Positions 1-55,792 of a stretch of 55,792 bases of DNA are shown here, piece by piece. The DNA lies in IMG/VR virus record IMGVR_UViG_3300045885_000606, positions 1 to 55,792 of that record; one strand, 5' to 3'. Position numbers and translations under genes: made by a program. Origin of the DNA: a virus. Position 1 is the stretch's first letter. Each line of letters starts with the position of its first letter. A model generated the notes under the pieces. That model ran no database searches. It was given only the letters and a program-made list of their open reading frames with translations, and was not told the DNA's origin.

Positions 1-9
1 GATACTGGG

Positions 10-135
10 CTGCCTTTTCCCCCTGTGACGCGCTCCTGGCAGCCCAGTATCTGGTCACCAACCTCAAGCGTATGCGCCTCCGTCCAGCGTAAATCTGACG
101 TAAGGATGCGGGACGAGGGGTCAACACATTCCCAT
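10..135. repeat. Left copy of terminal direct repeat (circular overlap)
   Basis: These 126 bases are identical to the last 126 bases of the window. The terminase reading frame continues through the copy, so this is the overlap of a circular or circularly permuted assembly and not two biological copies. Bases 1-9 do not belong to the overlap: 1-14 is the exact reverse complement of 38-51, while the right-hand copy lacks that match, so the first nine bases look like a fold-back read artefact. Confidence 0.93.
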
Positions 136-1481
136 CCATAGAGAACAGGTTGTCCTGCTTTAATCCGGTCAGGCGCCGTCCAGCGGTGCAGGTTTGGATA
201 GGCATACTGATCGCGCAGGTAGACGATGATTTCTCTCCCGCCTCCGCCGCCTGAGGCCTGCACCTCTGGCGCCAGGAGCGCGTCGTTGTAGGCGCGTCCA
301 AGGAGCGCCAGGTCTTTGGCAAAGACGTGCGGCGGCGCGGCTTCATCGTATTCGGCGACCTGCTCAAGCGTCCCCATGTCTAAGACCTCCGCTGCCGAGC
401 GCGAGTGTTCTCCCGATTGATCCTGAATCCCCATCGAGCTATCGGCGCCAATCACATACTCTCTCCCGGGAAGCGGTGGACGAAACACCCGGAGTGGTCC
501 TCGTACGTCGTCCAGGAAACGCACCCTGCCCCGCGCTTCCACCAGTCTGCCTCTGCGCCCCACTTCGATCATCGGCTCAATCCACACCAGATCGGCCTGC
601 CTGAAAAAGGGGAGCCCCGACATAATAAACGCCATCTCTGGCGTGGATGGGTACTCCTGATTAAACTTCTCAATATCGCCCTGGCAGCGGTCGGCAATGA
701 CCCGGCGGCGCCAGCGGATTTGCCCCCAGGTGAGGGCAAGATCGGCCATGAGCGCTTCTTCATCGCTGTCGAGATCGTCTAAGGGAGCGAGGAGCCTGGA
801 GGTATACTGCGGAAAGGTGTGCCAGGGGAGAAAGACGGGCAGAAACGAGGAATCCCCCGCCACCGCGGCCATCCACTCGTCGTGAAACATGGCCCCGGTA
901 TCGACGATGCCGTTGGCGGTCGACTCATCCACTTCCAGAAAAAAGCTCTCTTCGTCTTGCGGCAAACACTGCCGGATGGCGAGGAGCGCGGAGGCCTGCT
1001 TCCAGAAGGCCAGCTCCGAGGCGTGCAAACAGGTGAGGTCTGCGCTCCTCGCCGCTTCCGGCGTCCCCGCGGTCGCCAGCTCCAGGGTCGAGTGCCTGAA
1101 GCTAATCGCCCGGCGCTTAATGTCTGCGACACCTTCTAAGGGCGAAGAGCGCACAAAGCGCTCGCTCATCTGCCAGATGCGCTCGGCTGGCTGTTTTAAG
1201 TGCGCCACGACCAGCGCCTGCGTATAGTCTTGAAAGACACATATGGCAGTTAAGAGCGCTTCGGTAAAGGTAGAGACGCCTTCCCGGCGGGCTTTTAAGA
1301 TAATCATCTGGATGGGGAGGTTGGCATCAATCCGTGGGGCCACGACCTGCCAGAGCTGCTCCTGCGCCGCGTTAAAGCGCAAGGGCACAATGGAGCGCTC
1401 CGGCGTTCTCACCGGCAGCCGCTCCATTAAACGCCGATAGAGCGTCGAGCGCCTGAGTGGCTCCTGCGCCTCAGCCAGCAT
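10..1481 (-). CDS. terL: Terminase large subunit, N-extein and start of intein (continues at 55792)
   Basis: DNA-packaging motor ATPase/nuclease. Translation starts at the ATG at 1481, overlapping the upstream stop by 11 bp. Visible are an ATPase P-loop variant KARREGVS (residues about 63-70), a Walker B-like HASELAFW (154-161) and a nuclease-type segment GADSSMG (about 346-352). The N-extein has 451 residues and ends YGWE; the next codon (126-128) is the Cys1 of an intein. The frame is open through base 10 and resumes at the right end of the window, where the intein finishes and the C-extein follows. The spliced protein would be about 575 residues, normal for TerL. The nuclease domain is therefore split by the intein. 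What is seen: one uninterrupted frame across the junction. Inferred: the packaging role, from the motifs. Confidence 0.93.
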
Positions 1482-2283
1482 ACGGGTTCCCTGTCGCCTG
1501 CTGCGAGCGGCGTATGGCGTCTTCCACGGTTTTCGCCATCTCATCCGTCACAATCCAGGTTGTGCCTGCCGCAGGCGACGAGGGAAACACCTCCTTGGGC
1601 ACCGCCTGCATCTGTTCCGCGAGCTGCTTCTGGTGCTGGGCCTGCCACCTGGCCATATCCTGCACCTGCAGATGCAGGGCGGCAATCGCATCGGTCAGTT
1701 GCACCAGCGCCTGCGTAGGCGGCATGGAGATGGGGGCGCCCCCGCCCGGCTCCCTCACCCCCTGCCGGAGACGCTGCACCTCGCTACGCAAGGCTTGAAC
1801 CAGCTCGACTGCGGCCGGAACAAGCTGCGCCACCTGCTCCACCTTCACCCCGCACGACGTAAGACAGGTGTGGAGGGGTGTCAGCATCTCCGAAACCGCC
1901 TTCGTTACCTGCTCCCGCTCCGCCTGAAGTGTACGCTCCATCTGCGCGAGCCTGTCTCTCAGCGGACCCACCTCCGCCTGCAAGGCCGATTCCGCCGCGA
2001 GCGCCCGCCTGAGCGCCCCGTCCGTCCCCCCGTGCGGGTCTGCACCAAACCCGTTCACTGCGGCCTCTGGAGGGATGGCCCGCTCCGGCACCGGGACCTG
2101 CCACTCCACCCCCAGGACCGGCTGCTGCACCGGCTGCACGCCCTGTGGCGGCAGCCCCCCGCCTTGTAAGCCTGAAAACGACGCCGTCCCGTACCCACAA
2201 TCCCCACACTCTTGCCTCCCCGAATGCCACACCGCCCGACAATGCGGACACTGCCACGGCACCAGGGGCATGTTCGTACTCAT
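1471..2283 (-). CDS. Zinc-ribbon/coiled-coil protein next to terminase
   Basis: 270 residues. The N-terminus carries a CPHC...CGDCG zinc ribbon (residues about 13-30), followed by a Pro/Gly-rich linker and a long helical, probably coiled-coil region (about 85-175) rich in Leu, Gln and Glu. Its start overlaps the upstream stop (ATGA) and its stop overlaps the terL start, so the three genes are translationally coupled. I do not recognise the family. Position just before terL makes a packaging or small-terminase-like accessory role conceivable, but a zinc ribbon is not typical of TerS. Confidence 0.8.
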   Translation of the reverse strand: MSTNMPLVPWQCPHCRAVWHSGRQECGDCGYGTASFSGLQGGGLPPQGVQPVQQPVLGVEWQVPVPERAIPPEAAVNGFGADPHGGTDGALRRALAAESALQAEVGPLRDRLAQMERTLQAEREQVTKAVSEMLTPLHTCLTSCGVKVEQVAQLVPAAVELVQALRSEVQRLRQGVREPGGGAPISMPPTQALVQLTDAIAALHLQVQDMARWQAQHQKQLAEQMQAVPKEVFPSSPAAGTTWIVTDEMAKTVEDAIRRSQQATGNPYAG

Positions 2284-2564
2284 TCCTTCCTCCTCCTCTC
2301 AGGCTCCGGCGCCATATAGCGCATCCCACCCCTCACAAAGGCGGCCCAGGCCTGGGCAAACGCCGCAAGACGCCAGGGATCCCCCCATCCTCCAAGGATC
2401 AGGACCCCCATCCCCGGCATGAGGCGAAACACCTCCACCACGACCACCCGCCTGGCTATCCAGCGCGACCTCACCCTGATACTCCTCAGAGCGCTCCTCT
2501 CTAAGCACGCCCGCGCCCTGGCGTATGTCACCACATCCACAAGGCAGCGCTGCGCTGGCCACAT
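2280..2564 (-). CDS. Small basic hypothetical protein
   Basis: 94 residues, Arg-rich, with a hydrophobic middle (VFRLMPGMGVLILGG). Chosen over an overlapping 87-residue frame because its stop and the next start form an ATGA overlap, the coupling used by its neighbours. It follows the 2568-3197 gene by only 3 bp. No family recognised. Confidence 0.55.
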   Translation of the reverse strand: MWPAQRCLVDVVTYARARACLERSALRSIRVRSRWIARRVVVVEVFRLMPGMGVLILGGWGDPWRLAAFAQAWAAFVRGGMRYMAPEPERRRKE

Positions 2565-2567
2565 GGC

Positions 2568-3197
2568 TTACGGTCCCTCCAACCGGTAGGTGACCACCAC
2601 CCGCGCCCGACCCACCGCGTCAAAGAGCCCCCCTACCGCCGTTAAGAACACACTCCGCGCCAGCGGATAGAGCAGCGTCCCTGGCGCCAGATTGAAATCC
2701 CCCTGCTCCGTCGCGTGCCCCTGTGTCAAAGGAATGTTCGCCCCCCACACGTCCTGTACCGCCCCGTCTCCCACGTCATACCCCGTCATGAGACCTGTCG
2801 ACCCAAACCCAATCTCGTTCGTGACGTACACCCCGACGTCCTTCGCCCCCTCAGGAATCGCCCCTACAACCTCAATCACCCCCGCCCCATTCACCGTGTC
2901 CACATACAACGGACCATTCCTTAAGACGCCACCCACCCCTACCTGCTCATTGCGCAGTACCTCCATCTCATACCCACTCTTCGTGGGATAAATGTCGTAG
3001 AGACCATCCTCCGCGTAAAACTCCAACGACCCAAACGTCGGATTATTCGTAAACGGATTGGGTAGCGGCATCGTCCCGTCCAGGTCCGACCATAAACTCC
3101 CTAACTCCGTACTCCCCGCCCGACGCACTAATATCTGCACCCCTGGCAGCGCATTCCCTCCAAACTGCACCACATTCCGGTATTTCCCCAGTGCCAC
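2568..3197 (-). CDS. Virion-associated protein with tail-fibre/collar-like N-terminus
   Basis: 209 residues, starting at GTG 3197 behind a strong GAGGAGGAGAG ribosome site; the open frame continues upstream to 3449 but has no site there. The opening segment GKYRNVVQFGGNALPG and the later LEFYAEDGLYDIYPTK resemble N-terminal domains of phage fibre, baseplate or receptor-binding proteins in which a small beta-sandwich ends in a 'YADDGLYDI' motif. The rest is beta-rich with many Gly and Val. It lies in the late operon. Inferred: a minor virion protein, possibly an attachment or capsid-surface protein. Confidence 0.7.
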   Translation of the reverse strand: MALGKYRNVVQFGGNALPGVQILVRRAGSTELGSLWSDLDGTMPLPNPFTNNPTFGSLEFYAEDGLYDIYPTKSGYEMEVLRNEQVGVGGVLRNGPLYVDTVNGAGVIEVVGAIPEGAKDVGVYVTNEIGFGSTGLMTGYDVGDGAVQDVWGANIPLTQGHATEQGDFNLAPGTLLYPLARSVFLTAVGGLFDAVGRARVVVTYRLEGP

Positions 3198-3348
3198 GGC
3201 GACTCTCCTCCTCGTTCCTGAGTAGGTCAAAAAATCCCTGTGGTGGCGATATCGGGTCGCATTTTTCCACGCGGCCACCCCCCACCGGGCTTGACCCCGC
3301 CTGGTGCTGTCGCACACAGTCAGCTCCATGGGACCGCTGGCCCGCGCC

Positions 3349-3876
3349 CTAGCCTGAGAGATCGTTCGCGTCGGGCTGTGCCCACAGGAACTCCGCCTCC
3401 GCCGCCGCCCGCTCCTCGTCGTCTGGCGGTAGCGCCAGCACCTCAGCACCGCCGATGATGTCGTCCATCCATGCTTGATACGCTGCCAGACGCCTGAGCT
3501 GCTCGGCCCCTCCGCCCGGCCGATTCACCACCATGCGGATTTTCAGCACCGTGGCCGCGTGACTCATCAGCGTTTGTAAGCGCAACTGCGTCTGCTTGCC
3601 CGCCAGATCCTCCCAGTAGTCCAGGCACAGCCGTGACCACGCCTGCCACAGCGCCTCACTCGCAATGTCCCCGCCCTGACGCTCCAACTCTTTCGCCAGC
3701 GCATCGGCCAGCGGCCGCCCCGCCCGCGCCGTCGGCACCCAGGAAGGGTCCTGATCCCCTGCCCCGTGCCGCCTGCGCTCCTCCGCCCGCTCCCGCCACA
3801 GCGCCTGGCGTGCCCTGAGCTGCGCCATGCGCCCCTCGCGCCGTGCCTCCTCGTAACCCCCACTCTCGTCACTCAT
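3349..3876 (-). CDS. Helical protein, first gene of the terminase operon (possible small terminase)
   Basis: 175 residues from ATG 3876, behind GGAGG. Mostly helical: an Arg/Glu-rich N-terminus, a core around SRLCLDYWEDLAGKQTQ, and an acidic tail ending DANDLSG. It is the promoter-proximal gene of the leftward operon that ends in terL, where a small terminase subunit is usually found, and its size fits. No HTH motif is convincing by eye, so TerS is only a positional guess. Confidence 0.68.
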   Translation of the reverse strand: MSDESGGYEEARREGRMAQLRARQALWRERAEERRRHGAGDQDPSWVPTARAGRPLADALAKELERQGGDIASEALWQAWSRLCLDYWEDLAGKQTQLRLQTLMSHAATVLKIRMVVNRPGGGAEQLRRLAAYQAWMDDIIGGAEVLALPPDDEERAAAEAEFLWAQPDANDLSG

Positions 3877-5531
3877 AGCCCACCTCCCACCATCTAGTCT
3901 CGCACACGCGCCCTCTGGGCACAACCCCCCGCTCTCCGCACTGCGGACGAATTGTACGCGATCTACTTGCTGAGCACACCCCGAAGCTTTCCCGTACAGA
4001 ACCAAGACTTCTATAAGCACGCCCGAGGGAGAGAGGAGGGGGAAACCTTAGGAAGGGGGTGGTGAGAGTACCTTCCACCAATAAGATCTTCTGAGGTATT
4101 ACGGGGGGAAATCGGTACTCGCTGTTCGCGGTGAGTGGTGTGCGTGAGTAAGGTGGTGTTCACTGCGTTCACAGAGCAGCGCTGAGAAGTAAGGGCTCAC
4201 TCGTTGTTGCCATCCGGCGGGGCGTGTCAAAAGTTCGTGTTACGTGCGGCCAGGGCCCCGCAGAGAGGAAGGTGTACCACATATGGGCAGTTGGAGTGCA
4301 GCGGGCACTTCCAGGGGACACGGCGAGGCCGCCCCCTGGACCCACAACGCTTGATCCCTCCACCGCGTCTTTCTGGCGCCTAAGGTGTGGGGCGGTACGC
4401 AAAGTGGCAATAAGTCACATGGTACGAACAAAGCGCCAACACATGGCACTCCATACTGTCGTGAAGCCACAACCAGACAGGAGCGAGCAAACCGACGTGA
4501 GATCACCGAACGGTAGTCTGTAAGGAACCGAGCCGACTAGAACATGCAGCTAGGTTCTAGAAGCGAGTGCAGCGAGCGTGAGCTTTCTGGCCTTTTTGAC
4601 TTATATCTTAGTAGTTCAGTGAGCAGGTCGCGCCGAATTTGTGCGCTCGCCATGGCCGCTGCCTCACTGAAAAATCCCGCCTTGTCTACGCCCATAGGTT
4701 CTAATAGTCAGCGTCTCACTGGACTATTGACATGATAAGCATGGCTGATACTGGAACGTGAGTCCATAAGTTGGCAGAGAACTATTTTCAGTGGCCCCAC
4801 AAGTCATTGATATGTGGTGCGTTACAGTACCAATAAATCACCACTTACCATATATTTACTATATACATGACACCAGTATAGGCGTATGATGGGGCTACAA
4901 TCTGATATGGTGATCTAACATGGAGGATAAAGGAGGATAGTAGAACAGTATAGGATGCACCATAAGGGAGTTATGACCCTGGCCGTGCTTAGCAACTGGC
5001 AAGCACGGTGGACCCACTGACAACCCAAGTTCTGGCACGCGGTCACACGCCGAGCCGTACCCTAACCTGGAATACTTGAGTGTAGTCTGGTTTGCGCTGG
5101 GAATGCAGTGCAGGCTATAGGCGCAGTCGAAACAGGGGAGAGGCACACACAGGGTAAGGCGATCATTCCGTAAGATACCTGGACTGGTACATAGCGAACC
5201 TCTAAGCACCGGATAAGGCGCGGTGGAGCGTTGAGGCTACGGGAAGGAGGAACGCAGGAGGAAGGAGCGACGTAGCACGCTAAGGTTGGTACCGCTACAC
5301 AACTCATGCCTGGATCATGGTAAGGAGAGCCCTCACAACTCTGGAGAGCGCCATGACCCTCATGCATGGAGAGCGCACCTTGCACTGTGACGACGCGCCA
5401 CTGCAAGCCACAGCCCCATGCTACCACCCAGACATGAGACGGCAACCCGGCAAGTGCAATGCTTGCCAGTGGTCGTAGGGTATTGGTAGCCCTACATGAT
5501 TAGTCACCTCGAAACCACGAAAGGCAAGACC
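3877..5531. other. Long gene-poor region between divergent late and early modules
   Basis: About 1.65 kb with no convincing gene: the open frames on both strands are short, Cys/Pro/His-rich and lack consistent ribosome sites. It holds a polypurine tract (4021-4070), a perfect 7-bp inverted repeat CTAGAAC/GTTCTAG (4537-4560), an AT-rich patch (4790-4920) and, just before the first rightward gene, a GTAGGG/CCCTAC stem. An AAAGGAGG at 4928-4935 precedes only a 21-codon frame (4952-5017). Being the divergence point of the two transcription units, it probably holds their promoters and may include an origin; neither is proven. Confidence 0.6.
4855..4882 (+). promoter_or_regulatory. Candidate rightward promoter
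   Basis: TTTACT, 16-bp spacer, TATAGG inside the AT-rich patch. Weak match to sigma70; about 650 bp before the first rightward gene. Confidence 0.25.
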
Positions 5532-6326
5532 ATGCAACACGCCCACGGTTCACACAGTACTCTCATGGAGTCACGGCAGGGTACGCACATGCCAGACTAC
5601 GACCCTATCGCCATCCTCAACCCGCACATGGCCAGACTGCCCTGGCACGTAGACCACACCGTACCCACCTCAGCCAGACCAGTAGCCGAGCCGACCGTAC
5701 CCACGCTACCAAAGCGTGGAGAGTGGAAACGGAATCACGCCAGACGCTATAGCACGCCCCTGGACGTGACCAGCAACACGCCGCTTGGCAATCGCTATGC
5801 CTTTGGGGTGTATGGCCGTGATGGAGGAATACAGAAGTATCGACGCTGGCTTTTCCAGCGCATCCAGGAACGCCACGTAGGAGTGATGGCGCAACTCAAA
5901 CGCATCACACCCGCAAGTACCTTGATGTGTACCTGTCGGGAAAACGAGCGCTGCCACGCTGATGTCATCATACGCGCATGGTCCTGGTTGGTGAGTACTG
6001 GTGTTATCCCCAAGACCTGGACCGACGCACACAAGCCAGCCCCCACTTCCACCCTCTCCACCAACTACGCCAACTCCTCCTTGATCCTGCGTAGGGGAGA
6101 GACGCCAGAGGCAGAGCCCGAAGTACCACCCGTACCAGTACGGTATACACAAGAGCCAGAGGCAGAGCCAGTAGCCCCACCGAAGAAAGCCAGAGCGAAG
6201 CGGCCAGCCTCAAAGCCACGTCGGACGAGAGCGCAGAAAGAACTTGCCTGGATCACCGCAGCCTTGAAGAAAGCCACCGTAGCACCTGATAAAGCGCAGT
6301 GGAGCTTCGTACACGCCAGTATCTAA
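5532..6326 (+). CDS. DUF4326-domain protein
   Basis: 264 residues. ATG 5532 is chosen because an AAAGG site sits 7 nt upstream, whereas the earlier in-frame ATG at 5496 has none. Residues about 76-150 match the DUF4326 pattern: NRYAFGVYGRDGGIQKYRRW, then a helical stretch and CTCRENERCHADVI with its Cys-x-Cys...Cys-His set, probably metal-binding. The C-terminal third is low-complexity, Pro/Glu then Lys/Arg-rich. DUF4326 proteins are common in phages and of unknown function. It stands alone at the head of the early region and is followed by a stem-loop. Confidence 0.85.
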   Translation: MQHAHGSHSTLMESRQGTHMPDYDPIAILNPHMARLPWHVDHTVPTSARPVAEPTVPTLPKRGEWKRNHARRYSTPLDVTSNTPLGNRYAFGVYGRDGGIQKYRRWLFQRIQERHVGVMAQLKRITPASTLMCTCRENERCHADVIIRAWSWLVSTGVIPKTWTDAHKPAPTSTLSTNYANSSLILRRGETPEAEPEVPPVPVRYTQEPEAEPVAPPKKARAKRPASKPRRTRAQKELAWITAALKKATVAPDKAQWSFVHASI

Positions 6327-6343
6327 CCACACCTCACAACCTG

Positions 6344-6369
6344 GATTGTTGGGACAAGCACCAACAATC
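6344..6369 (+). terminator. Stem-loop after the DUF4326 gene
   Basis: Perfect 9-bp stem GATTGTTGG/CCAACAATC with an 8-nt loop, 18 bp past the stop. There is no U-run directly after it, so it may be a factor-dependent terminator or a processing hairpin. Confidence 0.5.
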
Positions 6370-6380
6370 TAGTTTGTGGT

Positions 6381-6394
6381 GTCAAACTTTTGAC
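6381..6394. promoter_or_regulatory. Palindrome, possible operator
   Basis: GTCAAA-CT-TTTGAC, overlapping a TTGACA hexamer (6389-6394... TTTTGACAG) in the 394-bp gap (6327-6720) before the next gene. The gap otherwise shows a run of T (6407-6431 region) and GC-rich DNA without a credible reading frame. Confidence 0.3.
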
Positions 6395-6720
6395 AGTGAG
6401 GGTACAAAATTTTTTCCCAAGCCCCTTTTTTTCTGCTGAGCTGCACGGTGGTTGACGCTCATCTGCCGGCGTGAGCACAGTGTATGTGCGCTCGCTCCAG
6501 GTACCGTCAAGCAACCGTGCATCCATATGCGGGAGAACGTGGCAGCGTGTTCGTCACCTGCCTAAGGTCCCGCGAAACCCATCCCTGCTCGCCCCTGCCC
6601 ACAAGCCCGGCTGGGGGAGGGAGGGGGCCGGTCCGCCGCTGCGCGAAGCGCCAGCGGCCAGATGGTGGCACACGCCACCTGTCTTTGGCGATCAGGCGAA
6701 AACGACTGGAGCAAAGTCTG

Positions 6721-7071
6721 ATGACCCTTGAAGAGATCAGGTCCCGGTATCCCAACCCGGTGAGTGCGACAAGCCCGGAGGCAAAAACAGATGCCTGCGC
6801 CTATTGCGTAGGTGGAGCGTTCATGATGACATACGGCTACGCGAGGATGAACAGTGCCAATTTCCCCCCATCTGAGGACCTCGCAGACGCGCTTATGGCG
6901 GCGAACCCGTGCCTCATAGTGGTCAACCCGGAGACAGATGTACCGCTGGCGTTTGAATACGCACAGGCGCTCATTGAAGCAAACGACGAGGGCCAGGTCC
7001 ACATCGCCTGGAGCGTCCTTGAGCTGGCACTCTCGTATAGGGCAACACTGGGAGAGGAGAAGATCAGGTAG
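6721..7071 (+). CDS. Hypothetical early protein
   Basis: 116 residues from ATG 6721; the frame stays open upstream to 6484 but that part is low-complexity and unlike a protein. Mixed alpha/beta with a Cys pair (DACAYCVGGAF, residues about 23-33) and an acidic C-terminal helix region. It resembles small phage proteins of unknown role that accompany the DUF3768-type gene seen downstream. First gene of a long rightward operon. Confidence 0.65.
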   Translation: MTLEEIRSRYPNPVSATSPEAKTDACAYCVGGAFMMTYGYARMNSANFPPSEDLADALMAANPCLIVVNPETDVPLAFEYAQALIEANDEGQVHIAWSVLELALSYRATLGEEKIR

Positions 7072-7183
7072 CGAGGTGGTGAAAAGAGAAACGCCGCCAG
7101 GCTTGCGGGCTAGCACATCCCACCTGGCGGCAAAGGAGATGACCCCCCCAAGGGTCGGTCTACCCACAGAAAGGATAGCACAG

Positions 7184-8089
7184 ATGATCAGCCACGAACA
7201 AGCACGGACCGCACTGATCTACGGATTCCAGGCCCAACTCCAGGCCGCGATCGAGAAAGAGGGCCAGGCTGAGGCCTACGGTGAGCGGGTGAAGAAAGCC
7301 GCCACGCTGGCCCTCTCCGGCGCGGTATCGCAGATGAATACGGAGGTATACCTCGTGCAGGGCAGTGCGCCCGAGCCCTATCAAGTCAACGGCGCCTGCC
7401 AGTGCATTGACTACCGGCGCTACTGCGAAGGAAAGACCGAGTGTGCCCCGAAGGGCATTTGTAAGCACCGCCTGGCCGTGTGGCTGGTGCGGAAAACGGA
7501 GGCCCATATGGCGAAGACGGCTCATAGTCATCTGTACACCTGCGGGCACGCACAGGGTCGTGTGCTGTGCTACGCCGAGCCCTGTGAGGAGAAAGATCTC
7601 CGCTGTGAGGCGTGCTACGCCCGCGCCGGCCAGGACGCCCAGGTGATGGCAACACCAGAGCCGGAGGAGGAACTCGTGGATGTGACCAGGGAAACGCAGC
7701 TCCAGGAGGTGGAGGAAGAAGAGGAGCGGGAGGAACTCGCCGAGACGGAGGAAGAAGCTCCCTGCCCACTCAATTACACCGCGGCCTCTGAAGCCGGGAT
7801 GTACGAGCGCTACGTGCCCGAGCCGGTGCTAGAGCCGCAGGAGCCTGAGGGGTGGGGACCACTCCCCGAAGCGCCCACGTCGGTCTACTTGAAACTGCGC
7901 TTACCTGGTGGGCATGAGCTGTCCTGGACCATGCGGTCGATGCGCGAAGGTGGCGCCGGCGATCAGGAAATCCTGGCTCGCATGCCGGTGGTGCTGGAGG
8001 GATTGCAGAAACTGGCCGAGCGCAGCCAGACCAAAGGCCGCTGGCTGGCTCGCCTCTCGACCCTGTTTGCATGGACGAGAGAAGACTAA
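7184..8089 (+). CDS. SWIM-type zinc-finger protein
   Basis: 301 residues; ATG 7184 has a GAAAGGA site 9 nt upstream. Residues 72-95 show the SWIM signature C72-x-C74 ... C93-x-H95, a zinc finger thought to bind DNA or proteins. A second Cys/His cluster follows (YTCGHAQGRVLCYAEPCEEK ... RCEACYA, about 115-148), then a strongly acidic linker (EEEEEREELAETEEE) and a C-terminal helical domain. SWIM-finger proteins of this size occur in early regions of several phages, with no assigned function. It probably acts in early DNA metabolism, which is inference. Confidence 0.8.
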   Translation: MISHEQARTALIYGFQAQLQAAIEKEGQAEAYGERVKKAATLALSGAVSQMNTEVYLVQGSAPEPYQVNGACQCIDYRRYCEGKTECAPKGICKHRLAVWLVRKTEAHMAKTAHSHLYTCGHAQGRVLCYAEPCEEKDLRCEACYARAGQDAQVMATPEPEEELVDVTRETQLQEVEEEEEREELAETEEEAPCPLNYTAASEAGMYERYVPEPVLEPQEPEGWGPLPEAPTSVYLKLRLPGGHELSWTMRSMREGGAGDQEILARMPVVLEGLQKLAERSQTKGRWLARLSTLFAWTRED

Positions 8090-8136
8090 TCATCAACCGA
8101 GGGGGCGACACGCCCCCTCCCGCAAGGAGCGTCAGC

Positions 8137-8343
8137 GTGGATCGACGTCAACCGTATACCGTCAAAGTGCAGGTGCAATGGCGCAACGCTGGTCAGTGTA
8201 GTTGGGATGATCATCCAACCGAGATGAGTGTGGCATCCCGGAAGGTCACCGAGATTATCGCCGCCGATGGCACGAGCATCCTCATCCACACCAGTGAGCC
8301 CATGTATTGGGCGCCGCCACAACCAGAGCACGAAGAGGAATAA
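8137..8343 (+). CDS. Small hypothetical protein
   Basis: 68 residues. GTG 8137 is preferred because AAGGAG lies 7 nt upstream, after the 8099-8119 stem-loop; an ATG at 8071 would overlap the previous gene and place the hairpin inside the coding region. Mostly beta-strand-like (YTVKVQVQWRNAG) with an acidic tail. Unknown family. Confidence 0.65.
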   Translation: MDRRQPYTVKVQVQWRNAGQCSWDDHPTEMSVASRKVTEIIAADGTSILIHTSEPMYWAPPQPEHEEE

Positions 8344-8458
8344 AGCTCAATCGCCTGGAGAGGGGCACTCTCCAGGCCCAAGGGGTCCGTGACAGATGGC
8401 AGTCACGCTGAGGATGGCGGCAGCTTCCGCCGAAACCCCCCACGGGAAGGAGAAGCAC

Positions 8459-8701
8459 ATGGCAGACGACACCCCCAAGAAGCGCTGGAGTATCCGCCTC
8501 TATTACACCTACGTCGACGAGTACGTTGTCACGGCCGAAACGATCGAGGAAGCCTACGAGATGGTCGATGATCCGAAGGCCCACCCGGATACCGTCGCAC
8601 TCGTAAACGAGAACGAGTACGTCGACTTCGATTCAGCCTGCGGTAACGAGCTGGCTGAGGACGGATCGTACATCGACGACGTGACCGAACTTGCCTCCTA
8701 G
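8459..8701 (+). CDS. Small acidic hypothetical protein
   Basis: 80 residues from ATG 8459 with GAAGGAG 7 nt upstream. The core RWSIRLYYTYVDEYVVTAET followed by a helix and acidic C-terminus (DDVTELAS) suggests a compact alpha/beta protein similar to small phage proteins with a repeated 'A.t.eEA...a' pattern. No function known. Confidence 0.7.
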   Translation: MADDTPKKRWSIRLYYTYVDEYVVTAETIEEAYEMVDDPKAHPDTVALVNENEYVDFDSACGNELAEDGSYIDDVTELAS

Positions 8702-8904
8702 AACGTGACAGTACGTGTCACGTATCCACTCCCAGGCGCGTGTGCTCACAGCACATATGATGCGCCCTCTCGTTTACTTCACCCTATCACCAGCCTCAGC
8801 CCAAGGAAGGAGGAGGGAGGGCTGAGCACGCTTCCGATAAGGAAGATTATGTCAATTCTCCTGGACCTGTGCGTCGTATCATTACTGTAGCTTATGGAGA
8901 CCCC
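8702..8904. other. Untranslated gap
   Basis: 203 bp between two early genes. It begins with the ACGTGACA/TGTCACGT hairpin (8703-8723). A 61-codon frame here (8705-8890) has no ribosome site and is not called. No further motif is evident. Confidence 0.5.
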
Positions 8905-9234
8905 ATGACGAAGACCGAACGTATCGCCGAGCTCAACGACCTGTGCCGCCAGGCCCCCGGTCTCTGTGGCCGGTGGGTGATGACCCCTGGTATTACCACC
9001 CTCCCCCCCGCGCTGCAGTCTCGGATTCGTGAGCGTGTGGAAACGTACAGCGACTTCACGGGGGACAACAACCCGTGGGGTGAAAGGGACTTTGGTGACT
9101 TCGAGGAAGGAGGTGTGAGCATCTTCTGGAAGATTGAGTATTGCGACCTGGACTACGAGTTGCACAGCGAGGATCCCAGTAATCCCCGCGTGACGCGCCG
9201 CGTCTTAACCATCATGCTCAAGGAGGAATACTGA
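8905..9234 (+). CDS. DUF3768-family protein
   Basis: 109 residues from ATG 8905, behind GGAGACCCC. The sequence follows the DUF3768 pattern: SDFTGDNNPWGERDFGDFE (about 49-67), FWKIEYCD (73-80) and the closing RVLTIMLKEEY. This family is frequent in phages and plasmids of proteobacteria; its function is unknown. The stop overlaps the next start (TGATG). Confidence 0.88.
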   Translation: MTKTERIAELNDLCRQAPGLCGRWVMTPGITTLPPALQSRIRERVETYSDFTGDNNPWGERDFGDFEEGGVSIFWKIEYCDLDYELHSEDPSNPRVTRRVLTIMLKEEY

Positions 9235-9746
9235 TGGTAGCAATGCTACTCAAAGGCTGGTGTCAGGACCGCTTTGACGCCTTCGATGATCCCATCCTCC
9301 TCATAGGTTTCACCGTGGAAAGCTGTGACTATCTGCTGGAGCTTATAGCCACAGTCCGCACCATGCACGGTGCGAAGTATCTGAACTACCTGTACAGCCT
9401 CACCCTGTGGGATTATCAAGCGAGCTGGCTTTCGCAATCGCACCTCCTGGCGCACATTGAGGCAGACTCGGGCACAGAGGAGCGCTACATGGATGCCGAA
9501 GACTTCTTCACCCGACTATCTGAGGAGAGCATCATTGAGGTCGACTTCGCCAGGTATCCCTTCCAGTTCCTGCCCGAAGGAGAGGAGCTGATGCCGGTCG
9601 AAACCTGCCAGCTTGTGGTAACACGGGAGCATGTGCGGTGGAAGTGCAACTTGAAGCATGCCTCTGTCCCTATGCACAGCGTCGAACTGAGTGCCGAGTG
9701 GCTGACCGACCTGCGTAACCGCCTGAAAAGAGACGCCAATGTCTAA
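9234..9746 (+). CDS. Hypothetical early protein
   Basis: 170 residues, translationally coupled to the DUF3768 gene; AAGGAGG lies 8-12 nt before the start. Alpha/beta composition with acidic patches; no motif recognised. Its stop overlaps the next gene's start by 8 bp, so 8905-10204 forms a tight four-gene block. Confidence 0.7.
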   Translation: MVAMLLKGWCQDRFDAFDDPILLIGFTVESCDYLLELIATVRTMHGAKYLNYLYSLTLWDYQASWLSQSHLLAHIEADSGTEERYMDAEDFFTRLSEESIIEVDFARYPFQFLPEGEELMPVETCQLVVTREHVRWKCNLKHASVPMHSVELSAEWLTDLRNRLKRDANV

Positions 9747-9987
9747 GTGGAGTGTGCTGTTACTGTATCCGGATTACCTGAGGAGTGATGATCCGGCTGA
9801 GACGTTTTATACCAGTGTGGAAGCCAAGACGGTGCGCCATGCCGTTCGCCGCGCCGCCATTGAGTGTATCGTCAGCAATATGTGGGCAGGGACTGAGGAG
9901 AACCCAAGCCCGGTTATGGCACTCAGCGACTTTCGCCCGCTCCTTGTGATTGAGGGCGAGCATAACGATCGTGCATGGGAGGCATAA
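9739..9987 (+). CDS. Small hypothetical protein
   Basis: 82 residues. The opening WSVLLLYPDYL and the helix VEAKTVRHAVRRAAIECIV suggest a small alpha/beta fold of the type seen in other short phage proteins that begin 'w.VLLlYPDy'. Overlaps the previous stop. Function unknown. Confidence 0.68.
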   Translation: MSKWSVLLLYPDYLRSDDPAETFYTSVEAKTVRHAVRRAAIECIVSNMWAGTEENPSPVMALSDFRPLLVIEGEHNDRAWEA

Positions 9988-9988
9988 G

Positions 9989-10204
9989 ATGCAAGCATGT
10001 CCGCAGTGTGGTCACACCCTCTTCAGAGTCGGCCGCTACGTCACCATCTGGCAGACGCTGGTGGTTGAAATCGTGGATGGTAATAGGAAATACACCGAGG
10101 TGGAGGAGGAACTCCACGACATCCTTGATGCTGACGATTTCAGTGGCGCCGCCGAGTACATGGAGTGCGGAAAAGAGGTGAGACTCGAAGACCTGTGGCT
10201 CTAG
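9989..10204 (+). CDS. Small Cys-pair protein
   Basis: 71 residues from ATG 9989, with GGGAGG upstream; an upstream in-frame ATG (9950) would overlap the preceding gene by 38 bp and lacks a site. It starts MQACPQCGHTLF, one half of a zinc ribbon, and a third Cys lies near the end (MECGKEV), so a bound metal is possible. Last gene of a coupled block; the 10223-10260 hairpin follows. Confidence 0.65.
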   Translation: MQACPQCGHTLFRVGRYVTIWQTLVVEIVDGNRKYTEVEEELHDILDADDFSGAAEYMECGKEVRLEDLWL

Positions 10205-10311
10205 TCCCTCAAAGCGTGCGTTGCCCCGGTACCTGAGGAGTGCGCCTCGGATACCGGGGCTGCGTGCGCGTCACATGGCAGTCACCTTCCAACACACGAA
10301 AGGATACCAGT

Positions 10312-11589
10312 ATGACGATCCCACTGACAAGTCCCGATCCGCAGATTCAGGAAAAGCTCGACACCAACCCAGCCCTGGTGGAGGCGCTCGAAGCCTACAT
10401 GGCCGATGCCAGGTGGGTGACGAGGAGGGTCATGGCCGGGGTGTGGACGAGGTTCCTGCAGAGCGACTGGGGCCGGCCGTTTGGTCCTTCAGCCCTGGAT
10501 GAGGATGACATCCGGCCCGTGCTGGACACCACGCCCGTGGTGGTGACACTGCCTGCGCCGGAGGTGGTGCCCGCCCCTGCCCCAGTGGTCCACACGAATG
10601 GGCATACGCCCAAGGCCTCGCCGAGCCAGGCTGATCTCTTTGAACTCTTAGCCCGTGGCGTGCGGGATCACCTGCCCCCGCAGGACGTGACGCTCGATGA
10701 AGGGAAGGTGCAGGGACTCATCGATAAGGCCCTCCTGACCAGGAGCCAGGTGGTGAAAGTCCTGCACCAGTTGCAGGTGAAGCGCCAGGAGGAGGTCCTG
10801 GCTGATGTCGAACTGGAAGGTGAGCTGCCCTACTGGTTTGATCGGGTGTATAAGACCGCCCTCTGCCGGGTGCATCAGCTCCTGGTAGGTCCTCGCGGGT
10901 GTGGCAAAACCCTCACGGCCCAGCTCCTGGCACAGGCTCTCTCGCTCCCGCTCTACACCATCTCGCTCTCCCAGGGGGTGGACGAGGGCGTGCTTCAGGG
11001 CTGGCTCCTCCCGGTCGATGAGCACATGAAGTTTTCCTACGTGCGCTCGAAATTCGTTAGGGCCTACGAGGAGGGCGGCGTGGTGCTGCTCGATGAGTTA
11101 GACGCGGCAGATAACAATGTGCTGATGATCGTGCACGCTGCGCTGGCCAATGGGCTGTGGGATATCCCGCTTCGGGGCGAAGGCGCCCCACCGCTCGTGC
11201 GCCACGACAACTTCATCGTCATCGCTGCCGCTAATACCCACGGGCACGGCGCCGACCGGGTGTACGTGGGGAGGCAGCAGCTTGACGGGGCGACCCTCGA
11301 TCGCTTCGCCATGGGCAGGCTCGAGGTGGACTACGACGAGGAGATGGAGCGCCGCGCCTACCGCTCTGTCCACGCAGAGATTGGACAACGCCTCCGCGCT
11401 CGGTGCAGGGCACAGCAGGGCTGGACCCGCGATGTGTCGACCAGAAACATTGCCGATGCAGTAAAGCTCTCGGCGCAGTTCAGTCCCGAGGAAGCATGGT
11501 TCGGGTACTTCGCCGACTGGAAGGACGGGGACCTGAGCAAGGTGGGCGTGGTGCGTGATCGCAAGCGCATGCGCGTGGTGGTGGAGTAA
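10312..11589 (+). CDS. MoxR/CobS-type AAA+ ATPase
   Basis: 425 residues from ATG 10312 (AAAGGA 8 nt upstream). The N-terminal 150 residues are helical with a Pro-rich linker. The ATPase domain has Walker A GPRGCGKT (193-200), Walker B VVLLDELDAAD (about 257-267), a sensor-1-like IVIAAANTHG (about 304-313) and an arginine-bearing segment LDRFAMGRLEVDYD. This arrangement matches CobS/MoxR-like dynein-related ATPases of phages. Such ATPases usually remodel a partner through a VWA-domain protein, and a VWA-like gene lies two genes downstream. The target in the phage cycle is unknown. Confidence 0.88.
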   Translation: MTIPLTSPDPQIQEKLDTNPALVEALEAYMADARWVTRRVMAGVWTRFLQSDWGRPFGPSALDEDDIRPVLDTTPVVVTLPAPEVVPAPAPVVHTNGHTPKASPSQADLFELLARGVRDHLPPQDVTLDEGKVQGLIDKALLTRSQVVKVLHQLQVKRQEEVLADVELEGELPYWFDRVYKTALCRVHQLLVGPRGCGKTLTAQLLAQALSLPLYTISLSQGVDEGVLQGWLLPVDEHMKFSYVRSKFVRAYEEGGVVLLDELDAADNNVLMIVHAALANGLWDIPLRGEGAPPLVRHDNFIVIAAANTHGHGADRVYVGRQQLDGATLDRFAMGRLEVDYDEEMERRAYRSVHAEIGQRLRARCRAQQGWTRDVSTRNIADAVKLSAQFSPEEAWFGYFADWKDGDLSKVGVVRDRKRMRVVVE

Positions 11590-11641
11590 GACACCGCTGG
11601 GGGTGGAGGTCCACCCCCGTACAACCGAGAAGGAACCCCCC

Positions 11642-11854
11642 ATGTGTCACAAGGTGAAGCCCGGAGACCTGGTCCTCTGGAAGCGTGACGGCACCATTGG
11701 GCACTACCTCGCCCGGGTGGTGCGCGTGCGCTGTCAGGGACCACGGCCCATCCGGATTCAGATTCTCGATCACGAGTGGTGGCCGGGATCGACGCTCAAA
11801 GACCAGTGTCGCTCGGTGCGCGTCGGCAGTATCAAACCTATCCAGCAGATCTAA
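11642..11854 (+). CDS. Small basic protein, possible beta-barrel
   Basis: 70 residues from ATG 11642 (GAAGGA upstream, after a hairpin). Strongly beta: VKPGDLVLWKRDGTIGHYLARVVRV and a QILDHEWWPG segment resemble SH3-like small barrels. It lies between the ATPase and the VWA-like gene, so it may belong to that module. Confidence 0.6.
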   Translation: MCHKVKPGDLVLWKRDGTIGHYLARVVRVRCQGPRPIRIQILDHEWWPGSTLKDQCRSVRVGSIKPIQQI

Positions 11855-11871
11855 CAAGGAGACCCCCCCCC

Positions 11872-12774
11872 ATGGAAAACATCCAGATTCCTGGTGTGCC
11901 TGCCGATGTCGCACACTTTGAAAGTCTGAGCGTGCTGCTCGACGCCGTGGAAGCGACGGGAGAGAACGGCGTCTACCGTGCCATCCCCAGAGCGCGTGAA
12001 CATGACAGCATCGTCCTGACAAACCTTGACTTTTATGGCCCACCCCTGTACAGGTTCGTCGACATGTGCCGCAGTGGGCAGGGCTTTGAGCGGGAGTTGC
12101 ACACCATCAGTACCATGGTAGATGATCTGGTGGCGAAACTCCCCCCACTTCCCACCATCCAGCGCGTCCGCCAGCACGGTGCACAGGGAAGCACACTCCG
12201 TGTCCACTCGGTTCTGCGCGGAGATTTGCAGCACGCCTGGACCAGGACCGAGCGGCTCTCTCGCCTGAGTACGCGGCCGATTATGACCATCATCGTCGAT
12301 GCCAGTTTCCTGGCAGACCGAGGTGAGCAGGATCTGTTCTGGTCCGCGGCGGCAACTCTGGCCCTCACCCAGATACTGGAGCAGGCCGGCCGGCGCGTGG
12401 CCCTCATCGCCTGCGAAGCCTCGCATCAAGCGGTGGGATACCATATCAACCGTGACCTCACGCGTATCACCACCACCATCCTCAAAGACTATAGCGATCC
12501 CTGGAACATTCAGGACGTTATCTGTACCACGAATCTCGCCTTCTTCAGGCGGCTGTGCTTTCGCTTGAGAGAAGCGTCACCGCTGGGTGTGCAGCCAGGC
12601 TACGGGTATACCTGCCCGAAGCCAACCAAGGACCGTATCTACCGCACACTGGCAGACGTCTACGGCTGGCCCGAGCTGCTGCGCGGAGCTGACCCCAACA
12701 GTGACGGGGTGAATTCAGAGATGCGGGCCTTTCTCTGGATAGCGCAGACCCTCAAGGCCCTGGGTGCCGAGTAA
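11872..12774 (+). CDS. VWA-like partner of the AAA+ ATPase
   Basis: 300 residues from ATG 11872, behind AAGGAGACCCC. Residues about 139-185 read TIIVDASFLADRGEQDLF then a long helix ALTQILEQAGRRVALIACEA, the beginning of a von Willebrand A-like Rossmann fold. The canonical DxSxS metal site is altered (DASFL), so divergence from classical MIDAS is likely. Phage proteins of this kind commonly sit next to CobS-like ATPases, as here. Predicted to form a MoxR-VWA chaperone pair; the call rests on the helix/strand pattern and context. Confidence 0.68.
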   Translation: MENIQIPGVPADVAHFESLSVLLDAVEATGENGVYRAIPRAREHDSIVLTNLDFYGPPLYRFVDMCRSGQGFERELHTISTMVDDLVAKLPPLPTIQRVRQHGAQGSTLRVHSVLRGDLQHAWTRTERLSRLSTRPIMTIIVDASFLADRGEQDLFWSAAATLALTQILEQAGRRVALIACEASHQAVGYHINRDLTRITTTILKDYSDPWNIQDVICTTNLAFFRRLCFRLREASPLGVQPGYGYTCPKPTKDRIYRTLADVYGWPELLRGADPNSDGVNSEMRAFLWIAQTLKALGAE

Positions 12775-12835
12775 TCACGAGTGGACATAGGGCGTGTGCA
12801 CCTATGTCCACGCTCACAACCTGAAAGGAGACCCC

Positions 12836-13666
12836 ATGCAACCGAAGCTCGTGAAGATTGAAATCCCGAAGAAGACCCTGGCCACCAGGAAGGCCGTTGG
12901 TGACTGGCTGAAGATCCTGGGGAAAGAGGGACTGCTCGGCTCGCAGCGCTGCACCAGTGATGCCTTGCGCGTGGCCCTCACCTACACGCTCAGGGACTGG
13001 CAGCGCTGGACCACGGAGGAGGGCAGTGTGTGCAAGGCCATGGCGTCCTCCCCCACCAAGCAGCAGGGCGTCATTACCGACATCGACATCCAGGAGCGGA
13101 CGCCCGAAGGGGCGAAGTACCGCACCCGGATTTGCCGGCTCTCCTGCCAGGAGGACGGCATCCCCAAACGTGAATACGGGGAGGTCCCCGAGCGCTTCCG
13201 GCCACTCTACGATCAGCTCGGCCCGGAGCAACTGGTGTGGCTGGGAGAAACCCATCTCTTCGATCAGGACCTGCGCGATCTATGCGAAGCCCTGATCGGA
13301 GATGCGGCCGATAACATCTGGCCAGGGGTGTGGCTGTGCCTTGACGAGGCGCCTGGCCTGAATCATATCGCCCACCTGGGACTCCTGGTCACCAAGGGCC
13401 AGGTGACGGTGAAGACCCTGACGCTGGAATTCTCCGAAGCCAACCGCCTGCTCCTCGCCGAGGAGCTGGCCGCCGAGTACGCCAAAACCCTGGAGCACTT
13501 GACAAAGCGCCTGGGGTATCCTAAACCTACTATAGAAGCGATTGAGGCTGACTATCTCACCCTGTGCGAACGTATCATGAAGGCACAGGAAACGCTCGGG
13601 GTAGAGATTCCCATCCTTGAGCAGCAGTGTATGTTTGAAGAACTCCTGGCCACAACCGAAGCCTAG
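12836..13666 (+). CDS. Hypothetical early protein
   Basis: 276 residues from ATG 12836, behind AAAGGAGACCCC; a 10-bp hairpin (12781-12811) precedes it. The N-terminus LVKIEIPKKTLATRKAVGDW resembles a group of phage proteins with a DUF6744-like layout (an N-terminal helical part, a central beta region with IDIQERTPEGAKY, a C-terminal helical part). The similarity is by eye only. No catalytic motif seen. Confidence 0.7.
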   Translation: MQPKLVKIEIPKKTLATRKAVGDWLKILGKEGLLGSQRCTSDALRVALTYTLRDWQRWTTEEGSVCKAMASSPTKQQGVITDIDIQERTPEGAKYRTRICRLSCQEDGIPKREYGEVPERFRPLYDQLGPEQLVWLGETHLFDQDLRDLCEALIGDAADNIWPGVWLCLDEAPGLNHIAHLGLLVTKGQVTVKTLTLEFSEANRLLLAEELAAEYAKTLEHLTKRLGYPKPTIEAIEADYLTLCERIMKAQETLGVEIPILEQQCMFEELLATTEA

Positions 13667-13706
13667 CACCAGAGGGGGCGAAAGCCCCCCAGAAGGAGCC
13701 CCCCCC

Positions 13707-13811
13707 ATGGAGATACTGATTGGTCTTGTTGCGCTGTTTCTCTACTATATTGCGCTCCCAGTCGCCTGTGTCATGATCCTCCTAGTAGTCCTGTTTTCTC
13801 TGGATGGATAA
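13707..13811 (+). CDS. Single-pass membrane mini-protein
   Basis: 34 residues: MEILIGLVALFLYYIAL then a second hydrophobic half (ACVMILLVVLFSL), ending LDG. AAGGAG lies upstream with the poly-C linker typical of this operon, and a GAAA-capped hairpin (13674-13689) precedes it. The membrane location is clear from composition; role unknown. Confidence 0.65.
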   Translation: MEILIGLVALFLYYIALPVACVMILLVVLFSLDG

Positions 13812-13821
13812 GGAGACCCCT

Positions 13822-14034
13822 GTGGAACTGCATTGCTTCAGAGCGATCCAGAAACTGGACACCATGAGCGAGCCGGTGTCCAGGGCAGAGAACCGTTTTC
13901 TGCTCACCCTGAAACGCTCCGGCCTGGCCCACGTCAGCCCGGATGATAAACTTGAACTGGCCAGGATGGTGGAAGACTACCTGGGCGATCACCACCTGGC
14001 CGCCGAACTCTTAGGGCAGCAAGCACTGCTCTAA
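13822..14034 (+). CDS. Small helical hypothetical protein
   Basis: 70 residues. GTG 13822 is chosen because AAGGAGACCCCT-start matches the operon's conserved spacing; the in-frame ATG at 13804 lies before that site. Mostly helical (LDTMSEPVSRAENRFLLTLK). Unknown. Confidence 0.62.
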   Translation: MELHCFRAIQKLDTMSEPVSRAENRFLLTLKRSGLAHVSPDDKLELARMVEDYLGDHHLAAELLGQQALL

Positions 14035-14121
14035 GACCAGCATGGCAGTAGAACGTGACACCTACTGTCATGTATAACGATGTGTCACAAGGTTCACTCT
14101 AGCACAGACGGAGACCCCCCA

Positions 14122-14520
14122 ATGGCGATCACACTCCTTATGGGACATGTGTCCCCAGACACCGCCCACGTAACCGAAGACTACCCCTACTCCTTTCACC
14201 TGCGCTGCCAAAGGCGGGAGTGGCTGGAGTATCGCCCGAAGTTTGGCTACCGCCTCTGCACCCAGACTACCAATCCGAAAAAGGGCGACCGCTGGAACGC
14301 TCCCAAGTACAGTACGTATAGCTATCTGGCGGTCATGTACCTGGATGAGCAGGGCCATGTGCAGCAGGCAACGCTGCACCTCTACCGCAGTGTGGCTGAG
14401 GTGGAAGCCTTCGAGCGTGACTACGGTGCGGCGCTCGATCCGGTGCGTGAGCTGCCGCTCCTCCGCGCCATGCTGTCCTATGCGAGAGCCCAGGAAGCGA
14501 AACGCGCCAGCCAGGCCTAA
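14122..14520 (+). CDS. Hypothetical early protein
   Basis: 132 residues from ATG 14122 behind GGAGACCCCCC. Contains aromatic-rich beta segments (YSFHLRCQRREWLEYRPKFG, STYSYLAVMYLDEQG) and a C-terminal helix. No family recognised. The long open frame of the next gene overlaps it, but only its own start has a ribosome site. Confidence 0.68.
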   Translation: MAITLLMGHVSPDTAHVTEDYPYSFHLRCQRREWLEYRPKFGYRLCTQTTNPKKGDRWNAPKYSTYSYLAVMYLDEQGHVQQATLHLYRSVAEVEAFERDYGAALDPVRELPLLRAMLSYARAQEAKRASQA

Positions 14521-14563
14521 CACCTACCCGGGGGAGGGAACTCCCCCACCCAAGGAGACCCCC

Positions 14564-15001
14564 ATGGACTTCCGCGTCTTCAAAGGCCAGGACACCAGGC
14601 AGGTAGACGGACATACCTGCAAGGCGGCAGAGCCCGAAAGCTGGTATTACGAGCCACGGGATTATCCCGGAGACGTCCTCTATAGCCCGGCCTTCCCCAC
14701 CTGGGAGGAGGCAGTAGCGGCTGGTGAGGCGGAATTTTGTACGGCGGAGAGTCTGCGCCTGGATTCCCGCATTGACTACGAGCTGGCACGGTTGGGCTGG
14801 AGCTGCGACACGGCCCCCGAGGGCTCGAGTACGCTCGATGCCTGGAACACCGAAACCGAGGGCGTGATAGCGCTGTTCGATGAGCAGGAAACAACGCTGT
14901 GCTACGGCGAGCCACTCCTCGAAACGCTCCGGACCCTGAAGCCAGGCGTCAGTTGGAATGACCTGTGGGATGCGATCATCCCGCATGTGGTCGAATCCTA
15001 A
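14564..15001 (+). CDS. Hypothetical early protein
   Basis: 145 acidic residues, ATG 14564 behind AAGGAGACCCCC and a GGAA-capped hairpin (14530-14547). Rich in Trp, Glu and Tyr; no motif recognised. Confidence 0.68.
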   Translation: MDFRVFKGQDTRQVDGHTCKAAEPESWYYEPRDYPGDVLYSPAFPTWEEAVAAGEAEFCTAESLRLDSRIDYELARLGWSCDTAPEGSSTLDAWNTETEGVIALFDEQETTLCYGEPLLETLRTLKPGVSWNDLWDAIIPHVVES

Positions 15002-15047
15002 CCACCCACCCGGGGGCTCCGGCCCCCCACCCAAGGAGACCCCTCCC

Positions 15048-15425
15048 ATGTACACGATTGACCCTGCAGGGCCCTGGAATTTGTACACCGTGACCATCCC
15101 CACTGGCGCCACGGTGCATGGCACCATCGCCCGCGAAGATGGCTTTACCGGCGCCCTGATCCAGATGCACACGGGCATCTACACGCAGATGAATGCCGGC
15201 GTCATGCGGAGCCTGGAGCAGCGCCAGGTGCAGCGCGCCCTCAGAGACGCCGTGCGCCATCCCCTCGCCTTCACGAGGAGGGAGGTGCGCGTGCTCCTCG
15301 ATGCGCTCAATGCCCACCTCGCCGGTGATCCCACCGAAGGCGATCTGTGCTGGACTGAGGCGCAGTGTGAAACCGCGGCGCGGGTCCGCCTCATGCTGAT
15401 TACCTACCTGCAACGAGAGGAGTAG
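15048..15425 (+). CDS. Hypothetical early protein
   Basis: 125 residues, ATG 15048 behind AAGGAGACCCC and a UCCG-capped hairpin (15012-15027). N-terminal beta half (YTVTIPTGATVHGTIARE), C-terminal helical half. Last gene of the left early operon; the next genes run the other way. Confidence 0.68.
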   Translation: MYTIDPAGPWNLYTVTIPTGATVHGTIAREDGFTGALIQMHTGIYTQMNAGVMRSLEQRQVQRALRDAVRHPLAFTRREVRVLLDALNAHLAGDPTEGDLCWTEAQCETAARVRLMLITYLQREE

Positions 15426-15587
15426 ACCAGGACACAAGTGCCTAGCCATCACATTTCCCTGGCTGCATGGCGCGCAGAGGTGTAGAGTACCCAGCACACT
15501 TTAGCGCTGGTTCGAGAGGAGACCTCACGCCGCGGACGGGGGGGTGTGATGGCGTGTCACCCTATGCTGTTGGTGCAGGGCGGTGGC

Positions 15588-15779
15588 TTACACGCGCACC
15601 GCGTCTGCCTTCTCCCGCCGCATCTCCTCCCGGTACCAGACCTTCAGGATGTAGAGAAGCTGCTCATTCAGGCTCCGGCTTTCTTCATGCGCCACATCCC
15701 GCGCCTTGTCGAGGATCTCCTCTGGCAGGCGCAAGGTGATCCGTTGGTAGTCGGCTGCCATAGAGGCAGGTCTGCCCAT
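15588..15779 (-). CDS. Arc/MetJ-type ribbon-helix-helix protein
   Basis: 63 residues from ATG 15779, with AAGGAGGGA upstream. The core YQRITLRLPEEILDKARDVA is a ribbon-helix-helix: a beta strand followed by two helices with the conserved LPEE and SLNEQLLYIL. Such proteins bind palindromic operators as dimers. It is the second gene of a leftward pair whose shared promoter region carries two palindromes. Confidence 0.85.
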   Translation of the reverse strand: MGRPASMAADYQRITLRLPEEILDKARDVAHEESRSLNEQLLYILKVWYREEMRREKADAVRV

Positions 15780-15803
15780 AGCTGTGCTCCCTCCTTCTCG
15801 TGG

Positions 15804-16004
15804 TTAGACCAGGTGTCCTGTCGTGGTTGCTCCCACACGCTCCTCAGCACGTTGCTTCAGAATTGCCCGCAACAGACGGATGACATGGGTATTGAGTGGT
15901 CGGCCAATCTCTTCCGCCTCAACGCGCAACTCGGTAATCAGATCCTCTGGAAGACGCAACAGAACCTGCTTGTAGTCAGACGCCGGCGTCTTGTGACGTG
16001 CCAT
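15804..16004 (-). CDS. Arc/MetJ-type ribbon-helix-helix protein
   Basis: 66 residues; ATG 16004 is chosen because GGAGG sits just upstream, rather than the frame's upstream extension through the operator. YKQVLLRLPEDLITELRVEA and RPLNTHVIRLLRAIL give the strand-helix-helix pattern. It is a paralogue-like companion of the 15588-15779 protein. Likely an autorepressor that also controls the rightward HNH-initiator-RecT operon, because the two operator palindromes overlap both promoters. Confidence 0.85.
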   Translation of the reverse strand: MARHKTPASDYKQVLLRLPEDLITELRVEAEEIGRPLNTHVIRLLRAILKQRAEERVGATTTGHLV

Positions 16005-16040
16005 CCATGCTCCTCCTTTCCCCAATGTAGAACACAAGAA

Positions 16041-16084
16041 ATAATACTTGATATCAAGCAATATATCGATATAATTATATCGAT
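16041..16084. promoter_or_regulatory. Divergent promoters with two palindromic operators
   Basis: Rightward: TTGATA (16048-16053), 16 bp, TATAAT (16070-16075). Leftward: TCGATA (rc of 16064-16069), 17 bp, TATTAT (rc of 16041-16046). A 12-bp palindrome CTTGATATCAAG (16047-16058) covers the rightward -35, and a 20-bp palindrome (16065-16084, ATCGATATAA plus its reverse complement) covers the rightward -10 and leftward -35. Ribbon-helix-helix binding here would shut both promoters. Confidence 0.8.
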
Positions 16085-16143
16085 CAACTTTACCATACTT
16101 TCCACCATGTGTGCTACAGAAGAACATTTTTTTGGAGGAGATC

Positions 16144-16659
16144 ATGGCAGACAAACGGAGAGAGCGCCCCCCGGTAAGCGAGTATCAGCAGAAACTGCGC
16201 GACCCACGCTGGCAACGCCGGCGGCTGGAAATCATGGAGCGCGATCAGTGGCGCTGCCAGATCTGCTTCAACGATGGAGAAACGCTTCATGTCCACCATC
16301 GCTACTATGAACAAGAGACCGAGCCCTGGGAGTATATGGATGTAGCTTTAGTGACTCTCTGTGCCACATGTCATGAGAAAGAGACAAACGCACGAAGAGA
16401 AGCCGAAGAGTGGTTATTGCGTTCTCTCTATGATTGTGAATTATTTTCGCATCATCTACTGAGATTAGTCAGTGGATTCATGTATTGGGAACAGGTGCAT
16501 ATGGTCGATGTAATGGTCGATATGCTTGCATGGGCTCTTGGAGAGAAAGAGATTATGGATGAACTTCTGGAAAGATATTTTGATGATCTCAAGGAACGTC
16601 ATCCAGTCAAGTTTGAACAAGGTAAAATGTTTGCACCAAGGCACTGGAGAAAGCCATGA
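16144..16659 (+). CDS. HNH-motif protein
   Basis: 171 residues from ATG 16144 (GGAGGAG upstream). YQQKLRDPRWQRRRLEIMER, then CQIC (about 38-41), HVHHRYY (49-55) and LCATCH (73-78) give an HNH nuclease signature with its zinc-binding Cys pairs. The C-terminal half is helical and acidic. Such stand-alone HNH proteins are common in phages, as homing or packaging-associated endonucleases. First gene of the operon behind the 16048-16075 promoter. Base composition is more A/T-rich than the early genes before it, which may indicate separate acquisition. Confidence 0.82.
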   Translation: MADKRRERPPVSEYQQKLRDPRWQRRRLEIMERDQWRCQICFNDGETLHVHHRYYEQETEPWEYMDVALVTLCATCHEKETNARREAEEWLLRSLYDCELFSHHLLRLVSGFMYWEQVHMVDVMVDMLAWALGEKEIMDELLERYFDDLKERHPVKFEQGKMFAPRHWRKP

Positions 16660-16700
16660 GCATAAAGGTCATGCTCTGCTCTAAGAAAGGAGGATATCCT

Positions 16701-17606
16701 ATGCAGGCGCCCAACGATCCTGGAACAAGCAAGCTCCTCATTCATGAAGAACCGCTCCAAGTCTTGCCGAGCTTGGCAGTGGCGTTGGGCGACCTCAACG
16801 AAGCGATTGTCTTACAGCAGCTTCACTACTGGCTTAGGCGCAACGGGCATGAACGTGATGACAGAACGTGGATTTACAACACCTACGAGGACTGGCATAC
16901 CCAGTTTCCCTTCTGGTCCATTTCGACAATCAAACGCACCATCCTCTCCCTGCAGAAGAAAGATCTGGTGCTGACCGCAAATTACAACCACAGCGCCATG
17001 GATAAAACCAAGTGGTACGCCATTAACTATAAGCAACTCAATAACTTGATCACTCCAGAAGTGGGTGATCCCATCGATCGTGTCAACTTGACCCCATCGA
17101 CGGCTCACATTGACCCCATCGATGGCTCAGATTGCTCCCATCTCTTTTCAGAGAATAACTCCAGAGATCTAGAACACTCACTCACTACGTTCGTGAGTAT
17201 GGACGGTGATGATCGCGCAACGATCACATCGTCCCAACTAATAACCACTGTGCAGAGTAATGGACATATCGCGGTAAAGAAAACCCCCAGGAAAAAACCG
17301 GTCACGCCGCTCGCAGAGGATGATTGGCTCCGCGCTGTGCTCCTCGAATATAACGACGTCATTCCCTTTCAGGCGATGAACGATGCCACCTGGTGGATTG
17401 AAGTCTCCAGGCAACTCAAAACCTATTTCAACGCTGACTGGCTACGTGGGCAGTTCAGCGCCATGACCACCTATTTCATTGAACGTCCGCACAAGGAACC
17501 CTCAAAGAACTGGAAAGGTTTTGTCAGACGATGGCTTAATAACGGCAAGGAACATGACCGGAGGTATACCAGTGGGACGCAGCAGATACGACGATACCGA
17601 GACTGA
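16701..17606 (+). CDS. Replication-initiator/replisome-organiser-like protein
   Basis: 301 residues from ATG 16701 (AAGGAGG upstream). The N-terminal half follows the winged-helix pattern of phage replication proteins: EAIVLQQLHYWL, WIYNTYEDWHTQFPFWS, STIKRTILSLQKKDLVL, then DKTKWYAINY. A Ser/Thr-rich linker leads to a C-terminal helical domain with NWKGFVRRWLNNG. This matches DnaD-like or replisome-organiser proteins that load the host helicase at a phage origin. With no phage polymerase or helicase recognised, host replication enzymes are probably recruited. Confidence 0.82.
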   Translation: MQAPNDPGTSKLLIHEEPLQVLPSLAVALGDLNEAIVLQQLHYWLRRNGHERDDRTWIYNTYEDWHTQFPFWSISTIKRTILSLQKKDLVLTANYNHSAMDKTKWYAINYKQLNNLITPEVGDPIDRVNLTPSTAHIDPIDGSDCSHLFSENNSRDLEHSLTTFVSMDGDDRATITSSQLITTVQSNGHIAVKKTPRKKPVTPLAEDDWLRAVLLEYNDVIPFQAMNDATWWIEVSRQLKTYFNADWLRGQFSAMTTYFIERPHKEPSKNWKGFVRRWLNNGKEHDRRYTSGTQQIRRYRD

Positions 17607-18108
17607 GGACGTCAAAGCCCCGAAGAAGCCCCCCTCCTGGCGCTGTACCCTGTGCCTGGATGCGGACCCGCAGATCCGCTACACGCACTTGATCGACCTC
17701 GCCATGGACCATACGTTCGAGGCGATCGAAGCCCATCTGTGGGACGCCTTCCGCGCTGGCACGGTGCTCCCTGAGAGCCGCATTCAGGGCTACGTCGCCG
17801 ACCGCGTGGCATGGGTGAAAGATCAGGTGCTCTCCTATAGCGGCATCCCGGATGAGGAGACGGGTGCTCCCATGCCGTGGCACGTTGCCAGAAGGAAGGT
17901 GCACGCCCAGTTCCGTGCGGCCCGTGGTGCCGCGCCACCCCCGCCACCGCCAGTCCCAGAGCCACCGCCTGCGCCAGCACCGCCGCCCACGCCGGAGCCG
18001 CAGACGGACATCCCCGAGCCAGCCTCCCTCGAGGACTGGCACAAGGCGCTCGATGAGATGGTCGGAGTCCTGGCAGACGACTATACCCCTGAAGAGGAGG
18101 ATGACTGA
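17572..18108 (+). CDS. Hypothetical replication-operon protein
   Basis: 178 residues from GTG 17572 (GGAGGT 8 nt upstream), overlapping the initiator gene by 35 bp. Cys pair CTLCLDAD at about 24-31, a helical middle, then a Pro-rich linker (PPPPPPVPEPPPAPAPPP) and an acidic tail. Position suggests a helper of the initiator. ATG 17554 is a less likely start because its A/G-rich site lies too close. Confidence 0.66.
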   Translation: MGRSRYDDTETEDVKAPKKPPSWRCTLCLDADPQIRYTHLIDLAMDHTFEAIEAHLWDAFRAGTVLPESRIQGYVADRVAWVKDQVLSYSGIPDEETGAPMPWHVARRKVHAQFRAARGAAPPPPPPVPEPPPAPAPPPTPEPQTDIPEPASLEDWHKALDEMVGVLADDYTPEEEDD

Positions 18109-18341
18109 TGCCCCAGGCCACGAAGAAACGCTCACCCCCCACGCAGACAGCGCGGCTCTATCGGCGCTGCCCGGCCTGTGATCACGTCCTGGTGGAGGTG
18201 GTGAGCGACGGAGGAGAGCTACTCGAACTCGATACCAGCCTGGCGAGCTGGGTGATCTCCGGCCGCGAGACGGAAACGGGCCACCATGTGGTGGTCCAGG
18301 GCAGGGGCTATCCCCTGCATACGTGCCCCTTAGCGAGGTAA
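18108..18341 (+). CDS. Small Cys/His hypothetical protein
   Basis: 77 residues, TGATG overlap with the upstream gene. CPACDH at about 22-27 and HTCP near the end could form one zinc site. Coupled to the gene before and only 3 bp before recT, so it belongs to the recombination/replication operon. Confidence 0.66.
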   Translation: MPQATKKRSPPTQTARLYRRCPACDHVLVEVVSDGGELLELDTSLASWVISGRETETGHHVVVQGRGYPLHTCPLAR

Positions 18342-18344
18342 CCC

Positions 18345-19409
18345 ATGGAAACGACCCTGGAAACGACTGACACCCGGAAGCGTGTCAGCACCCTGACGCC
18401 CTTTGAAACCACCCTGATGCATAGTCGGGAGAGTCTCCGCACCATCTTTGATGATCGCAACAAAGCCGATGCGCTCCTGGTAGAGATCGTCAACTGTGCC
18501 AGGAAGACGCCGGCGCTGATGCGCTGCACGCCAGAAAGCATCATCCACGCGGTCGTCCGCCTGGCCTCGCTGGACCTCAACCCGGCCATCCCGGCTGAAG
18601 CGTACCTCGTCCCCTACGGCACCGAGTGTACCCTTATCTACGGGTACGGTGGACTCCGGAAGCTGGTCCTGCGCTCGCCAGATGTGGTCGATGTCTTTGC
18701 CGAGACGGTGCACCAAAACGACGTCTTCCGGCAGGCAGAAACCCCGATCGTGCTGCCCTACCACCAGCTTCCACCGCCGCAAAACGATGGCACGTTTACC
18801 CCCAGGGGCCGTGCCGTGGGCTATTACGCTGCAGCCCTCCTGCGCTCGGGGAACTGGCGCGTCGTGGTGCTCTCCAAAGCGGAAGTCGATGGCCACAGAC
18901 AGCGCTACTCTGCAGCAGCACAGGGGAAATTCTGGGCCGATAACCGCCCTGACCTGGAAGGTCTCACCAACTTTGACAAGATGGCGATGAAGACCTGCCT
19001 GAGAGAGTTGTGCTCCCCACGGAAGCTCTCCATCTCGGCGGAAATTACCCAGGCCCTGGAAGGTGAAGAAGCCATCCTGAGACAGCCGGCCGCGGTGCAC
19101 CAGGGCTACGACCGGGAGACTGGCACCCGCACCCCGCCGCCCTTGAGTGCCCCCAGTGAGGACCTCCTGGCCGATCTGGTCTCCGACCTCGCCGGCGACC
19201 ATGCTACCCTCGAGTCGCACCTTGAGGAGGAGCGCCAGACCCCTGCGCCTCAGCGAGCTCAGAGAGCTGCGAAAGCCAGGGTGGCCCCCAGCGCTCCTTC
19301 GGCGACACCCCCAGCCCCCCCACAGAGGGCAGGGGGTGAGCCGCCCCTGCCGTTTGATCCCTCCGAATCCGCCCGGATGGATGAGGAACTGGCCTCCCAG
19401 AACGCCTGA
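18345..19409 (+). CDS. recT: RecT-family ssDNA-annealing protein
   Basis: 354 residues. Residues about 15-240 follow the RecT pattern: ALMRCTPESIIHAVVRLASL, LDLNPAIPAEAYLVPYG, TLIYGYGGLRKLVLRS, a basic beta region, then DKMAMKTCLRELCSPRKLSI. The C-terminal 110 residues are a Pro/Ala-rich, probably disordered tail. RecT promotes annealing of complementary single strands in phage recombination. No RecE-type exonuclease is adjacent. A GTGACCG/CGGTCAC stem (19418-19447) follows the gene, and then the guide-like array begins. Confidence 0.92.
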   Translation: METTLETTDTRKRVSTLTPFETTLMHSRESLRTIFDDRNKADALLVEIVNCARKTPALMRCTPESIIHAVVRLASLDLNPAIPAEAYLVPYGTECTLIYGYGGLRKLVLRSPDVVDVFAETVHQNDVFRQAETPIVLPYHQLPPPQNDGTFTPRGRAVGYYAAALLRSGNWRVVVLSKAEVDGHRQRYSAAAQGKFWADNRPDLEGLTNFDKMAMKTCLRELCSPRKLSISAEITQALEGEEAILRQPAAVHQGYDRETGTRTPPPLSAPSEDLLADLVSDLAGDHATLESHLEEERQTPAPQRAQRAAKARVAPSAPSATPPAPPQRAGGEPPLPFDPSESARMDEELASQNA

Positions 19410-19417
19410 GTCTGGCA

Positions 19418-19447
19418 GTGACCGTGGGGCCACGCCTGTGCGGTCAC
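19418..19447 (+). terminator. Stem-loop after recT
   Basis: GTGACCG and CGGTCAC pair across a 16-nt GC-rich loop that can itself fold. No U-run. It separates recT from the downstream array and may end or attenuate the operon. Confidence 0.45.
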
Positions 19448-19526
19448 TTCCTCCTTGCAAGAGAGGTGTGCTTATGTTACACAGAGAGACAGAACAGCCG
19501 TTACAAGTGATTGCAACGTGTGAATC

Positions 19527-19976
19527 GAGCGCAGCCCCTTACCCAGAGGATCCCGGCAATGGCGAGCGCAGCCGGCTATCCAGAGGACCCCGAAGCACAG
19601 GAGCGCAGCCGTGTCATGGAGGACCACGGACAAGAGAGCGCAGCCGTTTGAAGGGAGGATCCCGCGGGAAATGAGCGCAGCCGCAAAGGGAGAGACCCCC
19701 GGAATCCTGGAGCGCAGCCGCTGAGAAGACAATCCCGACGTACCGAGCGCAGCCGGGATATACGAGGACCACGAAAGAGGATAGCGCAGCCGCAATGGTA
19801 GAGAAACCCCAATAGATACGAGCGCAGCCGAATGACAAGAGTATCCCGAGAGGAGAGGAGCGGAGCCGAAAGCCCCGAGAACCCCGATGTGACGGAGCGG
19901 AGCCGTATCGAATGAGCATCCCGTGAAAAGAGCGCAGCCGCTGGACGCGAGAATCCCGCTGTCCATGAGCGCCCAG
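19527..19976 (+). repeat. TIGR-like guide array 1 (12 units)
   Basis: Twelve tandem units start at 19527, 19564, 19601, 19636, 19673, 19710, 19745, 19782, 19820, 19858, 19895 and 19930, with a degenerate end at 19967. Each is [GAGCGCAGCC]-A spacer-[GAGNAYCCCG]-B spacer. A spacers are 8-9 nt (mostly 9, nearly all starting with G); B spacers are 6-9 nt (mostly 8). The period is 35-38 bp. The two conserved blocks keep their order in every unit while both spacers change, unlike CRISPR (one repeat, long spacer) or iterons. This matches tandem interspaced guide RNA arrays, whose processed RNAs are about 36 nt with two short spacers. Block variants: GAGCGGAGCC in units 10-11, TAGCGCAGCC in unit 8. 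The transcribed strand cannot be fixed from sequence. Confidence 0.88.
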
Positions 19977-19988
19977 AAGGAGCATCCT

Positions 19989-22130
19989 ATGCCCGTCCCA
20001 GACATTGCCCTGGTTCCCGAGGAGTACATCGACTTTGATCTGACCTTACGCCTGGATCGTGATCTCGCCATCGCGGCCGGGAACTTGACCCCCCTCCAGC
20101 AGCGCTTCCTGGTGGATATGTACTACCAGGTGCAGGAGTCACGCAAGTCTGCCGCCAACCAGCTCCGCTCTGCCAGGGAAGAACCCAACGCCTTTATCAC
20201 CATGCTGGCGGCGTATCTCATGAAGTTAGAGCGCACAATCGTCAGCGCCCTCAACAAGGCCACCGACCAGCGCCCGGTGACGGCGTGGGCGAAGCGGCAG
20301 CACGGGATTGGCCCCGTACTCACGGCGGGCTTTGCGGCGCACATCGACATCCATATCGCCAAAACGCCTAGTGCTATATGGCGCTATGCGGGACTCGACC
20401 CAACCGTCAAGTGGGCCAAGGGGCAAAAAAGACCATGGAATGCGGCCTTGAAGGTCTTGTCGTGGAAATTGGGTGATTGCTTCTGTCTTAAGCCTGATCA
20501 AACCGTAACAACCAGGCGTGGCTATATCCCCATCTGTGAGGTCGTTAGGGGAGATGAAGTTCTTACGCACCATGGGCGCTGGCAGCGAGTAACGGACGTT
20601 CTCGTGCGCGACTATGCTGGCCCACTCGTCCAACTACGGGCGTTTGGACGAGCAAATCAAGGGCCATGGGTGACGTATGGACATCCTGTCTATACCCGTC
20701 AGCGTCCAGTCATCTACTACAGCGAGGGAGAGAGGCAGCGCTGGAAACATGGAGGAAGAGTCCAAGAGCAGCGCTTTGTTCGCGCCGCACAGATGCGTGC
20801 ATTGTACGAAGAAGGCTTGTTACTGAAAGAGATTGCTACTCGCTTTGGCGTCAGCGAAGCCACAGTGTCACGAAACGTACGGTATCTCAATAATGCCTAC
20901 TCTTCTATGCCTGTAGGGTGGATCGACGCCGAAGACATCCAGCGTGGATGGGATATTTATAGCCCGACTATCCCTGCGACGGCGGCCCGTCTCATGCTAG
21001 ACTTCCGCAGTCTTCCCGACTTGCTCCCAGTAGGAGACCACCAGGTGCGCGCACGAGGGAATCGTGCTATTCCTGTTCCAGCCACGGTCGCTGTCACAGA
21101 GCAAGTTGCTCGTCTCATTGGTCTCTATCTGGCAGAAGGGCATGCGGCGTCACATCAGGGACAACTTGGCTGGTCATTCCATCTCAACGAGCGGAGGTAT
21201 CAGGAGGAGGTCAGACAGACTATCGCTGAGGTTTTTGGACTTAACAGCAGTCTCTATGAGTATGTCGCTGGTCACTCTGCCCAGGTCATCGTGGCTTCAA
21301 AGCCACTCGTTATGCTGTTTGCCCACCTCTTTGGCTCGCATGCTCACACCAAACACCTGCCACCCTCCTGGCTCGAAACACTTGGAGACGCTGAGGCCCG
21401 AGCGCTTCTTCGTGGGCTCTATGATGGCGATGGGCATGATTATCACGGCGACAAACCTGGAGAAGTCCTTACAACGGTCTCGAAGACTCTCGCCTATCAG
21501 GTGCATGATCTCGTGAGGCGTCTTGGCATGCTTGCGTCTATCAATGTGGACAAGGAGGTCTATAAAGTCCGCATACAAGGACGAGAGATTACCGCTGAAT
21601 GGACGCCTACCGGCACCTGGCATAGCGTGAAGTCCATCCCAGAAACCTTCTATGCCGGCCCAGTCTACAATCTCGAAGTGGCTAACGACGAAAGTTATGT
21701 CGCAGAAGGGATTGCTGTCCATAACTGTAAGTTCCACAACCACGAGAAGTGCTTTTACGGGCACATCTATGCCGAGCGCAAGCAACTCGAAGTGATGCGC
21801 AACGCCCGGGGAGATTTTGCCGCGTTGGCGAAAGAGACGCTCGAAGTCCGCAAGATCCAGGATAAAGAGACCCGCCTGGTCTACGAGTCCGGGAAGCTCC
21901 CGGCCGGGCGCCTGGAGCTGCGGGCCCGCCGTGTGGCCGTAAAGCTCTTTCTCGCCCACTGGTTCGAGGTCGACTTTACGCATACCTTTGGCGTGCGCCC
22001 GGAGCTGTCGTATATTCTGATGCACGATCCAGAGACGCATACCCACTACATCCCACCGCCCCTGTGGGATCCGCCCGTAGACGTGAAGGCGCCAGCACCT
22101 AAAGCCGAAGACAGTGAGCATCCCGCGTAA
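19989..22130 (+). CDS. Tas-like IS110/Nop-domain protein with intein
   Basis: 713-residue precursor. ATG 19989 is chosen for the AGAAGGAG site 7 nt upstream; the frame upstream of it is array. After removing the intein (residues 166-579) a 299-residue protein remains: an N-terminal helical half, then HGIGPVLTAGFAAHIDIH and WRYAGLDPTVKWAKGQKRPW, NAALKVLSWKLGDCF joined to CKFHNHEKCFYGHIYAERK, and a C-terminal RAxRxAVKLFLAHWF region. This is the IS116/IS110/IS902-type domain found in many phage 'transposase-like' proteins, related to the Nop domain of TIGR-associated (Tas) proteins. No HNH or RuvC domain is fused, so it would be a nuclease-less TasA-type binder. It is flanked on both sides by guide-like arrays, which strongly supports an RNA-guided role. 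No IS110 DEDD catalytic N-domain is evident. Confidence 0.82.
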   Translation: MPVPDIALVPEEYIDFDLTLRLDRDLAIAAGNLTPLQQRFLVDMYYQVQESRKSAANQLRSAREEPNAFITMLAAYLMKLERTIVSALNKATDQRPVTAWAKRQHGIGPVLTAGFAAHIDIHIAKTPSAIWRYAGLDPTVKWAKGQKRPWNAALKVLSWKLGDCFCLKPDQTVTTRRGYIPICEVVRGDEVLTHHGRWQRVTDVLVRDYAGPLVQLRAFGRANQGPWVTYGHPVYTRQRPVIYYSEGERQRWKHGGRVQEQRFVRAAQMRALYEEGLLLKEIATRFGVSEATVSRNVRYLNNAYSSMPVGWIDAEDIQRGWDIYSPTIPATAARLMLDFRSLPDLLPVGDHQVRARGNRAIPVPATVAVTEQVARLIGLYLAEGHAASHQGQLGWSFHLNERRYQEEVRQTIAEVFGLNSSLYEYVAGHSAQVIVASKPLVMLFAHLFGSHAHTKHLPPSWLETLGDAEARALLRGLYDGDGHDYHGDKPGEVLTTVSKTLAYQVHDLVRRLGMLASINVDKEVYKVRIQGREITAEWTPTGTWHSVKSIPETFYAGPVYNLEVANDESYVAEGIAVHNCKFHNHEKCFYGHIYAERKQLEVMRNARGDFAALAKETLEVRKIQDKETRLVYESGKLPAGRLELRARRVAVKLFLAHWFEVDFTHTFGVRPELSYILMHDPETHTHYIPPPLWDPPVDVKAPAPKAEDSEHPA
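20484..21725 (+). other. Intein inside the Tas-like protein
   Basis: 414 residues. Block A starts at Cys1 (20484): CLKPDQTVTT...VVRGDEVLTHHG. Block B is WVTYGHPVYTRQ. A helix-turn-helix insert follows (MRALYEEGLLLKEIATRFGV, SEATVSRNV). Two LAGLIDADG motifs follow: RLIGLYLAEGHA and ALLRGLYDGDGH. The end is YNLEVANDESYVAEGIAVHN, then a Cys +1 extein residue. All splicing residues (Cys1, block-B His, terminal HN, Cys+1) are present, so it should splice and encode an active homing endonuclease. It breaks the extein at the conserved WKLGDCF motif. Confidence 0.93.
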
Positions 22131-22460
22131 AGAGAGCGCAGCCGTCATCGCTGATCAACACGTCAAAAGTGAGCGTAGCCGAGTCTGGTGAGCATCACGT
22201 AAAACATGAGCGGAGCCGTATAGGAAGATCACCACGTCAAAGGGGAGCGTAGCCGAGAGCCCAGAGAGTCCAGTTAAACCTGAGCGCAGCCGTAGATAAG
22301 AAGAACCCCGAAGCACAGGAGCGCAGCCGCTGTGTGCTGAGAACCCCGCATGAGAGGAGCGTCAGCCGCTCTCCACGAGCATCCCGTTGGAAGAGAGCGC
22401 AGCCGAAATAGACGAGTATCCCAAAGAGATCGAGCGCAGCCGTCAGGCTGGAGCACCCCG
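22107..22460 (+). repeat. TIGR-like guide array 2 (about 9.5 units)
   Basis: Units start at 22134, 22171, 22208, 22245, 22282, 22319, 22357, 22395 and 22432. A partial unit (A spacer 22107-22115, second block 22116-22125, B spacer to 22133) lies inside the last codons and stop of the Tas-like gene. The organisation is as in array 1: first block GAGCGCAGCC with variants GAGCGTAGCC (22171, 22245), GAGCGGAGCC (22208) and GAGCGTCAGCC (22357), then a 9-10 nt A spacer, second block and 8-nt B spacer; period 37-38. Second blocks of the first three full units end CACG instead of CCCG. The B spacer AAGCACAG at 22311-22318 equals that of array-1 unit 2 (19593-19600). Confidence 0.87.
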
Positions 22461-22486
22461 TAACGCCGAAGCGACGAGGGCACCAG

Positions 22487-22510
22487 GGCGTCACCCTCGA
22501 AGGTGACGCC
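22487..22510. terminator. Stem-loop at the end of array 2
   Basis: Perfect 9-bp stem GGCGTCACC/GGTGACGCC with a 6-nt loop, 27 bp beyond the last unit and 31 bp before the stop of the convergent XRE gene. Probably a bidirectional terminator or array-end processing signal; no clear U-run. Confidence 0.6.
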
Positions 22511-22540
22511 GGTCCCACGTCCTGGCAGTGTGCCCTTGAC

Positions 22541-22984
22541 TTAGAGCCTGCCAGACTTTGCAGGAGAGATGCCCCCATGGCGTCCTGCCGGCACGCGCCC
22601 TCCCCTGAGCGCCTGATGCCCTGGCAGAGGGAGACTGAGGTTCGTGAGCGGGCCCCGCGCTTGCACGTCATTAGCAAGCTGCCTGAGGCCTGCGGCCATA
22701 CTCAGGGCTTGAGCCTCAGAGCAGGGCTGTCCCAGGGGCATTCCCTCCTCGGAGCCAAGATAGACAATAATTTCCACACTGACACCCAAAAGGGAGGCAA
22801 GCGTCAGGGCCTTGCCCAGTGAGGGGGAGTTTTCCCCAGACTCAATTTTGGCAATGTTCGTGTGGTCCGCATATCCCGCGGCCAGACCAAGCGGCCGCTG
22901 CGAGAGACCGTGTAATTCCCGCAGACGCTTGAGACCGCGACCAAAATTCTGCCGGATCACGTCGTCTGCATAGAGGGCTAACAT
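22541..22984 (-). CDS. XRE-family repressor-like protein
   Basis: 147 residues from ATG 22984 (AAGGAG upstream). Residues about 14-70 form an HTH_3 domain: GRGLKRLRELHGLSQRPLGL, AAGYADHTNIAKIESGENSP, LGKALTLASLLGVSVEIIVY. The C-terminal half is Pro/Gly-rich, with no S24 peptidase motif. It diverges from a Cro-sized XRE gene across a 165-bp gap, the arrangement of a lysogeny or early-late switch. Confidence 0.85.
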   Translation of the reverse strand: MLALYADDVIRQNFGRGLKRLRELHGLSQRPLGLAAGYADHTNIAKIESGENSPSLGKALTLASLLGVSVEIIVYLGSEEGMPLGQPCSEAQALSMAAGLRQLANDVQARGPLTNLSLPLPGHQALRGGRVPAGRHGGISPAKSGRL

Positions 22985-23082
22985 ACCGCATCTCCTTCGT
23001 CAAAGACCATAGGCCCGCACCGATGTGCTATCACCACACATTTTATCGAAGACGCCTGGCAAGTGAAAGCAAAAACTTGTGC

Positions 23083-23111
23083 TTGATCCACACACCCATG
23101 TGCGCTATGTT
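23083..23111 (+). promoter_or_regulatory. Rightward promoter of the Cro-like operon
   Basis: TTGATC (23083-23088), exactly 17 bp, TATGTT (23106-23111), 39 bp before the ATG at 23150. It lies in the 165-bp gap between the divergent XRE genes, the expected place for operators; no clean palindrome was found by eye. Confidence 0.6.
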
Positions 23112-23149
23112 ATGGGTACAAAATCATCGCACAGGGAGAGGACAGGGCA

Positions 23150-23392
23150 ATGCGGTTGGGGCTGAAAAAGGCCCGTGCCGAGCGAGGACTCACGCAGCAG
23201 GAGCTGGTGTGCGCCTTAAAGGCACGAGCGCCGCATATCAAACTGGTACGCGCCACCATTTCCAAGTACGAGCATGGCGTCTACGATATTCCCGGACGCA
23301 CGCTTGAACTCCTGGCGCAAGTTCTCGATACGCCTATGGATATTCTCTATACCACGACGCCCGGCCTTGGGCGGCAACCCCCCAGGATATGA
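23150..23392 (+). CDS. XRE-family Cro-like protein
   Basis: 80 residues. RLGLKKARAERGLTQQELVC, then TISKYEHGVYDIPGRTLELL and AQVLDTPMDILY give a compact HTH_3 domain with no extra domain, as in Cro-like regulators. ATGA overlap with the next gene. Likely the first gene of the right early operon and antagonist of the 22541-22984 repressor. Confidence 0.84.
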   Translation: MRLGLKKARAERGLTQQELVCALKARAPHIKLVRATISKYEHGVYDIPGRTLELLAQVLDTPMDILYTTTPGLGRQPPRI

Positions 23393-23634
23393 AGGAAAGG
23401 CCCCCTTTGGCATACATAACGCATCCCCAACTCTTTGAGGAACTCTGCAGCCTGGCCAATGGACTGCAGTCCCTCCTCGACCACACTCCCGAAGGGGCGA
23501 TCCATGATGCCCTCTCTGCCTGCATCCTGCGTCTCGATCAGATTATCGACCACCTGGTCGAAGGCGAGGCCCCGGAGGCTGGGCGAAGGAGCGAAGCATG
23601 CAACGACTCGAAGGGATCATCGTCGCCCTGCTGA
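23389..23634 (+). CDS. Small helical hypothetical protein
   Basis: 81 residues, start overlapping the Cro-like stop. Helical and acidic (LFEELCSLANGLQSLLDHTP). Its last 12 codons overlap the next mini-gene. Unknown function. Confidence 0.6.
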   Translation: MKERPPLAYITHPQLFEELCSLANGLQSLLDHTPEGAIHDALSACILRLDQIIDHLVEGEAPEAGRRSEACNDSKGSSSPC

Positions 23635-23705
23635 TGTTTCTCATCTGGCTCTACGCCGTGGGCTGTGTCTGTGCCCGCTTCACTGGAGGAGAGGAGGACG
23701 AATAA
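23598..23705 (+). CDS. Single-pass membrane mini-protein
   Basis: 35 residues: MQRLEGIIVALLMFLIWLYA then VGCVCARFTGGEEDE. One clear transmembrane helix and an acidic C-terminus. GAAGGAG lies 7 nt before ATG 23598. It overlaps the previous frame by 37 bp. Function unknown. Confidence 0.6.
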   Translation: MQRLEGIIVALLMFLIWLYAVGCVCARFTGGEEDE

Positions 23706-23706
23706 C

Positions 23707-24102
23707 GTGGCTGAGGGATCCCTGAGCGGCATCTATCTGCCCATTCTCCGCAACTGGCGCAGACAGGCTGTCCCCATTGAAGAGGTGACCGAGCGCGAAC
23801 TGGAGCGCTACGAAGGCGAGCACCCCGAGATGGGCTGGCACTGGGCGAAAGCCCTGATTGCCCGTCTCAAAGACACCAGGAGCCGGGTGGAGCCGCCTCC
23901 CTCCTACGAGCACTACGTGCGCCTCCTCTCCTGTGTGACGGCGGTCTACAAGAAACGCCTGGCCGGTGATCCCCAGATGAGCTGGGAGGCACTCGATAGC
24001 CTCATGGCGCAGACCCTCGACGCAACCCTGGGGACGGAGCGCTTCCGCGCCTGGTGTGCCCGGGAAGTGACGACCTTAAGGCAGGAGGCGCCGCCATGCT
24101 AA
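23707..24102 (+). CDS. Hypothetical protein
   Basis: 131 residues from GTG 23707, one base after the mini-gene's stop, with GGAGAGGAGG upstream. Helical, with a WRRQAVPIEEVTERELERYE segment. No motif recognised. Confidence 0.66.
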   Translation: MAEGSLSGIYLPILRNWRRQAVPIEEVTERELERYEGEHPEMGWHWAKALIARLKDTRSRVEPPPSYEHYVRLLSCVTAVYKKRLAGDPQMSWEALDSLMAQTLDATLGTERFRAWCAREVTTLRQEAPPC

Positions 24103-24350
24103 CCGAGCCGTGGCGGATTCTGCGCCATGAAGAGCTGTCCTATCTTCTGTGTCTGGTCTGTAACTCGATCGATCCCGATCCCGACGCGGTGGCCATGAAG
24201 CGCTGCCGCGCCTGTGGTCTCACGCTGCCTGCCCTGCCCCCGGCGTATACCGCCGAGGAACACCGCAGAGAGCGTGCCTTCGCCCTGGCCAGGCGTGGCC
24301 GGGCCATCTACCCGAAAAGGACCCCCCCCAATGATTCACGAACCACGTAG
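24096..24350 (+). CDS. Zinc-ribbon hypothetical protein
   Basis: 84 residues from ATG 24096 (CAGGAGG upstream). CLVCNSIDPDP...RCRACGL provides two CxxC pairs for one zinc; basic C-terminus (HRRERAFALARRGRAIYPKR). Overlaps its neighbours at both ends. Confidence 0.68.
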   Translation: MLTEPWRILRHEELSYLLCLVCNSIDPDPDAVAMKRCRACGLTLPALPPAYTAEEHRRERAFALARRGRAIYPKRTPPNDSRTT

Positions 24351-24642
24351 TAATGTCACCTTTCTCAGCGATCTGGAGAGTGCCAGGCCCAGTGCCCTCC
24401 TGGCCCATCTCGATCCCGCGCTTCTCGTCGGACACTACGTGAAGCGGGCCTTTGCCGCTCGCCGTACCCAGCGACTCGAACATATGTGGGTATTGGTTGA
24501 GCGGGTGCTTCAAGGAGGAATCCTCGAAGGCGTCCTGGATAACGATCCCGTCCTCGACGTGGGGCTTGCCTGCGGCGACAGCGTCCAGGTACACCCCAGC
24601 ACCATCGAAGCCATCTACAGAGGTCCAGGAGGTGGACGGTGA
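24331..24642 (+). CDS. Hypothetical protein
   Basis: 103 residues from ATG 24331, behind AAAAGG and a poly-C linker. Helical; no motif recognised. Its stop overlaps the ParB-like gene's start. Confidence 0.64.
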   Translation: MIHEPRSNVTFLSDLESARPSALLAHLDPALLVGHYVKRAFAARRTQRLEHMWVLVERVLQGGILEGVLDNDPVLDVGLACGDSVQVHPSTIEAIYRGPGGGR

Positions 24643-25676
24643 TCACCACATCACAGGCGCGCAAGTCCGTCAGTCGCCTGCCCAAACCAGGTGTGGCTCC
24701 ACCACAACCTCGGGTGCACCGTGTCCTGCAACTGGTCTCACACGGCATGGCGAGTGAGTTGCTGCGCGAGCACTACCCGAATCAGCGCCCCATCCGGCCG
24801 CATCATGTCCAGTATCTGCGCTATCTGATGCGCGTCGGACATTTTCGCCAGGGCTCCGAAATCCACCTCGCCGAGCTGGGCCAAAAGCGCTGGCTCCTCA
24901 ATGGCTACCATACCCTCACCGCCATTGTCCTGGAGCGCCAGCCGGTCTGGCTCTCGATTACCACCTATCGCTGTACTCAGCCTGACGAAATCTCCAGGCT
25001 CTATGACAGTTTTGACCGCAATTTGCAGCGCTCACTTGCTGATATGTACCACGCCGATCCCCTCCTGGGGGCAGAGGAATGGAGCCGGCGGCAGATTACC
25101 CAGTTAGGAGGCGCCATGCTGCCGCTCGCCCTGGGTTTTCAGTCGGAAGTCTTTGGCCGCAGCATCTACACCCTCATGCTGCGTGATGCCATCTTACGCC
25201 TGACACTCATGCATTCCTGGCTGCCGGAAGCGCGGAATGCCTTTGCCGGTCTCCAGGGCAAGCCCCAGCTTCGCGCCGCCCTCCTCCGCGCTGCAGTCTT
25301 CGCGGTCATCCTCTCCACCTACCGCTATCAGGCCGAGAAAGCACACCAGTTCTGGCCAGAAGTAGCACGCAATTCCGGCCTGAAAGTAGGTCAGCCAGCC
25401 CATCTCCTGGTGCATTTTCTCCTGACGACCACGGCCAGGCAACTGGAACCCACGCTCTATGCCCGCCATGTCGCCGCCTGCTGGAATGCGTATGTGGACG
25501 ATCGGGAGATACACCGGATTGCTGCCCGCACGATGACCCAGCCGATGCTGCTCCTCGGGACCCCCCATAGTGGCGACCGTGTCATGCAATACCTCGATCA
25601 GGCGGGCCAGGTGCATGAGCGACCAGTGCAGCGGGAGATGCCCTTAGAGAAAGTCGAGGATCAAGACGATGTTTAA
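24639..25676 (+). CDS. ParB/Srx-fold-like protein
   Basis: 345 residues from GTG 24639 (GGAGGT upstream). Residues about 45-115 follow the ParB nuclease-like layout: RPIRPHHVQYLRYLMRVGHF, IHLAELGQKRWLLNGYHTLT, AIVLERQPVWLSITTY, then a helical C-terminal domain. The GxHR/GERR-like turn is NGYHTL, seen in phage ParB-like proteins. Possible roles are DNA nicking, host takeover or segregation of a plasmid-like prophage. No ParA is present, which argues against a classical partition system. Confidence 0.76.
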   Translation: MITTSQARKSVSRLPKPGVAPPQPRVHRVLQLVSHGMASELLREHYPNQRPIRPHHVQYLRYLMRVGHFRQGSEIHLAELGQKRWLLNGYHTLTAIVLERQPVWLSITTYRCTQPDEISRLYDSFDRNLQRSLADMYHADPLLGAEEWSRRQITQLGGAMLPLALGFQSEVFGRSIYTLMLRDAILRLTLMHSWLPEARNAFAGLQGKPQLRAALLRAAVFAVILSTYRYQAEKAHQFWPEVARNSGLKVGQPAHLLVHFLLTTTARQLEPTLYARHVAACWNAYVDDREIHRIAARTMTQPMLLLGTPHSGDRVMQYLDQAGQVHERPVQREMPLEKVEDQDDV

Positions 25677-26112
25677 TTCGCGGCCGATTCACGATCCTTA
25701 TCTGCAACAGCTCCTCACCGAGATCATGCTGCTCACGCGGCACTATGACTTTGCCGGGGCGCTCCTCCTCGTGTCTCCAGAGGAATCGGCTTTTGGCTAT
25801 CCGCTCTTTACGACCTGGAATGCGGTCGTGGAAGACACGAACCTGCCCGAAGTCCCTGGCCTCCAGTCACTGGGCTTCCGTATCCGTGTGAAGGAAGACG
25901 AACTGGGAGCCGAACGCGCCCACCAGCTTATGCTGGGGACCGCCCACATGCTGTGCCAGATGCAAGACTTTGGCCAGCAAACCCGCATCTGGGCCGGCGA
26001 TCTCCTCCAGATGCTCCGGGATCAGGGAGTACAGATTACCCATACGCCCTTTAACGGCCAGCCCTTGCCGCGTCTCTACAACCAGCAAGGGCGCAGGAGA
26101 GGACGCTCATAG
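25669..26112 (+). CDS. Hypothetical protein
   Basis: 147 residues overlapping the ParB-like stop. Central beta region (FAGALLLVSPEESAFGYPLF) and two helices; basic tail RRRGRS. The pattern 'GAL.lvSp....F.y.l...w' occurs in other small phage proteins of unknown role. Confidence 0.66.
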   Translation: MFNSRPIHDPYLQQLLTEIMLLTRHYDFAGALLLVSPEESAFGYPLFTTWNAVVEDTNLPEVPGLQSLGFRIRVKEDELGAERAHQLMLGTAHMLCQMQDFGQQTRIWAGDLLQMLRDQGVQITHTPFNGQPLPRLYNQQGRRRGRS

Positions 26113-26399
26113 TGGCTAAGACTGACGCATCAGTGCCCTGTGCACCCTGCCCGCATTGTGGTACCGTACCCGAAAGCCTGGGCGTGACCATCTGGGGCAC
26201 TGGGCAGCAGACCCTGCCCTACGCCGCCTTTGTGTGTCTGGCCTGTGGTGGGCTGGCGATTCTCTGGCTGGACACGGGACGCCTGGCCGCGCTCGCTCCC
26301 GAGTATGAAGCGCTGCTTGAGGCCCGGGCGCCGGCGCTCTGGGAGCGTGTTGTGGCGGTGCGCTCTCGGCTGGACATGGAGGACGACGATGCCCCCTAG
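26112..26399 (+). CDS. Zinc-ribbon hypothetical protein
   Basis: 95 residues from GTG 26112. CAPCPHCG (about 10-17) and CLACGG (42-47) form a zinc ribbon, followed by a helix. Overlaps both neighbours. Confidence 0.68.
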   Translation: MAKTDASVPCAPCPHCGTVPESLGVTIWGTGQQTLPYAAFVCLACGGLAILWLDTGRLAALAPEYEALLEARAPALWERVVAVRSRLDMEDDDAP

Positions 26400-27720
26400 G
26401 CTCAGATGTTCTACGACGTTGGTCGTATGCCTATGTGTCCTGCTGGCGTGCTCCACAGGGCAGAGCCAAACTTTCTACGTAAACCAGGAAACAGGCAATG
26501 ACACGAACGCCTGCGGCACCGCGCCAAGGGCAAGTATCAACAAGGGGATAGAGTGCCTTCAGCCCGGCAATGAGTTGGTCATTGGGGCTGGCACGTACCG
26601 CGAGCTGCTGGTGTCTGCGGGCGCCAGTGCCCCGGACACCGTCCCCATCCCCAACGGGCTGGAAGGCAAGCCGACCATGCTGCGCGCCGCTCCGGACGCC
26701 CGCGTGTGGCTGCGCCCCGAGCAGACCTACCCAGGTGGTGGCGGTGTCGTGACGCTCACCAGTCAGGCCCGCTGGCTTTCCTTCGAGGGGATCAGTGTGG
26801 ACGGCAACGGTGCCCACACCAATGGCCTGAGCCTGGACGGCGAGCATATCGTGTATACGCGGGCTGAAGTGCTCGGTGGGAAGTCGCAGGGTGTTTCCAG
26901 CATCTACGGTGCCTATCACACGCTGTCGCAGCTCCTGGTCCACCACAACGGTTTTGACGACAAATCGCATGGCTTCTATGTCTGCGGCCAGAACAAGACC
27001 ATCGAGTACAACGTGGTGCATAGTCATGCGGGGTACGGCATCCAGGTAAGCTGTGAGAGCGGTGGGGTACGGAATATGGTGGTGCGCTACAACCGGGTGA
27101 CCAACAACGCGCTCAGGGGTATTCAGATGCAGGGGGAGGGACACCGCGTCCATGATAATGTCCTATACCGGAACGGCATAGGAGTCGGGCTGAACGGCTG
27201 CGATATGGATGTGTCCCATAATACGATCGCTTCGTACCTCGAACTCCCCGACAACTGGGCCATCATTACGCAGGGGTGTAGTCAGTTACGGATCAAAAAC
27301 AACTTAATTTTAGACCATCCAGTCCGCTCCTTCGGCACCTCCGGCACACGCTATATCTATTGGGGCACAGGAAGCCGGCCCGTGCTGGAGGGCAATACGT
27401 GTGACGCGACCGGGATGGGGTGTCAGGTTGAGGTGGACGGCTGGCAGACGCTGGTCGCCAACCTGCCAGGAGCCAACCTGCGCCTCATTCCTGGCTCACC
27501 GGCGATTAACGCCGGGACGCCCCTGGGGCTGACGCCCGACATTGCCGGCCTGCCGCGCACCACGCCGGATAGTGGCGCGTATGCGTACCAGGCGAGTACG
27601 CCAGAGCCCCCGGACCCGACACCGCCCACGCTGCCCGAGGTGGCGCGGTGTGCGTTCACGCGGAATGGCGCAGTCTTAGCACAGTGGCTGTGCGAGAACC
27701 CTGCACAGAGGAGACGCTAA
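26389..27720 (+). CDS. Secreted beta-helix lipoprotein
   Basis: 443 residues from ATG 26389. The N-terminus has a basic start, a hydrophobic core (TTLVVCLCVLL) and a lipobox LLAC with Cys21: a lipoprotein signal peptide. Residues about 30-420 are a right-handed parallel beta-helix of the pectate-lyase/DUF1565 type: FYVNQETGNDTNACGT, LEGISVDG-like turns, many N-x-V/I repeats, and a closing LRLIPGSPAINAGTP typical of such domains. A Pro-rich tail follows. A phage-encoded surface lipoprotein in an early operon may alter the host surface (superinfection exclusion or polysaccharide modification); this is inference. Confidence 0.83.
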   Translation: MPPRLRCSTTLVVCLCVLLACSTGQSQTFYVNQETGNDTNACGTAPRASINKGIECLQPGNELVIGAGTYRELLVSAGASAPDTVPIPNGLEGKPTMLRAAPDARVWLRPEQTYPGGGGVVTLTSQARWLSFEGISVDGNGAHTNGLSLDGEHIVYTRAEVLGGKSQGVSSIYGAYHTLSQLLVHHNGFDDKSHGFYVCGQNKTIEYNVVHSHAGYGIQVSCESGGVRNMVVRYNRVTNNALRGIQMQGEGHRVHDNVLYRNGIGVGLNGCDMDVSHNTIASYLELPDNWAIITQGCSQLRIKNNLILDHPVRSFGTSGTRYIYWGTGSRPVLEGNTCDATGMGCQVEVDGWQTLVANLPGANLRLIPGSPAINAGTPLGLTPDIAGLPRTTPDSGAYAYQASTPEPPDPTPPTLPEVARCAFTRNGAVLAQWLCENPAQRRR

Positions 27721-27724
27721 TACG

Positions 27725-28624
27725 ATGTCAGCACGCGATCTCACCCTCGAAGGCCACCAGCAATACGACCGCATTGAACTGGCTCTCATTGCGCTGCTCA
27801 ACCGGGAAAGACGCAAGCCCAATGCCTACACCATGTTTAAGGAGCATTGGCCTGACTTTCATCGCAGCGACATGAAGCATGTGGCCCGCGATCGCTGGCA
27901 GGGCCTCAAGCTTACCCCCCCCGCTGCTGAACCCATCCTCATCAACTGGGGAGGAGATACCGAAGCACTCTATCCCAGAGATCCAGAGATGCTCACCATG
28001 CCGGTGTCGTTCCTCCTCGGGACGCAGTGTGCTGTGGCAACCTATATGGGTGATCTGGAAAACGATTGTATTCTGCGTTGGAATGTCTACTGGCAACTCC
28101 ACAGGGTCCCAAAGCCATTTCGCTGTGTGGCCAACCGCACCGATATCTATGCCTGTGAGTTCCGGGATATCAGCCTCAGTGGAAAAGAACTCCTGCAATA
28201 CTCGCTCCATGGCTGGCAGCGTACCCACAATAAGTACGTGCCCATTCTTGCCCCAGGGGAATCGGTCCAGGCAGGGTACGGCCTCACCGTCGAGGAACGC
28301 AATATGACCCTCCTCGACAAAAACAAAATGGTCATCCACGCATCCATTGTCGAATATGCGCGGAGTCACTGGCGGGTGCGGATTGAAGAGGGCGCTGCGC
28401 TGTGGATTGCCACTGATGGCAAGGGCATCAAAGCCCTGGCGTCTCTCAGAGACGCGCCCCTTACCGACACAGGCAGACGTCGGCCGCTCCTCCACTGGGT
28501 GAAAGAGCATCTGCGCCGCACGCCAGGGGACAATGAGGTAACCACCGTGCGCGAACATCTCCGCGGTATCAGTACGTTTGCTCTTGATACGATGAAGATT
28601 ACTATCCACGAGCCGCATAAATGA
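27725..28624 (+). CDS. Hypothetical protein
   Basis: 299 residues. ATG 27725 follows the lipoprotein stop by 4 bp. Alpha/beta with an N-terminal helical part (FKEHWPDFHRSDMKHVARDR) and C-terminal beta-rich part. The stop overlaps the DUF1064 gene's ATG. Codon use is less GC-biased than neighbours. No family recognised. Confidence 0.68.
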   Translation: MSARDLTLEGHQQYDRIELALIALLNRERRKPNAYTMFKEHWPDFHRSDMKHVARDRWQGLKLTPPAAEPILINWGGDTEALYPRDPEMLTMPVSFLLGTQCAVATYMGDLENDCILRWNVYWQLHRVPKPFRCVANRTDIYACEFRDISLSGKELLQYSLHGWQRTHNKYVPILAPGESVQAGYGLTVEERNMTLLDKNKMVIHASIVEYARSHWRVRIEEGAALWIATDGKGIKALASLRDAPLTDTGRRRPLLHWVKEHLRRTPGDNEVTTVREHLRGISTFALDTMKITIHEPHK

Positions 28625-29061
28625 TCGACCCACCCTGGCTTTTGAAAGCACGAGCTGAGGGCCGTGTGCGTGACGAGTGGGACGGAGGTGTGGGGCGGGA
28701 CGGGACACTCCGTCAGCCGGACGCGCTCACGCCGGCGCCTCTAAGCGCCCCTTCGCCCTTTCGCTCGAAGTTGGAAGCCCGCTTTGCCACCGAGTGCCTG
28801 GAGGTGTGGCAGCGGGAGGGGCATATTACCCAGTGGTGGCACGAACCGTTCAAGCTCCGGCTGGCTCACAAAACCTTCTATAGCCCGGACTTCCTGCTGC
28901 GCTACCCGGATGGACGCCTGGTGGTCGTAGAAACCAAGGGCTTTCGCCGTGATGATGCCATGGTCAAACTCAAAGTGGCGGCCCGGCTCTTTCCCTGCTT
29001 CCAGTTTGTGCTGGTCACCCGCACCAGGGGGCGCTGGATCAGCACGCCAGTGCCCAACTAA
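28621..29061 (+). CDS. DUF1064-type (resolvase-like) nuclease
   Basis: 146 residues. Residues about 45-140 match DUF1064: FRSKLEARFATECL, ITQWWHEPFKLRL, YSPDFLL (90-96), VVVETKGF (104-111) and VKLKVAARLFPCFQFVLV. The PD-(D/E)xK residues are visible as P-D in SPDF, E-x-K in ETK, and an upstream Glu. The family includes phage Holliday-junction-resolvase-like nucleases. It is the last rightward gene; its stop overlaps the stop of the convergent spike gene. Confidence 0.84.
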   Translation: MIDPPWLLKARAEGRVRDEWDGGVGRDGTLRQPDALTPAPLSAPSPFRSKLEARFATECLEVWQREGHITQWWHEPFKLRLAHKTFYSPDFLLRYPDGRLVVVETKGFRRDDAMVKLKVAARLFPCFQFVLVTRTRGRWISTPVPN

Positions 29062-31163
29062 TTCCCGACGCAGCGAAACATCACTTGATCCGTGCCTGTG
29101 CCGTTAAACGTCACACTGGAGCCGCTGTTGCGTACCACCTGTACGGGGTTTGTGCCGCTGGAAGAGTTGGCCGTGCAGATATACGACGCATTGCTGGTAT
29201 AGACGGCCGCTCCTGTGAGGGTCAGGGTCAGCGTCCCTGCTGCCAGAGTGACCGAGCCTGCGACCTCTCTGGCGGGGGCACCGATCGCCCCTGTAGCCGT
29301 ATAGAGGAGTGTCTTGGCCGCACTCACGCCCAGCTCATAGCACACGGTGGTGTTATCACACCGAAATTGGACGGGCTCCACAGCGGTGCGCAAGAGAAAG
29401 TTCTGGCCCGTCAGGGTCTTAATGTTGGCCGAGTTGGCAATGGTCGTATTGCTATCGGCACCCCGCACCGTGAACATGAGCCCTGGCGCCACATTGTCAA
29501 AGGCAGTAATGGTCGTCGGACTCGTATTGCCGGTGATAAAGGTCATCGTCGGGCAGTCTGCCACGCTGGGAGTGGGATCCCCATTGGCAAACACGCAGAC
29601 CGAATCAGGAGGGTAGTTCCCATGCATATAGTTATTCAGCGCCGCACTATTCACGAGGAGCATATTCGTCGAGCCGGTGCTGCGATTATTGACCAGGGTA
29701 TTCTGCTCCGCGCCAGAGCCACCGAGGACGAGACAATTATCCGTATCACTGCAACTATTGTCCGCAATAATTGAATAGGTCGAGCTCGTCAGGGTGATGC
29801 CGGATTTGGTCCCGCTCGTGCCCCCAGCAATGGCAATCCTATTGCCAATAATCCGGGTCCAGTTATTCCCGAACCCGCCAGCATCCAGGTGAATCCCGGT
29901 AAAATCGCTGGTCGAGCCCCCAAACTTATAAATCAACATATTGGTAATGACACATTCGGTGCGATTGCGCAGGCGAATCCCGGCGGCAAACGCATTAATA
30001 TGCCCGTTTTGAATGGCACAGCCCGGCTCGGCAGCCACGGTGTTGAAGAGAATCCCCACTTCCACCGAGACCATCAGCATATCGGTAATAACCGGCCCCT
30101 CGACCGTGCCACCAACATCGATGCCAATCGCGGCATGATAGATGTGGAGCTGGCTCATCTGCACATCGATGGAGTTGCCAAGCAAGTGTATGCCACGGGT
30201 CATCGTAAAGACCGACCCGGTCGGGGGGAGACCCAGGTACGTATAGTTGTGGATCTTGGCACCCCAGATATTGGTGAGTTCGAGGCCCTTGTCCCAGTAG
30301 TGCGTCCCCCCTGTCAGGGGAATGCATTCGGTATCGTGAATGGACGCGAGCGAGGAGGACGAAGACGCGACGTTGGGTGTCAGCAGCGCCGTGACACAGG
30401 TGCCCCCACTGGCAGCGCCGGTCACGAGCGAGAGGCCCTGGAGGGTCAGCGGCTTCAGGATGGAATCCGTGGTAAAGCTCAGGCCGCCAGGGTCTGTGTC
30501 CCAAATGAGTTGCGACACTTTCCGTCCAGCGCCAAGGATGGTCAGCGCTTTCCCTGTGCTGGTCAGCACCGCGTTCACATGAAACTGCCCCGGCGGGATA
30601 TAGACCGCCTCATAGGCCATGAGGACGGTTTGGATCGCAGTGGTATTTTGGGCGGCTGAACATCCCTGACAGGCTCCGTAATGGGTAATGTCGGCCATGG
30701 TGGTGCGCACAGGCGCTACAGCGGTAATGACACTCCCCGTCACGGTTGCCTGTGCGAGCGTTTGACATCCTACAGGATCAGCCGGCCTAGTGGCTGTCTG
30801 CCGGTACACGTAGTGCGTCCCAGTCTGCCGTGTCCAATCGGTGACAGGACTACTCGTGTCGCGGCACACTGCCAACCAGTGCGTACCGTTCGTATTGGCG
30901 AGTGTCACCGACGCGGCACTCTGCGTCACGTAGTAGAGTTCGCCGTCTGCGCCGCGTACATAGGCTTTACACAGGAATGGGTTCGTCGCCACCCCACTCA
31001 CCGGCGCCGTGGGGAGACACCCCTCCACCACATAGGGGCTCATCGCATCGCCCCACCAGAAGTTTTGCTCAAGCTGCGACGTACTGCCGTGGGTATTGGC
31101 GGCGTAGGCCGGAGCCACGACAAGACCGAGAAGCACCCAGAGCACCCAGAGCACCCAGAGCAT
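29058..31163 (-). CDS. Beta-helix tail spike-like protein with Sec signal peptide (paralogue 1)
   Basis: 701 residues. A signal peptide LWVLWVLWVLLGLVVAPAYA with an AxA cleavage site precedes ANTHG. Residues about 22-165 are an N-terminal domain shared with the neighbouring spike (YVVEGCLP, GELYYVTQSAA, GTHWLAVCRD, WTRQTGTHYVYRQ). Then comes a right-handed beta-helix (AVYIPPGQFHVNAVL, many N-x-I turns) and a beta-sandwich C-terminal part. In phages such proteins bind and often degrade surface glycans. The signal peptide is unusual for a virion protein. Its core is encoded by three 9-bp repeats. Confidence 0.82.
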   Translation of the reverse strand: MLWVLWVLWVLLGLVVAPAYAANTHGSTSQLEQNFWWGDAMSPYVVEGCLPTAPVSGVATNPFLCKAYVRGADGELYYVTQSAASVTLANTNGTHWLAVCRDTSSPVTDWTRQTGTHYVYRQTATRPADPVGCQTLAQATVTGSVITAVAPVRTTMADITHYGACQGCSAAQNTTAIQTVLMAYEAVYIPPGQFHVNAVLTSTGKALTILGAGRKVSQLIWDTDPGGLSFTTDSILKPLTLQGLSLVTGAASGGTCVTALLTPNVASSSSSLASIHDTECIPLTGGTHYWDKGLELTNIWGAKIHNYTYLGLPPTGSVFTMTRGIHLLGNSIDVQMSQLHIYHAAIGIDVGGTVEGPVITDMLMVSVEVGILFNTVAAEPGCAIQNGHINAFAAGIRLRNRTECVITNMLIYKFGGSTSDFTGIHLDAGGFGNNWTRIIGNRIAIAGGTSGTKSGITLTSSTYSIIADNSCSDTDNCLVLGGSGAEQNTLVNNRSTGSTNMLLVNSAALNNYMHGNYPPDSVCVFANGDPTPSVADCPTMTFITGNTSPTTITAFDNVAPGLMFTVRGADSNTTIANSANIKTLTGQNFLLRTAVEPVQFRCDNTTVCYELGVSAAKTLLYTATGAIGAPAREVAGSVTLAAGTLTLTLTGAAVYTSNASYICTANSSSGTNPVQVVRNSGSSVTFNGTGTDQVMFRCVGN
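31132..31158 (-). repeat. Three 9-bp tandem repeats in the spike signal peptide
   Basis: AGCACCCAG three times on the plus strand, encoding L-W-V three times on the minus strand, directly after the start codon. Slippage would change the hydrophobic core by three residues without breaking the frame. Confidence 0.85.
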
Positions 31164-31175
31164 AGATTCTCCCCT

Positions 31176-33179
31176 CTAGTACCAGAAGCGTAGAAACACC
31201 ACGCCAATCGACCCCGCGCTATTAAAATTGACATGCCCCCACACCGGCGCGGCGCCTCCCAGGGGTGCGCCCCAGACTTCTATAGCGCGTGTGCCACCAA
31301 TTTCATCGACCGTCGCAATCAGGGCGTAATCCCACGGCTCGGTCGTTTTGCCTACGGTCCCATAGGGCAACACTTCAAGTCGCCATAAGCCCGCGCCTGA
31401 GGCAAAGGTCACGGTCACATTGAGTACCTGGCCCAGACCACCGCCCGAGGCAAAGGTGAGCGGCAGCGCCGGCCCTTGTACCCTGGTCGCCGTAAACACC
31501 TGCGGCGTCCCCCCGGAAAATTGCAGCCGGTACACACTCGACTCCGTCACCATACTGGTCGAACTCCCGGTCCGGTAGTCGCCTACTCCAGAGGCGTTGT
31601 TGTCGGTAAAAATCTGATTGACCGCCGCAGGTTCCGCCGCGTAGGTGGAGACAAAGGAGTGAAAGGGCAGCGTATCCTTGTTCACATTGTTCTGCGTCAC
31701 CGTGAGTTGCGACGTGGCCCGTGTCCGCACCAGGGCCACGAGCGCTGTGGCGACGACCTTATTGGCGATGAGGGTATTGCCCACGATGGTGGTATCATCG
31801 CAGGCATCGAGTTCCATGAGATATTGCTGCGTGGCATTGGAGCCCACCAGGGTATTGCCGGTAAAGGTCGTGACCACCCCGTAGATACACTTGAATTGAT
31901 AGGCGATATTGCCCTGAAAGACATTGCCAAAGAACCTCGCCTTGTCCGCCGCCGTCCCCCCGTTGACGACCACGGCCAACCCCAGATCACTGGGCAAAAT
32001 CGTCGTCGCAGAGCCACTGACCACTCGCCCCGTATTGCCTTGCACCAGATTGTGCTTGATCTCGCCCACACCGGCATCCAGTTCCAAATCAATGAAGTCC
32101 CCGACCGTATTGAAGAGAATCTGGTTCTGATTCCCCCAGACGATGGCGATGCCCTGGCGGTTGGGGTGCACGTCTTGGATATCGCAGTACTCGATGCGGT
32201 TGCGATGGGAGCCGGCGAGACGCTCGGTATCGTAGCCAATGGTGATGCCGTCGCCGGAGACATCGTAAATTTCTACCTGGCTCACCACGTTGTTATCCGA
32301 ACCCCAGATCATAATCCCCGGCGCAAATTCGTTGGCCACCTGACTGGCGCGGTTGCCATCAATGGAGAGGTCGCGGACCTGGGCTCCGGTGACCGCCCCT
32401 TTACTCTGCCCGCCTTTGGACGTATCCCCAGCATCGCCGATGCGAATGACGGGCCGGTGCGTGTCGGTATGCGCCGTATGGGAGAGAATCGTGCGCCCAC
32501 GTCCAGCCCCCTGCAGCGTCACCTGATCGTCCATGTGCAGCGTATCCACCACGCAGGTGCCCCGCGGCAACAGGACGGTCCCGCCCCCAGCGGCTTTTTG
32601 CCGGTCAATCAAGTACTGGATGATGTGGCTCTCCACCTGGACGCCATCGCAGCGCACCCCAGCGGTCGAGGCATGAATAATGGTCCCGCCTGTCTGCCGT
32701 TCAAGGGACAGCGCCAGAGTCTGAGCCACCGGGAACGCCACGGTAATGGAGGAACTGGCCACCTGCGCCTGCGCCAGCACGAGACACCCGGTAGGCGTCG
32801 TGGGTTCACTGACACTCTGCCGGTGCACATAGTGTGTCCCCTGCTGCCTCGTCCATCCACTCACCACACTCGTCTGATCCCGGCACACCCCAAGCCAGTG
32901 CGTCCCGGCCACATTCGGGAGCGTGAGTGCCGCCGCCGGTTGCGTCACGTAGAGAAGCTCGCCACTGGTGCCGAGCACATAGGCATCACAGGCAAAGGCC
33001 GCAAAGGCAACCCCTGACGCCGGCACCACGGGCAAGCAGCCTCGCACCACATAGGGTCTCGTCGCATCTGCCCAGTACATTTGCTGCTCGGTGTTGGGAT
33101 TGCCGTGGGTGTTGGCCGCCTGCGCCACACCAGGCATGAGCAGCAGGAGCACGAAGAGGAGGAAGAGTCGCATCGTCAC
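31176..33179 (-). CDS. Beta-helix tail spike-like protein with Sec signal peptide (paralogue 2)
   Basis: 667 residues. Signal peptide RLFLLFVLLLLMPGVAQA, cleavage before ANTHG. The N-terminal domain repeats that of the downstream spike (YVVRGCLP, GELLYVTQPAA, GTHWLGVCRD, WTRQQGTHYVHRQ). The beta-helix starts at about residue 170 (VLLPRGTCVVDTLHM, QGAGRGRTILSH, then Asn/Val-rich coils) and differs from its paralogue. A C-terminal beta domain follows. Probably a duplicated N-domain carrying a different receptor or glycan specificity. Confidence 0.82.
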   Translation of the reverse strand: MTMRLFLLFVLLLLMPGVAQAANTHGNPNTEQQMYWADATRPYVVRGCLPVVPASGVAFAAFACDAYVLGTSGELLYVTQPAAALTLPNVAGTHWLGVCRDQTSVVSGWTRQQGTHYVHRQSVSEPTTPTGCLVLAQAQVASSSITVAFPVAQTLALSLERQTGGTIIHASTAGVRCDGVQVESHIIQYLIDRQKAAGGGTVLLPRGTCVVDTLHMDDQVTLQGAGRGRTILSHTAHTDTHRPVIRIGDAGDTSKGGQSKGAVTGAQVRDLSIDGNRASQVANEFAPGIMIWGSDNNVVSQVEIYDVSGDGITIGYDTERLAGSHRNRIEYCDIQDVHPNRQGIAIVWGNQNQILFNTVGDFIDLELDAGVGEIKHNLVQGNTGRVVSGSATTILPSDLGLAVVVNGGTAADKARFFGNVFQGNIAYQFKCIYGVVTTFTGNTLVGSNATQQYLMELDACDDTTIVGNTLIANKVVATALVALVRTRATSQLTVTQNNVNKDTLPFHSFVSTYAAEPAAVNQIFTDNNASGVGDYRTGSSTSMVTESSVYRLQFSGGTPQVFTATRVQGPALPLTFASGGGLGQVLNVTVTFASGAGLWRLEVLPYGTVGKTTEPWDYALIATVDEIGGTRAIEVWGAPLGGAAPVWGHVNFNSAGSIGVVFLRFWY

Positions 33180-33191
33180 GTCTCCTTAGCC

Positions 33192-36100
33192 TTAGCGTGC
33201 AGGGGTAGGGGCAGGAAGCCCCGGAGGCGGGGTCACCTTGAGTTGCCTGCCGGAACTGAGCACATCCCCTGCCAGAATGCCGGTGAGGAGGCCCATAATC
33301 TCCCCGGCCATCGGACTCTCCGCCGGGGTATGGAGCGCATGCGCAATGGCCCGTGTCGCCTGCGGGTGCGAGAGCAGCCAGGAGAGCGTGCCTCCACCAA
33401 GGCCAACGAGGCCTACTCCCGCCGCGGCCTGCGTGGGGCCAAAGGCATACATCCCGGCAAAGGCGATCCCCCAGGGCGTTATCCGCGCCAGGGCCCCGCC
33501 GCGGCCTGGTCGATCCTCTAAGGCTTTGACCGTCGCCGCCAGATGCCGCAGTTCCCGCTCGCCGTCTTGTCCAAGCATCATGGTCGTAAAGTGCTTGTCC
33601 TTATCCAGATAGGCCATCATGTGCGCCCCGTCGAGGAGGCCAGACTTCTGGTCAGTGCGAAAGAAGCCCTGCGCCAACCAGTCACTTTCCGCCACCCGCC
33701 AGAGGTTCGGGTCTACCGCCGTGACGCGAGCTTTGAAGTTCCCCAACTCCCCGACATCGGCAGCCCTGGGCGCTTTGGACAGCGCGTGCGCTACATCGAC
33801 CTGCGTGATCAGGCGGTCCAGCTCTCCTGCGGGAAAGAGCGCCTGCCTGAAGGCTGGTTGCGCCCGTAACTCATTCATCCTGGTATAGAGACCATTGAGG
33901 TCGACGCGGCCTTCGGCGTGAAAGTAGGGTGCAAGTTCCCGCGTGAACCAGTCTTCCTGGACGGCGCGTTTGAGGGCCGGATCTTTGACCTCATTCATGA
34001 GCTGGGTGAGCCGGGTCGGATCCATCTCCCTGGCCGATTGTTGCAGGGCGTCGGCCTGGCCCAGACGTGCGCGTAACACCTGCAGTTCCCCACCAGGAAA
34101 GAGGATGTCTCGTTCGGCAGGGGGAATCTCACCCAGGCGAGCCGCGAGCTTCCCGGCCTGGGTGAGGTTGGTGGCCACGTCCTGGGTCCCGGCCAGGACC
34201 TTGGAGAGACGATCGCTCCTGACCGCCGCCATGAGGGCGGGATCACCAATCACCCTGGCGAGTTCCCGCAGCTCCCCGGGATCGGACACGGTGAGGGCCC
34301 GCTGCATAGCCGTGGCTTTATCCAGCGCGGTTTTCAGTGGGGTCAGATCGCGGCCAGCAAAGGCGTCACTCTGGGTGGCTTTGGTAAGGGCATGAATCGT
34401 GCGCTCCAGCATCTCTGGTCTGAGCGCTCCCGTCACCGGGTCCTGCGCGGCGCGGATCTGGCGCGTGAGCCACATGGGTCCCACCTGCCGCCAGGCCTCG
34501 GCTGGCGCCACACTGCGGAGCATGGCCGTATCGCCGGGACGCTCGTTCATAACGATGCGTGTCAGGAAGTCATCCGGGCTCATACTGGTCACATCCTGCA
34601 TGAGGGGCGAGTTCCACACCCGGGCCGCATCGGCGTAGAGCGCATCGGCCGCCCGCCAGGACTGATAGAGCCCGGTGGGTCCACTCCCCAGCTTGTTGGC
34701 CGTTTCCCCCATCGAGTTTTTGAGATATTCGCTATATTCCTCCCCCCGCTCGGCCATGCGGTTGCCGATGTTGGAGCCCTCATGACGCTTGAGAATCCCT
34801 GCCTGTGAGCGCAAGGCCTGCGCCTGGTCAAAGGAGACATAGCGCGGTTGCCTGACCAGCGCAGCCAGCCAGGCAATGTCGGGATCGAGCGTTTCCCCGC
34901 GTCTGGGCACCGGCACGCCTTGCTCCAGAGAGACCAGGGGGACTTTGGAGCCCCGGCCATAGATGGCGAGGTCGGCCAGGGCTTTATCCTGCACCCATTT
35001 GAGATCGACCATCTTGCCGTGCAGGAGTTCTTCTAAGGGCTTCATCATCTGATTCACCCGCGGCATAATCCGGTCTTGCAGATCTTTGGCACCCGCCGTC
35101 GTGGTCATGAGCTGGCCTGTCACCGGGTCTGGTCCCAGCTTTTCCGTAATCGCCTGCGCCACATCCAGGCGCAAGGCGTGCATCTGGCTATAGAGGTCTT
35201 CCACGGTGTTGAACGTCACCTTGTCAGGAAGCAGCTTGAGGGCGCGAATCTGGTTAAAGACATTGTGATAGACCGAATCGGTGCTGGCATTCCCCAGCAT
35301 GGGCAGGGTAATATTGCGGACCTGCTGGACCTTGGCAATATCCATGGGCGTTTGCTGCATGCGGCTATAGAGATGCTGATAGACCTGGTTGAGCCTGGCT
35401 TTGGCGTTATCAAGCGACCTGTGAACGCCACTGAGCAGGGTCTTGGGGACTTCGGCGAGGACGTGATCTTCGAGAAACACCTGCTCTTCTCTGGGCGAGA
35501 ACGCCGGCAAGCCCTGCGAGGCACGGTACTGCTTGGCGGTCCTGAGGGCCTGCTGGGCGGACGCAGGAAACATCCCCACGTTGAAGGCCTCGACCTCGCC
35601 TCCGAGCCGCCGCACCTGCGGGATCGTCTCCCCACCGGGAGCCTGCACGCCAAAATCCCGCATCGCCTCATCCACCAGGCGGGTGGTTTCCTGGCCCACT
35701 CTTCCGCCGTGGGGCGTCATGCCCCAGGGATCGACCTCCTGGCGCACCAGGCTCCAGCCCGTAGGCGGAGCAGAGCCGCTCGGCATCGAGGATTCGAGCA
35801 TGCGGAGGTCGTGTTCCAGGGCCTGCTGCGCTACGTCGTAGCGGCTTCGGATACCTCGGCTCACAATAGGGGCGTTTTGCAGGTGATACTCGGTCGAGCG
35901 CAGACTCTTTGATCCCGTCTGAAAGCCCAGGGGGAGGACCACATCCGGGTAGTTTTTCGCCATATAGTCGAGAATCTCTTTGCGGGCAGGCTCGGGGACC
36001 AGGGCATTGCCAATAGAGCGCAGTGCGGCCGGAAGCACGGTCCCTCCGAGTAGCTCACCCGTTCCCCCAAAAAGCGCTTCCATGAGCGGATCGCTGTAGC

Positions 36101-36686
36101 GCTTGGGGTCTGGATCAAAGTAGTTGGCCATATAGGCGCCCGTGCCAGATCCTACCGCCCCCGTCAGCAGCATGCGCATCGGACCAAGGAAGGGATCCAT
36201 GAACGCTCTCAAGCGTGACATCTGGGTCATCTGGTACGCACTCGGAGGGATGCGGCCTTTGACCCCCACAGAGACCAGCATGGGAAAGACATACTGCCAG
36301 GTAAACCGCATGCGCTTGCGGTTTTCGTCTACGCGAGCCTGTTCCGCCTCCGTCAGAGAAATCCCCATCTGCGCCTTCTTCCTGGCCAGATTGTAGAGAG
36401 ACACGGCTTCCAACCAGTTGAGGGGATTGAGGGCGTCAGGCGCTGCCTCGGCAGCATCCTTGAGCATCTCGTAGCTGGTTTCGATATCCGTCATCATGGG
36501 GAAGCCTTGCCGGACGGACTCCTCCACCGACCGCACGCCACGCCGCAGCGGATTCTCTGGCCCGAAGGTGGAGGTATACCAGGACGGGAGCCCACTGGGC
36601 GCTTGAGGCGCAGGGGGTGCCACAATCTCGGCGTCGAGACTTTCCGGATCGACAATCTCGGCATCCAGGCTCTCAGGATCAGCCAT
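33192..36686 (-). CDS. Large internal virion (ejection-like) protein
   Basis: 1164 residues from ATG 36686. The N-terminus carries an exact tandem DPESLDAEIV repeat, then a Pro linker. Mostly helical over its length, with repeats built on 'DPALxxAVxxDxL..' (for example ELARVIGDPALMAAVRSD, LMNEVKDPALKRAVQEDW). A glycine-rich hydrophobic segment lies near the C-terminus (AGMYAFGPTQAAAGVGLVGL). Size, helicity and place among internal proteins suggest a podovirus ejection protein that forms a DNA channel. No transglycosylase motif was recognised. Confidence 0.72.
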   Translation of the reverse strand: MADPESLDAEIVDPESLDAEIVAPPAPQAPSGLPSWYTSTFGPENPLRRGVRSVEESVRQGFPMMTDIETSYEMLKDAAEAAPDALNPLNWLEAVSLYNLARKKAQMGISLTEAEQARVDENRKRMRFTWQYVFPMLVSVGVKGRIPPSAYQMTQMSRLRAFMDPFLGPMRMLLTGAVGSGTGAYMANYFDPDPKRYSDPLMEALFGGTGELLGGTVLPAALRSIGNALVPEPARKEILDYMAKNYPDVVLPLGFQTGSKSLRSTEYHLQNAPIVSRGIRSRYDVAQQALEHDLRMLESSMPSGSAPPTGWSLVRQEVDPWGMTPHGGRVGQETTRLVDEAMRDFGVQAPGGETIPQVRRLGGEVEAFNVGMFPASAQQALRTAKQYRASQGLPAFSPREEQVFLEDHVLAEVPKTLLSGVHRSLDNAKARLNQVYQHLYSRMQQTPMDIAKVQQVRNITLPMLGNASTDSVYHNVFNQIRALKLLPDKVTFNTVEDLYSQMHALRLDVAQAITEKLGPDPVTGQLMTTTAGAKDLQDRIMPRVNQMMKPLEELLHGKMVDLKWVQDKALADLAIYGRGSKVPLVSLEQGVPVPRRGETLDPDIAWLAALVRQPRYVSFDQAQALRSQAGILKRHEGSNIGNRMAERGEEYSEYLKNSMGETANKLGSGPTGLYQSWRAADALYADAARVWNSPLMQDVTSMSPDDFLTRIVMNERPGDTAMLRSVAPAEAWRQVGPMWLTRQIRAAQDPVTGALRPEMLERTIHALTKATQSDAFAGRDLTPLKTALDKATAMQRALTVSDPGELRELARVIGDPALMAAVRSDRLSKVLAGTQDVATNLTQAGKLAARLGEIPPAERDILFPGGELQVLRARLGQADALQQSAREMDPTRLTQLMNEVKDPALKRAVQEDWFTRELAPYFHAEGRVDLNGLYTRMNELRAQPAFRQALFPAGELDRLITQVDVAHALSKAPRAADVGELGNFKARVTAVDPNLWRVAESDWLAQGFFRTDQKSGLLDGAHMMAYLDKDKHFTTMMLGQDGERELRHLAATVKALEDRPGRGGALARITPWGIAFAGMYAFGPTQAAAGVGLVGLGGGTLSWLLSHPQATRAIAHALHTPAESPMAGEIMGLLTGILAGDVLSSGRQLKVTPPPGLPAPTPAR

Positions 36687-36756
36687 CAAAATTCCCTTTG
36701 GGTATCCCGCCGTTCAGGGCGGGAGTGAAAAAGGGTTGCCCGCCAGGGCAACAGTT

Positions 36757-36995
36757 CTGCTGCGGCAGCATGCCGCATACCACTTGCATAGGTTACAAAA
36801 TACCGGGTACACTTGGAACAATACGGCATCGCATCGTCAGGAATAGCTGGTGTCCAGCGCCGTACACGATGCACCAAGGTGCGCGGCTCTTTCACAACTT
36901 CAGCTTCGCCGGGTTCCAGAGCGTAGGGCTCTGGGTAAAAGTTGAACCGACGAATGAGCAGAACGCGCGGCAACCCCCTGGCTTTAGCCATGGGG
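36757..36995 (+). mobile_element. IS200/IS605-type end element A (no transposase)
   Basis: Starts with a 24-bp motif containing the hairpin TGCGGCA-GCA-TGCCGCA, shared exactly with element B. Ends with CCCCTGGC-TTTA-GCCATGGGG (36975-36995), the imperfect hairpin typical of TnpB/omega-RNA right ends of IS200/IS605 elements. No TnpA or TnpB frame is present, so it is a relic or a miniature element. Confidence 0.6.
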
Positions 36996-37027
36996 AAGGA
37001 TAGCGCGTTGGTCCGCAGGACCAATTC

Positions 37028-37479
37028 CTGCTGCGGCAGCATGCCGCATACAGTGTTGCATAGGGCACAAAATAACAGGTACAATCTCTGTAGTTCTTTG
37101 AAACTCAGCATAGGGCGTTGTCGCAGGAAGTCTGCGACGTAAAATGTTGAACGCCAGAGGATCAGATGCTTAATCTGCTGCCGGACTCGTTGCGTCAGCC
37201 GCATCGGATGTATTGCCCCTCCGTATCGTGCCAGGAGCGAGAGCCGTCTAGGCAGCCCTGGTGTGGGTATGCAGGTGATCATCTGTGTCAACACCCCGAA
37301 TTGACCCGTATCGTTGTGCTTCCACAGGCAACGTCGCGAGGGAAGCGGGACGGTAAGTGCTGGACAGGTGCTCCGGGTGTGGGAGCAACACCAGAGCCAG
37401 CACGGGGCCGGAATGGCCCACGAGATGTACCGCGAGGTACAGTCTGGAATCCCCTGGCTTTAGCCATGGGGAGGTTCAA
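37028..37479 (+). mobile_element. IS200/IS605-type end element B (no transposase)
   Basis: Begins with the same 24-bp hairpin motif as element A (37028-37051), followed by a similar GCATAGG..ACAAAATA stretch. It ends with a 55-bp right end (37425-37479) identical to 53540-53594 and closing with ...GGTTCAA, which resembles the TCAA cleavage site of IS605-type right ends. The preceding GGGGCCGGAATGGCCC stem is common in omega-RNA scaffolds. No transposase or TnpB gene. Confidence 0.68.
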
Positions 37480-37645
37480 AGAAACCGGACTGTGGGGCAT
37501 GCTTCACAGTCGTGCGCAAGGTGACAGGGCGCTTAAGCAGGGAAAGCATCAGGGCTCCTCTCTGGTGGTCGGTAACTGCAACCGCACGTTTCAGCACGTG
37601 TCTTCGATGTTCGAAGCATCGGCCTTCAGGCCGGTGAGGATGTCA

Positions 37646-40399
37646 TCACTCATCCTTTATGATATAGTTCGGCTTAAGACCGAGCTGACGAATGATCTCT
37701 TCCCGAGTGATCGTAGGATATTTCTCCTTCGACTTCTTCCAGGTTTCGTCAATGATGGCCTTCGTCACCACTTTCTTCCCGGCGTCTGCCGCGCCTTGGG
37801 CCGGCGCTGGCGCGGTGGTCGTCTGCCCTCTGGGTGGCTGCGCCAGGGGCTGGGGCAGGGTACGAGGGGGGGACGGTTTGCCGACAATCTCGTCCCAGGG
37901 TTTGAGCGCCGCCATGTCGTCGGTGCGGTAGTCAAAGACCGTGTTTTCAGGCCGGTAGCCCTGGTTCTTGCTGGTCTCGGCAAACTGCGCTGCGTGGCGC
38001 ACAAAGCCCTTGTTCTGCGCGACGGCGAGTCGCCTGGCAATGTTGATGTACTCGTTGTAGATATTATCGGGGAGGACCTGGCCGCTCCTCAGCCAGATGC
38101 CCCAGCGTGCCACCTGCTCGCGCAAGTTCCCCCCGTGGGAAAAGAGTTCATGCTCTTCATTGCGGACACCGGTGCGGTCATCGAGGAGCTTGGCAAACGT
38201 GTAAATGAGGGCCTCGTCGCCAGCGACGGAGCGGTTGGGCAGCTCACTCACGGTTTTAATCTTGGCCCAGGCAGACATGACCTCCTGGTAGCCCTTGTTC
38301 GCCGGCATGTCATTCCACTCTTTGAGGCGCTGGAACTCCCCTTCACTCAGCACCTTGTTCAGTTCGAGATACTGCTGCTGATAGGCCAGGGCGAGACGTT
38401 GCTCGGAGAGTGCCAGTTCGGCGTCGGCACGGCGACTGCGCTCATCCATCTCCTGCAGATCGCGGGCGTGTCGCTCGGTCTTTTGCGCCGCAGCTTGGAC
38501 CGCCAGGTCGTGCTCTTTTTGGTGGCGCTTCTCGACCTCCTCTTTGATTGCGGCCTCACGTCTGGCCCGCTCGGCGGCTTCCCCCGCCCAGCCATGCCGC
38601 TCGCCCTTGCGTTCCTGTTCTGTTCTGCCCCACTGCTGGCGTTCTTCAGCCCTCGTCGCCGCTTTCTCCTCGCGTTCCGCCTTCTCCACCTTGAGTTGCG
38701 AGGGCGGAAATCGTGTCGACCCTGGCGGCAGCGCCTCGCCTGGCTTCGCATCAGGGGGCGTCTCGCCTGCTGGCAGTGGCGGGAGGGGTGGTTGCAGCAT
38801 AGGATCGCGCTCTCGATTCTCGACCTGGTAGCGGTAGCTTGCCTCGTCCTCAGGCAGCGGCATGAGAATCGTTGGGGCTCCTGCTGCTGGCGTCGTCGGT
38901 GAGGCTTCTGGCACCAGCGGCGCCATAGGATCCCTGGGTGCTGGGGCTGGCGCTGGCGCTGGGGCTGGCGCGGTGCCCTGAAGATGCTGTCCACGCAAGT
39001 TCGATTCATCCATGGCTGCCCGCGTGGCGGCTTCGACCGAATCATAAGACGGGATCGTCTCCCCTTTCTTCACGCGGGCGAGGGCGTGGGCCACGGCTTT
39101 TTGGATTTGTCCTGGCGTGGGTTTCTCGCCCCTGAGGAGTCGATCGACACCAATTTGCCCATTGACCAGCAGCGGGATATTCGTATGCCTGGCGCTATTC
39201 AAGCGTGGATCACTTACGGTCGTAAGCATGACCGTGGCGGTTTGCCCATTAGGCATCTTCTGTGGCCCTAAATACCCCTCCGCCGGAGCCCCAGAAGGAA
39301 AGGTCGGTGTCGCCGGTGCGGGTGCCTGCTCGGAGACAGGGGTCCCAGAGGGCGCTGGCGCTGGCGCTGCGGGAGGTGGAGGGGCTGCAGATGCTGGCGA
39401 CGGGGTGGGCTGTGCCTGAGGTGCGGGTGTCTCTCCCTTCGTGCGGCCATGGGTCAAATCCCAGGCCAGCTGCATGGAGCGGAGCGTATCCGTGCCTTCG
39501 GCGCCTGGTACCGTTTTGTAGGCATCGATCATGGCTTTTGACGCCTCTGGCCCCACCATCAGAAATTCCAGCATGTACTGCCGGGTAAACTCGTCTATGG
39601 GGGGCTGTCCAGTCACCCGTGGCGGCGCCTTCATCCCGGAAGGGGGAGCGGCCGGCGCAGGCGGACTGGGTGGGACGGGATAGCCCTCTGGCCTGGTTGC
39701 ACCTGGCTGGCCTGAGAGACCCACCCCTCCAGGCAGTGGCGCCTGCACACCCTCGACAGTAACGCCCTTGTCGCGGAGAATCTGTTGGTATTCCCCCTGC
39801 AAGCTCACCAGTTGTTGCTGGTAATACGCCATGTTCATCTCATGCACGGCCCGAATCGTGGTATTTTGCTGGTCAATATCGGTGATCGCCTTCATCCGGG
39901 CGATATTCGCCTGAATCTGGTCGATTTGCGCTTTCACGTAGGGTTCCCGCACATCAGCCGCCCTTTTCCGCTCGGCAATGGTGGCTTTGCGAAACTCATC
40001 TTGCGACGTGGCGCTAAACATCGGCGCCTGCATGCGCGAGAGTTCGGACCTTGCCACCTCCTGGACCTGAGGATCAGGGTTTTTGAGCATCGTAACCAGG
40101 TGATTCATTTTCTCGACAGCCGCTACCTGCTTGGCATGCTCTGGCCGCGCATCAAACTCGTAGCGCCTGGTTTGAGGATTGTAGAACCACGCTCCCCAGG
40201 GCGAGATAATGGGCTTATACGGTTGCTCCACGTCCCGCCGGAGTTTCTCCACGCCGAGCTGGGCTTTCTCCACTTCGAGGGGGATGAGTTCCTGCTGGGC
40301 GCGGACTTTGGGGAGGTTCAAGACCGCATCGGAATAGGCCCGGCCCATCTCCCCCAGCGCAGGACCGATGACGTCGGCAATGCCAGCAAAGGAGACCAT
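37646..40399 (-). CDS. Large coiled-coil internal virion protein
   Basis: 917 residues from ATG 40399, with GGAGG upstream; 30 codons of further open frame are ignored. N-terminal helices (PALGEMGRAYSDAVLNLPKV) and long coiled coils alternate with Pro/Ala-rich linkers. Residues about 390-480 form a small domain of phage structural proteins (NIPLLVNGQIGVDRLLRGEK, ALARVKKGETIPSYDSVEAA). The overlap with the next gene (2-3 bp) fits a co-translated virion operon. Probably an internal or ejection protein. Confidence 0.72.
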   Translation of the reverse strand: MVSFAGIADVIGPALGEMGRAYSDAVLNLPKVRAQQELIPLEVEKAQLGVEKLRRDVEQPYKPIISPWGAWFYNPQTRRYEFDARPEHAKQVAAVEKMNHLVTMLKNPDPQVQEVARSELSRMQAPMFSATSQDEFRKATIAERKRAADVREPYVKAQIDQIQANIARMKAITDIDQQNTTIRAVHEMNMAYYQQQLVSLQGEYQQILRDKGVTVEGVQAPLPGGVGLSGQPGATRPEGYPVPPSPPAPAAPPSGMKAPPRVTGQPPIDEFTRQYMLEFLMVGPEASKAMIDAYKTVPGAEGTDTLRSMQLAWDLTHGRTKGETPAPQAQPTPSPASAAPPPPAAPAPAPSGTPVSEQAPAPATPTFPSGAPAEGYLGPQKMPNGQTATVMLTTVSDPRLNSARHTNIPLLVNGQIGVDRLLRGEKPTPGQIQKAVAHALARVKKGETIPSYDSVEAATRAAMDESNLRGQHLQGTAPAPAPAPAPAPRDPMAPLVPEASPTTPAAGAPTILMPLPEDEASYRYQVENRERDPMLQPPLPPLPAGETPPDAKPGEALPPGSTRFPPSQLKVEKAEREEKAATRAEERQQWGRTEQERKGERHGWAGEAAERARREAAIKEEVEKRHQKEHDLAVQAAAQKTERHARDLQEMDERSRRADAELALSEQRLALAYQQQYLELNKVLSEGEFQRLKEWNDMPANKGYQEVMSAWAKIKTVSELPNRSVAGDEALIYTFAKLLDDRTGVRNEEHELFSHGGNLREQVARWGIWLRSGQVLPDNIYNEYINIARRLAVAQNKGFVRHAAQFAETSKNQGYRPENTVFDYRTDDMAALKPWDEIVGKPSPPRTLPQPLAQPPRGQTTTAPAPAQGAADAGKKVVTKAIIDETWKKSKEKYPTITREEIIRQLGLKPNYIIKDE

Positions 40400-40400
40400 G

Positions 40401-42134
40401 TTAAATGCCTCCAAAATTCTCGTAGTCAAAGAACGACGGGTTCAGCCAATCCGCGGTATAATCGCCGGTGAGTTCTGGGAGGGCCCGGTCCCCATAGAGA
40501 TCCCGTAAGGTCTGGACGGCCGCTTGCGCTTGCTCAGGAGAGCTAGACGGCTGCGTATTTCCCAGCCCCAGAAGCGTCACGATGTTCCCCAACTGACTCC
40601 CCAGGTTTTTGAGCGTGTCGCCTGAGAGCCCCTGACCGTAGGGGTTGTATGTCGGCACACTGCTTGACCCCGGCGCTTGCGGGAAGGCCTGCCCTGCAGA
40701 GGCAGGCGGCGTGGGATTCGCCGTGTAGGGCCCTGTATAGCCTCCTAGAGCGGCTTGTTGTGTCCCCACGTAATTTTGTATGGATTGCTGCCTGAGGCCA
40801 GGCATGAGCCTGGCAAAGGCCTCTGCGGTGGCACGGTTGGCAGCCCCGCCGTCCGACTGGCCACGCATGGCCAGATCGTGCTGCACGGCCCGGGCGATGT
40901 CCGACATGGTGGCCTCGGTGAGCGGCTGGTAGAGGGCGTTCGCCCCGGCAATGACCTGCGCCGGATCGGCCAGGCGTCCACCGATGGCCTGCCGGGCAGC
41001 CCGGGCCGCGTCGGTTTCCAGGTTTTGCTGGATGTCAGTGGACGCCACGCGCTCGTTATAGCCCTGGAGTTGCTGGTTGTAGAGACTCGCCAGAGCCAGC
41101 AGTTGCTGGTAGAGCGCTTGCTGCTGGTTGTAGGCCTGCCCCTTCTGGCCATAGATATCTTCGGACACCCCTTGCCCTTGAATCCCAGAATAGAGCGACA
41201 GGCCGCTTGAGCCGAGTAAGGCGATCAGCGCCGGCAGAAGCTGGGCCCAGTTGACGTTGTCCATCGTTCCTCCTCCGGCACTCCCGCCGTATCCTGTGCT
41301 GCCTCCTGGCTGGTCAATGGCACTCCCCACGGTCCCGCCGGTCACACTCCCCACGGTGGAGAGCCCGGGAATCCCCGTCGCGGCACCGAGCAGTCCGCCC
41401 ACCACGCTCCCGACATTCCCTCCCGATTGATCCTGCGACAGGGAGTAGAGGCTATTGGCTGCAGAGAGCGCCTGTGTCGCCTGTCCGACCGTGATGCCGG
41501 TGCCGGGAATGAGCGTGTTGCTCACGGCTGCCAGGCCGGTATACGGGGCAGGGGTCGCGGCAATGGGCGCAATCCCTGCCGCTGGCGCACCCAGAGCTGC
41601 GCTTTCTCCAGTCGCCAGGGCGATGGGTCCCAGTTCGGCTGGCAGAGGCGAGGCCACCGCACCAGCTCCGCCCAGGGCCGGTGCGGCAAACCCCCCAAAT
41701 GCCCCTGCCAGACCGGTCGCCGCACCCAGCGCCAGGCCTGCCGTCACAAACTCGTTGGAGAGGAGAGATCCCAGCCCCCAGCCATCGCCGGCATTGTCCC
41801 CGTAGCGTCCGCCTGCCACGGGGATACCAGCAGCGGACCGCTTGAGGAACATCGCCAGATCACGGGTATAGACCGCATCACCGTAGGGGAGATCCTGCGG
41901 CAGGGGGACGATCTCGCCAGAGGACCACGCCAGTTGCTGGGCCCGGTCCAGCAAGTCCAGACGGGCAGGGCGCTGCTCTATCGCCGTGGGGTCAATGTTA
42001 TACTCCGCATCACCGGAGCCCTCCGTAAACTTGAGCCCAGGATAACTCTCGTAGACCGTGTTCGGATCGCCCAGGGTACTCTCGTGACCATAGTAGAAAT
42101 TATACTGTGGCTCATACGGGGTAGCATAGGGCAT
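40401..42134 (-). CDS. Gly/Ala-rich internal virion protein
   Basis: 577 residues. A Tyr-rich N-terminus is followed by a long Gly/Ala region with membrane-like stretches (FVTAGLALGAATGLAGAFGG, VVGGLLGAATGIPGL), then a helical Gln-rich segment (YNQQQALYQQLLALASLYNQ) and a low-complexity tail. Such Gly/Ala proteins with hydrophobic helices are typical ejection proteins of short-tailed phages. Function inferred from composition and context. Confidence 0.7.
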   Translation of the reverse strand: MPYATPYEPQYNFYYGHESTLGDPNTVYESYPGLKFTEGSGDAEYNIDPTAIEQRPARLDLLDRAQQLAWSSGEIVPLPQDLPYGDAVYTRDLAMFLKRSAAGIPVAGGRYGDNAGDGWGLGSLLSNEFVTAGLALGAATGLAGAFGGFAAPALGGAGAVASPLPAELGPIALATGESAALGAPAAGIAPIAATPAPYTGLAAVSNTLIPGTGITVGQATQALSAANSLYSLSQDQSGGNVGSVVGGLLGAATGIPGLSTVGSVTGGTVGSAIDQPGGSTGYGGSAGGGTMDNVNWAQLLPALIALLGSSGLSLYSGIQGQGVSEDIYGQKGQAYNQQQALYQQLLALASLYNQQLQGYNERVASTDIQQNLETDAARAARQAIGGRLADPAQVIAGANALYQPLTEATMSDIARAVQHDLAMRGQSDGGAANRATAEAFARLMPGLRQQSIQNYVGTQQAALGGYTGPYTANPTPPASAGQAFPQAPGSSSVPTYNPYGQGLSGDTLKNLGSQLGNIVTLLGLGNTQPSSSPEQAQAAVQTLRDLYGDRALPELTGDYTADWLNPSFFDYENFGGI

Positions 42135-42136
42135 GG

Positions 42137-43696
42137 TTACACCCTCACAGGACGAGACAGCGGTTTCGGTCGTACCTGGTGAGAGAGGCCGCGAATCATG
42201 AGACCGCCAGCGCCGCTATACTCGCTGTAGAGGACCTCGCCGGTGAGGCCGATCTCGAACACCGCGTCGGCTTCGGCAAAGGCCGGGAGCAGCGAGCCCG
42301 GGACCGCCGTGGCTGCCACGCTCACCTTGCTCTGCTTCGTGAACGGATGTCTCGAGGGCTGCGTGCCAAACACAAAGGAGCCCTGAATGACCTGGTTCGC
42401 CGCGATGTTAAAGAGTTTCATGAGGATGCGCTGCACGTAGAAGGGGCGCAGTTGCGGCCCCATGGGGGGCATACGCACGCTCCAGGGCTGCGGGACGCCG
42501 TCATCGTTTCTATCCCCGCCAAAGATGCGCTGCACTCTGCCGCCGCCGTATTCCCCGGCAAAGGGCTGCGGCTGGCCTTCCTCGTCAATGAGCGTTTCAA
42601 TCGTCGTAAAGGGCACGGGAAACTCACAGATGGTCCAGGCGCGGCGGTGCAGATCAAAGACAAACATGCGGGTTAAGGACCCCAGGGGCTCCACCGGACA
42701 GGCACAGAGATAGAGCGGCGGATTATGCACCTGCGCCGCCATAGAGCGGTGGATCATCGACCAGGTGAGGCCGGCAATGTCCCACCGCCTGAAGATATAG
42801 GGACGGATTTTTTCGGAGATGAGGATGTCCCCGGTTCCCGAAAAGAGCGCAAAGCCCCTATGGGTCAGACGCAGGAGTCCCTGAAAGCCGTTGCCGGTCA
42901 CAAACTCGATCGAGCGTCCAGCGACACAGCCCATGTTGGTTTTGACCCGGTCAAACGTTGGCGCGTTGCCGCCGCCAAACGCTCCTGCCACCTGATAGGT
43001 GGCGAAGTTCTTAAAGGCGACGAGAATGTCCATGGGGGTAATCCCCACTTCGGACACGGTGAAGACCGCCAGGCCGGTGCCCACCGAGCCATCATCCTGA
43101 GAGAGAAAGAGCTGGTTGGAGGTGGGCCAGGAGTTCGGATTTTCGACGTCACTTTGTCTGAGCGACGAGGGCCCATCGTAGGTGGAAGAGACCGGCGCCG
43201 TATTCCAGACCCACAGGGCATTTTTGTGCACCACCATCCACTGCGCCCCAGGTGGAATGTCCGTGCCTGAAAGGCGCGTCATCGTCACCCCATCGGTTTC
43301 CCAGGGGATTTCGTAGCCCGCGGCAATGTAGGCGCGGTTCATCCAGGGGACGATGTGCGGGGTCTCATACGGCGTATCAAAGGTCCCGAGCAGCGTCCAG
43401 GGCACCGTCCCTCGGCGATAGAGGCGCTGCTGACCCGTATCCATGCGGCAGATGGCCAGATCGACCCTGGTCCCATCTGTCTGCGTGAAACCGCCCAGTG
43501 CCACAATCTGGATGGTCCCGGCTGGCGCGGTATCGACCGTCATGGCGCCGTCCCGCACACACAGCGAACCCTCTTCATCGAGGATAAAGTTGGTGGCACG
43601 CAGCACCTCGTTCTTTTCCACCTTCCAGGGCGAGGCAATAGCGTTCACGCCCCCGGAGTAATCCATGGTGTCGAGCGGCCGCAGGTCTCTAGCCAT
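42137..43696 (-). CDS. Beta-propeller tail protein
   Basis: 519 residues. It opens DLRPLDTMDYSGGVNAIASP and ATNFILDEEGSLCVRDG, the start of a widespread phage tail or stabilisation protein built as a beta-propeller; repeated blades follow (LYRRGTVPWTLLGTFD, TMTRLSGTDIPPGAQWMVV, LFSGTGDILISEKIRPYIF). In podoviruses this kind of protein forms the tail hub or closes the connector. It lies directly downstream of the connector genes. Confidence 0.78.
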   Translation of the reverse strand: MARDLRPLDTMDYSGGVNAIASPWKVEKNEVLRATNFILDEEGSLCVRDGAMTVDTAPAGTIQIVALGGFTQTDGTRVDLAICRMDTGQQRLYRRGTVPWTLLGTFDTPYETPHIVPWMNRAYIAAGYEIPWETDGVTMTRLSGTDIPPGAQWMVVHKNALWVWNTAPVSSTYDGPSSLRQSDVENPNSWPTSNQLFLSQDDGSVGTGLAVFTVSEVGITPMDILVAFKNFATYQVAGAFGGGNAPTFDRVKTNMGCVAGRSIEFVTGNGFQGLLRLTHRGFALFSGTGDILISEKIRPYIFRRWDIAGLTWSMIHRSMAAQVHNPPLYLCACPVEPLGSLTRMFVFDLHRRAWTICEFPVPFTTIETLIDEEGQPQPFAGEYGGGRVQRIFGGDRNDDGVPQPWSVRMPPMGPQLRPFYVQRILMKLFNIAANQVIQGSFVFGTQPSRHPFTKQSKVSVAATAVPGSLLPAFAEADAVFEIGLTGEVLYSEYSGAGGLMIRGLSHQVRPKPLSRPVRV

Positions 43697-43898
43697 GCTC
43701 CACGTCCTCCTCCATATCCTCTGGCGGCTTCTCCTCTCTGGGCTTCTCTACTCCCTCAGCACTAATCGCCTTCACCATGGGCGCACGTAGCGTCTTTTCG
43801 CCCTCAGAGTCGGGCTCTGGTGGTCCCTCGCCAGCGTCAAACTGGGCCACCAATTTCTTGAGGAGCGCCATCACTTCGTCTGGCAGATCAACCCACAT
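43689..43898 (-). CDS. Small acidic hypothetical protein
   Basis: 69 residues. Short helix (PDEVMALLKKLVAQFD) then a disordered, Glu/Pro-rich tail. Overlaps the propeller gene by 8 bp; AAAGGAG upstream. Preceded by the long stem-loop at 43915-43968. Confidence 0.62.
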   Translation of the reverse strand: MWVDLPDEVMALLKKLVAQFDAGEGPPEPDSEGEKTLRAPMVKAISAEGVEKPREEKPPEDMEEDVEHG

Positions 43899-43914
43899 GC
43901 CGGATCCTTTCTCC

Positions 43915-43968
43915 TTTCAGGACAGGTTGTACACAAACCCCCCGATTCGTGTACATCCTGTCCTGAAA
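43915..43968 (-). terminator. Long stem-loop inside the late operon
   Basis: A 20-bp stem with one mismatch: TTTCAGGACAGGTTGTACAC (43915-43934) against 43949-43968, with a 14-nt loop. It sits between the connector gene and the small acidic gene, in a late operon that otherwise has few gaps. It could be a partial terminator, an RNA-processing site or an operator. Confidence 0.6.
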
Positions 43969-43992
43969 CTGGCCCCTAAGGACCAGATAGAT

Positions 43993-44997
43993 CTAAGGGA
44001 CTATTGTTCCCCACGGCCCAATCGGGTAGAGGGGGCCCCCATTGGGATAGACGCCGTACATCGCCACCTGCGCGGTTCCGTCCTGGAGGTCGGACTGCAG
44101 CACGCTATCGACGAGTATCCGCTCACATTCTTGCCAGAAGCGGGTCATGAGGGCGCCCTCCGCCTGATCGTCTTGCTCGGCGCCTTTCACCTGGGCCCTG
44201 GCATAGGTGCGGATCGGCACCAGCCAGGCCGGTGGGACTTCGACCACGGAGGTCGGCGCCGTCAGCGTCGAGGGAATGCGCTTGCCCTTCACCCACAGGG
44301 AACAGGAGACCGCAGTGGCATAGGCAAAGTGCGCTTCCGCCAGCGTCCCGCCACAGCCCCGCCGAGAGATCGCCAGGGTGTTGCCCTCGACCTGCTGGTA
44401 CTGCATAAGTTCGCCATCAATTCGCACCCAGCCAAACGGGAGAAAGCCCTCTGTAGAGGTGAGGGGGAGCCGGTCAGTGCGCGGACCGATATCTTCCGCG
44501 AGCGTTGTGCGCGGATCGGAGCGCTCGGGGTTTGGCCAGTAGCTCACTTCGAGCGACCCCACCCGCCTATGCGTCCCGTAGGTAAGGGGCTGGCCCACTG
44601 CCTGCGCCGGGTAGATGGTATATTGCTGCGGAAAAGGGAAGCACTGACGCTGGTAGGCATAGACGGCCAGTATCTGGTGCCAGCGTATATCCAGGGTGTA
44701 GACCGGTTGGCCCATGACTGCCGAGGTCGCAAACCAGTCTTCGACGCGCCAGTTGGTGTATTTGACCAGTTCGGTCATGCCGTCCGAGAGCCAGTCTAAG
44801 AGCGTGGCGTTGGAAAAGCGAAAGCCGTCGTGCTCGCAACTGACCGGATCATCCTGGAGGCCGGTCACTGGATCCATGGTTGGATCAGGGATCATCGCCC
44901 GCAGTTGCTTGAGGAGTTGGCAGGCTTGAATCTCCTGCACGAAGGGGGCTTCCACGGCCAGGATGGCATCCGGGGTAAGGAGAGCTGGTACAGCCAC
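43993..44997 (-). CDS. Head-tail adaptor-like protein
   Basis: 334 residues. An N-terminal helical domain (FRFSNATLLDWLSDGMTELV) is followed by the beta segment LEVSYWPNPERSDPRT, an inserted beta domain with GWVRIDGELMQYQQVEG, and a long C-terminal helix pair. This 'adaptor' layout resembles gp4/gp10-type connector proteins under the portal of short-tailed phages. Neighbours (beta-propeller, capsid, portal) agree. Confidence 0.7.
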   Translation of the reverse strand: MAVPALLTPDAILAVEAPFVQEIQACQLLKQLRAMIPDPTMDPVTGLQDDPVSCEHDGFRFSNATLLDWLSDGMTELVKYTNWRVEDWFATSAVMGQPVYTLDIRWHQILAVYAYQRQCFPFPQQYTIYPAQAVGQPLTYGTHRRVGSLEVSYWPNPERSDPRTTLAEDIGPRTDRLPLTSTEGFLPFGWVRIDGELMQYQQVEGNTLAISRRGCGGTLAEAHFAYATAVSCSLWVKGKRIPSTLTAPTSVVEVPPAWLVPIRTYARAQVKGAEQDDQAEGALMTRFWQECERILVDSVLQSDLQDGTAQVAMYGVYPNGGPLYPIGPWGTIVP

Positions 44998-45010
44998 GAG
45001 AGCACCTTTC

Positions 45011-45241
45011 TCAGGGGCATGGCAGCCGCTGTCCCAGCGCTTCCGTACATTTGAGGAGGCGCTCGACCAGATCGCGGGTCGTCTGCTGCTGCGCTCGCCA
45101 TTCGCCCACCACGTAGTAAATAATCAGCGCTCCCAGAACCAGGAGCGCCAGCGACAGGACCGGGCCTCCGCGCTCTAAGATCGGCATGAGCTGCCCGAGC
45201 GTCCGCGTCAGACGGTTTTCCGGGCCATTAGCGTCCGGCAC
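45011..45241 (-). CDS. Small membrane protein (holin-like?)
   Basis: 76 residues from GTG 45241 (GAGGAGGT upstream). One transmembrane segment (VLSLALLVLGALIIYYVVGE) with a helical, charged C-terminus. Size and single helix would suit a holin or spanin-like protein, but no lysis partner is recognised. Its start overlaps the glycosyltransferase gene. Confidence 0.62.
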   Translation of the reverse strand: MPDANGPENRLTRTLGQLMPILERGGPVLSLALLVLGALIIYYVVGEWRAQQQTTRDLVERLLKCTEALGQRLPCP

Positions 45242-45917
45242 GAAGTACCACCTCCTCACTCGGGGTCCAGCCTGGTCGGTAGTCCTCGTCGGTAATGCCC
45301 CTGGGCATGAGGTGGATCGTTTCCACACAGGGCGTGGCATAGACCGGGATGCCGACTTCCCGGCAGCGCAGAAAGAAGCTCATGTCCTCACCGTAGCGCC
45401 CCCGGTGCTCAAATGGTTCTTCACCCGGCAAGGCCTCCTCAAGATGGGCAAACACACTGCCGTGGATGAGGAGACAGCCCCCTCCGGCCGCACCCACCTG
45501 AAAGACCTCTGCCGCGGGATCGTATTCGAGGAGCGGCACAAAACCCTGCTCCTCGTCTCGCCAGACCCACAGCATGGGATGGTGCGGAAGCACTTTGTGG
45601 CGGTAGATCCCGGTGAGGACCGGGACCTGGTAGCGCTCCATGAGATGCACCATTTTGGCCAGGACATCGGGTTCAAAAGTGTGATCGGTATCGGTCATCC
45701 AGAGCCACTCGCCTCGCATCTCTTTGACCAGGAAATTCCTGGCGCCAGCATGGAGCGAAAACGTGGCGCGGGTATAATGAATCGATGCGTCACTCTCCAC
45801 CAGGTAGCGCGAGGTATAGTCCCGCATCGCTCCCCAGGCCCAGCAAAAGGCCTCAGGCACCCCCCACACGCCGCCCAGATAGGCGGCGGTCCCTTTGACA
45901 TGCTGCCATGCGATCAT
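45228..45917 (-). CDS. GT-A-fold glycosyltransferase-like protein
   Basis: 229 residues from ATG 45917, which overlaps the methyltransferase stop (ATGA). The sequence has the GT-A pattern WLWMTDTDHTFEPDVL (a D-x-D metal site), VPVLTGIYRHKVLP and GAAGGGCLLIHGSVF, then GEDMSFFLRCRE. Part of a three-gene sugar-modification cassette inside the virion operon. Substrate unknown; capsid, tail or DNA modification are all possible. Confidence 0.82.
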   Translation of the reverse strand: MIAWQHVKGTAAYLGGVWGVPEAFCWAWGAMRDYTSRYLVESDASIHYTRATFSLHAGARNFLVKEMRGEWLWMTDTDHTFEPDVLAKMVHLMERYQVPVLTGIYRHKVLPHHPMLWVWRDEEQGFVPLLEYDPAAEVFQVGAAGGGCLLIHGSVFAHLEEALPGEEPFEHRGRYGEDMSFFLRCREVGIPVYATPCVETIHLMPRGITDEDYRPGWTPSEEVVLRAGR

Positions 45918-46447
45918 GAGCCCTCCGCACGTCTGGCCAAAATAAAGTAGCCTTCTGGCACAAACCCGTAGTCGACCGTCTGCCACAGCACAATGTCCCA
46001 CCCTGTCACCGCAAGGAGGTCCAGGAGCCCAGATGCGGTGACGACACTGTTGTGGTAAAGCCCGGGATAGTCGGGAAGGCGCTCGCCCGGATCCTCCACA
46101 AAGCGCTCGTCACAGGGGACCGTCAGACACAGCCAGGGCGCCACGCGGTGGGCTTCTCTGAGGGAAACCCGCTGCCCGCCCTCGTCCAGGTGTTCAAGAA
46201 TGTCTCCCAACACCACCATCTCGCCGTCATCATCAGCAATCGGCCAGGGCTTGCGGCAATCAAAGCGGAGCTGGGGGACAAGCTGGGTGTGGAGGAGCGG
46301 ATCATAGGCCAGCAGATCGCAGTTCCACACCCGTGCGCCAAACGTGGCTCTGAGCGAGGCCGGATCGGTGCTCGCCCCGACGTTAAAGACCAGGCCGGTT
46401 GTTCGTTGGACACAGGAGCGCTGAAAGTCAAAACGCAGTGTGGTCAC
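45914..46447 (-). CDS. Class I SAM methyltransferase-like protein
   Basis: 177 residues. LVFNVGAST (about 19-27) is motif I, VWNCDLLAYDP is the acidic loop, MVVLGDILEHLDE is motif IV-like, and a C-terminal GYFILARR strand closes the fold. The short length and the absence of a DPPY-type motif argue against a DNA MTase; small-molecule or glycan methylation fits its position between two glycosyltransferases. Confidence 0.8.
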   Translation of the reverse strand: MTTLRFDFQRSCVQRTTGLVFNVGASTDPASLRATFGARVWNCDLLAYDPLLHTQLVPQLRFDCRKPWPIADDDGEMVVLGDILEHLDEGGQRVSLREAHRVAPWLCLTVPCDERFVEDPGERLPDYPGLYHNSVVTASGLLDLLAVTGWDIVLWQTVDYGFVPEGYFILARRAEGS

Positions 46448-47520
46448 GGTCGCTCCTCGGCCCAGGCCTCGTACTGATCGACCACCCCTTCCCAGTCAAA
46501 GCGCTTCCTGGCTTCCTGCATCATCTTGAGCCGTGTCTCTTCCAGCTCGTCTGCATGCTCCAGGAGATAGAGTGCCGCGTGGGCGTAGTGCCTGAGCGTC
46601 AGTTGATCGCGCTCGCCGTCACCCTCAATGCCCACGCCCGCAAGGAGCTGCTCGCCGGTCGCCCACTGCGGGTTGACAATGGGTATGGCCCCTAAGGCCT
46701 GCGCTTCCATGAGGGCAATGTGCCCGGTTTCAAGGAAGTTGGTGGGATGGACGTAGAGCGCACTGTGCAGCCACTCACGGTAGAGCGCCGTCTGCCCCAG
46801 GCGGCCGTGCAGGGTAATCCCGTCAGCGTGCAGCCTGGCATGCAGGATGCGGATCATTTCCCGCACGCGAGCGTTTGGGACCTTGTGCATGTTGTCAAAG
46901 CCGTAAAAAACATGCAGCTCGGCTTTGCGCTCGTAAAACCGGATGGTGCGAAAGACCTCCAGAAGTCCCAGGAGTCCGCGGTCCGGAGAAGAAGCGTACA
47001 TGAGCCGGTGCGGGTTTCTCTGGATAGGCGCTCTGAGGAGCTGCTCCACAAGGTCAGCGCGCAGGCCATTCCTGGACTGCACAATTTTTGGGGCAAAGGT
47101 GGGGTGGCGGTGCTTGAGAAACTGCACATGCGCGCTGCAGAGCCCGATCACCCGCTCAATCTTGGGCTCCCAGTCCTCCTCCCAGGTCTGCGGGTGGTCG
47201 GCATCTTGCATGACGCACCACAGGCGCTGGCCACCCGCGGGTCCTTCAAGGCTGCCGGCGAGTTCTAAGCCGCGCACCAGGACCCAGATGCCGGGCGCAT
47301 GCCACTCCAGCTCTTCCAGAGGGCGCCAGAAGACGCCCTTGTAGACCCGTGGCACCCCTTCGTAGAGCGGTGCGTAGGAAAAGACCTCGTGGCCACGCGC
47401 TGCCAGCCGCCAGGCCATCTCGCAGTGCATGGTTTCCGAGCCCCCAATCCCCGGATCGTCCGGCGAGGTTGGCCCCCACGCCTCAAAATGGCGCGGTGAA
47501 ACGATATGGAACGTCGCCAT
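46444..47520 (-). CDS. GT4-like glycosyltransferase
   Basis: 358 residues. N-domain: GIGGSETMHCEMAWRLAARG, the sugar-acceptor GG-S loop. C-domain: RLMYASSPDRGLLGLLEVF (donor-binding 'S.p.kGl' region), ITLHGRLGQTALYREWLHSA, LYVHPTNFLETGHIALMEAQ (E-x7-E type) and ALGAIPIVNPQ. This is the GT-B, family-4 layout. Overlaps the methyltransferase gene by 4 bp. The product may decorate virions or host glycans. Confidence 0.87.
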   Translation of the reverse strand: MATFHIVSPRHFEAWGPTSPDDPGIGGSETMHCEMAWRLAARGHEVFSYAPLYEGVPRVYKGVFWRPLEELEWHAPGIWVLVRGLELAGSLEGPAGGQRLWCVMQDADHPQTWEEDWEPKIERVIGLCSAHVQFLKHRHPTFAPKIVQSRNGLRADLVEQLLRAPIQRNPHRLMYASSPDRGLLGLLEVFRTIRFYERKAELHVFYGFDNMHKVPNARVREMIRILHARLHADGITLHGRLGQTALYREWLHSALYVHPTNFLETGHIALMEAQALGAIPIVNPQWATGEQLLAGVGIEGDGERDQLTLRHYAHAALYLLEHADELEETRLKMMQEARKRFDWEGVVDQYEAWAEERP

Positions 47521-47525
47521 GGTGC

Positions 47526-47966
47526 TCAGGCTCCCGGCGTAAAGTCCACCAGCGCATCATAGGTCACATCATCGGTGCCACTCTTGGTGAGCGCAATCCG
47601 CCCAAAGGTGTAGCTCAGCGCATCCGGTACCACACCGGAGAGGATCATCGTCTGGTCACGCCCCGTCCGTCCCGACACCGCCTGGGCAATGGTGCGGAGC
47701 TGCGAGGTAAAGCCAGAATCGTAGGCCACTTGCAACTCATACGTCGGCCCGACAGTGCCCGAACCTGACACCCAGCCCTTTTGCCGGATGACGGCCCGGC
47801 CAAACATGATGCCCGTCGGGGCCTGCATGACCGGCGTCGTAGTGACGTTTTGATCCGCCAGCTCGAAATGAAAGCCCAGCGTCGGGGGCTGGACACTCCC
47901 CGTGCCTATGCCCACCTGAAACGGCCCCAGTTTTGCTTTGGTCCAATCACCCAGACTAAAAGCCAT
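47526..47966 (-). CDS. Structural protein downstream of the capsid gene
   Basis: 146 residues, beta-rich (FQVGIGTGSVQPPTLGFHFE, VSGSGTVGPTYELQVAYD). Its place directly after the major capsid gene and its small beta fold suggest a capsid decoration or head-completion protein. Not recognised by motif. Confidence 0.66.
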   Translation of the reverse strand: MAFSLGDWTKAKLGPFQVGIGTGSVQPPTLGFHFELADQNVTTTPVMQAPTGIMFGRAVIRQKGWVSGSGTVGPTYELQVAYDSGFTSQLRTIAQAVSGRTGRDQTMILSGVVPDALSYTFGRIALTKSGTDDVTYDALVDFTPGA

Positions 47967-47997
47967 GGCGCTCCTCCTTGTCTATACGAGAATGCAG

Positions 47998-49294
47998 TTA
48001 TGCGTTATTGATGCCGTACACCCGCTGATGGTGTCTCAGCGACAAGAACTGGAGCTGCCAGAGCAGATAAATCCTTGATATAGCTACAAACTGGTATGTG
48101 GGCTGAATGAACGGATCTATTCTGAAGTGCATATTGGGGTGGAATATAGGCCTAATATACTTCTCTGTGTAGAATTGCATCTCCCCAGCCGGAACGAACT
48201 GATCATGGAGAACTACAGCGCGGTTGAACATCAGGTTGCGGAAGCCGCCGCGGGTGGTTTCCTCGTCTTCGATGAAGCGCTGGTTATTGACCAGGGTGCC
48301 CCAGTAGGCGTTCCAGCCCGCTTGCGTGGTGGTAATGAGCGTCGGCTCTTCGTTGCCGAATGAGCAGCGCCCGTATTCCTGCTGCATGCCGGCGGTCGTG
48401 ACCAGAGACGCACCAGCCGATTGCCAGATGGTATCGGCATCGGCATCGGTGGGCCCATTGCCGCCGCCACAGCGCCACACAAAGCCCGTCGAGGCGTTGT
48501 TCTGGATGGTGATCCCGGCATAGGTGCCTGAGGCGGCCAGCGCCAGGGGCACGCCGTCGACGTCGATGGCGGTATTTTGCGGCGCGGTCCGCTGAATGGC
48601 GCGGTTGAGCTTCATGAGCATCGAGCCAAAGGAGATTTCTTCTTTGACCCGGACCAGGTTGACCACGCCGGGAGGCCCCTGGTTCAAGACCGCGTCGATC
48701 ACGGGAATGGCGATCAATTGTTGGTACGCACGCCCATAAGTTCTGTTATCCCTAAGGCTCTTTATCCTTAGGTTCTGCATATTACTATGCAGCTCCGACT
48801 ATCTCTTCACCCATACGTCAGGGTGCCCGGCACTCGTGGAGGGCTTATTCTTTCGTCACCCTCTAGTCTGTACGCCTTCCGTCCCCCTGGGCCTCACGGC
48901 TTACATGGACGGCTTGGCTCGGGATTGTCCCCAGCATGACCTGGTAGGAGTTTCCCCGAATTCACCGGGTTTCACATGCCAGGTTTCCCTGGCAAGGCAG
49001 CAGCGGTGTTTACTGCAACTCTGCCGGTTGAGCACTGTCTGTCACGTCAGTGCTCAACATCTGCGTACCCCAAAAAGCCCCACCAGTTAGTTCTTCTTGA
49101 TTTACTACTGTCCAGACAATTGCCCCACCATGAAAACGCCGACCCAGACGCGTCAACCTCCATAACAGCGGTGAAGGGCGGAACACCGCGTCGACCAGTT
49201 GTGGCTGAAAGTACTTAGTGGTAACACCGTTAGCCGTATTGACAAGTGTAATAGGCGGTTGTGATAGCTGGCTACCTATACCCCCTGCTGCCAT
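47998..49294 (-). CDS. Major capsid protein, interrupted by a group I intron
   Basis: Exon 1 is 49294-49012 and exon 2 is 48734-47998; joined they give 339 residues. Exon 1 ends ...DSAQPAELQ plus one base; exon 2 restores Trp and continues RAYQQLIAIPVIDAVLNQGP, GVVNLVRVKEEISFGSMLMK. The joined sequence has the composition and order of HK97-type capsid proteins (VTDSxQPAExxW, followed by a helix and the long beta strand). Without splicing the frame stops immediately after exon 1. Scaffold upstream and a small structural gene downstream fit. An ATG at 48780 inside the intron opens a frame that would start a truncated protein if unspliced. Confidence 0.87.
48735..49011 (-). ncRNA. Group I intron (277 nt, no ORF)
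   Basis: Recognised on the minus strand by the conserved core: GGTGAATTCGGGGAAACTCC (P3-P4-P5), GGGACAATCCCGAGCCAAGC (P6-P7 joining), CAGACTA (P7 5' strand) pairing with GATAGTCG (P7 3' strand) after GGTGAAGA, a P8 stem GAGGG...CCCTC, and a P9 hairpin CCTAAGG/CCTTAGG. Exon 1 ends in U; GCAGU pairs with an internal guide GCUGC, giving the U-G splice pair. The intron ends in G, and the exons join in frame to a Trp codon. Confidence 0.9.
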
Positions 49295-49312
49295 AGTGTG
49301 GCCCTTTCAGTC

Positions 49313-50083
49313 TTATGCAGCCGCCATAGGCTGATAGAACATCTTGAGGATATCCTGGTCTTGGAGTGCCGCGACTTCGGCTTCGTCGATGGTTTTAAAG
49401 CCTGGTGCTGGCACCTGCATGGTGTGCGGCGGACCGTAGGGGGCGTAGGGGACTTGCGGGTTCTGTAGCTGCAACTCCTGGCGTGCTCGCTCCAGGGTTG
49501 CCGCTTCCGTTTCTGCTCTGACCCGCGCCATATCGGCCTCGTAGTTCATGGCGCGGGAGGCTAAGACCGGATCGTTAATGTGATGTTCCTGGCGGAACCG
49601 GTTTAAGGCGTCCAGGTCCAAGGCCGGGTTGGACTGCTTCATCTGGCCCAGCATGATGAGCTGGGGCAGGGCCTGCCACATCTGACCATTCTGCGTGGCG
49701 AGCTTTTTCAGTTCGTCGATGGCCCGGGCGTTTTCACTCGCCACCCGCATCGCCTCGACGCTTTGCTGGTAGATGGGGTTTAAGAGTTCATCGCCAGAGT
49801 AATCGATCGGGGGCTTGCCTCCTGGCTGCTGCGTCTGCGTCTGTGGCTGCGGGTGCTGCGGCAGAGCCTGAAGCATCTGCGCCAGGTGGCCTTCCAGGAC
49901 ACGCTTCTCATCGGCATAGACCCCGGCCCGCTGGCGCCAGGAGTCGACTTCTGCTTTGGGCACAAAGGCCTGCCGCAAATCGCCCAGCCGCACCACACCC
50001 TGGCCATTCCCCAGATCGAGCTGCATGGTGTCTGGGAATCGGGCACTATCACGGATTACATCATTCCAGTTTGGATCAGCCAT
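49313..50083 (-). CDS. Scaffolding protein
   Basis: 256 residues, highly helical and Gln/Glu-rich, with a disordered Gln/Pro linker (QHPQPQTQTQQPGGKPP) and long helices (ARAIDELKKLATQNGQMWQA). Located directly upstream of the capsid gene, the usual place of the scaffold. The short C-terminal segment (EAEVAALQDQDILKMFYQPM) may be the capsid-binding helix. Confidence 0.8.
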   Translation of the reverse strand: MADPNWNDVIRDSARFPDTMQLDLGNGQGVVRLGDLRQAFVPKAEVDSWRQRAGVYADEKRVLEGHLAQMLQALPQHPQPQTQTQQPGGKPPIDYSGDELLNPIYQQSVEAMRVASENARAIDELKKLATQNGQMWQALPQLIMLGQMKQSNPALDLDALNRFRQEHHINDPVLASRAMNYEADMARVRAETEAATLERARQELQLQNPQVPYAPYGPPHTMQVPAPGFKTIDEAEVAALQDQDILKMFYQPMAAA

Positions 50084-50097
50084 AGATTATCTTCCTT

Positions 50098-50541
50098 CTA
50101 GGCTGCCATGGCCATGCCGCCACCACCCATGGGGAAGCCACTGGTGGGCATCCCTGGCGCGGGAGGCTGGAGCATATCGACGGGCATGCCGCCTAAGGTA
50201 TCCATGGCTTGATCGACGTCCAGGAGTGCGGCAGAGCATTCCTTGGCTGCCTGGGGCGAGCGCTGGTAGCAGCCGTTTAAGGCCACACCAATCACTTCCC
50301 GGGCAATCTTTAAGGCCGCCATTTCTTTATAGGGCGAGGGCATGCGGGAGAGGGTCAGAATAATCGTCCCCACATCCGGGGTTGGCGGAGGCGGGGGCAT
50401 CATCCCTGGAAGACCCATGGGGGGCGCCATACCGGGAGGCGGACCCCCAGGCAGGGGGCCAGCCCCTGCGCCCGGAGGTCCACCCGGACCACGCGCCATG
50501 GCTTGTTGCAGCAGCATTGCCAGCGGTGGCAGGGTTGCCAT
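50098..50541 (-). CDS. Pro/Gly-rich virion-associated protein
   Basis: 147 residues. Low-complexity Pro/Gly/Met N- and C-termini surround a helical core (YKEMAALKIAREVIGVALNG). Starts at a TAATG overlap with the gene before. Function unknown; expressed with portal and scaffold genes. Confidence 0.66.
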   Translation of the reverse strand: MATLPPLAMLLQQAMARGPGGPPGAGAGPLPGGPPPGMAPPMGLPGMMPPPPPTPDVGTIILTLSRMPSPYKEMAALKIAREVIGVALNGCYQRSPQAAKECSAALLDVDQAMDTLGGMPVDMLQPPAPGMPTSGFPMGGGGMAMAA

Positions 50542-50744
50542 TACCCCTTTCCTCCATCGGGAAAGGTGGCTTTCCAGTCGTTCACCATGTCGCCCGACCC
50601 GGTGGACATGGGCTTACACTGGCTCGTCCCATTGGGAGAAAGCACCCCCAGAGGATCGGCCGGCTCGCCGCAGGTCCACGAATCGATTTTGGCGTGCTGG
50701 ACACCCGGCTCCCATAGCGGTGTTACAAATGTCACGTCTGCCAT
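50541..50744 (-). CDS. Small hypothetical virion-operon protein
   Basis: 67 residues from ATG 50744 (AAGGAG upstream); the frame is open to 50897 without a site. Contains DVTFVTPLWEPGVQHAKIDS and a WTCGEP turn. Unknown. Confidence 0.62.
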   Translation of the reverse strand: MADVTFVTPLWEPGVQHAKIDSWTCGEPADPLGVLSPNGTSQCKPMSTGSGDMVNDWKATFPDGGKG

Positions 50745-50912
50745 AGCGTTCTCCTTACATGCGCCGACCACCACGCGACGATTTCCGCATCCGTCTGCCA
50801 CGACTCTGTGTATACCTCTCAGGTCCACACATAGACCACTCCTTGCCAGGGAAAGTGAGGGGTAATGAAACGCATCAGGTGGAGTATGGAGCAGCAAGGG
50901 ACTGACAGTCTA

Positions 50913-50976
50913 TTGACAGTATGCAGAAAGTGCTAGTAAGCTAGGACAAAATCGCAAAAAAGTACTAGTAAGCTAG
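50913..50976 (+). promoter_or_regulatory. Rightward promoter with two direct-repeat operators
   Basis: TTGACA (50913-50918), 18 bp, TAAGCT (50937-50942). The 16-bp sequence AGTGCTAGTAAGCTAG (50929-50944), overlapping the -10, recurs with one change at 50961-50976, exactly 32 bp apart (about three helical turns). Placed before a ribbon-helix-helix gene, it is a likely autoregulatory operator pair. Confidence 0.65.
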
Positions 50977-50994
50977 TAAATGGAGGGGGTGGGT

Positions 50995-51165
50995 ATGCGA
51001 AGAGGCGATATGGTGCAGGTCAATGCCACCATACCCAGGGAGTTAAAGGTGAGATTGTTTGTACTCCTCACCAGCAGGAACACGAAGTTTACGCAGTGGC
51101 TGCTTCAGCAGGTCCTCAAAGAAGTGCGGGAGCACGAAGGACGCGCTCCTGTACCTATGAAATAA
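50995..51165 (+). CDS. Ribbon-helix-helix regulator, antisense within the late operon
   Basis: 56 residues from ATG 50995 (GGAGGGGG upstream). VQVNATIPRELKVRLFVLLT, then SRNTKFTQWLLQQVLKEV, a ribbon-helix-helix pattern like plasmid CopG/Arc-type repressors. It is the only rightward gene between the portal and scaffold genes, and has its own promoter with paired 16-bp operators. Probably controls itself and perhaps the flanking leftward genes. Confidence 0.78.
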   Translation: MRRGDMVQVNATIPRELKVRLFVLLTSRNTKFTQWLLQQVLKEVREHEGRAPVPMK

Positions 51166-51171
51166 GGCGCT

Positions 51172-51390
51172 CTACTCCTGCGAGCGCTGACCTATGAGAG
51201 ACGTTTCGATCTGGCGCTTGAGCGTATCCTTGAGCGTTTGTGTGCCTTCTTTCTCCAGCGCATGCATAGTCTCTTTGGAGACATGGAAAGAGACCCCCTC
51301 ACTTCCCTGTCCCCCTTCGACAAGGTAGCCGGTCGAGCCATCTTTCCCACGTACTTCCCGTATGCTGGTAATTTCTGGGTCTTTACTCAC
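51172..51390 (-). CDS. Small hypothetical protein
   Basis: 72 residues; start overlaps the portal stop by 4 bp. Beta strands (GSTGYLVEGGQGSEGVSFHV) then a long helix (METMHALEKEG-like). Unknown; last gene before the convergent ribbon-helix-helix gene. Confidence 0.62.
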   Translation of the reverse strand: MSKDPEITSIREVRGKDGSTGYLVEGGQGSEGVSFHVSKETMHALEKEGTQTLKDTLKRQIETSLIGQRSQE

Positions 51391-53135
51391 CTTCCCCTCC
51401 TGCTTCCGCGCTGGGCTTCGGCGGCTTGCGCTGCCATCCTGAGCGCTTCCTGGTTATGGCCCGCGATCGTTTCCCCATTAGGAAATTCCAAAATGTCATA
51501 GAGATCTTTGTCCGATGCCATGCGACCAATGCGGGCCAGCATGACCGCCAGACGCTTGACCATGGTTTTCGACTGAATGGCAAACGACGTCGGATCGACG
51601 TGCGCCGCGTACTCCTCCCAGTGCCTGAGGGGTTCCCAGATAACCGGCTTCCACTGCTGGCCCTGCATATAGGGGAGGACCCGGGTGTGGGTGTAGAACT
51701 GCCCCATACGGGCGAGGACCTTCGAGACCAGGCGAGAGACCGCCTTGTAGAGGTAGCGGGCGCGGAGGCGGGTTAAGCCCATGGCCTGGGTAATCTCGGT
51801 TTCCGTCAGCTCTGCAGAGACATTGCCTCTCCCCTGCACACCTTCCCGGGTGGGTTGGTGGCCCAAAAGTTCGCGCATGTACGAGCGGTACCGGGCTCCT
51901 GAAAGGACAAGATCAGGGGGGAGCGGCGGCGGCCTGACGATTTCCACCGTCGAGCCCGGGCGTTTTAAGATGACTTGCCCGGGAATGTCGGCAAACGTCC
52001 GGCTGTCGATCCCGGAATTGGCGTCTGCCAGCACCAGGCCCTTTTGCAGCCGGAGCATGTTTTCTAAGGTGAGCGATTCAGCCTTATCGGCCGCACGCTG
52101 AAGTTCTAAGAGTTCTGCCACCAGGGAGCGCTTGGGCCAGAAGCGGTGGACTGGAGGTTGGAGCAGGGTTTGGATGAGATCAAAGCCGTCCCCGTAGGGC
52201 ATCTGCGCGTCATAGAGGACCACATCAGCGGTGCACTGGACCAGGCGTCCCTGAGGGTATTTGTAGCGCACCCCGCGCCGGAGCTGCCGGATGCCCTCGT
52301 TGTTAAAGTGCTCGTAGGGATAGGCCTCGAGGGTGGTGTCTTTACACCTGAGGGAATAGACCGACACCCGCGTATCCATGCCGCCTGAGGGGATGGGCGA
52401 GGAGATGGGGTAGAGCGGCGTCAAAATCCCCAGGCCTGAGGGCCTCCCTGGAGAGGTCATAAAGGGTTGGAGGTCCTGGGGCTGCGCCACATCAGGGCGC
52501 ACCCGGTGCCCATGGTCTGGCCACTTCTGGCGCACCTCGTTGACATCCATGACATCGAGCGTTACGACGTAGCGCCAGTCCTCATCCGACGTGGCAAAGG
52601 GATCGGGAAAGACGGTCTGCGGCGCCCTGGCCCTTACCACAATTTCTCCCTGACCGCCAGCGAGGAGCGGGTCCCAGGGCACTTCAAAAAAGCCGCACGG
52701 CCAGATGGCTGCGTCAGCGCACACATCGAGAATGGTGAGGTCGACAAAGTAGCGCTGCCAGAAGGCCTGGATGGCACGCTCCACCCCGTCGTCACGCTCC
52801 GCCGTGCGCGGGTTGGCGGTGACGTAGACGGTGGGGGAATTATCGGTCAGGTCAGAGAGTTCGGAGAGGATGAGGCGCTTCATCTCGTTAATCTGCATAG
52901 GAGACTTATAGGAGGGGAGTGCTTCAGGCCAGTACGAACCCCAGTACCCTGAGGCCCAATCGTCCCATTCTGTCTGGGTAATGCATTTGTTTCTCGCTGT
53001 TAGTGCATCTAAGTACAACCCCTGGACCCATTGGCACAGGAGCTGCTCGCCTTGCCTTTGGCCGCCTGGCGTCGTCTCTGGTTCGGGAACGTGCGTGCCG
53101 TTGGTAGTGGGCATCCTGAGGACCTGGGTCGCCAC
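51387..53135 (-). CDS. Portal protein
   Basis: 582 residues from GTG 53135 (AAAGGAG 8 nt upstream). Characteristic elements: WASGYWGSYWPEALPSYKSP near the start, a helical stem region, ARAPQTVFPDPFATSDED, VVTLDVMDVNEVRQKWPD, a middle domain with VLYDAQMPYGDGFDLIQTLL, and a C-terminal helical barrel (LLRLQKGLVLADANSG onward to YKAVSRLVSKVLARMGQF). The layout fits phage portal proteins of the P22/podovirus type. Forms the dodecameric DNA-entry ring with TerL. Confidence 0.86.
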   Translation of the reverse strand: MATQVLRMPTTNGTHVPEPETTPGGQRQGEQLLCQWVQGLYLDALTARNKCITQTEWDDWASGYWGSYWPEALPSYKSPMQINEMKRLILSELSDLTDNSPTVYVTANPRTAERDDGVERAIQAFWQRYFVDLTILDVCADAAIWPCGFFEVPWDPLLAGGQGEIVVRARAPQTVFPDPFATSDEDWRYVVTLDVMDVNEVRQKWPDHGHRVRPDVAQPQDLQPFMTSPGRPSGLGILTPLYPISSPIPSGGMDTRVSVYSLRCKDTTLEAYPYEHFNNEGIRQLRRGVRYKYPQGRLVQCTADVVLYDAQMPYGDGFDLIQTLLQPPVHRFWPKRSLVAELLELQRAADKAESLTLENMLRLQKGLVLADANSGIDSRTFADIPGQVILKRPGSTVEIVRPPPLPPDLVLSGARYRSYMRELLGHQPTREGVQGRGNVSAELTETEITQAMGLTRLRARYLYKAVSRLVSKVLARMGQFYTHTRVLPYMQGQQWKPVIWEPLRHWEEYAAHVDPTSFAIQSKTMVKRLAVMLARIGRMASDKDLYDILEFPNGETIAGHNQEALRMAAQAAEAQRGSRRGR

Positions 53136-53138
53136 GAG

Positions 53139-53291
53139 CTAGCTCCTTTGCTTCCCGCGTGTGGCCGTGCGGGTCTTTTTGGCACGCTGCACGGCTGGCT
53201 GTCCCATCTCGTCGTCTTCATGCTGCGCCAGGCGTTTCCCCAGGCGCGTCATTTTTTTGGCATCTTTCTTGGCCTGGGCATCAGAAATCAC
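53139..53291 (-). CDS. Small basic protein
   Basis: 50 residues, from GTG 53291 in a GTGA overlap with the previous stop, behind AAGGAG. Lys/Arg-rich helix (DAQAKKDAKKMTRLGKRL) and a basic tail. It ends 4 bp before the portal start; its last codons supply the portal's ribosome site. Confidence 0.62.
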   Translation of the reverse strand: MISDAQAKKDAKKMTRLGKRLAQHEDDEMGQPAVQRAKKTRTATRGKQRS

Positions 53292-53527
53292 GACCGACTC
53301 CTTTTGCGAGCATTTTTGCGTGCTGTCCGCCGCCCCGCCTTCAGCATGCCGGTGGCGAAGGAGGCTTGCTTCTTGGCCTTAGCGCCGTAGTCCCCGCGCT
53401 TCGCCGCGGCCATCTTGGAGGCAGGGATACGCTCACCCTCGGGGGTGTTGGTACTGCGGTGCAGGCCGCCCTTGGAGAAGGAGATGGGCTTCTTGCCTTT
53501 GCCGCGAATCGTGGTGGTTTCAGCCAT
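53288..53527 (-). CDS. Small basic hypothetical protein
   Basis: 79 residues from ATG 53527 (AAGGAG upstream). Lys/Arg/Ala-rich throughout (KMAAAKRGDYGAKAKKQASF, RRTARKNARKRSRS). Probably a DNA- or RNA-binding virion component. Its upstream region abuts an IS200/IS605-type right-end copy. Confidence 0.62.
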   Translation of the reverse strand: MAETTTIRGKGKKPISFSKGGLHRSTNTPEGERIPASKMAAAKRGDYGAKAKKQASFATGMLKAGRRTARKNARKRSRS

Positions 53528-53539
53528 AGGTCTCTCCTT

Positions 53540-53594
53540 ATGTACCGCGAGGTACAGTCTGGAATCCCCTGGCTTTAGCCATGGGGAGGTTCAA
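53540..53594 (+). mobile_element. Second copy of the IS200/IS605-type right end
   Basis: 55 bp identical to 37425-37479, containing GTACCGCGAGGTAC, the CCCCTGGC-TTTA-GCCATGGGG hairpin and the terminal GGTTCAA. Only the right end is present, between two late genes, with no transposase. The exact identity of two copies 16 kb apart implies recent mobility or conversion. Confidence 0.75.
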
Positions 53595-53617
53595 TCGCTC
53601 CAGTGCCGTACTCATGC

Positions 53618-54256
53618 TCATGTTGCTCCCTGCATGAAGAACTGGTAGGGGTCTTCACCGCCGGCGATGGGGTAGGGGCGATCGGTCCCCACCATGGGAT
53701 TGGACATTTGCGACTGACCGTAGACTTGCTTGTAGGCGAGGGCACAGGCGTTGGAGCAGACGAGATGCACGGCACCGGCTTTGCCGGCATCGCCTAAGAT
53801 TTGCCGCATAGTAATGGGCCGGTCGTTGACCATGACCCACTCATGAGCGCTCCCACAGTGCATACAAATCCAGTGATTCTGGTTGTGCGGGCCGCAGCGG
53901 GCGCAGTGGCAGGAGGAATCCGGGCGCAGAGGCGCACGCTGCATGCCGGGGACAATGAGGGAGCCATCCTGGCGCTGCTGAATGAGGCCTCCCGCCACAA
54001 AGGTTTGGAGAAGCTGGGCAAGCTCAAGCGTCTGCTTCAGGGGATCAAAGGCCGCTTTCTCCTCTGCCTTCACCAGGCCAGCGGTTTGCCCGGGTGGAGG
54101 GGGTTCTTCCTCTTCGCCTACGGGCTCGGCCTCCGGGTCCATGGGGATATCCCCTTCCTCAGGTGGATCAGGCGTTTCAGTCCCGGGCTCACCAGAGAGT
54201 GGGCCTGGCCGAAGCAGCGCGGCCTGCGAGAGATCACGAATGCGTGGTTGTGCCAT
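53618..54256 (-). CDS. Zinc-binding virion-operon protein
   Basis: 212 residues from ATG 54256. An acidic, Pro-rich N-terminal half (PDPPEEGDIPMDPEAEPVGE) is followed by a helix (FDPLKQTLELAQLLQTFVAG) and a Cys cluster CHCARCGPHNQNHWICMHCG, then LVCSNACALAYKQ. At least one zinc site. Position between terL and portal suggests a packaging or head-assembly role; unproven. Confidence 0.68.
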   Translation of the reverse strand: MAQPRIRDLSQAALLRPGPLSGEPGTETPDPPEEGDIPMDPEAEPVGEEEEPPPPGQTAGLVKAEEKAAFDPLKQTLELAQLLQTFVAGGLIQQRQDGSLIVPGMQRAPLRPDSSCHCARCGPHNQNHWICMHCGSAHEWVMVNDRPITMRQILGDAGKAGAVHLVCSNACALAYKQVYGQSQMSNPMVGTDRPYPIAGGEDPYQFFMQGAT

Positions 54257-54491
54257 CACGTTTTCCCCTGAACGTGGCAGTTCCCGGGCCAAACCCCCCA
54301 AAGTGGCTGCCTCGCACAGCCGGGGTCCCTGAGCCAGGCGTGCCACCGGTTTTGTCTTTGGTCACATGGCGGTAGGTGCCACAGGTCGGACACTCAAAAT
54401 CGTGCCCGGTCGGGCGCTCGGTCATGAGACGCATAACCACCCGGCCACGGCCGTGCTCGTCGCACATCGGACAAACCACCGTCACAGCCAT
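54234..54491 (-). CDS. Zinc-ribbon protein downstream of terL
   Basis: 85 residues from ATG 54491 (AAAGGA upstream). CPMCDEHGRGRV and FECPTCGTYRHV give a CxxC...CxxC ribbon; Gly-rich, basic C-terminus. Overlaps the next gene by 23 bp. Separated from the terL stop by 142 bp in which no other gene is seen. Confidence 0.68.
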   Translation of the reverse strand: MAVTVVCPMCDEHGRGRVVMRLMTERPTGHDFECPTCGTYRHVTKDKTGGTPGSGTPAVRGSHFGGFGPGTATFRGKRDGTTTHS

Positions 54492-54633
54492 CGCACCATC
54501 CTTTGGTGAGTAAGAGCACAGTATGTCCGAGCCAGGGGGGGGATGGGAAACAGGGTAGCGCGAAGCGCGGTGTGAGTCAATCACATGCGCGGCGGCCATG
54601 GCCAGACGGGTCTGGGGGAATGCGTGTCTCGCC

Positions 54634-55792
54634 TTACCACTGGAGGAACTCCGTGGGATAGGTGAGCGGTTGAGTGCCGTAGGCCAGGAGGAGATCGGAG
54701 AGCACAGTACGGTCCCTATCCTCCGGATCCGGCGTGTGGTCAAGCCCAGCCTGGGCCCACGGGAAGGCCGGCGCCGCGTGGAGAGGGACGCCACGTTTGA
54801 CCACGTAGTTTTCCGAGCGCGACATGAGCGCAATACCGAAGGCAAAGAGGAGATCATCGTGGCCAGCCAGGGCTTCGAGCTTCCCCGAATCCGATTCCCC
54901 AAAGGTCCGGAGCTGGCGCACCAGAGCCCGGGAGTGGAGAGCCACACGCTTTTCTAAGATCACTTCCTGAATGCGGGCCAGCATCCGTGGGCGGGTGCGC
55001 ACATTGGTATTATGGCCGACCAGGCCATCAGCAATGAGCGTATGGTCTGGATCAGTCGTCAGACCAATCACCTCGCCATCTGGCAGAGGGATGATGCTGT
55101 CGACTGGCATACGCTCAAACGACCTGAGGGTCAAGTATCCAGCCTCGGCAAACGCCGCAAAGCGCCTGAGAAGCCGTGTCGGACGGAGTGAACCGAGTGC
55201 GCGCAGCACTTCCACCACACGCAGCACGCCGGTGGTCTGTATGGTCTGCTCCTGCGGACGGTCTTTATGCCGCATCCACTTGAAGATGGCGTCAAAGCCA
55301 CATTTCCCCCAGAGATCGGCAATCTCATCGGCGAGGAGTCCTTCGACCTGCGTTATAAGCAGTTGATAGCCGCCACGATCCCCGCCCCTGGAGAGATGGC
55401 CTTCACCATCAAGAAACGCAGAGAGTCTTCCGGCTTCATAGGTGCGCAGGCTCTCCCACATCGGCAGATACCTGAGCAGATCACCTTGCCTGAGCCGTGA
55501 GGCTTCCATCCACTGCCATCCCACATCTTTGCGGCTCTGCCTGAACACCAAAAAAGGATGGTTGGTACTCACACAGGTCGTCTCGCCATTGGCAAGCACC
55601 ACCTTGCACCTCGGGGCAGGAAAGACCTGACGGCTCTTAATCGTCTGTATCCGTACATGGATCGCACTGCCTTTTCCCCCTGTGACGCGCTCCTGGCAGC
55701 CCAGTATCTGGTCACCAACCTCAAGCGTATGCGCCTCCGTCCAGCGTAAATCTGACGTAAGGATGCGGGACGAGGGGTCAACACATTCCCAT
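54634..55792 (-). CDS. terL: Terminase large subunit, intein and C-extein (continues from base 10-1481)
   Basis: Continuation of the leftward terL frame. The last N-extein residues WE are at 55791-55786, followed by the intein (55785-55009) and a 124-residue C-extein: TNVRTRPRMLARIQEVILEK, RVALHSRALVRQLRTFGESD, GKLEALAGHDDLLFAFGIAL and an extended C-terminus to 54634. The TxxxTRPxMxAxLxE pattern is the terminase nuclease region (Terminase_6C). GHDDLLFAFGIAL is the conserved nuclease motif ending in the catalytic Asp pair. The window boundary cuts the gene only artificially. Confidence 0.93.
   Translation of the reverse strand, partial: WECVDPSSRILTSDLRWTEAHTLEVGDQILGCQERVTGGKGSAIHVRIQTIKSRQVFPAPRCKVVLANGETTCVSTNHPFLVFRQSRKDVGWQWMEASRLRQGDLLRYLPMWESLRTYEAGRLSAFLDGEGHLSRGGDRGGYQLLITQVEGLLADEIADLWGKCGFDAIFKWMRHKDRPQEQTIQTTGVLRVVEVLRALGSLRPTRLLRRFAAFAEAGYLTLRSFERMPVDSIIPLPDGEVIGLTTDPDHTLIADGLVGHNTNVRTRPRMLARIQEVILEKRVALHSRALVRQLRTFGESDSGKLEALAGHDDLLFAFGIALMSRSENYVVKRGVPLHAAPAFPWAQAGLDHTPDPEDRDRTVLSDLLLAYGTQPLTYPTEFLQW
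55009..55785 (-). other. Intein inside the terminase
   Basis: 259 residues. Block A is CVDPSSRILTSDLRWTEAHT then LEVGDQILG. Block B is TTCVSTNHPFLV. One LAGLIDADG-like motif lies in RLSAFLDGEGHLS. The end is DSIIPLPDGEVIGLTTDPDH, then ADGLVGHN and Thr as the +1 residue. All splice-site residues are present. With only one clear LAGLIDADG motif the endonuclease may be reduced or inactive. Confidence 0.9.
55667..55792. repeat. Right copy of terminal direct repeat (circular overlap)
   Basis: Identical to 10-135; see the left copy. Merging the two gives a circle of 55,657 bp. Confidence 0.93.

What the first reader, a model, noticed from the sequence alone, without database searches (positions are those of the whole stretch)
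19527..22510. TIGR-Tas-like RNA-guided system: IS110/Nop-type gene between two dual-spacer arrays
Seen: about 21.5 tandem units (period 35-38 bp, mode 37), each with two conserved 10-nt blocks in fixed order (GAGCGCAGCC, then GAGNAYCCCG) separated by two variable spacers of about 9 and about 8 nt. The arrays flank one gene whose spliced product (299 residues) has the IS116/IS110/IS902-type domain found in phage Tas-like proteins. Known: TIGR-Tas systems (reported 2025 in phages and parasitic bacteria) pair such arrays with Nop-domain proteins; about 36-nt RNAs carry two short spacers that guide DNA binding. Inferred: this is a nuclease-less (TasA-type) system. The two-sided array and intein-containing effector appear unusual.
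Basis: partly seen in the sequence, partly recalled or inferred. Interest (0 to 1): 0.96.

Follow-up and report, generated by a model that had tools for sequence, protein, structure and literature searches.

The report
Phage TIGR-TasA guide system with intein
A tailed phage carries a small RNA-guided DNA-binding system of the recently discovered TIGR-Tas type (a gene wedged between two arrays of paired short guides), and its guide-using protein is, unlike in every relative examined, interrupted by a self-splicing intein.

Summary
Window 19527-22473 holds two dual-repeat arrays: 21 complete units, plus one whose edge repeat is truncated. They abut a gene whose product passes the curated cut-off of NCBIfam's TIGR-Tas model (147.8 vs 100 bits) and, spliced, matches solved TasH and TasR sequences. 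The predicted fold of an intein-less relative finds only TasR and TasH structures below E=0.001, then IS110. There is no nuclease domain, so it is TasA-type. Of 55 non-redundant relatives in viral and bacterial contigs, 46 have matching arrays, always on the tas strand; 9 are two-sided, so that feature is not unusual. The terminal repeat base covaries between edge and loop repeats (r=0.96, 32 arrays), as reported for TIGR. What is unusual is the intein: 416 residues at an invariant motif, splicing motifs intact, seen in no relative. Likely mechanism: tigRNAs of about 37 nt guide a spliced TasA dimer to bind, not cut, DNA. Targets remain unknown: units match neither their own virus, nor other TasA viruses, nor 1.2 Mb of one host beyond shuffled controls. 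In one related virus pair, units turn over mostly as whole edge-to-edge cassettes. New variant (intein) of a known kind.

The parts
19527..19966 (+). TIGR array 1: 12 complete edge-spacer A-loop-spacer B units
   Evidence: Direct reading and parsing; repeat excess over shuffles
19967..19971 (+). 3'-truncated terminal edge repeat (GAGCG) that overlaps the likely start codon ATGAGCG
   Evidence: Sequence; same ATGAGCG start in relatives L041, L045, L046, L047, L152
19965..22130 (+). tasA gene; stop codon lies inside the first spacer B of array 2. Start 19965 favoured, 19989 and GTG 19923 possible
   Evidence: ORF; NF052498 TIGR_Tas_endo above cut-off; PDB TasH/TasR hits
19989..20477 (+). N-extein (residues 1-163 of the 713-aa frame): coiled-coil and first part of the Nop/IS110-like domain
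20478..21725 (+). Intein, 416 residues (164-579): Hint splicing blocks, HTH (269-300), two LAGLIDADG motifs (374-386, 471-484), C-terminal HN followed by Cys+1
   Evidence: Pfam LAGLIDADG_3 4.6e-13, Intein_splicing, Hint_2; TIGR01443 intein_Cterm above cut-off; blocks
21726..22130 (+). C-extein (residues 580-713): remainder of the Nop-like domain
   Evidence: Alignment A3 collinear with 25 relatives; pLDDT mostly above 90
22103..22133 (+). First unit of array 2, with 5'-truncated edge repeat (AGCCG), overlapping the last codons of tasA
   Evidence: Sequence
22134..22468 (+). TIGR array 2: 9 complete units; the first four carry diverged repeats
   Evidence: TRF
22469..22473 (+). 3'-truncated terminal edge repeat (AAGCG)
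   Evidence: Sequence
22485..22515 (+). GC-rich hairpin after array 2 (GGCGTCACC...GGTGACGCC), possible transcript end; no T run
   Evidence: Fold of 22451-22530, z -2.65; not called as terminator by the scan

Best explanation
This is a phage-borne TIGR-TasA system. Array 1, tasA and array 2 read in one direction, probably as one transcript. The arrays would be cut in the edge repeats into guide RNAs of about 37 nt, each with two spacers of 8-9 nt between box D/C-like ends (GAG...CCG) shared by edge and loop repeats. [quoted passage not shown] With no nuclease domain it would block or bend DNA rather than cut it. Shown here: array architecture, protein family and predicted fold, absence of a nuclease, intact intein motifs, conserved residues in both exteins. 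Inferred from characterised relatives: transcription, processing, dual-strand DNA binding. Most likely role, by elimination and weakly supported (about 0.5): silencing competing mobile elements or phages.
For: NCBIfam TIGR-Tas equivalog above curated cut-off; TasH and TasR by sequence; predicted fold of a relative (pLDDT 86) and of the precursor both hit TasR/TasH first, then IS110. 46 of 55 relatives have the same kind of array, all on the tas strand. The last repeat base covaries between edge and loop repeats, r=0.96 over 32 arrays, as described in PMC12045711. None of the relatives whose ORFs were extracted has an intein, and 25 align collinearly across the junction, which lies at the GE|SF motif, with Cys+1 in place of a near-invariant Ser. 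In one virus pair spacers change mostly in whole edge-to-edge units: A-B r=0.67, p=0.00015, versus -0.36 across edges.
Against: No RNA or DNA-binding data exist for this phage. No target was found for any unit, so the biological role is open. Splicing is predicted from motifs only.
Confidence: 0.88

Rival explanations
1. The intein has broken the gene: the system is a decaying TIGR-Tas locus whose effector is no longer made in active form.
For: The intein sits in a core motif of the effector; some edge and loop repeats of array 2 are diverged.
Against: The frame is open over 713 codons, all splicing blocks are present including HN and Cys+1, and the C-extein keeps the family's invariant residues, which would not last if it were never joined to the N-extein.
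Confidence: 0.06
2. The repeats are DNA sites bound by a phage protein (iterons or operators) and the intervening sequence is filler.
For: The locus lies beside a pair of Cro/CI-like HTH genes.
Against: Two alternating non-palindromic repeats; arrays tied to one protein family in 46 of 55 relatives and always on its strand; matched variation of edge and loop ends; whole-unit replacement of spacers with repeats kept.
Confidence: 0.02
3. The system is as described, but the guides regulate the phage's own genes or the host chromosome rather than acting on other elements.
For: Nuclease-less RNA-guided proteins can act as regulators (general knowledge); such a role would suit a CI/Cro-adjacent locus.
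Against: 496-601 units tested against their own viruses gave no exact match and near matches at the level of shuffled spacer pairs, in both orders and with gaps -1 to +4. 36-52 units of a Latescibacterota chromosome array gave no exact match in 1.2 Mb of that chromosome, where about 10-15 would be expected if each had one target somewhere in it.
Confidence: 0.2
4. The system is as described, but TasA-tigRNA complexes bend DNA to help phage integration or partition, as suggested in the founding paper, rather than compete with other elements.
For: A ParB-like gene follows tas in the Latescibacterota locus L156 (by eye) and a weak ParB match lies in the same frame as Tas in L158; TasR bends its target by nearly 180 degrees (PMC12045711).
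Against: Dozens of diverse guides with fast turnover fit poorly with a fixed site; no self target was found.
Confidence: 0.12

Closest known systems
TIGR-TasA with dual-repeat arrays (e.g. Flavonifractor plautii FpTIGR; Faure et al. 2025, PMC12045711)
   Same: Solo Nop-domain protein without nuclease; two alternating short repeats with two short spacers; arrays upstream and/or downstream; truncated edge repeats at array ends; matched edge and loop termini
   Different: Effector carries a 416-residue intein; edge repeat is 11 nt (GAGCGCAGCCG), giving mode 37 nt instead of 36; spacers 8-9 nt
TIGR-TasH (Salicola phage CGphi29; PDB 21kl, 9w02-9w04, 9vzx)
   Same: Homologous Nop-like domain, E=6e-11 across the splice junction; same PHROG
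   Different: TasH has an N-terminal HNH nuclease; absent here
TIGR-TasR (PDB 9mty)
   Same: Homologous Nop-like domain; best fold match of the intein-less relative
   Different: TasR has an N-terminal RuvC nuclease; absent here
IS110-family transposase (IS621, ISCro4)
   Same: Shared Transposase_20/Nop-type RNA-binding fold (Foldseek E about 0.05, probability 1.00; weak Pfam match)
   Different: No DEDD/RuvC domain; dual-spacer arrays instead of one bridge RNA
LAGLIDADG inteins (e.g. PI-PkoII)
   Same: Hint blocks and two LAGLIDADG motifs
   Different: Inserted in a TIGR-Tas effector, a host protein not seen with an intein in any relative examined

Membership tests
TIGR-Tas (dual-repeat) | Nop-domain Tas protein | tested here: met
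   NF052498 147.8 bits vs cut-off 100; TasH/TasR by sequence; fold match of an intein-less relative
TIGR-Tas (dual-repeat) | Array of two alternating 8-12 nt repeats with spacers of about 9 nt next to tas | tested here: met
   arrays in 46 of 55 relatives
TIGR-Tas (dual-repeat) | Box motifs at repeat ends covary between edge and loop | tested here: met
   r=0.96 over 32 arrays, window G/G
TIGR-Tas (dual-repeat) | Truncated edge repeats at array ends, terminator after the array | tested here: inconclusive
   Truncated edges at 19967, 22103, 22469; hairpin without T run
TIGR-Tas (dual-repeat) | Processing into about 36-nt tigRNAs | not testable with these tools
   Needs small-RNA sequencing
TIGR-Tas (dual-repeat) | Tandem-spacer DNA targeting | not testable with these tools
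   No target found in silico
TasA subtype | No HNH or RuvC nuclease domain | tested here: met
   No nuclease match outside the intein; only a short N-terminal region before the Nop-like part
IS110 transposase | N-terminal DEDD/RuvC domain | tested here: not met
   Only a sub-threshold Transposase_20 match
Intein | Splicing blocks A, B, F, G with terminal Asn and Cys/Ser/Thr +1; collinear intein-less homologs | tested here: met
CRISPR-Cas | Single repeat type with long spacers and cas genes | tested here: not met
   Two alternating repeats, 8-9 nt spacers; no Cas match for the effector in Pfam, NCBIfam or PADLOC

The most novel reading that the evidence does not exclude
The intein acts as a conditional gate, so that the RNA-guided effector matures only under certain conditions, and TIGR arrays are renewed by active whole-unit replacement at edge repeats, making this a phage-borne guide system that updates its targets without an adaptation gene.
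Probability: 0.07. Interest if true: 0.92.

Novelty: new variant of a known kind. Interest (0 to 1): 0.6.

Why it matters
TIGR-Tas systems were described in 2025, and their targets and the way their arrays gain guides are open questions in the founding paper. This locus adds an intein-interrupted effector, which marks a conserved site in the Nop domain and offers a natural on/off handle. The relatives gathered here show that in one virus pair units change mainly as whole cassettes between edge repeats, and that guides of TasA phages do not match their own genomes. Both points narrow what TasA can be doing and can be tested directly.

Tried and rejected
Self targets: none beyond shuffled pairs. 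Targets in the other TasA viruses: 3 exact hits, 2 of them one C-rich pair in two related contigs, no clear excess at 1 mismatch. Host targets: none in 1.2 Mb of a Latescibacterota chromosome. Exact scans of the large collections with single units were not run: by rough estimate, 16-nt queries would give tens of chance hits. Other inteins of this kind in tas: only the identical contig. Host of the phage: no tRNA, no portal match among cultured phages; left open. Separate HNH gene at 16111-16659 considered as a nuclease partner: 3 kb away, ordinary phage HNH family, not counted as part. Model of the full precursor: intein region low confidence for lack of relatives, exteins confident. Two-sided arrays as a novelty: rejected.

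Full report
OBSERVATION. The window is an IMG/VR virus record of 55,792 bases. Bases 10-135 equal 55667-55792, and a second contig of 28,348 bases, 100% identical, runs across that junction, so the genome is circular or terminally redundant. It encodes a portal and a major head protein, RecT and a DnaD-like helicase loader, so it is a tailed phage; its portal has no match among cultured phages. The arrays stand out against chance: GAGCGCAGCCG with at most one mismatch occurs 24 times, 20 of them in the arrays, against 2.8 expected. Parsing gives 12 complete units in array 1 and 9 in array 2, each edge (11 nt), spacer A (7-9), loop (10), spacer B (6-9), 35-39 nt in all. One more unit with a truncated edge repeat overlaps the end of the gene, whose stop codon lies in that unit's spacer B. 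The likely start codon, ATG 19965, overlaps the truncated edge repeat that ends array 1 (GAGCG); the same ATGAGCG start occurs in L041, L045, L046, L047 and L152.

PROTEIN. The 713-aa frame contains Hint and LAGLIDADG matches between residues 164 and 579, an intein C-terminal domain above its cut-off, and blocks A, B, C, E, F and G with His-Asn followed by Cys. Removing residues 164-579 gives 297 aa. That product matches TasH (E=6.2e-11, alignment running across the junction) and TasR (E=4.5e-8) among solved structures and phrog_4285 (E=4.6e-34), which TasH of Salicola phage CGphi29 also matches. NCBIfam's TIGR_Tas_endo model scores 147.8 bits against a cut-off of 100 on the unspliced frame. 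No nuclease domain is found outside the intein. The AlphaFold2 model of an intein-less relative (L018; pLDDT 86) has ten PDB matches below E=0.001, all TasR or TasH, followed by IS110 recombinases. The model of the unspliced window protein is confident in the exteins only and also hits TasH/TasR first.

RELATIVES. A search of viral contigs found 48 loci, and one of bacterial genomes 14, including Acidobacteriaceae bacterium KBS 96, Halomonas sp. NO4 and a Latescibacterota chromosome. In 55 non-redundant loci, 46 have dual-repeat arrays of this clade within 1.8 kb of tas, all on the tas strand: 23 downstream, 14 upstream, 9 on both sides. At least two of the nine without a call, L050 and L057, have repeats of a different consensus. 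The usual repeats are GAGCGAGCC[AG] and GAGAGNACC[AG]; the window's edge repeat has one extra base. The share of A at the last repeat base in edge and loop repeats correlates at r=0.96 over 32 arrays, the matched variation that PMC12045711 reports for box motifs. The viral relatives' ORFs are 249-466 aa, apart from the identical contig and a fragment, and none shows an intein. The window's intein lies at the motif CWKIGE|SF, with Cys in place of a near-invariant Ser.

TARGETS. The pairing rule was taken from PMC12045711: spacer A on one strand, spacer B on the adjacent stretch of the other. Each test compared true A/B pairs with A and B shuffled within the array. Against own genomes: 601 units, no exact match, near matches as in controls (the one order that ran high at 3 mismatches did not at 2); repeated for 496 units in both orders with gaps -1 to +4, no excess. 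Against the other TasA viruses: 587-653 units, no clear excess beyond low-complexity hits. Against a host: 52 units, or 36 in a stricter parse, of the Latescibacterota array in 1.2 Mb (28%) of its chromosome, no exact match. The parser counts some units in two frames, so unit numbers are upper figures. These results argue against most guides having perfect targets in the carrier or its host; they say nothing about mismatched targets or about elements not held here.

ARRAY TURNOVER. G006 and G007, from one metagenome dataset (tas 94% identical in nucleotides), keep arrays collinear over much of their length, but some spacers differ at 5-9 of 9 positions while neighbours are identical. Mismatch counts of A and B within a unit correlate (r=0.67, permutation p=0.00015), those across an edge repeat do not (-0.36). 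L043 and L042 (tas 95.5%, flanks 94-95% identical) share only 4 of 24 and 17 units, each shared as a whole. One unit of L047/L048 keeps A and changes B, so the rule is not absolute. The correlation was computed in one pair after the pattern was seen, so this is a lead, not a proof. In the window itself spacer B AAGCACAG occurs in units 19564 and 22282 with different A spacers.

VERDICT. Membership in TIGR-Tas, TasA type, is met on every feature that could be tested except the terminator, which is inconclusive. The mechanism is carried over from characterised members and is likely. The intein is the new element; PMC12045711 does not mention inteins, and a full-text search for inteins with IS110 showed no paper whose title or abstract reports one in these effectors (the papers were not read). 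Its effect on the system is unknown.

Noticed in passing
window 48775-49060 (-): Group I intron (Rfam RF00028, 65.5 bits) directly upstream of, and touching, the major head protein ORF 47998-48780; the phage thus carries two kinds of self-splicing element.
   Followed up: partly
L021 and L022 (G006/G007), 4990-6500: Two related phages keep TIGR arrays in register while whole units (A-loop-B) are replaced in place; A-B mismatch correlation 0.67 within units, -0.36 across edges.
   Followed up: partly
L043 2108-2971 and L042 4806-5420: Phages with 95% identical tas and flanks share only 4 of 24 and 17 units, so arrays turn over far faster than the genes beside them.
   Followed up: partly
L156 5925-6589: ParB-like gene (by eye) directly after tas in a Latescibacterota chromosome, followed by an array of about 50 units: resembles the tasParB operons of PMC12045711.
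   Followed up: no
L158 4881-6434: Single 517-aa frame with a TIGR-Tas match (above cut-off) and a weak ParB match downstream (E=0.002): possible Tas-ParB fusion in an Acidobacteriota genome.
   Followed up: partly
window 24639-25676 (+): 345-aa protein 2.5 kb after tas with a ParB-like NGYHTL motif by eye; no Pfam match up to E=0.1 and no NCBIfam match up to E=0.05.
   Followed up: partly
window 37425-37479 and 53540-53594: Exact 55-bp direct repeat 16 kb apart, unexplained.
   Followed up: no
L007 (G002:C1:107402-107824): Second LAGLIDADG/intein-like match in a 1296-aa frame of the phage that carries L003.
   Followed up: no

What the first reader, a model, noticed from the sequence alone, without database searches (positions are those of the whole stretch)
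20484..21725. LAGLIDADG intein in the conserved core of the Tas-like effector
A 414-residue intein with all splice residues interrupts the protein exactly after WKLGDCF, its most conserved motif. It carries two LAGLIDADG motifs plus an internal helix-turn-helix. The effector cannot fold before splicing, so splicing could gate the RNA-guided system. Alternatively the intein simply parasitises the best conserved site, as inteins usually do.
Basis: partly seen in the sequence, partly recalled or inferred. Interest (0 to 1): 0.78.

Follow-up and report, generated by a model that had tools for sequence, protein, structure and literature searches.

The report
Mobile intein inside phage TIGR-TasA protein
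A virus gene for an RNA-guided DNA-binding protein (TIGR-Tas) is interrupted by a self-splicing "protein intron" that probably carries its own gene-copying nuclease; three other viruses carry relatives of it in the same protein, so a known kind of genetic parasite lives in a newly found host where I found no earlier report of it.

Summary
Window 20484-21725 encodes a 414-residue canonical intein (Cys1, TxxH, His-Asn, Cys+1) with a two-motif LAGLIDADG endonuclease and an HTH. It sits in frame in a nuclease-less TIGR-Tas protein (TasA; NCBIfam TIGR_Tas_endo 147.8 bits, cut-off 100) between two TIGR arrays. It is an intein, not a Tas domain: 55 distinct close Tas homologues (32-48% identity) read straight through the site. 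Three other viruses carry related inteins in Tas, but 8 residues upstream (site a, L|C). The window is the only case at site b (F|C). The four inteins group together (98/89), though the endonuclease part alone does not resolve this. Their Tas hosts are scattered. One intein+/intein- pair of related viruses shows local divergence at the insertion, as homing leaves. "Cannot fold before splicing" is too strong: the predicted precursor still superposes on TasH (Z 18); only the interrupted helix is lost. Gating by splicing is untested; a rare Cys at -2 makes redox control testable. Best reading: a homing intein parasitising TasA, a new member of a known kind.

The parts
19989..22130 (+). tasA gene with intein (precursor 713 aa; spliced protein 299 aa)
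   Evidence: ORF with Shine-Dalgarno-like AGAAGGAG just upstream; TIGR_Tas_endo 147.8 bits; phrog_4285 'transposase'
19989..20483 (+). N-extein, residues 1-165 (coiled coil and first part of the Nop domain)
20484..21725 (+). intein, 414 aa, class 1, inserted at site b (F165|C166 of the spliced protein)
   Evidence: GC3 52.9% against 76% in the exteins, Fisher p 3e-10
20484..20768 (+). N-terminal splicing (Hint) segment with block A Cys1 and block B TYGH
   Evidence: Hint fold matches
20766..20891 (+). helix-turn-helix between the splicing segment and the endonuclease, aligned in the four Tas inteins
   Evidence: HTH_23 22.0 bits, below cut-off; three helices in the model; alignment
21087..21596 (+). 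LAGLIDADG homing endonuclease domain
   Evidence: matches I-DmoI Z 16.6 over 152 residues, model 369-536; LAGLIDADG_3
21114..21140 (+). first LAGLIDADG motif LIGLYLAEG (acid E218 of the intein)
21408..21434 (+). second LAGLIDADG motif LRGLYDGDG (acid D316 of the intein)
21597..21725 (+). C-terminal splicing segment, blocks F and G, ending VHN
   Evidence: TIGR01443 30.8 bits
21726..22127 (+). C-extein starting with Cys+1, then the nearly invariant Lys
20457..20462 (+). empty site a (KVL|SW): where relatives L075, L216 and L221 carry their inteins, 8 codons upstream of site b
19527..19958 (+). TIGR array 1: 12 edge repeats GAGCGCAGCCG alternating with loop repeats GAGNATCCCG, mostly 8-nt spacers, ~37-nt period
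   Evidence: edge+loop pattern 6 exact matches in the window, 0.00 expected
22116..22460 (+). TIGR array 2: 9 edge repeats; its first loop repeat lies inside the last codons of tasA

Best explanation
The segment is a canonical class 1 mobile intein in a phage TasA gene. The 713-residue precursor is translated, the intein cuts itself out using Cys1, the terminal His-Asn and Cys+1, and the exteins are joined into a 299-residue TasA that can bind the guide RNAs of the flanking TIGR arrays. Its LAGLIDADG endonuclease, probably helped by the HTH in recognising DNA, cuts intein-free tasA alleles of co-infecting related phages, and repair copies the intein in. It is a homing parasite of tasA, one branch of a small intein lineage that uses two sites 8 codons apart in one helix of the Nop domain. 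Shown here: anatomy, host identity, intein-free and intein-bearing relatives, lateral distribution, and one co-conversion-like pair. Inferred: actual splicing, endonuclease activity and its target.
For: Intein and LAGLIDADG models and splicing motifs. Precursor model: intein part matches TliVMA intein Z 19.3, PI-PkoII 19.1, PI-SceI 17.1; endonuclease part matches I-DmoI 16.6. Host TasA: TIGR_Tas_endo above cut-off; PDB sequence hits TasH 2.6e-10 and TasR 1.6e-8; an intein-free relative's model matches TasH Z 20.3, TasR 18.2, IS621 13.4. Arrays on both sides; 56 of 67 clade loci have 35-39 nt periodic arrays nearby. 55 distinct intein-free relatives cross the site. Three more intein-bearing Tas: L075, L216, L221. 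Inteins one group, 98/89, while hosts are unclustered: 4 changes against 3.9 in shuffles. L216 and intein-free L171 are related viruses, yet nucleotide identity falls to 63-67% in the ten codons on each side of the insertion (near 88/120, far 651/723, p 3e-6). GC3 52.9% against 76% in the exteins (p 3e-10).
Against: No splicing, cleavage or expression data exist. Block F Asp is Asn. No close intein-free allele of the window's own gene is known (best 48%), so the site-b insertion cannot be seen as a with/without pair. The endonuclease part alone does not group the four inteins and its two halves have different best matches, so mosaic origins are possible. The co-conversion-like pair is at site a, not in the window, and identity also dips 50-79 codons downstream in that gene.
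Confidence: 0.9

Rival explanations
1. Splicing is a regulatory gate: the precursor is held inactive until a signal (redox, temperature, phage stage) releases TasA. A candidate trigger is redox state, since Cys164 at -2 could form a disulfide with Cys1 and block the first step.
For: The insertion interrupts one helix of the Nop domain (helix 147-162 of relative L155), which is not formed in the precursor model (143-164 under pLDDT 50). Position -2 is Cys here but Ser in 52 of 55 relatives. A disulfide between an N-extein Cys and Cys1 blocks splicing of the MoaA intein (review PMC10663303). A phage intein with an altered splicing residue accumulates precursor (PMC5050341).
Against: Most related viruses have no intein in TasA, so gating is not a conserved feature. 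Two relatives with Cys164 and no intein (L214, L215) show that this Cys occurs for other reasons. Many inteins splice spontaneously. No data on conditions.
Confidence: 0.07
2. The intein is a fossil: it no longer splices or homes, and tasA is a dead gene in this virus.
For: Block F Asp is Asn; relative L075 has lost one LAGLIDADG acid (GLFEGNG); the +1 Cys at site b is not native to the family.
Against: Whole 713-codon frame open; both endonuclease acids and Cys1/TxxH/HN/Cys+1 kept; arrays kept on both sides; the extein keeps the clade's conserved residues.
Confidence: 0.05
3. The unspliced precursor is itself the working form: the endonuclease inside a nuclease-less Tas protein makes a Tas nuclease guided by tigRNA.
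For: TasA has no nuclease of its own; the precursor model keeps a TasH-like arrangement of the exteins (Z 18.0).
Against: The interrupted helix lies in the Nop domain; the residues for excision are kept; inteins of the same group sit in terminases, methylases and other unrelated proteins.
Confidence: 0.02
4. An ordinary Tas insertion domain (such as the wedge loop or the large Nop insertions of some TasR), not an intein.
For: Some Tas proteins have insertions near the site (L031, L215).
Against: Full Hint and LAGLIDADG anatomy, and homologues with identical ends in unrelated host proteins.
Confidence: 0.01

Closest known systems
TIGR-Tas systems, TasA branch (Faure et al. 2025, PMC12045711)
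   Same: Solo Nop-domain protein; alternating edge and loop repeats with short spacers on both sides of the gene; carried by a phage; fold matches TasH and TasR structures
   Different: Gene interrupted by an intein; the word intein does not occur in the main text of that paper; supplements not read
Inteins in the Tas proteins of viruses L075, L216, L221 (found here)
   Same: Same intein lineage with an HTH, same host protein, same helix
   Different: Inserted 8 residues upstream (L|C, before a Cys native in 46 of 55 relatives); the window is at F|C; L075 has lost one endonuclease acid
Phage inteins in a terminase (L222) and in C5-methylase genes (EBPR siphovirus 2 gp44, Pseudomonas phage Lana gp71)
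   Same: Same class 1 blocks including Asn in block F; LAGLIDADG endonuclease
   Different: Different host proteins and sites; L222, L229 and L008 lack the HTH
Mycobacteriophage TerL1-a and TerL1-b inteins (Kelley et al. 2016, PMC5050341)
   Same: Two insertion sites very close together in one conserved phage protein
   Different: Packaging ATPase, sites one residue apart at the P-loop
Thermococcal inteins PI-PkoII and TliVMA, yeast PI-SceI
   Same: Fold of splicing domain plus LAGLIDADG endonuclease (Z 17-19)
   Different: Cellular hosts; about 15-20% identity

Membership tests
Class 1 intein | Cys or Ser at position 1 | tested here: met
   Cys166 of the precursor, invariant in relatives
Class 1 intein | Block B T-x-x-H | tested here: met
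   TYGH
Class 1 intein | Block F Asp (supporting residue, not required in all inteins; own knowledge) | tested here: not met
   Asn (VYNLEV); Asn is invariant in the five inteins, so a variant of the whole group rather than a loss in this copy
Class 1 intein | Penultimate His, terminal Asn, Cys/Ser/Thr at +1 | tested here: met
   VHN|C
Class 1 intein | Hint splicing fold | tested here: met
   Model matches intein structures, Z 12-19
Class 1 intein | Absent in homologues that read through the site | tested here: met
   55 distinct close relatives and all wider viral homologues with full-length frames
Class 1 intein | Splices to ligated exteins | not testable with these tools
   Needs expression
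LAGLIDADG homing endonuclease | Two LAGLIDADG motifs, each with its acidic residue | tested here: met
   LIGLYLAEG and LRGLYDGDG; LAGLIDADG_3 above cut-off
LAGLIDADG homing endonuclease | Cleaves the intein-free allele | not testable with these tools
   Needs a cleavage assay
LAGLIDADG homing endonuclease | Lateral spread of the element between host alleles | tested here: inconclusive
   Inteins cluster, hosts do not, and L216/L171 show a co-conversion-like dip; but the endonuclease part alone is unresolved and no such pair exists for the window's own site
TIGR-Tas system, TasA | Nop-domain Tas protein | tested here: met
   NF052498 147.8 bits over cut-off 100; TasH/TasR sequence and fold matches
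TIGR-Tas system, TasA | No HNH or RuvC domain | tested here: met
   No nuclease domain in the exteins; N-extein starts about 30 residues before the coiled coil
TIGR-Tas system, TasA | Alternating 8-12 nt edge and loop repeats with about 9-nt spacers next to the gene | tested here: met
   Arrays at 19527-19958 and 22116-22460, repeats 11 and 10 nt, spacers mostly 8 nt
TIGR-Tas system, TasA | Array processed to about 36-nt RNAs bound by Tas | not testable with these tools
   Needs RNA sequencing

The most novel reading that the evidence does not exclude
Conditional splicing controls a TIGR-TasA system: in the window the rare Cys at -2 (C164) pairs with Cys1 under oxidation and keeps the precursor unspliced, so that the virus's RNA-guided DNA-binding protein appears only in a reducing cytoplasm or at a given stage of infection.
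Probability: 0.06. Interest if true: 0.8.

Novelty: new member of a known kind. Interest (0 to 1): 0.52.

Why it matters
It adds the TIGR-Tas effector, described in 2025, to the hosts of inteins, and shows tasA genes invaded repeatedly by one intein lineage at two neighbouring sites in one helix. That suggests tasA is exchanged between co-infecting phages. The intein positions mark a helix that must be intact in the mature protein, a natural guide for split-Tas designs, and the precursor is a directly testable case for whether splicing can control an RNA-guided system. It also warns annotators that tas genes can be missed or mis-split when an intein interrupts the family model.

Tried and rejected
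Search for near-identical intein-free alleles of the window gene: only a 100% identical contig with the same intein was found. Search with the array repeat pattern: no other virus. Self-targets of the TIGR spacers in the window or at the joined empty site: nothing beyond shuffled spacers. DNA similarity between site a and site b that could explain a jump by mis-cutting: none (9-13 of 42 bases). Tas in bacterial genomes: sampling 400 genomes of the phylum of Ornatilinea and 47 of that of the Eisenbacteria MAG gave one family-level hit each (the centre genomes themselves), the rest IS110-like scores below cut-off. One viral scan repeated an earlier one and gave nothing new. An alignment with intein-only rows (A6) put their ends into the extein and was discarded. 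Whether the 24639-25676 gene is the ParB-like partner described for some TasA loci: no family hit. The idea that the window Tas has decayed (F-Y-G for P-Y-R) was dropped: its own clade has Y-G.

Full report
What is there. The frame 19989-22130 (+) encodes 713 residues without interruption. Pfam finds LAGLIDADG_3 in two stretches (49.7 bits, cut-off 22.5); NCBIfam finds the intein C-terminal splicing region (30.8 bits, cut-off 15.6); Hint_2, Intein_splicing and several HTH models are below their cut-offs. Block A Cys, block B TYGH, His-Asn and Cys+1 are present; block F has Asn in place of the usual Asp, as do all the relatives aligned. Both LAGLIDADG acids are present (E218, D316).

What it interrupts. 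Joined, the flanks form a 299-residue protein. The gene scores 147.8 bits against NCBIfam's TIGR-Tas model (cut-off 100), and the extein finds TasH and TasR chains in the PDB by sequence (2.6e-10 and 1.6e-8). A predicted structure of the intein-free relative L155 (277 residues, pLDDT 90.7) matches TasH Z 20.3, TasR Z 18.2 and the IS621 recombinase Z 13.4. No HNH or RuvC domain is present, so by the definitions of Faure et al. (PMC12045711) this is a TasA. Arrays of 11-nt edge repeats (GAGCGCAGCCG) and 10-nt loop repeats (GAGNATCCCG) with mostly 8-nt spacers lie on both sides: 12 edge repeats at 19527-19958 and 9 at 22116-22460. A pattern of one edge and one loop repeat matches six times exactly and never in shuffles. 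Both repeats begin GAG and end CCG, the kind of covariation between edge and loop repeats that Faure et al. describe.

Intein, not domain. A scan with the window Tas and its first intein-bearing relative gave 67 viral loci, of which 55 distinct proteins at 32-48% identity run through the site without an intein. More distant Tas proteins with full-length frames also lack it. Homologues of the insert with the same ends sit in unrelated proteins: phage methylases, a plasmid-encoded methylase-like protein, a terminase and others.

Three more Tas inteins. Searches found three other viruses with an intein in Tas: L075 (IMGVR_UViG_3300025073_000048...RPWNARLKIL|423 aa|CAFKIGECFVK), L216/L220 (3300027743_000019...RPWNAGLKRL|428 aa|CWLLGESFVK) and L221 (3300036846_001526...RPWNASLKTL|421 aa|CWKIGESFVK). 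L075 has TIGR arrays on both sides. All three are at site a, aligned to L157|S158 of the window, 8 residues upstream of the window's site b. Each allele is thus the empty form of the other site. At site a the +1 residue is Cys in 46 of 55 intein-free relatives; at site b it is mostly V, M or T and never Cys, while the next residue is Lys in 54 of 55. So site a uses a native nucleophile; at site b the Cys was acquired with or before the intein.

Descent and movement. In a tree of 53 inteins the four Tas inteins form one group (98/89, bootstrap not fully settled), the window being sister to the site-a trio. The HTH is aligned in all four and absent from the nearest non-Tas inteins L222 and L229. 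The splicing part alone gives the four plus L222; the endonuclease part alone does not group them and its halves have different best matches, so mosaicism is open. The host Tas proteins do not cluster (4 changes, shuffled mean 3.9). L216 and intein-free L171 are related viruses (about 76-92% DNA identity in the longer aligned blocks), with the insertion exactly between KRL and CW. Nucleotide identity is 63% and 67% in the ten codons on each side of the insertion, against 93% and 87% further out (88/120 near, 651/723 far, p 3e-6), with almost unchanged amino acids. That is what co-conversion of flanks during homing would leave, although the gene has a second dip further downstream. The window intein has GC3 52.9% against 76% in its exteins (p 3e-10), consistent with a foreign source; L075 and L221 show the same contrast, L216 hardly. 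Site-a and site-b DNA are not alike, so how the lineage came to use two sites is unexplained. L075 has Asn at the second catalytic position (GLFEGNG), so its endonuclease is probably inactive or a nickase, as expected in the decay phase of homing elements (own knowledge).

Position and folding. Both sites lie in one helix (147-162 of L155). The surroundings of site b are more conserved than three quarters of positions (194 of 255), but WKLGDCF is not the most conserved motif (rank 48 of 254). In the precursor model (pLDDT 74, pTM 0.45) the intein part matches intein structures and the exteins still superpose on TasH (Z 18.0, 215 residues, model 33-695), while residues 143-164 are under pLDDT 50 and the helix is absent. 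The low confidence there may partly come from the alignment, in which rows carry the insert at two places, and the alignment favours the folded extein. So 'cannot fold before splicing' is too strong; 'cannot complete one helix of the Nop domain' fits.

How it works. Most likely: translation, autocatalytic excision, ligation to TasA, and spread of the gene by endonuclease cutting of intein-free tasA in co-infections. Splicing and cutting are inferred. Conserved sites are where inteins usually sit (PMC2814812), and two sites one residue apart in phage TerL (PMC5050341) are a precedent for neighbouring sites. Gating is possible but unsupported; the one concrete lead is Cys at -2, Ser in 52 of 55 relatives, which recalls the disulfide trap of the MoaA intein (PMC10663303).

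Novelty. The word intein does not occur in the main text of the TIGR-Tas paper, and in the held library the two terms meet only in a gene-therapy review; supplements and subscription journals were not searched. It is a new host for a known kind of element. Limits: the intein-bearing cases were partly found by searching with the intein, so no prevalence can be given; the only second copy of the window gene is a 100% identical contig that ends inside the intein, so the downstream junction rests on one assembly.

Noticed in passing
window 18345-19409, 22541-22984, 23150-23392: The TIGR-Tas locus lies between a RecT gene and a divergent pair of HTH_3 regulators that looks like a repressor/Cro switch, suggesting a temperate phage with TIGR-Tas next to its lysogeny control.
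   Followed up: partly
window 22116-22125: The first loop repeat of array 2 is read as part of the last codons of tasA (S-E-H-P-A), so array and gene overlap.
   Followed up: no
window 19593-19600 and 22311-22318: Arrays 1 and 2 share an identical spacer B (AAGCACAG) with near-identical flanking repeats, as if a unit had been copied between arrays.
   Followed up: no
window 22484-22530: A strong hairpin (z -2.3) follows array 2 without a T run; possible terminator.
   Followed up: partly
window 24639-25676: 345-aa protein of phrog_5931, unknown function, no Pfam or NCBIfam hit; candidate for a ParB-like partner as described for some TasA loci.
   Followed up: partly
L075:2548-4743: Second LAGLIDADG motif reads GLFEGNG: catalytic acid lost, endonuclease probably inactive, while splicing residues are kept.
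   Followed up: yes
L219:4000-4816: A clade tas gene appears broken into three frames; pseudogene or sequencing error.
   Followed up: no
L222:1579-4335: Closest non-Tas relative of the intein's N-terminal splicing segment (57% over 74 residues) sits in a terminase large subunit, without the HTH; the same junctions occur in four contigs (L222-L225).
   Followed up: partly
L214, L215: Intein-free clade members with extra insertions in Tas and a Cys at the position equivalent to C164 of the window.
   Followed up: no
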